NCBI GenBank assembly: GCA_018304055.1
Contig: JAGVWY010000036.1
Location: 1 to 40,932 of the forward strand
Source of the DNA: Candidatus Pacearchaeota archaeon
GTDB taxonomy: Archaea > Nanobdellota > Nanobdellia > Pacearchaeales > GW2011-AR1
DNA length: 40,932 bases
Direction: 5' to 3'
The notes under the pieces are model-generated. The model was not told the origin of the DNA and did not search any database. It saw only the letters and a list, made by a program, of their open reading frames with translations. A program made the position numbers and the translations under genes. The stretch's first letter is position 1. Each line of letters starts with the position of its first letter. Below are positions 1 through 40,932 of the stretch, piece by piece.

Positions 1-1641
1 GAAAGTTTTGATTATTGTGGTTCTGATGGAAAAACTTTGTATGAAGCTGTTTGTGTTTATGCAGACAAAAGTTACACTAGTACTAGTTCATATATAACTT
101 GGGATTGTAACATTGATGGAAGGATATGCAGAGATGGGGCGTGTGTTAAAAGTGATGAATGTGTTGTAGTAGCTTCTGAAACAAAAGAAATTAGCGAGGG
201 AAGTTCTGGGATTGTGAATGGCTTAACAGTTTTTGTTGATAATGCTGATGAATCACCTTCATGGTTATCTACAACTATAAAGACGGGCAATTACTTATTT
301 GATTTGAATAGTTCTTATCCAACTAATGAGATTACATTGAATAAAGCTGTATATAAATTTGAATTAATATCTGCTACCGATACCTCTGCAACTATAAAAG
401 TTACACTTAAAAGTTGTCCGTCCTCTGATACCTGTACTGATAGTGATGGTGGACTGAATTATAATGTGAAAGGAAGTGTTAATCAAACTTATGGTGGCAT
501 TAAACTTTATAATGATGATGTATGTTTTAATGAAAAAACTGTAAAAGAATTTTATTGTGATCCCTCTGGAATTTATAATGATGCTGATTTTGATTTAGAA
601 CCTTGTCCAAATGGCTGCAAAGATGGAGCATGTGTAAGTGGAGGCAGCGTAAACACAGAAATAATTTCGATTAATAATGTAGGAAATGATAAAATGGAGA
701 TAAATTTTACAGTTCATAGAAAAACACTTTTAAAAACAGTATTTGCACGAGCAACTGATAACTCACAGATATATCTTATGTATGATGATGATGGACGTAA
801 TATTAGTGTTAGAGAAATGGAAGTTTTACATTATCTGGACCGCGTTGTTGTTGGCAATGAAGATGAAGGATATTTATTAAAATTAACAGGGGTAAAAAAT
901 TCATCTGATACTAGTGCATCTGGTACTTTTGGGGATAGAGTTGAATTTACCGACGCATCTTCAGGAGCAGTTTACAAAACAACATGGACATCAGATGGGG
1001 TTGGTACTCTAGTTGTAGGTGGAAAAACTTATACTGTTTATCTGTCAGGAAATGCAAATAATGCAACTGAAGAATATAAAGTACAGTTAGATTACCCTGA
1101 TAGTAATAATATCGGTGAAAGAATAGCGTATCCTACTATACAAACTTCGTTGGGAGCGAAGGTAATGTTTTATGAACCATTAGAAATTAAAAATCCTAAT
1201 GACTTTTCAGTTGCTCAATTATTAATTCCAGATGGAGACGGATATACGCCATTAAACCTAGATAGAGGAACGGATAATACTTTTACATTTATTAAAAAAA
1301 TAGGGGAGCTTTATTTTGCTGTTGAAGCAGTGAAAGGCGATAATTCAAGAAAAGTATATTTAAAAAATGGTCTTAATGGAGAATTAATTAAGAATCCCGC
1401 AATAGTTATTTTAGAAGAAAAAAATAGTAATGCAGAATACAATGCTTTAGTTGTATCTCTTGAACCAGGATTTACTAATGACGATGGAATAGGCGTTGAT
1501 AAAGTGCATAGTACCTCTTCATTGACTCAATTAAGCAGCGATAGATTTAAAGATGTGTGGGGAAGTATAATAACCTATAATAGAGTAGATTCAGATCAGG
1601 TTAAGGTAACGATTATTTATCCAGACAGCCAAACTCAATAA
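1..1641 (+). CDS. secreted/surface Cys-rich hypothetical protein, 5' truncated by window edge
   Basis: Frame 1 is open from base 1 (ESFDYCGSDGKTLYEAV...); ORF-track start at 37 is an internal TTG; Cys-rich repeats and extracellular-type composition; stop at 1639-1641. Confidence 0.75.
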   Translation, partial: ESFDYCGSDGKTLYEAVCVYADKSYTSTSSYITWDCNIDGRICRDGACVKSDECVVVASETKEISEGSSGIVNGLTVFVDNADESPSWLSTTIKTGNYLFDLNSSYPTNEITLNKAVYKFELISATDTSATIKVTLKSCPSSDTCTDSDGGLNYNVKGSVNQTYGGIKLYNDDVCFNEKTVKEFYCDPSGIYNDADFDLEPCPNGCKDGACVSGGSVNTEIISINNVGNDKMEINFTVHRKTLLKTVFARATDNSQIYLMYDDDGRNISVREMEVLHYLDRVVVGNEDEGYLLKLTGVKNSSDTSASGTFGDRVEFTDASSGAVYKTTWTSDGVGTLVVGGKTYTVYLSGNANNATEEYKVQLDYPDSNNIGERIAYPTIQTSLGAKVMFYEPLEIKNPNDFSVAQLLIPDGDGYTPLNLDRGTDNTFTFIKKIGELYFAVEAVKGDNSRKVYLKNGLNGELIKNPAIVILEEKNSNAEYNALVVSLEPGFTNDDGIGVDKVHSTSSLTQLSSDRFKDVWGSIITYNRVDSDQVKVTIIYPDSQTQ

Positions 1642-1883
1642 TCTATACATTCTAATTTTAGGGAAATAACTTAATTACTTTTCACAACATATAAGAAATT
1701 ATTAATAAGAATTATAGACAATTCTTGAGAACTAGGAACATCTAAGTAGTACAAAAATAGTATAAAATTTAATATGAATGAGATAATTAAAACCAAATCC
1801 ATTTATGGAAATGGTTATTAGCTTAAAGCAGACAAACAAAAATTCATAGAAAATTTATAAATAGGGTTATATTAATATAATCT

Positions 1884-2104
1884 ATGATAGAATTAAAATC
1901 ACGTTTAAGAAGATGGGGAAGGAGTTTTGGTATAGTGTGCCTATGGAAAAAATAAAAGAAGAGAACTTTTCAGAAAATGAAATTGTTAGAATATTCATAG
2001 CAAAAAAAAGAAATCCGCTTAAAGAGACTTTTGGTGTTTTTAAATTTAAAAGACCTATAAAGGAAATTTTAGATGAAGGGGACAAAGAAAGTTGGGATGA
2101 ATGA
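1884..2104 (+). pseudogene. AbrB/VapB-like antitoxin with apparent -1 frameshift
   Basis: ATG at 1884 reads MIELKSRLRRWGRSFGIV then loses frame; the ORF at 1913 continues in the shifted frame as P-MEKIKEENFSENEIVRIFIAKK...; a one-base deletion near 1937-1940 explains both. Confidence 0.6.
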
Positions 2105-2129
2105 AAATTAAAATTTTGCTCCAACAATT

Positions 2130-3353
2130 TTAAAAAACATGAAATAAAATTGTCGGTATTATCAATGCTCCCATTAAATGAATTCTTTTTATTCCGCTTA
2201 AAATAGTAAAAATTCCTAAAGAGGTAGAGGTTATAAAAACAGTTAAAGCAATTATTTTTCCTTGAATAGTGAAATCAGAAAATAAAAAAATAACTATTAT
2301 AAGAAATATTATAATAAAAAAAGATAATTTTTCATATTTTATTTTGTTAATGTTTTTTGCAGTAAATTTTGCGAGCGCAATAGTGAGAAAAAAAGAGATA
2401 ATTCCTGATGAGATTATGATAGTTAAGATAAGGATTAGATTAGATGTTGTTAACTCTGGCATTAGTTGAGAAACTGCTACTGCTGCTCCGGTTCTTGTTT
2501 TATTTATTGAATACAAGGTTATGAAGGAAAGTCCCATTACTATTGTATTAATTGCTCCTAAAAGAAAAAGAAATTGTTTTTGATCTTTTATATTAAAAAG
2601 TTGCTTTCCTATTATAGCTGACTGACTTGAACCTAAACCTGGAAGAAAAGAAGTAAATGGAGCTGAAAAAACAGAGGCACAAAAACCCTTAACCATATCT
2701 GTTTTGTTTAAGATAATATATTTAATAGGCATAATTTTTTGTTCAGGTATTTTAGTTTTTTGTTTAATACTTATAATTAACGTACTAGCTCCAAATAATC
2801 CAGTTAACAAAGGAAGTAAAGGCTCTTTTATATTAAGAGTGAGAGAAGCAATTCCTAAAAATCCGGATAAGATAAATATTATTAAAGAGGCAAGTTTCTT
2901 TTCTTCTGATAGAATGAGAAACAAAGAAACTAAGATTAAAATAATTCCTATACTTTTTTGAATTAGAGAATAAAAAGAAGGAAGAAAACCGAGAAATAAA
3001 GGTGTAAGTAATAAAATAATAAACAAAGCTATAATGCTTCCATATGCAGTATAAACTACTGCATCATAGCCCTTTCCTTCTAATAATAATTGATGTCCTG
3101 GGAGAATAGAGAGAAAAGAATCTTCTTCAGGGGCACCTAGGAAAATAGAAGGAATAAAATCAACAAATGTGTGAGTAACTGCCATTGATATTATGAATAC
3201 TGCGAAAAGAGTAGGAGGAAAAGAATTTGTTGAAGTGTAAACATAAGACAACAACATGACAGAAATAAGATTTATATGGATTCCGGGAGTTAAGCCAGTT
3301 AGAGTTCCTGCTAAAATGCCAACTAGTAAAGCTACTATTAGTTCGAGTATCAA
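2130..3353 (-). CDS. TctA-family-like integral membrane protein (tripartite tricarboxylate transporter permease family)
   Basis: 407 aa polytopic protein with GxLxGLTPGIHIN and PSIFLGAPEEDSFLSILPGH motifs. Confidence 0.7.
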   Translation of the reverse strand: MILELIVALLVGILAGTLTGLTPGIHINLISVMLLSYVYTSTNSFPPTLFAVFIISMAVTHTFVDFIPSIFLGAPEEDSFLSILPGHQLLLEGKGYDAVVYTAYGSIIALFIILLLTPLFLGFLPSFYSLIQKSIGIILILVSLFLILSEEKKLASLIIFILSGFLGIASLTLNIKEPLLPLLTGLFGASTLIISIKQKTKIPEQKIMPIKYIILNKTDMVKGFCASVFSAPFTSFLPGLGSSQSAIIGKQLFNIKDQKQFLFLLGAINTIVMGLSFITLYSINKTRTGAAVAVSQLMPELTTSNLILILTIIISSGIISFFLTIALAKFTAKNINKIKYEKLSFFIIIFLIIVIFLFSDFTIQGKIIALTVFITSTSLGIFTILSGIKRIHLMGALIIPTILFHVF

Positions 3354-3470
3354 ATTTATTTCACCATTTATTATTTTATACTATTGAAGACATTATCCTT
3401 TTTAGTTACAATTATTAATATCCTCCCTTTTTTATATTTCTCATGACTAACGAAGAAAATAAGTTTTGGA

Positions 3471-3648
3471 AGAGTTGCTGAAAATCCTTTTTAAATAGCC
3501 CTAAAAATTAGCTAATAACTATCTTCAATCGAGAGTAAATTAGAAGTATATCTTTCACCAAAAAGTTCGTATAATCTTATAATTTCATTAAAATTTGGAG
3601 ATTTTATCGACTATAAAATTGTATTTATAAGTAAAATTCGGCAACTCT
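3471..3648. mobile_element. candidate MITE-like element
   Basis: Ends AGAGTTGCTGAA (3471) and CGGCAACTCT (to 3648) are inverted repeats; flanks agttttgga / agttttaga resemble a degenerate duplication; no ORF inside. Confidence 0.4.
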
Positions 3649-3677
3649 AGAGTTTTAGAAAACCTTTTATATTATTA

Positions 3678-4220
3678 TTGGTTATTCATTTTATGAAAAA
3701 TAAACATTCAGCTCATGAAGGAATGAAGCCAGAAATTATTACTCCTTATATTCCAGATGCCACTGAAAAAAAGCGATTATATGAGCTGGCTTTAAAAGAG
3801 ATACATGAGAGAGTCAAAGGAGTTGATAGCCTTGTTCCACGAATGGCAACAGTATCTTCTATTTTAAAAAATATCATACCTTATTATTCTTGGTGCGGAT
3901 TTTATTTTGCTGAAGAGAATGAAATGATTGTAGGGCCTTATCAAGGAACTGCAGCATGTGCGAATATTGCTTATTCAGGTGTTTGCGGAACTGCAGCTAA
4001 GAATAAGAAAACAGTAGTTGTTCCGAATGTTCATGAATTTCCAGGGCATATAACATGCGATACTAGATCAAATTCTGAAATCGTCGTCCCTATTATTGAG
4101 GATAATATGGTTATTGCAGTGTTGGATGTTGACTCTGTATTATTAAACGCATTTGATGACATTGATAAGAAATTTTTAGAAGAAAAAATAATACCTATTT
4201 TACTAGAGGCAACTAATTAA
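3678..4220 (+). CDS. msrC: GAF-domain free methionine-(R)-sulfoxide reductase
   Basis: WCGFYF...GPYQGTAACANIAYSGVCGTAA...VVVPNVHEFPGHITCDTRSNSEIVVPI; the three fRMsr cysteine positions are present. Confidence 0.85.
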   Translation: MVIHFMKNKHSAHEGMKPEIITPYIPDATEKKRLYELALKEIHERVKGVDSLVPRMATVSSILKNIIPYYSWCGFYFAEENEMIVGPYQGTAACANIAYSGVCGTAAKNKKTVVVPNVHEFPGHITCDTRSNSEIVVPIIEDNMVIAVLDVDSVLLNAFDDIDKKFLEEKIIPILLEATN

Positions 4221-4222
4221 AC

Positions 4223-5168
4223 TGTCTTATCCCGAAATTATTTCATAAGGACAATATAATTGTTCCTATGAAACTGACAAGATCTAAGTTAATTGAGACG
4301 CTTAGAAAGCTAAATAATGGAGAAACAGTTTACCAAGCAAGAAAGATAGCTGGTGTAAGCGTGAGAAGAGTTTATCAAGTGAAGGAGGCATTTGAAAACA
4401 AAGGGGAGATTCTAGAAATAGGAAATAACGTCGGAAGGCCATTGATACCATTTGAAAATTGGGAGATTGAAATAGTAAAAGAAGCTTACGATAGATACAG
4501 AGTTTCAGCAGACACTTTAGAAAGATTAATTGACAGGGACTACAAAAGGCATATAGGTCATAACAGGATTCATAAGATTCTTGTATATCTTGATTATGCC
4601 AAGAAAAAGTCGTTCAAAGACATCAGAAAAAAGAAATGGAAGAGATATGAAAGAAGGCATTCTTTAACTGCCGTTCATATTGATTGGCATTATTTCAGGG
4701 GAAATTGGGTTTTTGGTGTTGAAGATGATGCGAGTAGAAAACTTCTTGCTATGATTGAGTCTAAAAACGAATCAACTGACAATTCAATTTCAGAAATGGA
4801 AATTGCTCTGAAACACGGGCCAATAAAACAATGTATAAGTGATCATGGCTCAACATTCACAAGCAATTTTGTCAACGCTAAATCAAGATTTAGAGAGTAT
4901 TTAATATTAAAAGGGATAAAACCAATACTTTGCAGAGTTCGCCATCCAAGGAGTAATGGAAAAATAGAGAAATGGTTCCAAGCTTACAACAAACATCGCG
5001 AAGCTTTTAAAACAACTGAAGAATTTTTGTTTTGGTACAATGATTTAAAACCACATAAAGCTTTAAAATTTGATGAACTTGAAACTCCATCACAAGCTTT
5101 CATAAGAAAACTCAGAAAATGAAAACTCGAAATAAATCAGCGTTAGGAAATATTAATGGGATACAACA
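4223..5168 (+). mobile_element. IS481-like insertion sequence
   Basis: TIRs TGTCTTATCCC...ATTTC (left) / TGTTGTATCCC...ATTTC (right, reverse complement); 15-bp direct repeat ggcaactaattaaac at 4208-4222 and 5169-5183; encloses transposase. Confidence 0.85.
4268..5122 (+). CDS. DDE (rve) transposase, IS481-like
   Basis: N-terminal HTH, HIDWHYF...ISDHGSTFTSNF...RHPRSNGKIEKWFQ DDE signatures. Confidence 0.85.
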   Translation: MKLTRSKLIETLRKLNNGETVYQARKIAGVSVRRVYQVKEAFENKGEILEIGNNVGRPLIPFENWEIEIVKEAYDRYRVSADTLERLIDRDYKRHIGHNRIHKILVYLDYAKKKSFKDIRKKKWKRYERRHSLTAVHIDWHYFRGNWVFGVEDDASRKLLAMIESKNESTDNSISEMEIALKHGPIKQCISDHGSTFTSNFVNAKSRFREYLILKGIKPILCRVRHPRSNGKIEKWFQAYNKHREAFKTTEEFLFWYNDLKPHKALKFDELETPSQAFIRKLRK

Positions 5169-5218
5169 GGCAACTAATTAAACAATAGTTTTATAAAGAA
5201 ATTATTCTTATAATTTTC

Positions 5219-7297
5219 ATGAAAGGAAGAGGTGTTCATTTATTTTTGATTTTATTGTTAGTGATTTTTATAGCTGGCGTGATGTATGCAGGAGTAATCG
5301 CACAGGAAAATGTTTCAACTGGAGAAACCCCTTCTGATGAGGATATTGAATCTTCAGAAACAGGGGGAAGTCAAGAAACCTTAACAAAAGAATTCGAGGG
5401 AACTGAGGAGGTTGATGAAGAACCTCTTGAAGAAGAATTTTCTAATGAAATCGAGGAGATTGAGGAAATTGATGGCGAAGAAAGTGAGGAGGAAGATTTA
5501 GGTGATATTGATACTGGCGAATTAGATGCAGGAATAACTCCTGATAGTTTTTTTTATTTTATAGATGAATTTTTTGATAGATTTGGAAGTTGTGTTGAGA
5601 ATCGGGAAGAAAAGATAGCTGAAATCAAAGCAATGGTTGAGGAAGGTAAGATAGATGATGCTAAAAAAGCTTTAGAACGATACGAACACTGCGCAGAGAA
5701 TGTAGAAAAAGAAGCAAGCCCCGGGGAAAAAGAAAGAATAGAAAAGGGATCTAAGATAATTAAGAAAGCCATAAGAAATATTAAAGATAAAATTCCTGAA
5801 GAGGATAGAAAGGATTTTGAGGATATAATTGATAAAGAAGAGAGGATTGAAAAAGCAGTTAAAATTGCCTCGAAAATTAAAGATTTATGTGAAGAATTAT
5901 CTAAATTAGATCCTTTAGAATATTCTAGAGTATGTAAGATTGATGATAAAGTTCCAGAATGGAGAAAGGTTCATGATAAAAAATTAACTGAAGAACAAAG
6001 AAAAGAAGCAAAAGAGTTTGGCGAAATCATGAGAGAGTGTATGAGAACTTCTGGAAAAGAATGTAGGTGCGAGGAAATTGATTTTGTTCCAATGTCTAAT
6101 ATGTGTAGTACAGCAAAGCCTCTAGCCATTAAATGCGATGATGGAGATGAAACTTCCTGCGAAGAATTGAATAATTTGGAATTTCCAGAAATGCCTGATT
6201 ATTTATTAGAGGTTATGGATAATATTGAAAGAAATGTTAAAGTAGATCAATTTGAAAAACATATGCCTAGAGAGTGCATTGAAGAAGGCGCAGATAACTC
6301 TCAAAAATGCATTGAATTAATGTTTAGAAGAAATGCTCCTGGGCCATGTCTTAATGCATTAGACCGAGGAGAAATTAGTTTTAAAAATGAAAGAGAGGCG
6401 AGAGAAGCATGCGAAAAAATCATGTTTGAAGAAAATGCTCCTGAAGAATGTATCGAAGCTGGATTAAGAGATCCTAAAGAATGTGGGAAATTAATGTTCC
6501 AAAGAAATGCTCCTGAAGAATGTATCGAAGCTGGATTAACAGGAGAGCATAAAGATGATCCTAGGAAGTGCGAGAAATTAATGAGAGAAAAAGGGGATTT
6601 TGGACCTCCTGATCATGCAGTTGCTGCTGGATTTAGATGTAAGAATATTGAAAATTCAGATGAAAGATTAAAATGTTTTGATGAAGCTCTTAAATCAGTT
6701 GAGGGAAGGGGAAAAGAGCATTATGATTATAGTAATGAACAAAGAGGCCCTCCTGGAGGATGGCCTGAGCCTTGTGAAAGAACTGGCGCAAGAACTAGAG
6801 AAAGCTGCGAGAAAATAATGAGAGCAGAAGGAGATAGAAGATTTGAAGAGACAAAAGAAGGAGAAAGAGCATGTGTAGAACAATGCAGCAGTGAAGGAAA
6901 AGCTTGGGATTTCTCTAATGGAGAATGTAAATGTAGAGAAGGAGAAAGAAGAGATTATCAAGAGTTTTATAAACAAGGAGAAGATTTGTTTAAACAAAGA
7001 CAGGATTATGAGAGAAATTTTGCAGAAGAATGTAGTAGCAGAGGAGGACGATGGGATTGCAGTAATGGTCAGTGTAATTGTGTAGTTGAGAATGTAGAAC
7101 AACAACCTTCAACAACTCCTACACCTTCAGAAGAGCCTACAACAACTCAAGAACAGCCTTCTACAACCACTACTCAAGAAAGTGGAACTTCTGGGGAAAG
7201 TGGAGGCAGTTCAGGAAGCAGTGATTCAGGCAGTGAGGGAGGAATTACAGGAGGAGTTATTTTTGATAATGAGTTCTTAGATTATTACTATAGGTAA
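5219..7297 (+). CDS. secreted Cys-rich repeat protein with acidic N-terminal region
   Basis: Signal-like N-terminus MKGRGVHLFLILLLVIFIAGVMYAG; ITPDSFFYFIDEFFDRF; repeated NAPEECIEAGL units; Ser/Thr/Gly-rich tail ending GITGGVIFDNEFLDYYYR. Confidence 0.7.
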   Translation: MKGRGVHLFLILLLVIFIAGVMYAGVIAQENVSTGETPSDEDIESSETGGSQETLTKEFEGTEEVDEEPLEEEFSNEIEEIEEIDGEESEEEDLGDIDTGELDAGITPDSFFYFIDEFFDRFGSCVENREEKIAEIKAMVEEGKIDDAKKALERYEHCAENVEKEASPGEKERIEKGSKIIKKAIRNIKDKIPEEDRKDFEDIIDKEERIEKAVKIASKIKDLCEELSKLDPLEYSRVCKIDDKVPEWRKVHDKKLTEEQRKEAKEFGEIMRECMRTSGKECRCEEIDFVPMSNMCSTAKPLAIKCDDGDETSCEELNNLEFPEMPDYLLEVMDNIERNVKVDQFEKHMPRECIEEGADNSQKCIELMFRRNAPGPCLNALDRGEISFKNEREAREACEKIMFEENAPEECIEAGLRDPKECGKLMFQRNAPEECIEAGLTGEHKDDPRKCEKLMREKGDFGPPDHAVAAGFRCKNIENSDERLKCFDEALKSVEGRGKEHYDYSNEQRGPPGGWPEPCERTGARTRESCEKIMRAEGDRRFEETKEGERACVEQCSSEGKAWDFSNGECKCREGERRDYQEFYKQGEDLFKQRQDYERNFAEECSSRGGRWDCSNGQCNCVVENVEQQPSTTPTPSEEPTTTQEQPSTTTTQESGTSGESGGSSGSSDSGSEGGITGGVIFDNEFLDYYYR
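6433..6539 (+). repeat. internal direct repeat (approx. 35 nt, 72-bp period) in the secreted Cys-rich gene
   Basis: aaatgctcctgaagaatgtatcgaagctggattaa occurs at about 6433 and 6505. Confidence 0.8.
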
Positions 7298-7356
7298 CAA
7301 GGATTTTTTTGGAATGATAAACGAAAAGTTTTATTAAGAAAGATTGGCAAGTATTG

Positions 7357-7575
7357 TTATCTAAAATAATGATTTTCTAAATATTCTCTTAAAGGAGTAC
7401 AACATCCTTCACATCCACCACAATAACAACACCGAGTTTCATCTTCAGTTAATTGATATCCTTGAGAGGACCTATTGAGAGATCGCATTTTCCACACACA
7501 TGTCTTACCTTTTAATAAATTTTCTCTATCTATATTTAGTAATTTTTCTATTGCGACCATTAACATAATAACCAT
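7357..7575 (-). CDS. small Cys-rich protein (CCYCGGCEGCCTP)
   Basis: 72 aa ORF; clustered cysteines; likely true start at internal MVAIEKLLN. Confidence 0.5.
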   Translation of the reverse strand: MVIMLMVAIEKLLNIDRENLLKGKTCVWKMRSLNRSSQGYQLTEDETRCCYCGGCEGCCTPLREYLENHYFR

Positions 7576-8455
7576 AAAAATATTTAAATTTATCTTCTGT
7601 TTGAGCGTGTCTAATAATTAGCACGTCTATGATTATAATTTTATTATTACATCTTATTAATAGCTTAATTTGATAACTAATAATCCTGCTAAGGACTCTT
7701 GCTTGTAAGGATTGTTCATTTCTTGCATGTAACCTGTCTCCAAATTCATTTGTTAGACTTCCAAATACACTTTCACCTCTGCCCCTATGCCTATATCCTC
7801 GTCGATTAACAGGCATTCTATATAACTTTCTTGCTTTTTTTCTCCAGTGACCTTTCCATCTGTTTTTGTTAGGACAAACAATCGGATAGTAACCTTTTTC
7901 AAATAAAACTTTGATTGTTTTATTATCATCATATCCAGCATCAGCATATACTCTTCCATATCCTGAAGGCAATGCTTCGTTTGTAGGATCTCTTATATTC
8001 TTTTTAAGAAAACTTACTCCAATTGGATAAACTGTTTCTTGTGCTATTCTGTTTGCAACATGAATCTGTACTTCTTCAATAGTCCATGTTGTGAACTTTG
8101 TTGCATCAATAAAGCTAAATATTTTCCTTAGATATTTATCTAGAATCCTTCCAGCTCTTGATATTACTATCTGCATACATCTCGTAATTTCTGGTTTATT
8201 TTCCCAATAAGCAATGACTGAATGATCCACTCTCTCACCAACGACAAATTCACTCAATCTCACTTCAGCCTTTCTCAAGCTTAAAGTATCACAAAACTCT
8301 TTAAGAACTATCAATTGTACATATTCAACAGGATTATGTTTTGGTGGTCTTCCTCTTTTTTCCTCCTTTTTTCTTATTAATCTTTGTGTTAAACGCTTAA
8401 TTTCATTAAGCGCAAAATTTAAATCATGTATCTCCGTTATCCATCTAGATAGCAT
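7526..8455 (-). CDS. IS5/IS4-like DDE transposase
   Basis: FIDATKFT...VYADAGYDDNKT...YRHRGRGESVFGSL...RIISYQIKLLIR; ATG at 8455 preceded by AAAAGGAGGTGAACACC (SD-like); ORF reads out through the left TIR. Confidence 0.75.
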   Translation of the reverse strand: MLSRWITEIHDLNFALNEIKRLTQRLIRKKEEKRGRPPKHNPVEYVQLIVLKEFCDTLSLRKAEVRLSEFVVGERVDHSVIAYWENKPEITRCMQIVISRAGRILDKYLRKIFSFIDATKFTTWTIEEVQIHVANRIAQETVYPIGVSFLKKNIRDPTNEALPSGYGRVYADAGYDDNKTIKVLFEKGYYPIVCPNKNRWKGHWRKKARKLYRMPVNRRGYRHRGRGESVFGSLTNEFGDRLHARNEQSLQARVLSRIISYQIKLLIRCNNKIIIIDVLIIRHAQTEDKFKYFYGYYVNGRNRKITKYR

Positions 8456-8526
8456 GGTGTTCACCTCCTTTTTAATTAAATAAATGAGGTGAAACACCTT
8501 TAAAGAATTATTTTTTAGACACGCTC
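7603..8526 (-). mobile_element. IS5/IS4-like insertion sequence
   Basis: TIRs GAGCGTGTCTAATAATT (7603) / GAGCGTGTCTAAAAAATAATT (reverse complement, ending at 8526); 9-bp direct repeat cttctgttt at 7594-7602 and 8527-8535. Confidence 0.85.
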
Positions 8527-8665
8527 CTTCTGTTTGAAACTTTTAATGATAAAATCTGTTTTGGGCAGTTTAATTATAACCATGGATTATAGTACAAGTT
8601 CGATTACCGATATTTTGAAAATATCAGAAATATTTAAAAACAATAGTTTTTATTTTATATAACGT

Positions 8666-8741
8666 GAGAATTAAATCTTCAATTATTATTTAATTCTCCC
8701 GAACATAGCAAAAGCTTACAAATACTTCAAGCATTTGCTAT
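8666..8741. repeat. double-hairpin block
   Basis: GAGAATTAAAT(8666-8676)/ATTTAATTCTC(8688-8698), 11 bp perfect; ATAGCAAAAGCTT(8705-8717)/AAGCATTTGCTAT(8729-8741), one mismatch. Confidence 0.7.
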
Positions 8742-8759
8742 ACATTGGTGATTTAAAAA

Positions 8760-9836
8760 ATGCCATTTGATGAACGAACAAGGAAATTAGCTGAAATTGC
8801 TGTCAGGTATTCAATAAATGTTAAACCTCAAGAAAAAATTATTATTTCTGGAGGAAGCGAGGCAATTCCATTTTTAGTTGAGTTATATAAGCAGATTATA
8901 TTAGTAGGAGGGATTCCTATTGTTAGGGTAAATCTCCCCAATGTTAGCGATTTTTTTTATAAACATGCAAATGATAACCAGTTAGAACATTTTCCAGACT
9001 ATTGGTTTGACACTGTTAAACAAGCTCAGGGATATATAGGCATTAACAGCGATTTAAATACAAGAGAATTAACTAATACAGATCCTAAAAAAGTTGCATT
9101 AAGACAAAAGATTTTACATAAAATTAGCGATTATATTGTGAACACTCCTGATAAAATAAGGAGAGTTACTATTGCTTATCCTTGCTTAGCTCTAGCCCAG
9201 GACGCTGAAATGTCTTTAGATGAGTATGAAGAATATGTTTATAGGGCATGTCTAATAGACTGGAAAAAATTTGGGAAAGAATTAGATAAAATAAACAAAG
9301 TGTTTGAAAAAGGCAATGAAGTTAAGTTGATTGGAGAAGGTGTTGAGCTAACTTTCTCTATCAAAGGGAGAAATTGCATTCCTGATAAAGGAGAAGAAAA
9401 CATGCCTGGAGGAGAGGTTTTTATGGCTCCTGTAAAAGAGAGCTTACAAGGATGGATTAAATTTGATTATCCTAGAATAGTAAGTGGAAAACAAATTTCT
9501 GGAGTTTATTTGAAATTTGATAAAGGAAAAATTGTTGAATATAGAGCTGAAAAAGGAAAAGAATTTTTAGGAGAGTTATTGAAGACAGATGAAAATGCAA
9601 GTTATATTGGAGAATTTGGCGTTGGTTGTAATCCCATGATTAATAGATATACCAATGATTTGTTATTTGATGAAAAGATATTTGGGACTATTCATTTAGC
9701 TTTAGGAATGGCTTATACGCAAAATGGAGGGGGAAATGATTCAAGTATACATGTTGATATTGTTAAAGATATGAAGCAAGGAAAAATAATTGTTGATGGG
9801 AAAATTATCCAGGAGAGGGGTAAGTGGAAGATATAA
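8760..9836 (+). CDS. M29-family aminopeptidase
   Basis: MPFDERTRKLAEIAVRYSINVKPQEKIIISG...; GKGxEF...GEFGVGCNP, HLALGMAY motifs. Confidence 0.8.
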   Translation: MPFDERTRKLAEIAVRYSINVKPQEKIIISGGSEAIPFLVELYKQIILVGGIPIVRVNLPNVSDFFYKHANDNQLEHFPDYWFDTVKQAQGYIGINSDLNTRELTNTDPKKVALRQKILHKISDYIVNTPDKIRRVTIAYPCLALAQDAEMSLDEYEEYVYRACLIDWKKFGKELDKINKVFEKGNEVKLIGEGVELTFSIKGRNCIPDKGEENMPGGEVFMAPVKESLQGWIKFDYPRIVSGKQISGVYLKFDKGKIVEYRAEKGKEFLGELLKTDENASYIGEFGVGCNPMINRYTNDLLFDEKIFGTIHLALGMAYTQNGGGNDSSIHVDIVKDMKQGKIIVDGKIIQERGKWKI

Positions 9837-10152
9837 TTTCTGCGTTTATTTGAATATTTTCTTTGTATATTGATACTTTGCCTATGACCCCTATATTTTG
9901 ATTTTTGGATATATTTTGTTTCTCATCTACTACGACATCAATAATATTATTATTCTCTTCAATAGTAAGTATCTGGAAGTTATCATAATTTTTTATAGAG
10001 ATTATAGTTCCTTGAATTCTAACTTTTTTATTTAGATATTCTGCATTTATTTCAGAAATCTGGATAAGACGAGGAGATGAGAAATACGAAATGGACAGTA
10101 AAAGAAATATTCCCAGAATAGAGGTAATCAAAACTATTTTTTTAGTGTCCAT
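9805..10152 (-). CDS. single-TM OB-fold-like protein
   Basis: N-terminal TM then NKKVRIQGTIISIKNYDNFQILTIEENNNIIDVVV OB-like pattern. Confidence 0.55.
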   Translation of the reverse strand: MDTKKIVLITSILGIFLLLSISYFSSPRLIQISEINAEYLNKKVRIQGTIISIKNYDNFQILTIEENNNIIDVVVDEKQNISKNQNIGVIGKVSIYKENIQINAEIISSTYPSPG

Positions 10153-10185
10153 TATTTTTTAAAAGATAAAGTTTATATATTTGTT

Positions 10186-10608
10186 TTGATTACCTTAGTT
10201 ATGTTGGAAAAAGAGTTTGAAAGTGAAAGAATACCTGTTCCTATAATTGAAAGACATTATTTAGATATCCCTTATCCTAATTCTGAAACTATTAAGGAAG
10301 AGGATATAGTTATAGGATTACGGGAAGGAAGAGAGCATTTATATGATGTAGCGAGAGTTATAGCCTTTAATGATTATGGACTTATATATGATATTATGAG
10401 AAAAGATGGAGGATATGATAGAGATGGCTCTTCATTTGATTATCTTGCTAAAAAGCCAGTAGTTTTTCTTAGAGAAGATAATGGGAAATTAGAGGTTGTT
10501 GCTGCGACCGGGGATATTACTGAAGGGCTTGATAAGTTGTTTGAAACTTATTTAATTGAAATTTCTGAAAAAGCCATGATGAGAAGATTTGGTATTGCTA
10601 TAAATTAA
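10186..10608 (+). CDS. hypothetical protein
   Basis: 140 aa ORF with intact start and stop. Confidence 0.55.
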   Translation: MITLVMLEKEFESERIPVPIIERHYLDIPYPNSETIKEEDIVIGLREGREHLYDVARVIAFNDYGLIYDIMRKDGGYDRDGSSFDYLAKKPVVFLREDNGKLEVVAATGDITEGLDKLFETYLIEISEKAMMRRFGIAIN

Positions 10609-10658
10609 TAATGAACTTTTATAGAAACCTTTATTAAATAATTTTATCTTTTTTAATT

Positions 10659-11678
10659 ATGAATTTAGAAGAAAAATTTAAACTTGTTAAAAGAAATACT
10701 GTAGAAATAATAACTGAAGAAGAATTGAAAAAGTTATTAAAAGAAAAGAAAAAACCTAGCGTTTATTTGGGAACTGCGATTACTGGGAAACCCCACTTAG
10801 CATATTTTGCATGGATTATAAAGTTAGCTGATTTTTTGAAAGCTGGATTTAAAGTTAAAGTTCTTTTAGCAGATATTCATGGAGCTTTAGATAATACTCC
10901 TTGGAATATTTTAGAAGAAAGATATAAATATTATGAACTTGCTATCAAGGACATGTTTTCTAAAGTTGGAATGGAAACAAAAAACGTAGAAATAATCAAA
11001 GGAAGTAGTTTTCAGTTAAAGAAAGAATATATCATGGATTTATTAAAGCTTTCAAGCTTTGTTTCAGTTCATGATGCTAGAAAATCAGCAAGTGATGTCG
11101 TTAAAAATATCGAGGGAGAACAAGCAAAATTATCAGGATTAATTTATCCTTTAATGCAAGCTTTAGATGAAGAACATTTAAATGTAGACATTCAATATGG
11201 AGGAATTGATCAGAGAAAAATTTTTGTTTTTGCTCGAGAAAATCTGCCGAAAGTGGGATATAAACCGAGGATAGAAGTTATGACTCCTTTATTACAAGGT
11301 TTAACTGAAACAGGGAAAATGTCAGCGAGTATATCAAAATCAAAAGTTGATTTAACCGACAGCGATGAAGAAATTAAGGATAAGATTAAATCTGCTTATT
11401 GTTTAGAAGGAGATGCTAGAAATGGGGTTATGGATTTTTTAAAATATGTAATAATGGTAATAAAAGAGGATAGAAATGAAAAATTTATAGTAAAGAGAGA
11501 TAAAAAATATGGAGGAGATATAAGTTATAAAAATTATAAGGAAATTGAAAAAGATTTTATTGATAAAAAACTCCATCCACAAGATCTAAAAAATGCAGTT
11601 GTCGAAGAAATAATAAAATTATTAAGTAAGATTGATAAGAAGAAACTGATAAAAATTGGAGAAGTGGCGTATTCTTGA
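10659..11678 (+). CDS. tyrS: tyrosyl-tRNA synthetase, archaeal type
   Basis: YLGTAITGKPHLAYF, LLADIHGALDN, QYGGIDQRKIF, GKMSASISKS. Confidence 0.9.
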   Translation: MNLEEKFKLVKRNTVEIITEEELKKLLKEKKKPSVYLGTAITGKPHLAYFAWIIKLADFLKAGFKVKVLLADIHGALDNTPWNILEERYKYYELAIKDMFSKVGMETKNVEIIKGSSFQLKKEYIMDLLKLSSFVSVHDARKSASDVVKNIEGEQAKLSGLIYPLMQALDEEHLNVDIQYGGIDQRKIFVFARENLPKVGYKPRIEVMTPLLQGLTETGKMSASISKSKVDLTDSDEEIKDKIKSAYCLEGDARNGVMDFLKYVIMVIKEDRNEKFIVKRDKKYGGDISYKNYKEIEKDFIDKKLHPQDLKNAVVEEIIKLLSKIDKKKLIKIGEVAYS

Positions 11679-11700
11679 GTGATTTGATTTTTTTTGACAA

Positions 11701-12435
11701 ATGGAAAAAGCTATTTTTAAAAATTCTCAAGGATTAAACCTTATTGGAAATTTTTATCCTCATGAGAGGAATAAAGGGATTATTTTTTGTCATGGATTTA
11801 CTGGCGATAGACATGAATGGGGGCACTTTGACATCATCGCTGAAAAATTAAGCAAGCATTTTAATGTTTTAGCTTTTGACTTTTCCGGACATGGCGAAAG
11901 TGATAATGATGCAATTTCAGTTGAAAAAGAGATTGATGATTTAAAATCCGCTATTGATTTTTTCAGGAAAAAAGGAATTCAAAAGATTGGAATATTGGGA
12001 TTAAGTTTAGGAGGATTAATTGCTTTAAAAAATTATTCACTGGTTGAAAGCTTAGTTTTGTTGGCACCAGTTACCCATTCAGTAAAAGATTATGAGAAGA
12101 AATTAATTTCTGATAACAGAATTCGGGAAGAAAAAGGATTTTTTATTAAGAGAAGATTGGAGAATGTTAAACGAAAAGAAATTGTTATTGATCCGATTAT
12201 TGTTTCGGAAAGAGCTTCAGTGAATCCAAAAAAATTATTATCAAAAATTAATTACCCTGCCCTAGTAATTCATGGTACTCATGATGAAGTGATTCCTTTA
12301 GATGACTCAAAAATGGCAGTACAATATTTGCCAAAAGGAGAACTAGAAATTATCGATGGCGCTGGTCATATTTTCAATAGATATGTAGATAAGGTAGCAG
12401 AAATTTCTTTAAATTGGTTTAAAAAATATTTATGA
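11701..12435 (+). CDS. alpha/beta hydrolase
   Basis: HGFTGDRHEWGHF; nucleophile elbow GLSLGG; HGTHDEVIPL; GAGHIF. Confidence 0.85.
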   Translation: MEKAIFKNSQGLNLIGNFYPHERNKGIIFCHGFTGDRHEWGHFDIIAEKLSKHFNVLAFDFSGHGESDNDAISVEKEIDDLKSAIDFFRKKGIQKIGILGLSLGGLIALKNYSLVESLVLLAPVTHSVKDYEKKLISDNRIREEKGFFIKRRLENVKRKEIVIDPIIVSERASVNPKKLLSKINYPALVIHGTHDEVIPLDDSKMAVQYLPKGELEIIDGAGHIFNRYVDKVAEISLNWFKKYL

Positions 12436-12534
12436 AAAGAAAATTGTTTTTATTATAAAATAAGCAAGCGCCAATGCAGTGATTATTGTAATCCATTTCA
12501 ATAAATCTTTTTCTGTGAAACCTTTTTTATTCAT
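12430..12534 (-). CDS. 34-aa membrane microprotein MNKKGFTEKDLLKWITIITALALAYFIIKTIFFS
   Basis: Read directly from the reverse strand; below ORF-track cutoff. Confidence 0.45.
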   Translation of the reverse strand: MNKKGFTEKDLLKWITIITALALAYFIIKTIFFS

Positions 12535-12549
12535 TTTCAACTCTCTTTT

Positions 12550-12660
12550 TTATACTGTAGATAGTAAATCCTTAATAATAATAAATCCTATTATAACTGC
12601 TATAATTATTTTTATTTTCTCTAAAACGTCTTCAGATGTTATTCTTGCTTTTCCCCCCAT
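12550..12660 (-). CDS. 36-aa membrane microprotein MGGKARITSEDVLEKIKIIIAVIIGFIIIKDLLSTV
   Basis: Read directly from the reverse strand; charged head plus one TM, like its neighbour. Confidence 0.45.
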   Translation of the reverse strand: MGGKARITSEDVLEKIKIIIAVIIGFIIIKDLLSTV

Positions 12661-12734
12661 TTTTTCCTTAATAAAATTAATTTTAATGCATTAATATCAC
12701 TCTTTATATCTGTAAGTTCATCGGTTCTTTTAAA

Positions 12735-12929
12735 CTATTGTTCAATAATTTTTATTCTTCTTTTTATCATAGACATATAATAAATAATTATCGATATAAA
12801 CCCTATTAAAAGAAATAGAGAGAGTATGGCTAAACCTTCAATCAAGCTTATAGTTTTATAAAAAATAGCTATGAGACTTAAAAATGCCACTCCTATAACA
12901 TTTGAAAGGTACTTTAAAAACTCTGGCAT
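12735..12929 (-). CDS. 64-aa membrane protein
   Basis: Two hydrophobic segments, intact ORF. Confidence 0.5.
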   Translation of the reverse strand: MPEFLKYLSNVIGVAFLSLIAIFYKTISLIEGLAILSLFLLIGFISIIIYYMSMIKRRIKIIEQ

Positions 12930-12978
12930 TATTTTAAAGTTTTATTGCCTTTAAATCAATTGTTGAATTTGAGGATAT

Positions 12979-13887
12979 TTATTCAGTCACAAATTCTACA
13001 ATATCTTTATCTTTAACAACATGCTTTAATCCAACTTTTTGATTTGGGAATTTTGATGAAGGGCCTGTAACTTTTGCGTATTTTACTTTTTTACTATATC
13101 CATGAAGAATTTTCTCTGCAACATCTCCTAATGTTGAATGTGGATGAAGGATAACTGGAATATCTTTATTTTTTTCTTTTCCTTTATGAGTTGTATATAC
13201 TCTTATTATATCAAAAGAATTCAAAATTTTTTCTTTTAACTCCTCAATTCCTTCTTGTGTGAAAGTAGAGGTAAGGACAAAATTATATCTTTTTGATTTT
13301 AGTGTTTCTGAAATTTTTCTTTTAGTTTCATTATCATAATTATCTGCTTTGTTAAAAACAATGATTTTTTTAGCATCTGTTTTTCTAATAGCTTCTAGAA
13401 CTGATTTAATTTCATCAATTTTTTCTATGACAATTAATAGAGTATCAGTGTTGTTGATAATTCCTTTATCAAAATTTTCAGAAGCAATAGGGGGCATATC
13501 TATCATCTGGATATTGCATCCTTGATGATGGAGCATTCCAATGATAGGTTCTGATGTTGAAAAACCGTAACTTGCTATTTTAGGTTGAGCATTAGTGAGA
13601 ACTTTAAGAAGAGAAGATTTCCCTGAATTAGTTAATCCTATTAAAACAGCTTGCATTTCTGCTTTTTTTATGCCTTTTTTAGCTTTTTGTTTTTTTGTTT
13701 TTTTGAATAACTCTTCTTTAAGTTTTTTGTATCGTGTTTTTAGGTTTTTTCTTAATGCCTCGGCCGATTTATGTTTAGGCATGTATCTAAGCATTTCTTC
13801 TAATGCTTTTAACTTTTCTTTATCAGTAGTTGCACGATGGTATTCTTGCTCTGCTTTTAGATATTCTGGGTGGGCATTGATTGGCAT
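12979..13887 (-). CDS. DRG/OBG-like GTPase with TGS domain
   Basis: GLTNSGKSSLLKVLTNA (G1), DMPP (G3 position), NKAD (G4), C-terminal TGS. Confidence 0.85.
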   Translation of the reverse strand: MPINAHPEYLKAEQEYHRATTDKEKLKALEEMLRYMPKHKSAEALRKNLKTRYKKLKEELFKKTKKQKAKKGIKKAEMQAVLIGLTNSGKSSLLKVLTNAQPKIASYGFSTSEPIIGMLHHQGCNIQMIDMPPIASENFDKGIINNTDTLLIVIEKIDEIKSVLEAIRKTDAKKIIVFNKADNYDNETKRKISETLKSKRYNFVLTSTFTQEGIEELKEKILNSFDIIRVYTTHKGKEKNKDIPVILHPHSTLGDVAEKILHGYSKKVKYAKVTGPSSKFPNQKVGLKHVVKDKDIVEFVTE

Positions 13888-13888
13888 T

Positions 13889-14137
13889 TTAAATTTCTCT
13901 TCTTTTCTTGAAATCAGACCAAAGAATAGATTGTTTAATTTTTATAGGGGTTATTTCTTTGTTAAGCCTTGATTCTAATCTTATAAGTTCTATTAAAATT
14001 CCTCCTAAAATAATTTCAGTTATAGGCGGGGAACTTATAATTCCTAGTAATTTTAAAACAAAAGCAATTATTGCAAATAAAATCAATCCCCATGCCACTA
14101 TTCCCAGTACTTTTATAATTAATTCTTTGATTCTCAT
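13889..14137 (-). CDS. 82-aa membrane protein
   Basis: Hydrophobic ORF directly upstream of the GTPase in a compact operon. Confidence 0.5.
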   Translation of the reverse strand: MRIKELIIKVLGIVAWGLILFAIIAFVLKLLGIISSPPITEIILGGILIELIRLESRLNKEITPIKIKQSILWSDFKKRREI

Positions 14138-14292
14138 TTAATTTTATTAACAATTAATCCTATGATTATTCCCAGTATTATTGAGATAACCAAACTTACG
14201 GCTAAATTTAATTTTAAAAAAATATTTAGCAATGTTAATGCGATTGCCATCATAACTGCCCCAGATATGATAACAATGGCCTCATTTTCCAT
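14134..14292 (-). CDS. 52-aa membrane microprotein MENEAIVIISGAVMMAIALTLLNIFLKLNLAVSLVISIILGIIIGLIVNKIK
   Basis: Read from the reverse strand; its stop overlaps the next start as ATGA. Confidence 0.5.
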   Translation of the reverse strand: MENEAIVIISGAVMMAIALTLLNIFLKLNLAVSLVISIILGIIIGLIVNKIK

Positions 14293-14331
14293 AATAATTA
14301 TAAATGGTTTTATTATATAAATATTGGGAAT

Positions 14332-14949
14332 ATGAATCAGGAATTTTTTAATAGAAGCGCGGATAAAGTGGCGAAGGAATTATTGGGGAAGATTATAGTA
14401 AGAAAGATAAATGAAAATGAATTAAAAGCTCGGATAGTTGAGACAGAAGCTTATTTTGATGAGAACGATCCTGCATCACGAGCATGTCAAAATGGAGATC
14501 TAAGATTAACTATGATGATGAGAGCAGGGACAATACTTGTATACGGTGTTCACAATAACTGGCTGGTTAATATTGTGACTGATGGGGAAGGCAAGGCAAG
14601 TACTGTTTTAATTAGAGCAGTTGAGCCATTAAATTTTATTGGAAAATGTAATGGACCTGGATTATTAACTAAAGCTTTATTGATTGATAAGACATTTCAT
14701 AAGAAAAATATTATTGATAATAATGAGATTTGGATTGAGGATAATGGTAACTTACAAGATTATATATTAAAGAGGGTTCTAGAGGGCAAGGTAAGTTTAG
14801 CTAGAAAAGAGAGTGAAAGTAGGGAGAATCTTACATTAAATACCAAGAAATTTGAAATTGTCTCAAGTTTCAGAATTGGAGTAAAAAAAGATCTTCCAAG
14901 AAAATTAAGGTTTTATATTAAAAATAATGAATTTGTGAGTAGGAGATGA
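14332..14949 (+). CDS. 3-methyladenine DNA glycosylase (AAG/MPG family)
   Basis: ELLGKIIVRK...ARIVETEAYFDENDPASRA...GTILVYGVHNNWLVNIVT...VLIRAVEPL...CNGPGLLTKAL. Confidence 0.9.
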   Translation: MNQEFFNRSADKVAKELLGKIIVRKINENELKARIVETEAYFDENDPASRACQNGDLRLTMMMRAGTILVYGVHNNWLVNIVTDGEGKASTVLIRAVEPLNFIGKCNGPGLLTKALLIDKTFHKKNIIDNNEIWIEDNGNLQDYILKRVLEGKVSLARKESESRENLTLNTKKFEIVSSFRIGVKKDLPRKLRFYIKNNEFVSRR

Positions 14950-15071
14950 AATTTGGGAAGATTAATATAAATTAACTAAAACATAAACTTGGAATTTTAT
15001 TTTGATTTCGTAACTTCTAAATAAAGGTAACAGATAGAAAGATTTAAAAAATCTTATTTACTTATTAAATC

Positions 15072-15952
15072 ATGGAAGATCATTATATAAGATTGATACC
15101 CAAAGAAATTAGAGAATTAGGATTTCCAATAGCTAGATTTCTTTCTGAGGAAGAACAAGCAAAGTATGAAGAATCAATAAAACAATTTTCTGGAAATGCG
15201 TATGATTCTTTAAACATTCTTAGAAAGGGTTCCAATCTTTGGAAAGTCCTTTTTCTTAATCAAATAGGAATTAGAACCCCCACACTTCCAGAGTTAGAAA
15301 TTGCATTAGAAAACGGTATGCCTTTAAGTGAACATTATGTAAATGGAAGAGAAGTTATATTAAGAAGTAGAGGGGATAGTTATCAGCGAAATAATTATCT
15401 TGCTGAAACTTTGGCAGATAAATTAAAATTAAAATCCTTTAAACATCCTTATATTATTAGAGGATTAGGGATAAAACAGAGTGAAACACCAAAAGTAATT
15501 GATTGCGATGGATTAGAGTTTTTAACAGATGATACAGAAGTTAAAGAAGCACCTGATTTTAATCATGAAAATCATGGAAAAAAATTCAGAAGAATTAATG
15601 AGGATTATTCAATTGAATGGGATGAAAAAGGATCAAGGACTTTTTATGCTAGAAAAGATGGTTTGTCTAGGTTGTTCCTGAGCTGGGGCTTGGATCTGGG
15701 CTCGGACAACGAGCGTCTTGCGGGCTCGGGTGGCTATAGTCGGGTGGTTGTGATTAGCTGAAACAATTTGCATTAGATTTTTCTTTTTAATTTTTCTTTT
15801 TAAATTTGCAAATGCAAATTGTTTGCGAAGCCACGCAAAAAAATTTAGAAGAATACATTTCACAATTAAGAGTAGAAACCGAGAGGCAAAAAGCAGTAAT
15901 TGAGCAAAGATTTGCAGAATCTCTAAAATATCTTCAGACTGGAAAATTATAA
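15072..15952 (+). pseudogene. putative DGR-type variable protein interrupted by a 68-bp palindromic insertion
   Basis: ORF 15072-15761 ends in DGLSRLFLSWGLDLGSDNERLAGSGGYSRVVVIS*; removing 15759-15826 continues in frame as EATQKNLEEYISQLRVETERQKAVIEQRFAESLKYLQTGKL* (15827-15952). Confidence 0.65.
15759..15826. repeat. 68-bp palindromic insertion
   Basis: AAACAATTTGCATT (15761-15774) / AATGCAAATTGTTT (15811-15824), 14-bp perfect stem with T-rich loop; 68 bp shifts the frame and introduces a stop. Confidence 0.7.
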
Positions 15953-16021
15953 AAAGCCCTATTTCTACAGGGTACGCAAACAATTTGGAAATATTATTAA
16001 ACAATTAAATTATATGTTTTT

Positions 16022-16156
16022 ATGAAACTCGGCGTTTTATTTTCAGAAAAATTTTCTTATAAAGAAACTTTTATTAAAGAATTAACTTTTATGATAAAAG
16101 TTAAATCAAAATCCCTTCAAATAAAATTAAAATGAAACTCGGCGTTTTATTTTCAG
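16022..16156. repeat. 25-bp direct repeat of the dph6 5' end flanking an 85-bp structured segment
   Basis: atgaaactcggcgttttattttcag at 16022-16046 and 16132-16156; between them the 11-bp palindrome TTAACTTTTAT-g-ATAAAAGTTAA (16082-16104). Confidence 0.85.
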
Positions 16157-16800
16157 GTGGAAAAGACAGCACTTTTGCGTGTTATTTGGCAAAGAAACAA
16201 GGATATGAAATAAGTTGTTTAATTAGTATTTTTAGCGAGAATAAAGAAAGCTGGATGTTTCATACACCTTCTATAGAACAAGTTAAAAAACAAGCAGAAG
16301 TTATGAATATTCCTTTAATAATTGTAGAAACAAAAGGAGAAAAAGAAAAAGAACTTTTGGATTTAGAAAAAGGAATTAAAAAAGCTATTGAAAATTATAA
16401 AATTGAAGGCGTTGTTACAGGAGCTGTGGAAAGTGTTTATCAAAGTTCTAGAATACAGAATATATGCAACAAATTGGATATTGAATGTTTTAATCCTTTA
16501 TGGTTAAAAGTTCAGGAAGAACTTTTAAAAGATATAATAAAAAATAAATTCGAGGTTATTATTACGGGGGTTTTTGCTTTTCCTTTCGGTAAAGAATGGC
16601 TTGGAAGAAAAATTGATAAAAATTTCATTAAAGATATTAAAAAACTGTATGATAAATATAGTATATCAATAAGTGGAGAAGGAGGAGAGACAGAAAGTTT
16701 TGTTGTTAATTGTACTTTATTTAAAAGAAAATTAAGAATAATTAATTATAAGGATTTTGGCTCTGGAAATTCGTGGAGGAGAGAGCTTATTGTAGGATGA
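16132..16800 (+). CDS. dph6: diphthine--ammonia ligase (ATP-pyrophosphatase family)
   Basis: MKLGVLFSGGKDSTFACYLAKKQGYE...CLISI; GxxGExxEFVxD-like GEGGETESFVV. Confidence 0.85.
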   Translation: MKLGVLFSGGKDSTFACYLAKKQGYEISCLISIFSENKESWMFHTPSIEQVKKQAEVMNIPLIIVETKGEKEKELLDLEKGIKKAIENYKIEGVVTGAVESVYQSSRIQNICNKLDIECFNPLWLKVQEELLKDIIKNKFEVIITGVFAFPFGKEWLGRKIDKNFIKDIKKLYDKYSISISGEGGETESFVVNCTLFKRKLRIINYKDFGSGNSWRRELIVG

Positions 16801-16809
16801 AACTAGAAA

Positions 16810-17091
16810 ATGAAAAAGAAAATATACGCTGAAATAGGATTTGGAAATGAAAGTTTTTTATCAACAGAAATAGAGGAGGGTAATAAGGAATATAGGATTG
16901 ACAGATTTATTATACCTCGGAAAATACAGGGTTTTTATGTTAGAATTTGGATATTAAGAAACGTTTTTGTATTATCAAGTGAGAATGGGTTTAGCATAAC
17001 TAAGAAAAATAAAAATAAATTAAAGATTCTTTTTGGAATTTCTGGAAATAATAAAGATGATAGAAAAAATTTTAATCATAAACATTTGTAA
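16810..17091 (+). CDS. hypothetical protein
   Basis: 93 aa ORF directly after dph6, overlapping the next start. Confidence 0.4.
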   Translation: MKKKIYAEIGFGNESFLSTEIEEGNKEYRIDRFIIPRKIQGFYVRIWILRNVFVLSSENGFSITKKNKNKLKILFGISGNNKDDRKNFNHKHL

Positions 17092-17638
17092 AGAGAAATT
17101 ACATTATTGTGAATTTGTTAAGCCTGTTGAGGATATTGTTGTTAGTTTAAAATTAAAATATTTTACTAAACACTATAAAGAATTAAATAAAAAAGATTTA
17201 GAAGAAAGTGATAAGATAATTATTTGTGGGACTAGTCTAAAAGATAATGAATTTTTAGAAAATATTAATAAATTTAAATGGCTTATGAATTTTAAGAAAC
17301 CTGTTATTGGAATTTGTGGAGGAATGGAAATTATAGGAGCAGTTTTTGGTGGAAAATTGAAAAAGAAAACCGAAGAAAGCAAGGGTTTTCTTAAAAAGAA
17401 AACCGAGATAGGATTTTATAAAGAAGCATTTAAGAAGAAATTTTTAGGATTTAAGGAAGGAGAAGTTTATCATTTGCATAATTATTATGTTGAGTTTGAT
17501 AAGAGGTTTGAGATTTTGTCTAGCAATAAAGTTGTTCAGGCTGTAAAGCATAAGAAAAAAGAGATATATGGGTTATTATTTCATCCTGAGGTGAGGAATA
17601 AAGAGATAATTAAAAATTTTGTAAGGAACATTTATTAA
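17033..17638 (+). CDS. class I glutamine amidotransferase-like protein
   Basis: VIGICGGMEIIGAVFGG nucleophile elbow; GLLFHPEV. Confidence 0.8.
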   Translation: MEFLEIIKMIEKILIINICKEKLHYCEFVKPVEDIVVSLKLKYFTKHYKELNKKDLEESDKIIICGTSLKDNEFLENINKFKWLMNFKKPVIGICGGMEIIGAVFGGKLKKKTEESKGFLKKKTEIGFYKEAFKKKFLGFKEGEVYHLHNYYVEFDKRFEILSSNKVVQAVKHKKKEIYGLLFHPEVRNKEIIKNFVRNIY

Positions 17639-17672
17639 TGGTTATTTCTTAAATTTTAAAAAGAAGTATAAA

Positions 17673-18872
17673 ATGAAAGAGCCAGAATTTTACCGGAAAA
17701 AATTGGATAATGGAATAACTGTTTTATTTGAGAAAAGAGAAGTTCCTGTTGTTGCTACAGCAACAAGCATTAGGTTTGGAGCTCAATATGAACCTGAAGA
17801 TATCAAGGGCATAAGTCATTTTATTGAGCATTTGGTTTTTAAGGGAACGAAGAAAAGGAAAGTAGATGAGATTCCTAGGGAAATAGAAAGTAAAGGAGGA
17901 ATTATTAATGCCTTTACTTCAGAAGAAATAACTTGTTATTGGAACAAGCTTCCTAGTAAGCATTTTAGTTTAGGCGCAGATGTTTCTCGAGATTTAGTAC
18001 TACATCCTCTTTTTGAAAAAAATGCGTTAGAAAGAGAGAGAAAAGTTATTTTGGAGGAAATAAAAATGTATCATGATAATCCTCCTTATTATGTTTTGGA
18101 AAAAATAAAAGAGTTTTTATATGAAAAGCCTTTTAATTTGCCGGTTTCAGGAAGTTTAGAGAGTGTTTCACGTCTCTCTCGGGAAAGGGTAATTGATTTA
18201 TACAAACAGATTTATTCTACAAACAATCTTATCTTTAGTGCTGTTGGAAATGTTTCTTGGGAAGAGGTTTTAGAAGAAGCAAGTAAATTCCCTGAAAATA
18301 AAAAGGTTATTGGCAATGTAGCTATAAAAAAAAGATTTGGAACTTCTATAGAAAAAAGAAAAGGAATAGACCAAACTCATTTAGTTATTGGATTTCACAT
18401 GCCTCATTTAAGTGATAAACAAAGATATAGCGCAGAAATATTTGATAATATTCTAGGAGGAGGAATGAGCAGCAGACTTTTTCAAGAGATCCGGGAAAAA
18501 AAAGGACTAGGATATAGTGTGAGAAGTAATTTAGAGCAGTCAAGAGATTATGCTTATGAAATAATCTATGTTGGGACCTTAAAAGAAAAAATGAATGAAG
18601 TTAAGAGAATTATTTTAAAAGAAATAAAAAAAATGAATGAATTGAAACAAAGAGATTTGAGTGAAGCAAAAGAAAGGCTTATCGGACTAAGAGAAATAAG
18701 CAAAGAAAAATGCGATTCTACTATGGTAGATTTGTTGCATGAGGAAATAGCTGGAAATGCCGAGAATTATTATAATTATGAGGATAGTATAAATAAGGTT
18801 CCTTTAAAAGAAGTTAGAGAGCTAAGCAAGCTAAAAGGATATAGTTTCTTTGCTTTAATTCCGCATAACTAA
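17673..18872 (+). CDS. M16-family zinc peptidase
   Basis: HFIEHLVFKGT (HxxEH), downstream Glu region, NNLIFSAVGN. Confidence 0.9.
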   Translation: MKEPEFYRKKLDNGITVLFEKREVPVVATATSIRFGAQYEPEDIKGISHFIEHLVFKGTKKRKVDEIPREIESKGGIINAFTSEEITCYWNKLPSKHFSLGADVSRDLVLHPLFEKNALERERKVILEEIKMYHDNPPYYVLEKIKEFLYEKPFNLPVSGSLESVSRLSRERVIDLYKQIYSTNNLIFSAVGNVSWEEVLEEASKFPENKKVIGNVAIKKRFGTSIEKRKGIDQTHLVIGFHMPHLSDKQRYSAEIFDNILGGGMSSRLFQEIREKKGLGYSVRSNLEQSRDYAYEIIYVGTLKEKMNEVKRIILKEIKKMNELKQRDLSEAKERLIGLREISKEKCDSTMVDLLHEEIAGNAENYYNYEDSINKVPLKEVRELSKLKGYSFFALIPHN

Positions 18873-18930
18873 TTAAATAAAACACAAGAGTTCAATTACA
18901 AAATATAATTAATAATAAAAAAATAAACTT

Positions 18931-19074
18931 TTATTTCATTGCTGCCCAAATTCCAAATATAATAGCAACAACGCCTCCTAGTTGAGCTCCCCAACTTTGG
19001 ATTTGAGTTACGTAAGGAGTTGCAAGAGCTATTAATCCTCCAAGAGCAGCTACCCATCCAGTCCAGTTTCCCAT
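18931..19074 (-). CDS. 47-aa membrane microprotein MGNWTGWVAALGGLIALATPYVTQIQSWGAQLGGVVAIIFGIWAAMK
   Basis: Reverse-strand reading; strong SD-like AAAGGAGGTAAG before ATG; two TM segments. Confidence 0.7.
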   Translation of the reverse strand: MGNWTGWVAALGGLIALATPYVTQIQSWGAQLGGVVAIIFGIWAAMK

Positions 19075-19152
19075 TTTCTTACCTCCTTTCTTATTATTAT
19101 AATTTACAGGAAAAAGCTATTTAAATATGTTTTGTTGATATAATTTAAGGAT

Positions 19153-19935
19153 ATGGAAATTATTCGAGTAAGATTTATTGAGAAAGCAGAATCTGAAGGA
19201 TGCGAAAGTGCTCCTACAGAGATCTTAAAACATTTCAAAAATATTGAATGTAAGGAAAACGGGGATAGAATAGAAAAAGAAAAAATAACCTTCGAGGAAA
19301 TTCACGTTGACCTAGGCAATCAAAAAGAATCAGAGCATCTTATTTTTGAAAACTCTAAGGAGTCTTTTGAAAAAAATTTTAGAACTTTTTTTATAGGAGG
19401 GGACACAAGCATTAATTTTCCTCTTATAAACGCCTTTTTTACGACAGAAAAAAATCCTTTAGTCCTTGTTTTTGATGCTCATTGCGGATGTTCTAACAGC
19501 GAACTTATGAATAAAAATTGGATTAAAAGAATTATTAATGAAGGAGAGGATGGAAGAAAAATTGTTCTTATTGGGCCTAGATGTTTTGAAGATGGTGAAA
19601 AAGATTTTTTAAAAGAACATAATATTTTGTGTATTACTAATAACTTTTTAGGAGAGGATTTAGAGGGTATATGCGATTCTCTTATGGAAAGATCTAGAAA
19701 TTCAAGCGGATTTTTGATCATTTTAGATATGGATTTTATTGACCCTGCTTTTGCTCCTGGAGTTAATAAAGTTGAGCCAGGGGGATTAAGCACAAGAGAA
19801 ATGATATATTTTGTAAAAAGATTGAGAAAACTAGAAAATTTTAGAGGAGCAGGCATTCTAGGTATTAATCCAAGTAAAGACCTAAATAATATAACTACAA
19901 GTTTAGGAGCTAGAGTTTTAGCTGAATTTTTGTAA
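19153..19935 (+). CDS. arginase/ureohydrolase-fold protein with altered metal-ligand motifs
   Basis: FIGGDTSINFP, VFDAHCGCSN, LDMDFIDPAFAPGVNKVEPGGLSTREM. Confidence 0.75.
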   Translation: MEIIRVRFIEKAESEGCESAPTEILKHFKNIECKENGDRIEKEKITFEEIHVDLGNQKESEHLIFENSKESFEKNFRTFFIGGDTSINFPLINAFFTTEKNPLVLVFDAHCGCSNSELMNKNWIKRIINEGEDGRKIVLIGPRCFEDGEKDFLKEHNILCITNNFLGEDLEGICDSLMERSRNSSGFLIILDMDFIDPAFAPGVNKVEPGGLSTREMIYFVKRLRKLENFRGAGILGINPSKDLNNITTSLGARVLAEFL

Positions 19936-19936
19936 G

Positions 19937-20683
19937 ATGAAAACAAGAGCTTTTATTGCTTTAGACCTTCCAGAAGAGGCTATTAATGAAATAAAACAGA
20001 TACAGGAAAATATTAAAAGAAAGTTTATTTTTACAGAAATTTCTTCTATAAATAAAGAGAATTTTGAAAAACTTAAGAAATCAAAATTCTCTAAGAAGAA
20101 ATCAGAGAACAAGTTCTCTGATACATTCAAAATCAAAGATTTTGAAGTCTTTGATGAATTTTCCTTAGGAAAATTGGATTATTCAAAGTTCTCTAAAAAA
20201 ATTTCTGTTCCAAAAACTTTGAATGATAGAAATAAAGTTTTTGTTAGAGGTAAATATACAGAGCTTGAAAATTTACATTTAACTTTAAAATTTTTAGGAG
20301 AGATAAATAATGAAAAATTAGAAAAAGTTAAAAAAAGACTTTCAGAATTAAAATTTGAAGAATTTACAGCAAAGCTTGATAAGATAGGTATATTTTCAGG
20401 AAAAACACCAAGAGTTCTGTGGATAAAATTAAAAGGAGCAGATATATTGCAGAGAGAAATAGATAATGTGTTAGAAGATTTATTTGAAAAAGAAAAGAGG
20501 TTTATGGGGCATATAACAATAGCAAGAATTAAATATATTAAAGAAAAAAAAGAGCTTATAGAATATCTAAAAAAAATAAAAACAGATATCCGATTTACAG
20601 TAGACAAATTTTATTTAAAAAAATCCACTTTACTTCCAGAGGGTCCTATTTATGAAGTTATTGAAGAATATCCTTTAAAATAA
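19937..20683 (+). CDS. thpR: RNA 2',3'-cyclic phosphodiesterase (LigT/ThpR family) with internal low-complexity insertion
   Basis: MKTRAFIALDLPEEAINEIKQIQ..., HLTLKFLGEI and HITIAR motifs, separated by an extra approx. 60-aa Lys/Phe/Ser-rich segment. Confidence 0.85.
   Translation: MKTRAFIALDLPEEAINEIKQIQENIKRKFIFTEISSINKENFEKLKKSKFSKKKSENKFSDTFKIKDFEVFDEFSLGKLDYSKFSKKISVPKTLNDRNKVFVRGKYTELENLHLTLKFLGEINNEKLEKVKKRLSELKFEEFTAKLDKIGIFSGKTPRVLWIKLKGADILQREIDNVLEDLFEKEKRFMGHITIARIKYIKEKKELIEYLKKIKTDIRFTVDKFYLKKSTLLPEGPIYEVIEEYPLK
20033..20208. repeat. multi-hairpin block inside thpR
   Basis: Outer stem ACAGAAATTT(20033-20042)/AAATTTCTGT(20199-20208); inner AGAGAATTTTGA/TCAAAATTCTCT (20056-20092), ATCAGAGAAC/GTTCTCTGAT (20101-20122), ATCAAAGA/TCTTTGAT (20132-20155), AATTTTCC/GGAAAATT (20157-20175). 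Confidence 0.8.
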
Positions 20684-20777
20684 AATATTTACAATAAAAA
20701 GCATTTGTTAGTTTAAATATTTTTAGTATGGAATATCTATTTTTCACCATGCACTACTTTAAAAATTTCTATTTTGT

Positions 20778-21137
20778 GTGATTATTTTAATGGAGACATT
20801 AAAAAAAGAGAGGCATCAAAAAGAGAGGAAAGACCTTACTAGTAATATTATAGAAAAATCTGAAAGAGTTGCAGAACATCTGTCTGAAAGAGTTGCAGAA
20901 CATCTTAGACAATATCCTGATAAAATTCCTCCTGAAATTTCTTTATATAATGCAGATGCTAATATTTTAGAACAGGTTAGAGATTTTTTGCAAGAGTCTT
21001 TAAGAAATAAAGGATTAAAATATAAAAGACCTGATAGAGATGAGGATATTAAAGTTGTTATAGGTTATAAAGAAGAGGAGTATAATGTGGATGTAGGTTA
21101 TTATCTACGAACTTACGACTCTTTAAGAAATAAATAA
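20778..21137 (+). CDS. hypothetical protein
   Basis: 119 aa; contains tandem SERVAEHL duplication. Confidence 0.5.
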   Translation: MIILMETLKKERHQKERKDLTSNIIEKSERVAEHLSERVAEHLRQYPDKIPPEISLYNADANILEQVRDFLQESLRNKGLKYKRPDRDEDIKVVIGYKEEEYNVDVGYYLRTYDSLRNK

Positions 21138-21169
21138 GAGTTTAAAAGGTTCTTAAATTCAGTAATAGG

Positions 21170-21835
21170 TCAAGAATTTAATAAATTCTTGAATTCACCT
21201 GCTTTGCTTTTCAATATATCTTTAAGTTCTTCTTCTGATGCATTGAAAATAGATAATAAGTTAGGGAGTTTTTCCAGCAATTTTTCTGATTTTTTAGGAC
21301 CGATTCCTGGAAATGCTTCTAGAACATATTTTTTTTGTTCTTCTTTTGTTTTAGGGATTCGCGAATGCAAGGAAATTGGGCTTTTGGTTTTTTTCTGTTG
21401 TTTTGCTAAAGTTATCAAGTATTGCGCAGTATCTTTGCAATCTTCACTAAACAACAAAGGCATTTGATAGTTCATTAAAAGAGATATAATAAAACCTCTC
21501 AATGCCCCAGAAATATCTGAATTTTCCTTGTAAACCTGGTTAATATCCCCTTCAATAATCAATAATTTTTTAGGATATTCTTGCATTTGTTTTAATTGCT
21601 GAATTAATCTTTTGCTAATCATTGAAGAGATGAAATCTGAAATAGTTTTTCTCTCTATTATGTTTGTACCTATCACATAGTCTGCTATTTTTAGTGAGCT
21701 TATCTCCAATATAATTTCTTTGGAAGAAATTAATTCTGATAAAACAAGAGAATTTTTTTCGTGAATATCCGCTATTATCAATGGCTTTTCTTTTATTTTT
21801 TCTTTGCCTCTTTTTTTGAAAATATTGTGGAGCAT
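21170..21835 (-). CDS. ERCC4/XPF-type nuclease with helix-hairpin-helix (Hef C-terminal-like)
   Basis: IIERKTISDFISSM (ERKxxxD), (HhH) EAFPGIGPKKSEKLL. Confidence 0.85.
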   Translation of the reverse strand: MLHNIFKKRGKEKIKEKPLIIADIHEKNSLVLSELISSKEIILEISSLKIADYVIGTNIIERKTISDFISSMISKRLIQQLKQMQEYPKKLLIIEGDINQVYKENSDISGALRGFIISLLMNYQMPLLFSEDCKDTAQYLITLAKQQKKTKSPISLHSRIPKTKEEQKKYVLEAFPGIGPKKSEKLLEKLPNLLSIFNASEEELKDILKSKAGEFKNLLNS

Positions 21836-21848
21836 TTTTTATTTATGT

Positions 21849-21970
21849 CAGAAAAATAAACTGCACCTTTTAAGGTGCAGACAGTCGTAAACAACTGTCA
21901 GATTTTTCTGAGCATCCAAAAAACTCACAAACCACACACTTTAGTGTGTGGTAAACTCAGAGAGTTTTTT
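21849..21970. repeat. two adjacent multibranched hairpin structures
   Basis: CAGAAAAAT(21849)/ATTTTTCTG(21902) enclosing CTGCACCTT/AAGGTGCAG and GACAGT/ACTGTC; AAAAAACTC(21918)/GAGTTTTTT(21962) enclosing CCACACACT/AGTGTGTGG. Confidence 0.8.
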
Positions 21971-21975
21971 TGATT

Positions 21976-23415
21976 TTAAAACAGCTTTTTTTGCTCTTTA
22001 TTATCTATTAAAATTTTTCCGTCATTTAAATCTTTTTTTATGTTTTCAATTGTTCGGTACATTCTTTTTTCTCTGCTTCTAGATGCATAATAAAATATTT
22101 CATCTAATGTATCAATGGTTAAAAGGATTATTAGCTCGCCTTTCATTAATCTTGCAGTCCTACCAGCTCTCTGTATTTTTCTTATTGCAGAAGGAATTGG
22201 CTCATAGAAAATTACTGTATTAACTTCAGGGATGTCTAGTCCTTCCTCACCAATTGATGTCGCAACTATAAGATTTATTTCACCGGTTCTAAACTTTTCA
22301 ATTAATTCTTGTTGTTCTTTTTGACTTAACCCCATTCCTGATTTTTTTGCTTGACCAACAAAAACTTTTGCTCTTATTCCTTCAATATTAGTTAATTGTT
22401 CACAGATTTTCTTGGCTGTATCTCTGTATTGCGTGAAAATAATAAATTTATTTTTTTTATTCTTTTTGATAAGATCGTCAACTAGAGAGCTTAATTCTAA
22501 AAGTTTTGGATGCTCTAATTTTTTTGAAATAAGCTCATTGATTTTTATATAAACTTTATTAAAATCTTGGTTTTTTGTTATTTGCTGAACAGCTTTTGAT
22601 TGTTTTTGAGAAGCTTGTTCAAACATGGATTTAATATAATTTAATGATGAAAAGAGAGTTTGTGTTTCTAATAACTCAATTAAATGCGATAATTTGATAG
22701 CTTGTGCACATGCGGAAGCTCCAGATAAAATATTAAAATTTCTATTTCCGGAATGAATTTGAGCCATTATTTTATTTTGTAATTTTAAAATGTTTGTTTT
22801 AGTTGGAGGCTCAAATAATAATTTTCTATTTTTTAGTTCTTCGATTTTTTTATTATAAAGGTTTTTTATTAGAGAAGTAATTTCTTTAAATTCTTTAGGA
22901 AATTCTACTTTGATAATTTTAAATTCTAATTCTTTTAAATAAGACTTTACATCTTCAGATTCACGAGTTCTAATTTCAATAGTTTCAATTCCAAGATTTT
23001 TTGCTATCTGCTCAATTGTTTTTCTATCTGTTCCTGGCGAAGCAGTAAGTCCTAGAACCTTTTTATTAATTGCTTGTTCTTTATATTTCTCAGCAACAGA
23101 GGTATAGGCGTAATTTTTTAAGCATCTATGAGATTCATCAATTATTAATAAAGAAACATTTTCTAAGTTATATAGATTATTTATAAGATCATTTTTTAAA
23201 CATTGCGGAGTAGAAAATATGATATCAGAAGATTCCCATAATTCTTTTCGTTTATCTGCGTTTATTTTTCCAGTAAACAAAACAAATTCAGCAAATAATT
23301 CTGGAAGATGTTTTTTGAAATAAGTTAAATGTTGTTCTGCTAATGGCCTTGTGGGAGCTAGGAATAAAGTTTTTGTTCCAGGGAATGAACGTTGTGTGTG
23401 GACTGAAAGCATCAA
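21976..23415 (-). CDS. Hef-like SF2 helicase, N-terminally truncated (Walker A missing)
   Basis: TLFLAPTRPLAEQH, IIFSTPQ, IIDESHR, GLTASPG, IVATSIGEEGLDIPEVNTVIFYEP, RKIQRAGRTAR; upstream in-frame TAA immediately before LIALMLSVH. Confidence 0.8.
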   Translation of the reverse strand: MMLSVHTQRSFPGTKTLFLAPTRPLAEQHLTYFKKHLPELFAEFVLFTGKINADKRKELWESSDIIFSTPQCLKNDLINNLYNLENVSLLIIDESHRCLKNYAYTSVAEKYKEQAINKKVLGLTASPGTDRKTIEQIAKNLGIETIEIRTRESEDVKSYLKELEFKIIKVEFPKEFKEITSLIKNLYNKKIEELKNRKLLFEPPTKTNILKLQNKIMAQIHSGNRNFNILSGASACAQAIKLSHLIELLETQTLFSSLNYIKSMFEQASQKQSKAVQQITKNQDFNKVYIKINELISKKLEHPKLLELSSLVDDLIKKNKKNKFIIFTQYRDTAKKICEQLTNIEGIRAKVFVGQAKKSGMGLSQKEQQELIEKFRTGEINLIVATSIGEEGLDIPEVNTVIFYEPIPSAIRKIQRAGRTARLMKGELIILLTIDTLDEIFYYASRSREKRMYRTIENIKKDLNDGKILIDNKEQKKLF

Positions 23416-23494
23416 TGCAATAAGTTAGAAAAACTAAACTAAAGGTTATAAGGTTTGTTAATTTTATTAGGATAATCTAATTTATCTAATTCTT

Positions 23495-24223
23495 TTATAT
23501 AAAGAGGATAATTAATCCTATTAGATATAATAAAGTTAATACAGCCCATATCCCATTAGTTCCGAAGAAAATCTTTGCTCCGTCTAGATTGCTTATGGGA
23601 AGGAGATTCCATAATCCATAATAAAGTGAGTAAAGAGCAAGCTGTTCGCCTAAAGAGATTCCAAACAAACTTAAGATATATCCTATAATAGCTATTATTA
23701 ATAGAATCCAGATTCCTGCTGATGCAGTGTTAGCTACATCTGTTTCATGAGCAAATTCTTTTCTTAATCCTCTTTTCCATCCTCGGTCTTTTACGAGCCT
23801 TCTAGAGGTTATTTCTTCATAATCAAACTGGAAAAAGGAAAAAGGCTTTATTGTTCCAAGAGAGAAAATAGCAAGAAAAAAAGGAAAAATTATTCCTAAA
23901 GGAATAGGTTTTTTATAAGAAGATTCTTTAGCGAACCAAAATGTTTTCAATTCCCATATAGAATGCTCGATTTTTAACGCATGTTTTTTTCCTATTATTT
24001 TCTTTGCGTAAAATGAGGAAGTAATTATAATAAGGAAGATGAAAAGAGTAGTTATGATTTTTATTGGCTCACTCGGAATTATTGGAATAAAACTTATAAA
24101 TGAAGCTATAATGGAAAATAGTAGGATAAGCACTATTTCTTTTTTTGATAGTCTATGATAATATTTTTTGGAAAGTTTTCTTTTGCTCTTTTTCGGAAGT
24201 TCGTACCTTATTTTCATAATCAT
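23495..24223 (-). CDS. M50/site-2-protease-like membrane protein
   Basis: Polytopic; NLLPISNLDGAKIFFG (LDG motif); no clear HExxH. Confidence 0.65.
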   Translation of the reverse strand: MIMKIRYELPKKSKRKLSKKYYHRLSKKEIVLILLFSIIASFISFIPIIPSEPIKIITTLFIFLIIITSSFYAKKIIGKKHALKIEHSIWELKTFWFAKESSYKKPIPLGIIFPFFLAIFSLGTIKPFSFFQFDYEEITSRRLVKDRGWKRGLRKEFAHETDVANTASAGIWILLIIAIIGYILSLFGISLGEQLALYSLYYGLWNLLPISNLDGAKIFFGTNGIWAVLTLLYLIGLIILFI

Positions 24224-24274
24224 AAAAGAAGGATAATTTATTTAAAGGTTTAGTTCGTTATTATTTAACAAAAA

Positions 24275-25099
24275 ATGAAAAAAGGAGAGACAATTAAGAT
24301 TTCATTCGGAAATTTCAAGAAACATTTTAAGAAAGTTATTTTTCTTATATTTATTGTTATCATACTTTTTAGTAGCTTTTATACTGTAGATGCTGGAGAG
24401 AGAGCAGTGGTTTTGACTCTTGGAAAAATGTCTCTTATTCCTAGCAAGCCTGGTTTTCATTTTAAAATTCCCTTGGTACAGAAGGTAGTAAAGATGGATG
24501 TGAGAACCCAGAAATATTCTGCAGAAGCAAGTGCTGCTTCTCGGGATTTGCAAGACGTATTTACTGAAGTAACTGTAAACTATCACTTATCTCCTGATGA
24601 AACTCCTTCAGTTTATACAGATTTAAAGTTAGCATACGAAGACAGAATTATTCAACCAAGCGTTCAAGAAGTAGTTAAAGCTGTTACTGCTCAATATACT
24701 GCAGAAGAATTAATAACGCGGAGGGCTTTTGTTAAAGATGCTATACAAGTTCAATTGGGCGAAAGACTTCAAAGATGGAATATTGTGCTGGATGATGTAT
24801 CTATAACTGAATTTAAATTCAGTGCTGAATTTACTAAGGCTATTGAAGCTAAAGTTACTGCAGAGCAGCAAAAATTAAAGGCTGAACGGGATTTAGAACG
24901 GATAGAGATAGAAGCTCAGCAAAGAATAGAGCAGGCAAAAGCAGAAGCAGAAGCTTTAAAACTGCAGAAGCAACAACTTACTTCTGAATTGGTTGAGCTT
25001 AGAAAAATTGAAAAAGAAGTTAAAGCAATAGAGAAATGGGATGGAAAACTACCTCAATATGTTGGTGCAGGAGCAACCCCTTTTATTAGTTTAAATTAA
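24275..25099 (+). CDS. SPFH/prohibitin-family protein
   Basis: TM then VDAGERAVVLTLGKMSLIPSKPGFHFKIPLVQKVVKMDVRTQKYSAEA; C-terminal coiled coil. Confidence 0.9.
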   Translation: MKKGETIKISFGNFKKHFKKVIFLIFIVIILFSSFYTVDAGERAVVLTLGKMSLIPSKPGFHFKIPLVQKVVKMDVRTQKYSAEASAASRDLQDVFTEVTVNYHLSPDETPSVYTDLKLAYEDRIIQPSVQEVVKAVTAQYTAEELITRRAFVKDAIQVQLGERLQRWNIVLDDVSITEFKFSAEFTKAIEAKVTAEQQKLKAERDLERIEIEAQQRIEQAKAEAEALKLQKQQLTSELVELRKIEKEVKAIEKWDGKLPQYVGAGATPFISLN

Positions 25100-25147
25100 T
25101 ACATACCCAACCACAGAAAAGTATTTAAATAGATTTTTTCTTTTTAG

Positions 25148-25462
25148 ATGATGTTAAGAATAAAGAAGGTAAGCGAAGTCGTTGGAAAGAAAGTTTTTAC
25201 TGACACGGGAGATTTTTTTGGAGATGTTGAAGAGGGTAATTTAGTTGAAAATAAAGTTGATAGTTGGAGAATTAGAGTAGCAAGCAGTATAGGTTCTTTT
25301 TTAGGAGGCGCTAAAGGAGTTATTATACCTCATCAATTTGTGCGAGCTATTGGCGATGTAGTTATTGTAAGCAGATCAAGTTTGCCACTGGAAGAAGGGG
25401 GAGATAGTGTAGGAGAAACTGTTGATTTGCGGGAAGAACGAGGACAAGAAGTTGGCATATAG
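25148..25462 (+). CDS. PRC-barrel-like protein
   Basis: LRIKKVSEVVGKKVFTDTGDFFGDVEE...VVIVSRSS. Confidence 0.55.
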   Translation: MMLRIKKVSEVVGKKVFTDTGDFFGDVEEGNLVENKVDSWRIRVASSIGSFLGGAKGVIIPHQFVRAIGDVVIVSRSSLPLEEGGDSVGETVDLREERGQEVGI

Positions 25463-25513
25463 GAAAGTTTTTAAGTAAGTTATTCTATATTTGTTAAAAT
25501 TAAAAGAGGTTTT

Positions 25514-26017
25514 ATGGCAATACCTATACTTTTCGTATCTCCGTTTTTTGTAGAATATATTCTTCCGTTTGTTTTAGTTTTTACAATTGTTTTTGCTGTT
25601 TTGCAAAAAACACAATTATTTGGAGAAGATAAAAGAGCAATTGACACTTTAATTGGATTAGTTATTGGATTAATCTTAATAGGATTTCCTTATGCCCGTT
25701 CATTAATTATTTTGTTAATGCCTTTTTTAGCTTTTTTTGTTGTTTTATTGTTGGTTTTCATGCTTTTGTATGGATTTGCGAGCGGAAAAAAAGATAGTGA
25801 GGGAGGTATATTAAGTTCTGGATGGAAAATAGCGTGGATTGCTTTTATTAGTTTATCTTTAATAACTTATCTTTTAATCATTAGTGGTTATTGGGATTTT
25901 GTTTTAAGCTTATTTTTTGGGACGAGAAGCGGACCTATTTTAAGCACAATAATAATGATAGTTGCAATTATAGCTGTTATTGTAGCAGTAATAAAAGGAG
26001 AGAAAAAAAGTTCATAA
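25514..26017 (+). CDS. polytopic membrane protein, paralog 1 of 3
   Basis: LPFVLVFTIVFAVLQKTQLFGEDKRAIDTLIGLVIG shares a motif with the next two ORFs. Confidence 0.75.
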   Translation: MAIPILFVSPFFVEYILPFVLVFTIVFAVLQKTQLFGEDKRAIDTLIGLVIGLILIGFPYARSLIILLMPFLAFFVVLLLVFMLLYGFASGKKDSEGGILSSGWKIAWIAFISLSLITYLLIISGYWDFVLSLFFGTRSGPILSTIIMIVAIIAVIVAVIKGEKKSS

Positions 26018-26023
26018 GAACGT

Positions 26024-26166
26024 AAACTTTTGCATTTTATGTGCAAAATACTGCAAAAGTTTCCGAACTGAACTACAGAAATTAAAAACTCATAAATTAA
26101 AATTTCTGATACTCCAACTTTAAAAAAGTTGAAGTTTTCTGTCTCATTCAACTTTTACAAGTTGAA
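26024..26166. repeat. multi-hairpin intergenic block
   Basis: AAACTTTTGCA(26024)/TGCAAAAGTTT(26052); CAGAAATT(26076)/AATTTCTG(26101); CAACTTT(26115)/AAAGTTG(26125); TTCAACTT/AAGTTGAA near 26148-26165. Confidence 0.7.
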
Positions 26167-26363
26167 GATTTTGTTGAATCCCCTTATAAAACACCAAAGT
26201 CCCTCAAGTAAAACGCAAAAGTTCAGAGAACGAAATATATATAAACATAAATTATTTAATTAATACAGCAGACCAACAAAATTGAAAAAATCTGTTGTTC
26301 CGCTGTCTATTAAACCAATAAAACAAATAGAAAAATTAAATTGGTTCAATATAAAAAGAGAAG

Positions 26364-26900
26364 ATGGTTAATCATTTTTTTTATGGATATAGTATTGCTG
26401 ATTTACTGAATAGTTGGGCAAACATGGGAGTATTTGCTTATTTGCTTCCTTTCTTAATGATTTTTGCATTAGTTTATGGAATTCTTTCTCGTACTCAGAT
26501 TTTAGGAGAAAATAAAGGAGTCATGGCTACAATTTCTTTAGCTTTTGGTTTATTAGCTTTACAATTTGATTATGTTTCTGGATTTTATGCAAGTATTTTT
26601 CCATATGCTGGAATGGGATTAGCGGTTCTTTTAGTTGCCATTATTTTAATGGGATTAATTGCTCCTGAAGCTAACTGGGCGCCATTTGTGTGGTTTGGCA
26701 TTGGCGTTGTTATATTTTTATTTGTTCTCTTATCATCTATATCAGATATGTTTTGGCTTGGAGGAACAGCTATAGGATTAGTTAATGCTGCTCCTGCTCT
26801 TTTAGCAGTTGGATTAGTTTTAGGAATCATGGCATTAATTATTTGGGGAGGAGGAAGAGGCGGAGGCGGAGGAGGTGGGGGAGGTAGAAGAACACCATAA
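26364..26900 (+). CDS. polytopic membrane protein, paralog 2 of 3, with poly-Gly tail
   Basis: LPFLMIFALVYGILSRTQILGENKGVMATISLAFG; GGGRGGGGGGGGGRRTP. Confidence 0.75.
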   Translation: MVNHFFYGYSIADLLNSWANMGVFAYLLPFLMIFALVYGILSRTQILGENKGVMATISLAFGLLALQFDYVSGFYASIFPYAGMGLAVLLVAIILMGLIAPEANWAPFVWFGIGVVIFLFVLLSSISDMFWLGGTAIGLVNAAPALLAVGLVLGIMALIIWGGGRGGGGGGGGGRRTP

Positions 26901-26901
26901 T

Positions 26902-27411
26902 ATGGCAATAGATATTTCAGGAATATTTGTATTCATGCCTGTATTTAGTTTTTTACTCATCTTTTTAGTAGTTTATTCTGTTCTTGCAAAAACAACAGTT
27001 TTAGGAGAAAGCGGCTGGATTAACATTTTTATTTCATTTACCATGGCTATTATTTTTCTTAGCTTTTCTTCCTTAGAATTGTATGTTTTAACTATTGTTC
27101 CTTGGGCTATTGTTCTTCTTATCTCAACATTTTTAATTTTATTGATAGGAGGATTTGCAAGCGGAAAGTTAGAGATAATCATGAACAAAGGATTTGGATG
27201 GGTTATAGTTGGATTTTTAATCGCTATTTTTTTAATTGCAGCAATTTATGTGTTTAATCCTGTGTTTCATCCTGATTTAATCATTGCTTCTGGAGAAGGA
27301 ACAAGTTTCGCGCGACAAATTTTTTCAGGAGATAATGGAAGAGTTTTCGGAACTATTTTATTAATTATTATTGCTGCGGTTGTTTCTCTTGTGTTAGCGA
27401 AAAGCAAATAA
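26902..27411 (+). CDS. polytopic membrane protein, paralog 3 of 3
   Basis: MAIDISGIFVFMPVFSFLLIFLVVYSVLAKTTVLGESGWINIFISF; likely start at ATG 26902 rather than 26875. Confidence 0.75.
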   Translation: MAIDISGIFVFMPVFSFLLIFLVVYSVLAKTTVLGESGWINIFISFTMAIIFLSFSSLELYVLTIVPWAIVLLISTFLILLIGGFASGKLEIIMNKGFGWVIVGFLIAIFLIAAIYVFNPVFHPDLIIASGEGTSFARQIFSGDNGRVFGTILLIIIAAVVSLVLAKSK

Positions 27412-28248
27412 TTATCTTAGATAATCTTCAAATTCTTTATTTTTCTTGTTTTTTGTTTTATGAGGCTCTGAATCTCTGATATTATCCACGATAGGATTCA
27501 CCATTTTTGAAAATGAATCCTGGGTTGCTTTTAGCTCATCTGAAATAGTTTTTATGTCTTCTCCATATTCTCCAACTTTTTTGATAATAGCAAGTTGTAA
27601 TTCATTAAGTGTATTCTCTATTTTATCAATTCTATTATTTATTCTCTTAATATCCTCTGAAATTGCTTTTTTAGATTTTATTAAAGATAAGATTTCCTTT
27701 TTTGTCTTCATCATTTTTTCTTCTATTATTTGGTTAGTAAGGTCAGAAACAGCTTCGAAATCAATTGTTTGTGGAGAGGTATATTCTGGATAATATTGTT
27801 GTGAGTATTCTTGCTGGTCTTGAGGTTCTGTTAATTGTTGTTCTGGATATCCTTGATATTCTTGATAAGGAGAAACTGGAGGTAGTTGCTCTGGCGTTTG
27901 ATATGGTTGTTCGAATGTTTGAGGTGATTGTTCGAATTCTTGCGGAACATTTAAATAGCTGGTTTCTTCCCGTGAAGTTTCTTCCTGGTCTTGAGGTTCT
28001 TCTTGAGTAGGTTGTTGAGTAGCAAGAGTTCTTGTATCCATTGATGGTTGTAAATCTGATGGATGGTTTTTGTAAGTTGGTCTAGGAAAGTTTTCTGGAT
28101 ATTTTGTTAATTCTGATTTTATTTCTGATTGAGAAAGCGCTTCATTTATTTCTTTTGGAGAATATCCCTGGCTTTTTAATGAGAAAATTATCTGGCCAGT
28201 AGGCATTCCCTGATTTTTCATCTTCGTAATTTGTTCTATGACTGACAT
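27412..28248 (-). CDS. coiled-coil protein with N-terminal UBA-like helical segment and Gln/Pro-rich linker
   Basis: MSVIEQITKMKNQGMPTGQIIFSLKSQGYSPKEINEAL...; C-terminal coiled coil. Confidence 0.65.
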   Translation of the reverse strand: MSVIEQITKMKNQGMPTGQIIFSLKSQGYSPKEINEALSQSEIKSELTKYPENFPRPTYKNHPSDLQPSMDTRTLATQQPTQEEPQDQEETSREETSYLNVPQEFEQSPQTFEQPYQTPEQLPPVSPYQEYQGYPEQQLTEPQDQQEYSQQYYPEYTSPQTIDFEAVSDLTNQIIEEKMMKTKKEILSLIKSKKAISEDIKRINNRIDKIENTLNELQLAIIKKVGEYGEDIKTISDELKATQDSFSKMVNPIVDNIRDSEPHKTKNKKNKEFEDYLR

Positions 28249-28253
28249 TTTAA

Positions 28254-28619
28254 TTATTTAATCTTCAATTTATTATTAATCATTTTTTCAACATCTTTCA
28301 TTCTTGCGAATTCTAATGGCTGAAACAACTGGAATTGCCTTTTCAATATATCGAGTTCTGATTTTCTCGCAACATTGCTTAACTCATTTATTATTCTTTG
28401 TTGCATTTGTTTTAGCTCTTTAATCTCAGATTCTAAAGCAGAGATAGTCTTTTTAATTTCAAAATTTTCATTGTCAAATTCTTCTTTTGTAGATATAAGA
28501 TTTTCTCCAATCAATAATGCTCTATCTCTTAAGAGCCTTTGCTTTTCTTCAATCTCATTAAGTCGCGTGCTGAACTCTGATAGAAGAGAATTTACAGAAT
28601 CTTGTATTTGGTCAGCCAT
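28254..28619 (-). CDS. coiled-coil protein
   Basis: 121 aa heptad-rich; adjacent to and co-oriented with the previous gene. Confidence 0.65.
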   Translation of the reverse strand: MADQIQDSVNSLLSEFSTRLNEIEEKQRLLRDRALLIGENLISTKEEFDNENFEIKKTISALESEIKELKQMQQRIINELSNVARKSELDILKRQFQLFQPLEFARMKDVEKMINNKLKIK

Positions 28620-28753
28620 TTTTCACCTTTTTACTTTAAAAGTAATAATCAAGAGTTTAAATTTGTTTTTGTTTTTAAAAAGGTTGTAGTTATGAATTAA
28701 AATAAGTAACAATATACAATAATCCATATAAACCATTAAAAATAAGTTAGTTT

Positions 28754-29251
28754 ATGTTTATAAGAAAAAATGCAATAAGTGAAAAATTAAGAGATTTTTT
28801 AGAGGGTTCTTTGTTAGATTATTTTAAGTTTGAGTAAGGAGAAGATTTAGATTCTGTTGTTGATGAAGTTTTAAATGACAGAGATTTATTTACGTTTTTA
28901 GCTGTTTATCTAAAACAAAATCAGGGATTAAGATTAGGAGTAACAACAAGGTATCATGGAGATGATCCTCCTATTCCTTATTGTTTACATTATGGATTGA
29001 AATTAGATTTTGAAGTTCCAAGAAGAACTGCTTTGTATTTTTTTGAGAGTAAAGATCCTTCTTATCATTGTGAAGGAAAAAAATCAATAGATAGTCTTAG
29101 ATTGTGTTATGAATTTGGATTAGATGTAAGAAGATGGGTAAGCCCCCAAAAGTTTTGTAAACAAGTTGAAGAGGTTTTAACTAGAGTAGATATTAATAGA
29201 TTTGTTATTGATCTACCATTTGACCAAAAAGAAGATACAAGAAAACCTTAA
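28754..29251 (+). pseudogene. hypothetical gene with one in-frame TAA
   Basis: ATG 28754 reads MFIRKNAISEKLRDFLEGSLLDYFKFE-TAA(28835)-GEDLDSVVDEVLNDRDLFTFLAVYLKQNQ... in the same frame as the ORF at 28997. Confidence 0.6.
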
Positions 29252-29368
29252 ATTCTTCTTTTGTTTATTACCAATATATTTTTAACGTGCAAATTCTTTT
29301 AAAATAAAAAGAAAAATAAAGAGAATTTTGCAAAAATAAGAAAAACAAAGTTCTTTAAAAGAGGGAAA

Positions 29369-31657
29369 ATGGTGTTATTCAAATCAGGAACAGATCTGTA
29401 TGCTTATGAAATTGTAAGAGAAGAAGGGAATAAAGTACTTTATGTAAATTATTTGGGAGCTAATTTTGTTCCGAATATTGCTGATAGTGAAGAAGTTATG
29501 TCACGAGCAATAGATCTGTTAATAGAAGGATCTGGCGTCTCAAGAATTGTTTTTGTTCAACAGAGAAATTACAGCTATAATACTGAACAAACTTTCATGC
29601 TTCAAGAAATAGCTACATTATATGTTTTTTTGACAAGACAAGAAAAGATTTTATCTCCTTCTAAATTATCAATACTTAACTCACAAGAGCTTGGACAGCG
29701 ATATAATGATGTTGCTTATTTGTTAATGAAATTAAAGTCAGATCCTATTGCGTGTTTTATGGAACTGCAGAAAATTCTCGTAAAAGAAAGAGGTAGATTA
29801 GAAAAATCACCAGATAACCTTAGAATAGACTTATTGCATTATGTAAGAATGTTAGAAAAATTTTATAACTTGTTGAAAAATACAGAGCTTATTAGAAAAG
29901 CGCAAAAATTTTTGACTAACTATACTTTTAATAGAACTATTTATCACAATTTTTTTAGGAGTGAAATAATTCCTAATTTCACTTTTACAAGGTTAGTTAG
30001 TACATTGCCAAAAGATGCAGAGATAGTTGACCAGTATGAGATTGGAGAGGAGGTTGATAGCTCGACAGTAACTATATTAAAAAGAGAGAGGGATGCAAAG
30101 TACATCTATCATTTAATGCCGCCTGAATATTCTTTAGAAGAACGAATGCAAGACTTAATAAACTTAGCAAGAAATGTTTTGATAGAACACCAGCCTAAAG
30201 CAGAGGAGTTTACTGACCCTGAAAAAACAAGGCAGGTATTTCTTAATGTTTCTCTTGATTTACTACGAGAATTGGCTGAAAGTAAAAAAATAACCATTGA
30301 TTATATGGAACTAAACAAATTAGCAAGGATTTTAGTAAGGCATACTATAGGATTTGGATTAATAGAAGTTTTGCTTCAGGACAAAAATATTCAAGATATT
30401 GTTTTGAATGCTCCTATTCCTGGCAATAATGTTTTTTTACGACATCAAGAATATGATGAGTGTTCTACAAATATTATTCCCAGTTTGGAAGATGCAGATT
30501 CATGGGCTGCGAAATTTCGAATGATTTCAGGAAGGCCATTAGATGAGGCAAATCCTATTCTTGATACAGATTTATCTTTAGGCAATATACGGGCAAGAAT
30601 TGCAGTTATACAACAACCTTTATCTCCGAATGGTTTGGCTTATGCAATTAGGAGACACAGAGAAAATCCATGGACCTTGCCTTTATTTATAGACAACAAG
30701 ATGATTAACAGCTTTTCTTCCGGGTTACTAAGTTTTTTAATAGATGGGAGCAGAACGCTGCTTGTGGCAGGGACTAGAAGTTCTGGAAAAACATCCCTTT
30801 TAGGAGCTTTAATGTTAGAGATTATGCCTAAATACAGAATTGTAGTTTTAGAAGATACATTAGAACTCCCTGTTGATTCTTTAAGAAAGTTAAGTTATGA
30901 TATATTAAGAATGAAAGTAAGAGGAAGTTTGTTAAAAGAAAGTGTCGAGGTTGGAGCTGATGAAGGAATTAGAACTTCCTTGAGGTTAGGAGATAGTAGT
31001 TTAATAGTGGGGGAGGTGAGATCCAAAGAGGCAAAATCTCTTTACGAAGCAATGAGAGTTGGGGCATTAGCAAATGTTGTAGCTGGAACTATTCATGGAG
31101 CAAGTCCTTATGGAGTTTTTGATAGAGTTGTCAATGATTTAGAAGTTCCTGTAACTAGTTTTAAAGCAACTGATTGTATTCTTGTTGCTAATCCTATTAA
31201 GACTCCTGATGGTTTATCATCTAAAAAAAGAGTTGTTCAACTTACAGAAATAAGGAAACATTGGACAAAAGATCCTGAAGAAGAAGGAGGTTTTGTTGAT
31301 TTGTTAAGATATAATGTTGAAAAAGATGAATTAGAGCCTAGTGACGAATTAATTAATGGAGACTCTGAAATAATAAAAGCTATTGCAGGAGGAGTGAAAG
31401 GTTGGGCAGGAAATTGGGACGCTGTGTATGATAATATCTTATTAAGAGCAAAGATTAAACAAGAAATTGTTAATTTAAGCAGGAAATTAAAAAGGCCTGA
31501 TATCTTAGAAGCAGAATTTAATTCTTTGAGTAATACTATGTTTCACAACTTTTCTGAAGAAGTGCAGAAAGATATTGGCATTCCAGAAGGAAAAAGAGTT
31601 TTTAGTAAATGGCAGGAATGGGCTAAGAAAGAAATAAAAGCAAGGAAAGTTGCTTAG
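29369..31657 (+). CDS. type II/IV secretion (PilB/TadA/archaellar-type) ATPase
   Basis: LLVAGTRSSGKTSLLGAL Walker A; VVLEDTLELP; SLIVGEVRSKEAKSLYEAMRVG; TIHGASPYGVFDRVVNDL. Confidence 0.85.
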   Translation: MVLFKSGTDLYAYEIVREEGNKVLYVNYLGANFVPNIADSEEVMSRAIDLLIEGSGVSRIVFVQQRNYSYNTEQTFMLQEIATLYVFLTRQEKILSPSKLSILNSQELGQRYNDVAYLLMKLKSDPIACFMELQKILVKERGRLEKSPDNLRIDLLHYVRMLEKFYNLLKNTELIRKAQKFLTNYTFNRTIYHNFFRSEIIPNFTFTRLVSTLPKDAEIVDQYEIGEEVDSSTVTILKRERDAKYIYHLMPPEYSLEERMQDLINLARNVLIEHQPKAEEFTDPEKTRQVFLNVSLDLLRELAESKKITIDYMELNKLARILVRHTIGFGLIEVLLQDKNIQDIVLNAPIPGNNVFLRHQEYDECSTNIIPSLEDADSWAAKFRMISGRPLDEANPILDTDLSLGNIRARIAVIQQPLSPNGLAYAIRRHRENPWTLPLFIDNKMINSFSSGLLSFLIDGSRTLLVAGTRSSGKTSLLGALMLEIMPKYRIVVLEDTLELPVDSLRKLSYDILRMKVRGSLLKESVEVGADEGIRTSLRLGDSSLIVGEVRSKEAKSLYEAMRVGALANVVAGTIHGASPYGVFDRVVNDLEVPVTSFKATDCILVANPIKTPDGLSSKKRVVQLTEIRKHWTKDPEEEGGFVDLLRYNVEKDELEPSDELINGDSEIIKAIAGGVKGWAGNWDAVYDNILLRAKIKQEIVNLSRKLKRPDILEAEFNSLSNTMFHNFSEEVQKDIGIPEGKRVFSKWQEWAKKEIKARKVA

Positions 31658-31761
31658 ATTTATATTTTTAATTCTTTAACAGTTTTATTTTCTTTCTAGG
31701 TTTTATTTCAAAATTTTCATTGCTATAGTGAAAGACATAAATCTTTCCCTAAATAGTTAAC

Positions 31762-31938
31762 CAAACAAAAAGCATTTGCTATCTTTTATTTTATTTACAA
31801 ATGCTTTTTGTTTGCGACAAAACTGAGGAAATGTCAAGAACCATTAAAGTGTATGGCGTGTTATGGTTCTTGAGCACCTCAAAAATTGTTTTTTCTTTCC
31901 CCAGTTAAAACAGGGAGTTTACGAAAAAAACAATTTTT
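31762..31938. repeat. multi-hairpin block upstream of the giant surface protein
   Basis: CAAACAAAAAGCATTTG(31762)/CAAATGCTTTTTGTTTG(31798), 17-bp perfect; TGAGG/CCTCA enclosing TCAAGAACCAT(31834)/ATGGTTCTTGA(31863); AAAAATTGTTTTTT(31881)/AAAAAACAATTTTT(31925). Confidence 0.8.
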
Positions 31939-32153
31939 AATGTATTGAAGTCGTTGATGATATGAGAAATCTAGAAAAATAGATTAAAGCCTTTAGGCAA
32001 TGAAGATTATTAATAAACATTAATTATAATACATTTCGAGGATTACTAAAATCTTCACTAAGCAGACAAAAATATAAATTATCTATTAAAATAATAAAAT
32101 TATATAACAGGAATATATTTAAAGATTATTGTATATGAGGTTACACCACAACC

Positions 32154-35100
32154 ATGGTTTTTAAGAGGTACATAAAAAAAGGAGGAAGGGTTTACGGGCC
32201 TTATTATTATGAATCCTATAGAGATAAGAATGGAGAGGTAAGAAAAAGATATGTTGGAACAAAGCCTTTAAAAAGTGGTGTAAATACTTCTAAAAAATAT
32301 TCTTTGTTATTTCTTTTAGCAGTTGTTTTTGCCATTGTTTTTTTAGTTATTTTGAAAACAGATATTGCTATATCTGGAAAAGTTATAAGTGGTGTAACCC
32401 AAACTCCCTTTTCTTTAGGAGGATTTTCAAAACTTTCTGGATATGTTGTTTCTGAAATAGCTGAAGAAGAGATAGTTGAGGAATTTGAGGTGAGAGAGAA
32501 AAATGCCAAGCTTAAAATAAAAAAACCGAAAGAGGTTTTAGGAAATAAAATATCAAAAAACAAAAATCATAGGATGGAATACGAAAGAATTGGATATGAA
32601 GTAAACGAAGGGTTAATCCTATATTTTGATATGTTGAATTATACAGAGTATATTGATGAATCTGCTTTAGTGATAAGAAAAGAAAATGAAAAAAGTAAAG
32701 GAAAAAATGAAAGTATTAATGAAAGTGAAGAATTGAAAGAAAGCAATTTTACAATTCCTATAAATGAGACATTAATTAATGATACTATAACCAATGAAAC
32801 TGAAAGTAATGAGAGTGAAAATAGCATTAATAATGAAACAATAATTGAAAATCCTGAAATAGGAGACAAAAATGAAACAGATAAAGAGGGAGATAAATTA
32901 AAAGAAGATGAAGAAAAGTTAGATGATAACAAAGGAAAAGAAGAGGATATTAATAAGGAAACTGATGAAAGCAAAAAAGGAAATAAAATAACCGGAATTT
33001 TTGGAGGATTTTTGGGTATTGTGGGAAGAGTTATTGAAAATGTTAATGATGAAAGTAGTGATAAAAATATCAGTTTAGATAAAGAAAAAGGGGTTGATGA
33101 GGATAAAGATAACAAGGAAGATAAGAAAGAAAATAAGAAAGAAATTGATAAAAAAAATGAAAGCGAAGAAAATGATGAAAAGGATAAAGATAATGAAAGC
33201 AAGGAAGGTGTAACAGATGAAGAAAATATTGACAACGAGGAAAAAGAGCAGAAAAGGAATGAGGATGAAAAGGAGAAGGATAATAAGGAGAAAATTAAGG
33301 GGCTTACATTAGAAGAGATAAAAAAAGGATTAGAAAATTTAAGTGAAGAATCGTTAAAAGGAATAGAGGATAAAGCATTAATTGTTTTGAATGATAGTGA
33401 GTTTAATATTACAGTGAATGAAAGTGAAGCTAGAAGATATAATGCTGATTTTAAATGGGGTTACAAAGTAGGATTAAAAGATAAACAATTAATGGCTAAA
33501 ATTGAGGTAACTAGTGAGGAATTAATCAGCATTTATGATAATCATACTCTAAGAGTTGGGAGAAGTCTTCTTTCATTCAAAGATTTGGTTAATTCTGGAT
33601 ATAATGTTAGATTTGAAAGGCCTTCTTTAGATATGGGAATTTATGACAAGAAAATTGTAAATGAAACTATTAATGAAACACTAATTAACGAGACAATTGT
33701 TAACGAGACTTTAGAGAATGTAACGATAATAAATAAGACATTAGTTAACGAAACAATAATAAATGAAACTCTGATAAATAAAACTGTTAATGAGTCATTA
33801 GAGAATGTTACTTCGGTTAATGAAACGATTATCAATGAGACTTTCATTAATGAAACGTTTGCTAACAAAACAATAATAAATGAAACTGAAGAAGAGAAAG
33901 AGATTGGTAAAGAAAAGAAAGAAGAAAAAAAAGAAGAAAAGGAGGAAAAGAAAAATGAAACAATTATCGAGACAATAATAAATGAGACTATTATAGAAGA
34001 AGATAAACAGATAGATAAAAGAAATGAAACTAAAGAGATTGGAGAAGAAATTAAAAAAGATATAGAAAATAAAACTGAAGAGAAAGAAGAAGTGAAAGAG
34101 GGAGAATGTTATGATAATATTACTAGAATATTTACTGACAAAGGATGGAGGTATTTTAAAGATTTAGAAGAAGATGATAAAGTCATGACATTAAATCAAG
34201 AAACTGGAGAACAAGAATGGCAATTGCCTTATGAGAAACAGGATTTTGAGGGAGATAAAGAAATGTATAGTATTAAGACTATTGATAGTAATGGCAGAGA
34301 AGGAGAATTAATTGTTTCAGAGAAGCATAAAGTTTATGTTAATTTGGAGGGAATTGATTCTATTGTAAATCCATCTTCATATAATGTAATTAAATTGCCT
34401 TCAAAATCTTCTGGCTTTATTTCTTTTAATAACCTGGAGAAAGCAGATTTTGACAATTCTAACTTATCTTGGGATATTCTTAACCAGACAACTGAAAATA
34501 TTTTTTCTTTTGGAAAATGCTCAGAGTCAGCAAAATCTTCATCATTGGTTATTAATGCTCTTTGTTCAGATTTTGAGAAGGAAGCTAATTTACCGTTAGC
34601 GAGTCCTTTGGGTTTTGAAACTGTATCAACTCCTTGTTCTTTAATAAATTTCTCAAGTCTTTTATCAACATTTTCATCTGACAGAAATCTAATCGAGCGG
34701 GACGCTGAATTGGACATTGTCTCTACCTCTCATCAAACTGGCTGCATAATGCAAGGCTGCTTTAATATGATTTTCGTTGATAGAGGGGAATGCTTCAAGA
34801 ATCTCTTTAATGGGTATTCCTGCTTCGAGCATTTCCAAAATTTGCCAGACCATAACCCTTGTACCTTTGAAAGTAGGCTTGCCACCACAAATCTCCGTGT
34901 CTGCAACAAGGTACTCATTAATTTCAACTCTCATTGTAATAATAAAAATAGTAAGGAATTATATAAACTTTTCTCCTTACAACCAATAACTGAGGTTTAT
35001 ACAGATTATAGGAATAGAAAAGATATTTATTTCTTAGACGATAAAAATAATCCTATAAAAATTTTAGAAATTGAGAAAGTTCCTTATGATGGAAGAATGT

Positions 35101-38100
35101 ATGATGTTGATGTTGAAAATGATGTGGTTTTAGTTGAAAGAAACGGATTTGTTGTATGGAGCGGGAATAGTGATTTAAAAAAAGAGGAAAAAGCAGAACC
35201 TGTTGAAGAAAAAAAGGAAGAAATAAAAGAAGAAAAGGAGAAAAAACAGGAAGAGAAATCAGAAGAGACAGCAAGTTCATCAGAAGAACCTGATGAACCT
35301 GTAATAACAGGAAATGTTGTTAGATTTTTTGGATTAATAGGAAGAGCTATTACTGGATTTGTAATAGCTAACGAAGTTGAAGATGTTTATTATAATAATA
35401 CGATAACTGTTTACATTGAAAGAGATTTTAGCAATGAAAACGTTAGTGTTGGAGAAACGATTTATTTAGATCCTACATTAATTATAGAGATAACAAAAGC
35501 AGAGCATTTAGATGAAAATAGAAGTTTTATTCGAGATATTTATGATTATGTAAAAGCAAAAGATGATAACTGGACAACTATTCCTCAAAGCCAATTTGTC
35601 CGCGTTACCTTTCAAAAAAATTTAACAAAAAGCAATGATATAACAATTTATGCGAGGTATGCAAATTATAGTAATAATATAAGTAATAATTCTGATAATA
35701 CAAACGAAAGTAATAATACAGGGAATGAAACGAGCAATACAAGTAATGAAATAAATATAAACAATAAAGGTGGAGAGATTATTGTTTATAGATTTAATGA
35801 TACTGAAGAAATTGCACGATTTACAAATATCACAAAAGAAGACTGGTACAAGATTTATTTAACTAATTTAAATGAAAATGAATCATACAATGTTTTTGAT
35901 TTACAGATTATAGGAGACATTGTGATTGGAGAAAATAATTCAGGAAATGAAAGCGGAAATTTAACAGGAAATCAGACAGGAAATGAAACAGGTAATGGAA
36001 CAGCGAATGTAACAGCAGCAGGCATTGAATTTGATTATGTTGTGGATCCTACGAATTATAATATTGTATTGGTTGAATCAACGAATACTGTTGGTTTGTA
36101 TAGTTCCATAGCCATAGATTCTAATGATGGAGTTCATATCTCTCATCATAAAAGCTTAAACGAATTAAGGTACTGCAATAACACTGCATCAGATGGAAGC
36201 TGGAGCTGTACTGTTGCTAAGACAACTAATTTTATAGGATATTATAGTTCTATAGCTATTGATTTAAATAATAAAGTCCATATTTCTCACCAAGACAATT
36301 GGAATTTTGATTTATACTACTGCAATAATACAGCAAGTGATGGCTCTTGGAGCTGTATTGCCATTGAATCAACGAATAATGTTGGATATGATACTTCTAT
36401 AGCCATAGACTCTAATAATAAAATACACATTTCTCATCGAGACACAACTAATAGCAACCTTCGATACTGCAATAATACTGCAAGTGATGGCTCATGGAGC
36501 TGTATTGCAGTTGATTCAGGAGGAATTTATTCTTCTATAGCCATAGATTCTAATAATAAAGTCCATATTTCTCATCATGAGGGTATTGCCGCTGATTTAA
36601 GATACTGCAATAATACTGCAAGTGATGGCTCATGGAGCTGTACTGCTATAGATATCGATTCTGTAGGATATTATTCTTCTATAGCCATAGATTCAAACAA
36701 TAAAGTCCATATCTCTCATCAAGATCCTAGTCCGGTGCTTGACCTTAGATACTGCAATAATACTGCAAGTGATGGTTTATGGAGCTGTATTACCATTGAA
36801 TCAACGAATAATGTTGGTTATTTAACTTCTCTTGCAATAGATTCTAATGATGACATTCACATTTCTCACTACGAGGATATTGCGAGCAGTAGTTCTGATA
36901 GGTTACGCTACTGCAATAATACAGCAAGTGATGGCAGTTGGAGTTGCACTGAAATAGCGAGCAATACTTCAATTACTGCCTCTTCTTTTGGCAGGGGATT
37001 AGCCATAAAAAAAGGAAGATTAATGGATACAACAAGTTATTCTACTTATGTTCATGGAAGTTTTTACAATACCAGCGGAGGAGATTTATACTACTGGAAC
37101 ATGAGCGGAACATGGCCGGCATCTAGTGATTCTATTCCGAAGATTAATTTCACTGAACCAACTCCAGTAAATGCAACTTCAACTGTAAATACAAGTTTTA
37201 TTGTCAATGTTTCAATTGTTGAACCTGATTTAAATGAAGTAATTTATAATTGGAATGGGACGAATTACACTTTGTATAATGATAGCTTGGTATTATTAAT
37301 GAATTTTGATAATGTTTCTGCACTTGGTGAAAATGATACATTAGTCGCTGATCTAAGCGGTTATGGAAATAATGGGACCGGAAATAGTTCCAGCACTGTC
37401 TGGTTATCTACTGGAAAATATGGCGGAGTTTTCAATTTTAGCGGAAATAATAATAGTTTTATAAATATAAGTAATACTACTGCATTTCCTTCTGATAGTA
37501 TAACAGTAGCATTTTGGGTTAATGCAAGCTCAAGCGGAGGTGCGGATGGAATAATTTCTTATGCTGCGTCAAGTGATAATGAATTCCTTTTATTTGATAC
37601 TACAAGTATTGATGTGTATGTAAGTAGCACATCTGCTGCAGGTACTGTAAGCATTAATGATAATCTTTGGCATCATATTACTGTGATTTGGTCTGGCGCT
37701 ACTAATCGTTCATTAACTTATAAAGACGGAATATTAGAAGATAATTTAAGCTTAGCTCCATCAAGCAATATAGGTAGAGATGGTTGTTTAGTACTTGGTC
37801 AGGATCAGGATTCAGTTTGTGGTGGTTTTCAAAATAGTCAGGCATTTTATGGTCACATGGATAATCTCATGATTTTTAATAGAAGCCTTTCTTCAGACGA
37901 AGTCTATCAACTTTATGCTTCAAATTTATATCGTTATAATACAACACAATGGTATCTTTTAGTGAATCAGAGCAAGAATGCAAGTGCAGTATTAGAAGAT
38001 GGAACATATACATATTTTGCATGGGCAAATGATACTTCAGGAAATGATAACATAACAGAAATAAGAACAATATATGTTAATCATAGTGATGTTCCAAAAA

Positions 38101-40427
38101 TATATTTTGTGAATTTACAAAATGTTTCTGTAAATTCTTCTTTTAAAATAAATGAATCCAGATTTGGAAATGGAAGTGAGTTGCAGATTTCTGATCAATT
38201 TGGTATAAGTGTTGCAAACCTTGGAGATTTAGATGGAGATGGAGTACAAGATATTGTTGTTGGAGCGAATGGAGTTGATGATGGAGGAGGTGCTGATGGA
38301 GCTGTCTGGATTTTATTTTTAAACACTTCAGGAGGTGTTAAAAACTCATATAAAATAAACGAATCCAGATTTGGAAATGGAAATGAATTAAGTAGTGATC
38401 AATTTGGACATAGTGTTGCAAACCTTGGAGATTTAGATGGAGATGGAGTACAAGATATTGTTGTTGGAGAATGGTTAAATGATGATGGAGGAACTGATGA
38501 TGGAGCTGTCTGGATTCTTTTCTTAAACACTTCTGGAGGAGTTCAAAACTCCTATAAAATAAACGAGTCTAGTCTCGGAGGTAATGTATTAAGCAGCGAT
38601 GCTTTTGGAAGTGCGGTTGCAAACCTTGGAGATTTAGATGGAGATGGAGTACAAGATATTGTTGTTGGTGAATATGGTAATGATGACGGAGGAAGCAGTA
38701 ACGGAGCTGTCTGGATTTTATTTTTAAACACTTCAGGAGGTGTTAAAAACTCATATAAAATAAACGAATCAAGGTTTGGAAACGGAAATGAGTTAAGTAG
38801 TGATAATTTTGGATATAGAGTTGCAAACCTTGGGGATTTAGATAGAGATGGTGTTAATGATACTATTGTTGGAGAATATCTTGATGATGCTGCTGGTGGA
38901 GTTAATGGAATAGATAACGGAGCTGCATGGATTTTATTTTTAAACACTTCAGGAGGTGTTAAAAACTCATATAAAATAAACGAATCAAGGTTTGGAAACG
39001 GAAATGAATTAAGTAGTGATTTTTTTGGATATAGTATATCAAACCTTGGAGATTTAGATGGAGATGGAGTACAAGATATTGTTGTTGGTGAATATGGTAA
39101 TGATGACGGAGGATCAACCAATGGTGCTGTCTGGCTGTTATTTCTTCAAACTTTTCCTGATTATAGAACTGTAACAAAAAATACAAGTCTAATTGTTAAT
39201 GTAAGCATTGCTGATACAAATTTAAGAGATGTTATTTGGAATTGGAATGGGACGAATTATACGCTTTATAATGATTCTTTAATTATATATTATAATTTTG
39301 ATAATAGAAGTGATCTTGGAGAAAATGACACTTATGTTTTAGATGTTTCAGGAACTGGAAATAATGGGACTGTTCATAATGGAAGTTGGAATGTAAGTGG
39401 TAGATATGGTGGAGCGTTTTATTTTAACTTAAGTAGGTCGCACAGTAATACTTACATTCGTCCACCAGGAGGATATAATATTGTTAATAAAACTGTAACT
39501 GCATGGATCAAAAGAGATAATGCTATTAGTTGGGATCAGATTGCGGGATTATGTAGTGGTAATTGGTATTTTGCTGTTAGATCTGGTGATGATCTTATTA
39601 TCTCGTATAATAATAGAACATTTTCACAAACTACCTGCGCTAAATTTAGTATTACTGATACTAACTGGCATTTTGTTGGAGCAACTGTTTATAATAATGA
39701 GACTGATGGAGTTAATGTAACGCTTTATTTAGATGATAAAATTGCAAGTTGTTCATCTACTACTGGAATTACAGAAACCTCGCAAACAATACAAATTGGC
39801 AGTTTCATAAGTGGTTGCGGAGTAACAGATGCAGTTTTCAATGGAACAATAGATGAATTTATGTTTTGGAATACGACGCTTCCTCCTGAAATTGTTCAGC
39901 AGTTTTACTTTTCAAATCTTTACAAATTTAATACAACACAATGGTATCTTCTTGTTAATCAATCCAAGAATGCAACTAATGGATTAGATGAAGGAAATTA
40001 TAGTTATTTTTCATGGGTTAATGATACTTCAGGAAATACAAACATGACAGAAATTAGATATTTTAGAACTGCAAACCCTTCTGGAAAGAAATTTGCTATA
40101 ACAAATTCTTCGAATGATGTTGTGGCGAGCATTGATGATACAGGAGATTTATTTTTACAAGGAAATATAGCTCAAAGTCAAAGTAGTCTTACTGCTGAAA
40201 AAAATTCATTTATTGTAACTAATTCAACTAATGATGTTGTGAGTTATATTACTAATACAGGATATTTATTTTTACAGGGAATTATTGGAACTGGATCTGT
40301 AACTACTGGAGTGGCTCCAACAAATCTTGAAATTAGAAATTCAACTAATGATATAGTTGCATTTATTAATAATACTGGAAGTTTGCAGATAATTGGAAAT
40401 TATTATGATAATTATGAAGAGCCGTGA
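32154..40427 (+). CDS. giant cell-surface protein: N-terminal membrane anchor, charged linkers, Hint/intein domain, beta-propeller-like repeats, LamG-like domains, FG-GAP repeats
   Basis: 2757 aa open frame; YYYESYRDKNGEVRKRYVGTKPLK + TM; CNNTASDGSWSC repeats; two LamG-like (ConA-like) regions; ANLGDLDGDGVQDIVVGE repeats; C-terminal NSTNDVVAxIxNTGxLFLQG repeats. Confidence 0.85.
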   Translation: MVFKRYIKKGGRVYGPYYYESYRDKNGEVRKRYVGTKPLKSGVNTSKKYSLLFLLAVVFAIVFLVILKTDIAISGKVISGVTQTPFSLGGFSKLSGYVVSEIAEEEIVEEFEVREKNAKLKIKKPKEVLGNKISKNKNHRMEYERIGYEVNEGLILYFDMLNYTEYIDESALVIRKENEKSKGKNESINESEELKESNFTIPINETLINDTITNETESNESENSINNETIIENPEIGDKNETDKEGDKLKEDEEKLDDNKGKEEDINKETDESKKGNKITGIFGGFLGIVGRVIENVNDESSDKNISLDKEKGVDEDKDNKEDKKENKKEIDKKNESEENDEKDKDNESKEGVTDEENIDNEEKEQKRNEDEKEKDNKEKIKGLTLEEIKKGLENLSEESLKGIEDKALIVLNDSEFNITVNESEARRYNADFKWGYKVGLKDKQLMAKIEVTSEELISIYDNHTLRVGRSLLSFKDLVNSGYNVRFERPSLDMGIYDKKIVNETINETLINETIVNETLENVTIINKTLVNETIINETLINKTVNESLENVTSVNETIINETFINETFANKTIINETEEEKEIGKEKKEEKKEEKEEKKNETIIETIINETIIEEDKQIDKRNETKEIGEEIKKDIENKTEEKEEVKEGECYDNITRIFTDKGWRYFKDLEEDDKVMTLNQETGEQEWQLPYEKQDFEGDKEMYSIKTIDSNGREGELIVSEKHKVYVNLEGIDSIVNPSSYNVIKLPSKSSGFISFNNLEKADFDNSNLSWDILNQTTENIFSFGKCSESAKSSSLVINALCSDFEKEANLPLASPLGFETVSTPCSLINFSSLLSTFSSDRNLIERDAELDIVSTSHQTGCIMQGCFNMIFVDRGECFKNLFNGYSCFEHFQNLPDHNPCTFESRLATTNLRVCNKVLINFNSHCNNKNSKELYKLFSLQPITEVYTDYRNRKDIYFLDDKNNPIKILEIEKVPYDGRMYDVDVENDVVLVERNGFVVWSGNSDLKKEEKAEPVEEKKEEIKEEKEKKQEEKSEETASSSEEPDEPVITGNVVRFFGLIGRAITGFVIANEVEDVYYNNTITVYIERDFSNENVSVGETIYLDPTLIIEITKAEHLDENRSFIRDIYDYVKAKDDNWTTIPQSQFVRVTFQKNLTKSNDITIYARYANYSNNISNNSDNTNESNNTGNETSNTSNEININNKGGEIIVYRFNDTEEIARFTNITKEDWYKIYLTNLNENESYNVFDLQIIGDIVIGENNSGNESGNLTGNQTGNETGNGTANVTAAGIEFDYVVDPTNYNIVLVESTNTVGLYSSIAIDSNDGVHISHHKSLNELRYCNNTASDGSWSCTVAKTTNFIGYYSSIAIDLNNKVHISHQDNWNFDLYYCNNTASDGSWSCIAIESTNNVGYDTSIAIDSNNKIHISHRDTTNSNLRYCNNTASDGSWSCIAVDSGGIYSSIAIDSNNKVHISHHEGIAADLRYCNNTASDGSWSCTAIDIDSVGYYSSIAIDSNNKVHISHQDPSPVLDLRYCNNTASDGLWSCITIESTNNVGYLTSLAIDSNDDIHISHYEDIASSSSDRLRYCNNTASDGSWSCTEIASNTSITASSFGRGLAIKKGRLMDTTSYSTYVHGSFYNTSGGDLYYWNMSGTWPASSDSIPKINFTEPTPVNATSTVNTSFIVNVSIVEPDLNEVIYNWNGTNYTLYNDSLVLLMNFDNVSALGENDTLVADLSGYGNNGTGNSSSTVWLSTGKYGGVFNFSGNNNSFINISNTTAFPSDSITVAFWVNASSSGGADGIISYAASSDNEFLLFDTTSIDVYVSSTSAAGTVSINDNLWHHITVIWSGATNRSLTYKDGILEDNLSLAPSSNIGRDGCLVLGQDQDSVCGGFQNSQAFYGHMDNLMIFNRSLSSDEVYQLYASNLYRYNTTQWYLLVNQSKNASAVLEDGTYTYFAWANDTSGNDNITEIRTIYVNHSDVPKIYFVNLQNVSVNSSFKINESRFGNGSELQISDQFGISVANLGDLDGDGVQDIVVGANGVDDGGGADGAVWILFLNTSGGVKNSYKINESRFGNGNELSSDQFGHSVANLGDLDGDGVQDIVVGEWLNDDGGTDDGAVWILFLNTSGGVQNSYKINESSLGGNVLSSDAFGSAVANLGDLDGDGVQDIVVGEYGNDDGGSSNGAVWILFLNTSGGVKNSYKINESRFGNGNELSSDNFGYRVANLGDLDRDGVNDTIVGEYLDDAAGGVNGIDNGAAWILFLNTSGGVKNSYKINESRFGNGNELSSDFFGYSISNLGDLDGDGVQDIVVGEYGNDDGGSTNGAVWLLFLQTFPDYRTVTKNTSLIVNVSIADTNLRDVIWNWNGTNYTLYNDSLIIYYNFDNRSDLGENDTYVLDVSGTGNNGTVHNGSWNVSGRYGGAFYFNLSRSHSNTYIRPPGGYNIVNKTVTAWIKRDNAISWDQIAGLCSGNWYFAVRSGDDLIISYNNRTFSQTTCAKFSITDTNWHFVGATVYNNETDGVNVTLYLDDKIASCSSTTGITETSQTIQIGSFISGCGVTDAVFNGTIDEFMFWNTTLPPEIVQQFYFSNLYKFNTTQWYLLVNQSKNATNGLDEGNYSYFSWVNDTSGNTNMTEIRYFRTANPSGKKFAITNSSNDVVASIDDTGDLFLQGNIAQSQSSLTAEKNSFIVTNSTNDVVSYITNTGYLFLQGIIGTGSVTTGVAPTNLEIRNSTNDIVAFINNTGSLQIIGNYYDNYEEP
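34334..34717 (-). CDS. DUF5615-family PIN-like toxin
   Basis: RFLSDENVDKRLEKFIKEQGVDTVSKPKGL...ALITNDEDFADSEHFPKEKIFSVVWLRI; acidic PIN-like positions retained. Confidence 0.8.
   Translation of the reverse strand: MSNSASRSIRFLSDENVDKRLEKFIKEQGVDTVSKPKGLANGKLASFSKSEQRALITNDEDFADSEHFPKEKIFSVVWLRISQDKLELSKSAFSRLLKEIKPEDFEGNLITLYEDGFTIESIPSKLT
34689..34934 (-). CDS. DUF433-family antitoxin
   Basis: DTEICGGKPTFKGTRVMVWQILEMLEAGIPIKEILEAFPSINENHIKAALHYAA; overlaps toxin start by 29 nt. Confidence 0.85.
   Translation of the reverse strand: MRVEINEYLVADTEICGGKPTFKGTRVMVWQILEMLEAGIPIKEILEAFPSINENHIKAALHYAASLMRGRDNVQFSVPLD
34959..34967 (-). promoter_or_regulatory. TATA-box-like element for the antisense TA operon
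   Basis: Reverse strand TTTATATAA about 25-33 nt upstream of the antitoxin ATG (34934). Confidence 0.5.
38148..39150 (+). repeat. approx. 200-bp tandem repeats encoding FG-GAP units
   Basis: aaccttggagatttagatggagatggagtacaagatattgttgttgg and aacttcaggaggtgttaaaaactcatataaaataaacgaatc-type segments recur about five times. Confidence 0.85.
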
Positions 40428-40441
40428 TGAAAATGGACATA

Positions 40442-40891
40442 CTATTTAATATTTCTAAGGAGTTTAGCATTAATAGACAGTTTAATTGCAGTTTCATACA
40501 TTTTTTTGTCATCTGTGAAGAGAGTAGAGTTAGTAAGTTTTGCTACTGCAATAAAGATGGAATCAAAGCCGCTGATTTTTGTTTGCGCTGCAATTTTAGC
40601 AGCTTCATTAATAAAGAAAGTATCATAAATAATTTTACTATTTTCTCTGACAAAATTTCTAGCTTCAATACCTTTTTCTTCTTTACCAGTTAGTCTTGCA
40701 CCAACAGCAGCAATTTCAACAAGAGCAATAGAAGGAACAATCAACTTTATTTTTTTATTAGCGACTTGGTCCAGAAGGGAAGAAGCCACTTTATAGATTC
40801 TAATCTGTTCTTCAAGAATGGAATCTTGTTTTCTTCTTCTTGGTTCAATGAACCCTTTAGCAATAACGTTTGTATCAAAAACTCCATCCAT
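40442..40891 (-). CDS. PIN-domain (VapC-like) toxin
   Basis: MDGVFDTNVIAKGF...VPSIALVEIAAVG...GFDSIFIAVAKLTNSTLFTDDKKMY. Confidence 0.75.
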   Translation of the reverse strand: MDGVFDTNVIAKGFIEPRRRKQDSILEEQIRIYKVASSLLDQVANKKIKLIVPSIALVEIAAVGARLTGKEEKGIEARNFVRENSKIIYDTFFINEAAKIAAQTKISGFDSIFIAVAKLTNSTLFTDDKKMYETAIKLSINAKLLRNIK

Positions 40892-40893
40892 AG

Positions 40894-40932
40894 TCAATAT
40901 TCTCTATCACGCATCTTACGTATTAATTCTGT
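40894..40932 (-). CDS. C-terminus of upstream gene, probably the cognate antitoxin (truncated at window edge)
   Basis: Reverse frame ...TELIRKMRDREY* immediately upstream of the PIN gene. Confidence 0.4.
   Translation of the reverse strand, partial: TELIRKMRDREY

What the first reader, a model, noticed from the sequence alone, without database searches (positions are those of the whole stretch)
15660..15758. Diversity-generating-retroelement-like variable region in an orphan target gene
The C-terminus reads L S R L [F] L [S W G] L [D] L [G] S [D N] E [R] L A [G] S [G G Y] S R V V V I S. Invariant L/S/E/LA/SRVVV positions alternate with residues encoded by ttc, agc, ggc, gat, ggc, gac, aac, cgt, ggc, ggt, ggc, tat. 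Every one is NNY, as expected if template AAC/AAT codons were adenine-mutagenised (the tgg W is the exception and could come from AGG). The segment is strikingly GC-rich in an AT-rich gene, which A-depletion would explain. Knowledge: DGRs are reported as abundant in DPANN archaea. No reverse transcriptase or template repeat is visible in the window, so it would be a remote or orphan target.
Basis: partly seen in the sequence, partly recalled or inferred. Interest (0 to 1): 0.85.

Follow-up and report, generated by a model that had tools for sequence, protein, structure and literature searches.

The report
Orphan archaeal hypermutation target gene
The GC-rich tail of this gene in a Woesearchaeota-like archaeon is a real variable region written by a diversity-generating retroelement, although its template is not beside it, and in related archaea the enzyme that does the rewriting often carries an unstable repeat that looks like an on/off switch.

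Summary
The gene at 15072-15761 is a diversity-generating retroelement (DGR) target and 15663-15749 is its variable repeat (VR). Orthologues at 46-57% identity in five related genomes sit beside a template repeat (TR) and reverse transcriptase (RT). Over ten TR/VR pairs (own genome plus eight relatives), 137 of 264 template adenines are changed and 0 of 576 other bases. The window VR differs from the consensus of those TRs at 16/24 adenine columns but only 5/35 conserved non-adenine columns (p=5e-5).

The gene is not in an RT-free genome. Contig C1 has an in-frame DGR RT, a TR and a sister target. That TR did not write the window VR (12 of 56 non-adenine bases differ), and no donor TR exists in the held assembly (92% complete). 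The locus is therefore a "partial DGR", a kind already reported for nanoarchaea. It is live in trans or a fossil; I cannot tell which.

New details: four targets in this genome carry the same long hairpin directly after the VR; in the window it cuts off the ancestral C-terminal tail. In relatives, the RT has a G8-G12 or (AG)n tract at one fixed site, with frames 0/1/2 = 13/10/11. This looks like phase variation of hypermutation.

The parts
15072..15761 (+). DGR target gene, 229 aa; no Pfam, PHROG or PDB relative
   Evidence: ORF; orthologues and paralogues; no known domain
15663..15749 (+). Variable repeat (VR), in codon register with TRs of relatives
15741..15749 (+). IMH-like 3' end of the VR: CGGGTGGTT, where TRs of relatives read CGAATGGC or AGAATGGC
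   Evidence: same GG (VR) versus AA (TR) difference in nearly all pairs
15761..15824 (+). Long-armed hairpin directly after the VR (arms 15761-15774 and 15811-15824, T-rich loop); the stop codon 15759-15761 overlaps its edge; three further copies in this genome, each after a DGR-type VR
   Evidence: not found in 20 other genomes of the genus
15825..15831 (+). GCGAAGC mini-hairpin, remnant of the GAA-triloop element that follows VRs in relatives (e.g. AGTGGCGAAGCCACT)
   Evidence: VR downstream sequences; sequence
15827..15952 (+). Stranded C-terminal tail, open frame EATQKNLEEYISQLRVETERQKAVIEQRFAESLKYLQTGKL, continuous with the target ORF in relatives
   Evidence: relatives' tails in L061, L062 and G002:C27

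Best explanation
The gene is a variable protein of the archaeal DGR type. Its last ~29 codons were overwritten by mutagenic retrohoming: a DGR reverse transcriptase copied a template repeat, misreading adenines, and the cDNA replaced the VR up to the IMH at CGGGTGG. The ancestral arrangement, still seen in relatives, was window-type target + C1-type target + TR + RT. In this genome the window-type target has been separated from the RT/TR cassette (contig C1) and a hairpin now sits between the VR and the old C-terminal tail. Shown: the target family, the VR, the A-specific mechanism in orthologues, an in-frame RT with its own TR in the genome, and no matching TR in the assembly. Inferred: the donor TR is either in the unassembled ~8% or lost, and any present-day rewriting is done in trans by the C1-type RT.
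For: Orthologues in G006, G018, G012, G103 and G102 (46-57% identity) lie next to a TR and RT. Ten TR/VR pairs give 137/264 A changed and 0/576 non-A changed. Window VR excess of change at TR-A columns, p=5e-5. Own-genome RT PF00078 E=7.7e-25 on C1 with a TR and a sister target differing at 9 A and 0 other core positions. Tandem window-type plus C1-type targets in G103, G003 and probably G007. Two hairpin-bearing paralogues (C25, C3b) share the hairpin almost base for base, but their VRs differ at ~15% against ~5% in the body, with A in one copy at 7 of 10 VR differences. Hairpin-bearing targets were therefore still being rewritten.
Against: No TR matching the window VR in 1.23 Mb. No within-population data. 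Twelve non-A differences from the only TR present mean that the C1 TR was not the donor. The stop codon plus hairpin removed the C-terminal tail that orthologues keep, which could mean decay.
Confidence: 0.93

Rival explanations
1. Fossil: the VR was written by a DGR in the past, the cassette then moved or was lost, and the gene is now fixed; the hairpin insertion truncated it.
For: No donor TR in the assembly. C-terminal tail cut off by a stop and hairpin. Broken sister copies exist: C3a has a frameshift near its VR, and G002:C27 has lost most of its VR.
Against: The target ORF up to the end of the VR is intact. The RT in this genome is in frame. The hairpin-bearing pair C25/C3b diverged in its VRs after sharing the hairpin.
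Confidence: 0.42
2. Live remote target: the C1 RT (or a second, unassembled cassette) rewrites this VR in trans from a TR missing from the assembly.
For: In-frame RT. Intact IMH-like end. Four hairpin-marked targets with VRs but no local RT. In G007 an orthologous VR at the end of one contig agrees with the TR at the start of another, with 14 differences at A and 1 elsewhere, although the two contigs may simply adjoin.
Against: No such TR found, and only one RT found, in the 92%-complete assembly.
Confidence: 0.5
3. Not a DGR: a GC-rich acquired segment or repetitive C-terminal motif with NNY codons by chance.
For: No TR or RT in the window itself.
Against: Orthologous genes have unambiguous A-specific TR/VR pairs at exactly this place. 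The window VR deviates from TR consensus preferentially at A columns.
Confidence: 0.02

Closest known systems
Partial DGRs of nanoarchaea (DUSEL4; Paul et al. 2015, PMC4372165)
   Same: Target gene + VR + cis elements without a local RT, in a genome with RT cassettes elsewhere; IMH with GG where the TR has AA; GRA-triloop hairpin inside the target gene; target without a recognisable domain
   Different: Here the triloop element is displaced by a long-armed, T-rich hairpin that ends the ORF right after the VR and recurs after three other VRs; target family not compared with DUSEL4 sequences
AvpA, CLec-fold archaeal DGR variable protein (Handa et al. 2016, PMC5006420)
   Same: VR near but not at the C-terminus, followed by an ~46-aa helical extension that contains the hairpin, as in the relatives of the window gene
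   Different: No sequence match of the window family to any PDB chain; fold not established (model pLDDT 35); the window gene has lost the extension
Cellular DGRs with remote targets in trans (Trichodesmium, reviewed in PMC8867640)
   Same: VR loci far from the RT in a cellular genome
   Different: There the TR/VR homology is direct and read-level variation was seen; here the donor TR is not found and there are no reads

Membership tests
Diversity-generating retroelement target | VR in the target's 3' part differing from a TR almost only at TR adenines | tested here: inconclusive
   Met for orthologues and for the own-genome C1 target (137/264 A, 0/576 non-A); no donor TR for the window VR itself
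Diversity-generating retroelement target | DGR-type RT in the genome | tested here: met
   C1:2293-3348, PF00078 E=7.7e-25; 351-aa in-frame ORF beside a TR and VR
Diversity-generating retroelement target | IMH/IMH* signature at the 3' end | tested here: met
   CGGGTGGT in the window as in VRs; C/AGAATGGC in TRs
Diversity-generating retroelement target | Hairpin/cruciform shortly downstream of the VR | tested here: inconclusive
   A long hairpin and a residual GCGAAGC are present, but the fold is only modestly better than shuffles (z -1.86)
Diversity-generating retroelement target | C-type lectin (or Ig) fold presenting the variable residues | tested here: inconclusive
   No PDB or Pfam match; structure model pLDDT 35, unusable
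Diversity-generating retroelement target | Population-level hypervariation at VR codons | not testable with these tools
   No reads; one genome per species

The most novel reading that the evidence does not exclude
The DGR family to which this target belongs is phase-variable. In related Woesearchaeota-like genomes the RT gene carries a simple repeat (G6-G12, C11 or (AG)4-11) at one fixed site just before the G-[IM]-P-L-G motif, so slippage would switch targeted hypermutation on and off. The window genome's RT has a short in-frame (AG)4 at the same place. Remote targets such as this gene would then be diversified only during ON phases.
Probability: 0.7. Interest if true: 0.8.

Novelty: new member of a known kind. 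Interest (0 to 1): 0.55.

Why it matters
It confirms by sequence comparison a DGR target that standard pipelines, which look for the VR next to the RT, would miss (Roux et al. 2021, PMC8144416, say that their method does not detect remote targets). It shows that one archaeal genome can hold several VR genes marked by a shared hairpin but with a single RT, which makes trans-diversification versus fossilisation directly testable with reads. The apparent phase-variable switch in the RTs of relatives, if real, would be a regulatory layer on DGR mutagenesis that I found in no paper searched.

Tried and rejected
(1) C1 TR as donor of the window VR: rejected, 12 of 56 non-A positions differ. (2) A donor TR elsewhere: {base or A} pattern of 86 nt with 3 mismatches finds only the VR itself; BLAST with the C1 TR finds only C1. 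(3) A local TR or RT in the window: none. (4) Viral origin: no relatives of the target or the RT in IMG/VR by the search for related loci. (5) Structure: AlphaFold with three sequences gave pLDDT 35, so no fold search was made. (6) TR for the C25/C3b targets: none found. (7) One TR (G103) was out of register, and the C-frame offsets printed were wrong by one base; the corrected values are (TR register; half-frames).

Full report
Observation. The ORF at 15072-15761 ends in the sequence described, with all listed codons NNY. The VR has GC 0.61 against 0.30 in the rest of the gene (profile). The gene has no Pfam, PHROG or PDB relative (one sub-threshold NCBIfam hit) and lies between a methylpurine-DNA glycosylase gene and a diphthamide synthase (Dph6-type) gene.

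Genome. The window is contig C32 of a 1.23 Mb, 92%-complete assembly. The named relatives of the target are Woesearchaeota / Nanoarchaeia genomes, so DPANN is a fair label. A single RVT_1 match lies on contig C1 (E=7.7e-25). Reading C1 gives a complete DGR: target 3829-4596(-), TR about 3395-3482(-), RT 2293-3348(-). Its VR differs from its TR only at adenines (9 core differences). The window VR is not a copy of this TR: 20 of 28 adenines but also 12 of 56 other bases differ. No other template is found in the assembly.

Relatives. Among 192 related genomes, 32 encode a relative of the target and 61 a relative of the RT. Orthologues of the window gene in G006, G018, G012, G103 and G102 (46-57% identity) lie beside a TR and an RT; more distant targets do so in G007, G048, G117, G106 and G184. 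For ten clean pairs, 137 of 264 TR adenines and 0 of 576 other TR bases are changed. In G103 and G003 a window-type and a C1-type target stand in tandem, and in G007 they sit at ends of two contigs that may adjoin. The split between C32 and C1 in the window genome is therefore probably derived. Against the consensus of nine TRs the window VR has the DGR bias (16/24 A columns changed, 5/35 others, p=5e-5). The five others are three C/T third-position changes, one T/C first-position change in a leucine codon and one G/A.

Surroundings of the VR. Relatives continue after the VR through a GAA-triloop hairpin (for example AGTGGCGAAGCCACT) into a coiled tail. In the window the frame stops at 15759-15761 and a hairpin with 14-nt arms and a T-rich loop follows (15761-15824). 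Then GCGAAGCC and the tail resume in an open but unused frame to 15952. The same hairpin follows three other DGR-type VRs in this genome: C3 near 8040 and 1306, and C25 at 6404. It has no exact match in 20 other genomes of the genus. Two of these targets, C25 and C3b, are recent duplicates whose hairpins are nearly identical. Their VRs differ about three times as much as their bodies, mostly at positions where one copy has A. This argues that hairpin-bearing targets were still rewritten, but their template was not found either. In DNA folding the window hairpin is only mildly better than shuffles (z -1.86). It could be a terminator, an insertion attracted to the DGR cruciform, or a replacement cis element; I cannot decide.

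Mechanism. Shown: A-specific template-directed rewriting in orthologues; RT and TR in the same genome; IMH-like end; no donor TR in the assembly. Inferred: mutagenic retrohoming from a missing or lost template, in trans if still active. I put live remote target at about 0.5 and fossil at about 0.42.

Known work. Paul et al. 2015 (PMC4372165) described nanoarchaeal genomes with four or more DGRs and partial DGRs without RT, GG versus AA at IMH/IMH*, and GRA-loop hairpins inside the target. Handa et al. 2016 (PMC5006420) found a CLec fold for one such protein with a 46-residue extension after the VR. Roux et al. 2021 (PMC8144416) state that remote targets escape their method. The window gene is a new member of this known kind.

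By-product. The RTs of relatives are often two ORFs meeting just upstream of the G-[IM]-P-L-G motif. Of 69 RT linkers that could be read, 34 have a G/C tract of at least 6 or an AG repeat of at least 4 units there: 21 of 23 broken genes and 13 of 46 intact ones. In all 21 broken cases both half-frames are open and meet or overlap at the tract. The frames 0/1/2 are 13/10/11 (counted), as expected for free slippage. Long tracts occur 25 times in 4.5 kb of linkers, once in 70 kb of other RT sequence and three times outside linkers in 372 kb of loci. Searches for DGRs with phase variation, frameshift, homopolymer or phase-variable found no report of this. Subscription papers, among them Paul et al. 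2017, were not held, so priority is not established. Caveats: one assembly per species, no reads, and homopolymer miscalls are possible, although AG repeats show the same pattern.

Noticed in passing
Relatives' RT genes: L051-L055, L089, L095, L098-L117, L121, L125, L126, L140, L144, L147, L150; own RT L002:2293-3348(-): Simple sequence repeat (G6-G12, C11 or (AG)4-11) at a fixed linker site before the GIPLG motif of DGR RTs; 34 of 69 linkers carry one, frames 0/1/2 = 13/10/11, and in all 21 broken genes both half-frames are open through the tract. Looks like a phase-variable on/off switch for hypermutation.
   Followed up: yes
L012:6408-7157(-), L011:1310-2050(-), L002:179-832(-): Three further DGR-type targets of a different, Gly/Trp-rich VR family in the same genome; two are recent duplicates with the long hairpin; no template found for those two
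   Followed up: partly
L011:8042-8777(-): C3a target, same family as the window gene, with a frameshift near an A7 tract shortly before its VR
   Followed up: partly
L013:6185-6910(+): Paralogue of the window target (39% identity) on C71 without a recognisable VR
   Followed up: no
L089 (G002:C27) 3099-3425(-): Relative of the window gene that has lost most of its VR although a TR and a frameshifted RT remain beside it
   Followed up: partly
window 34334-34934 (-), inside the 2757-aa ORF 32154-40427 (+): DUF433/DUF5615 pair (toxin-antitoxin-like) on the strand opposite a giant open frame, between segments that look by eye like intein (Hint) ends; Pfam finds no intein domain in 33900-35700
   Followed up: partly
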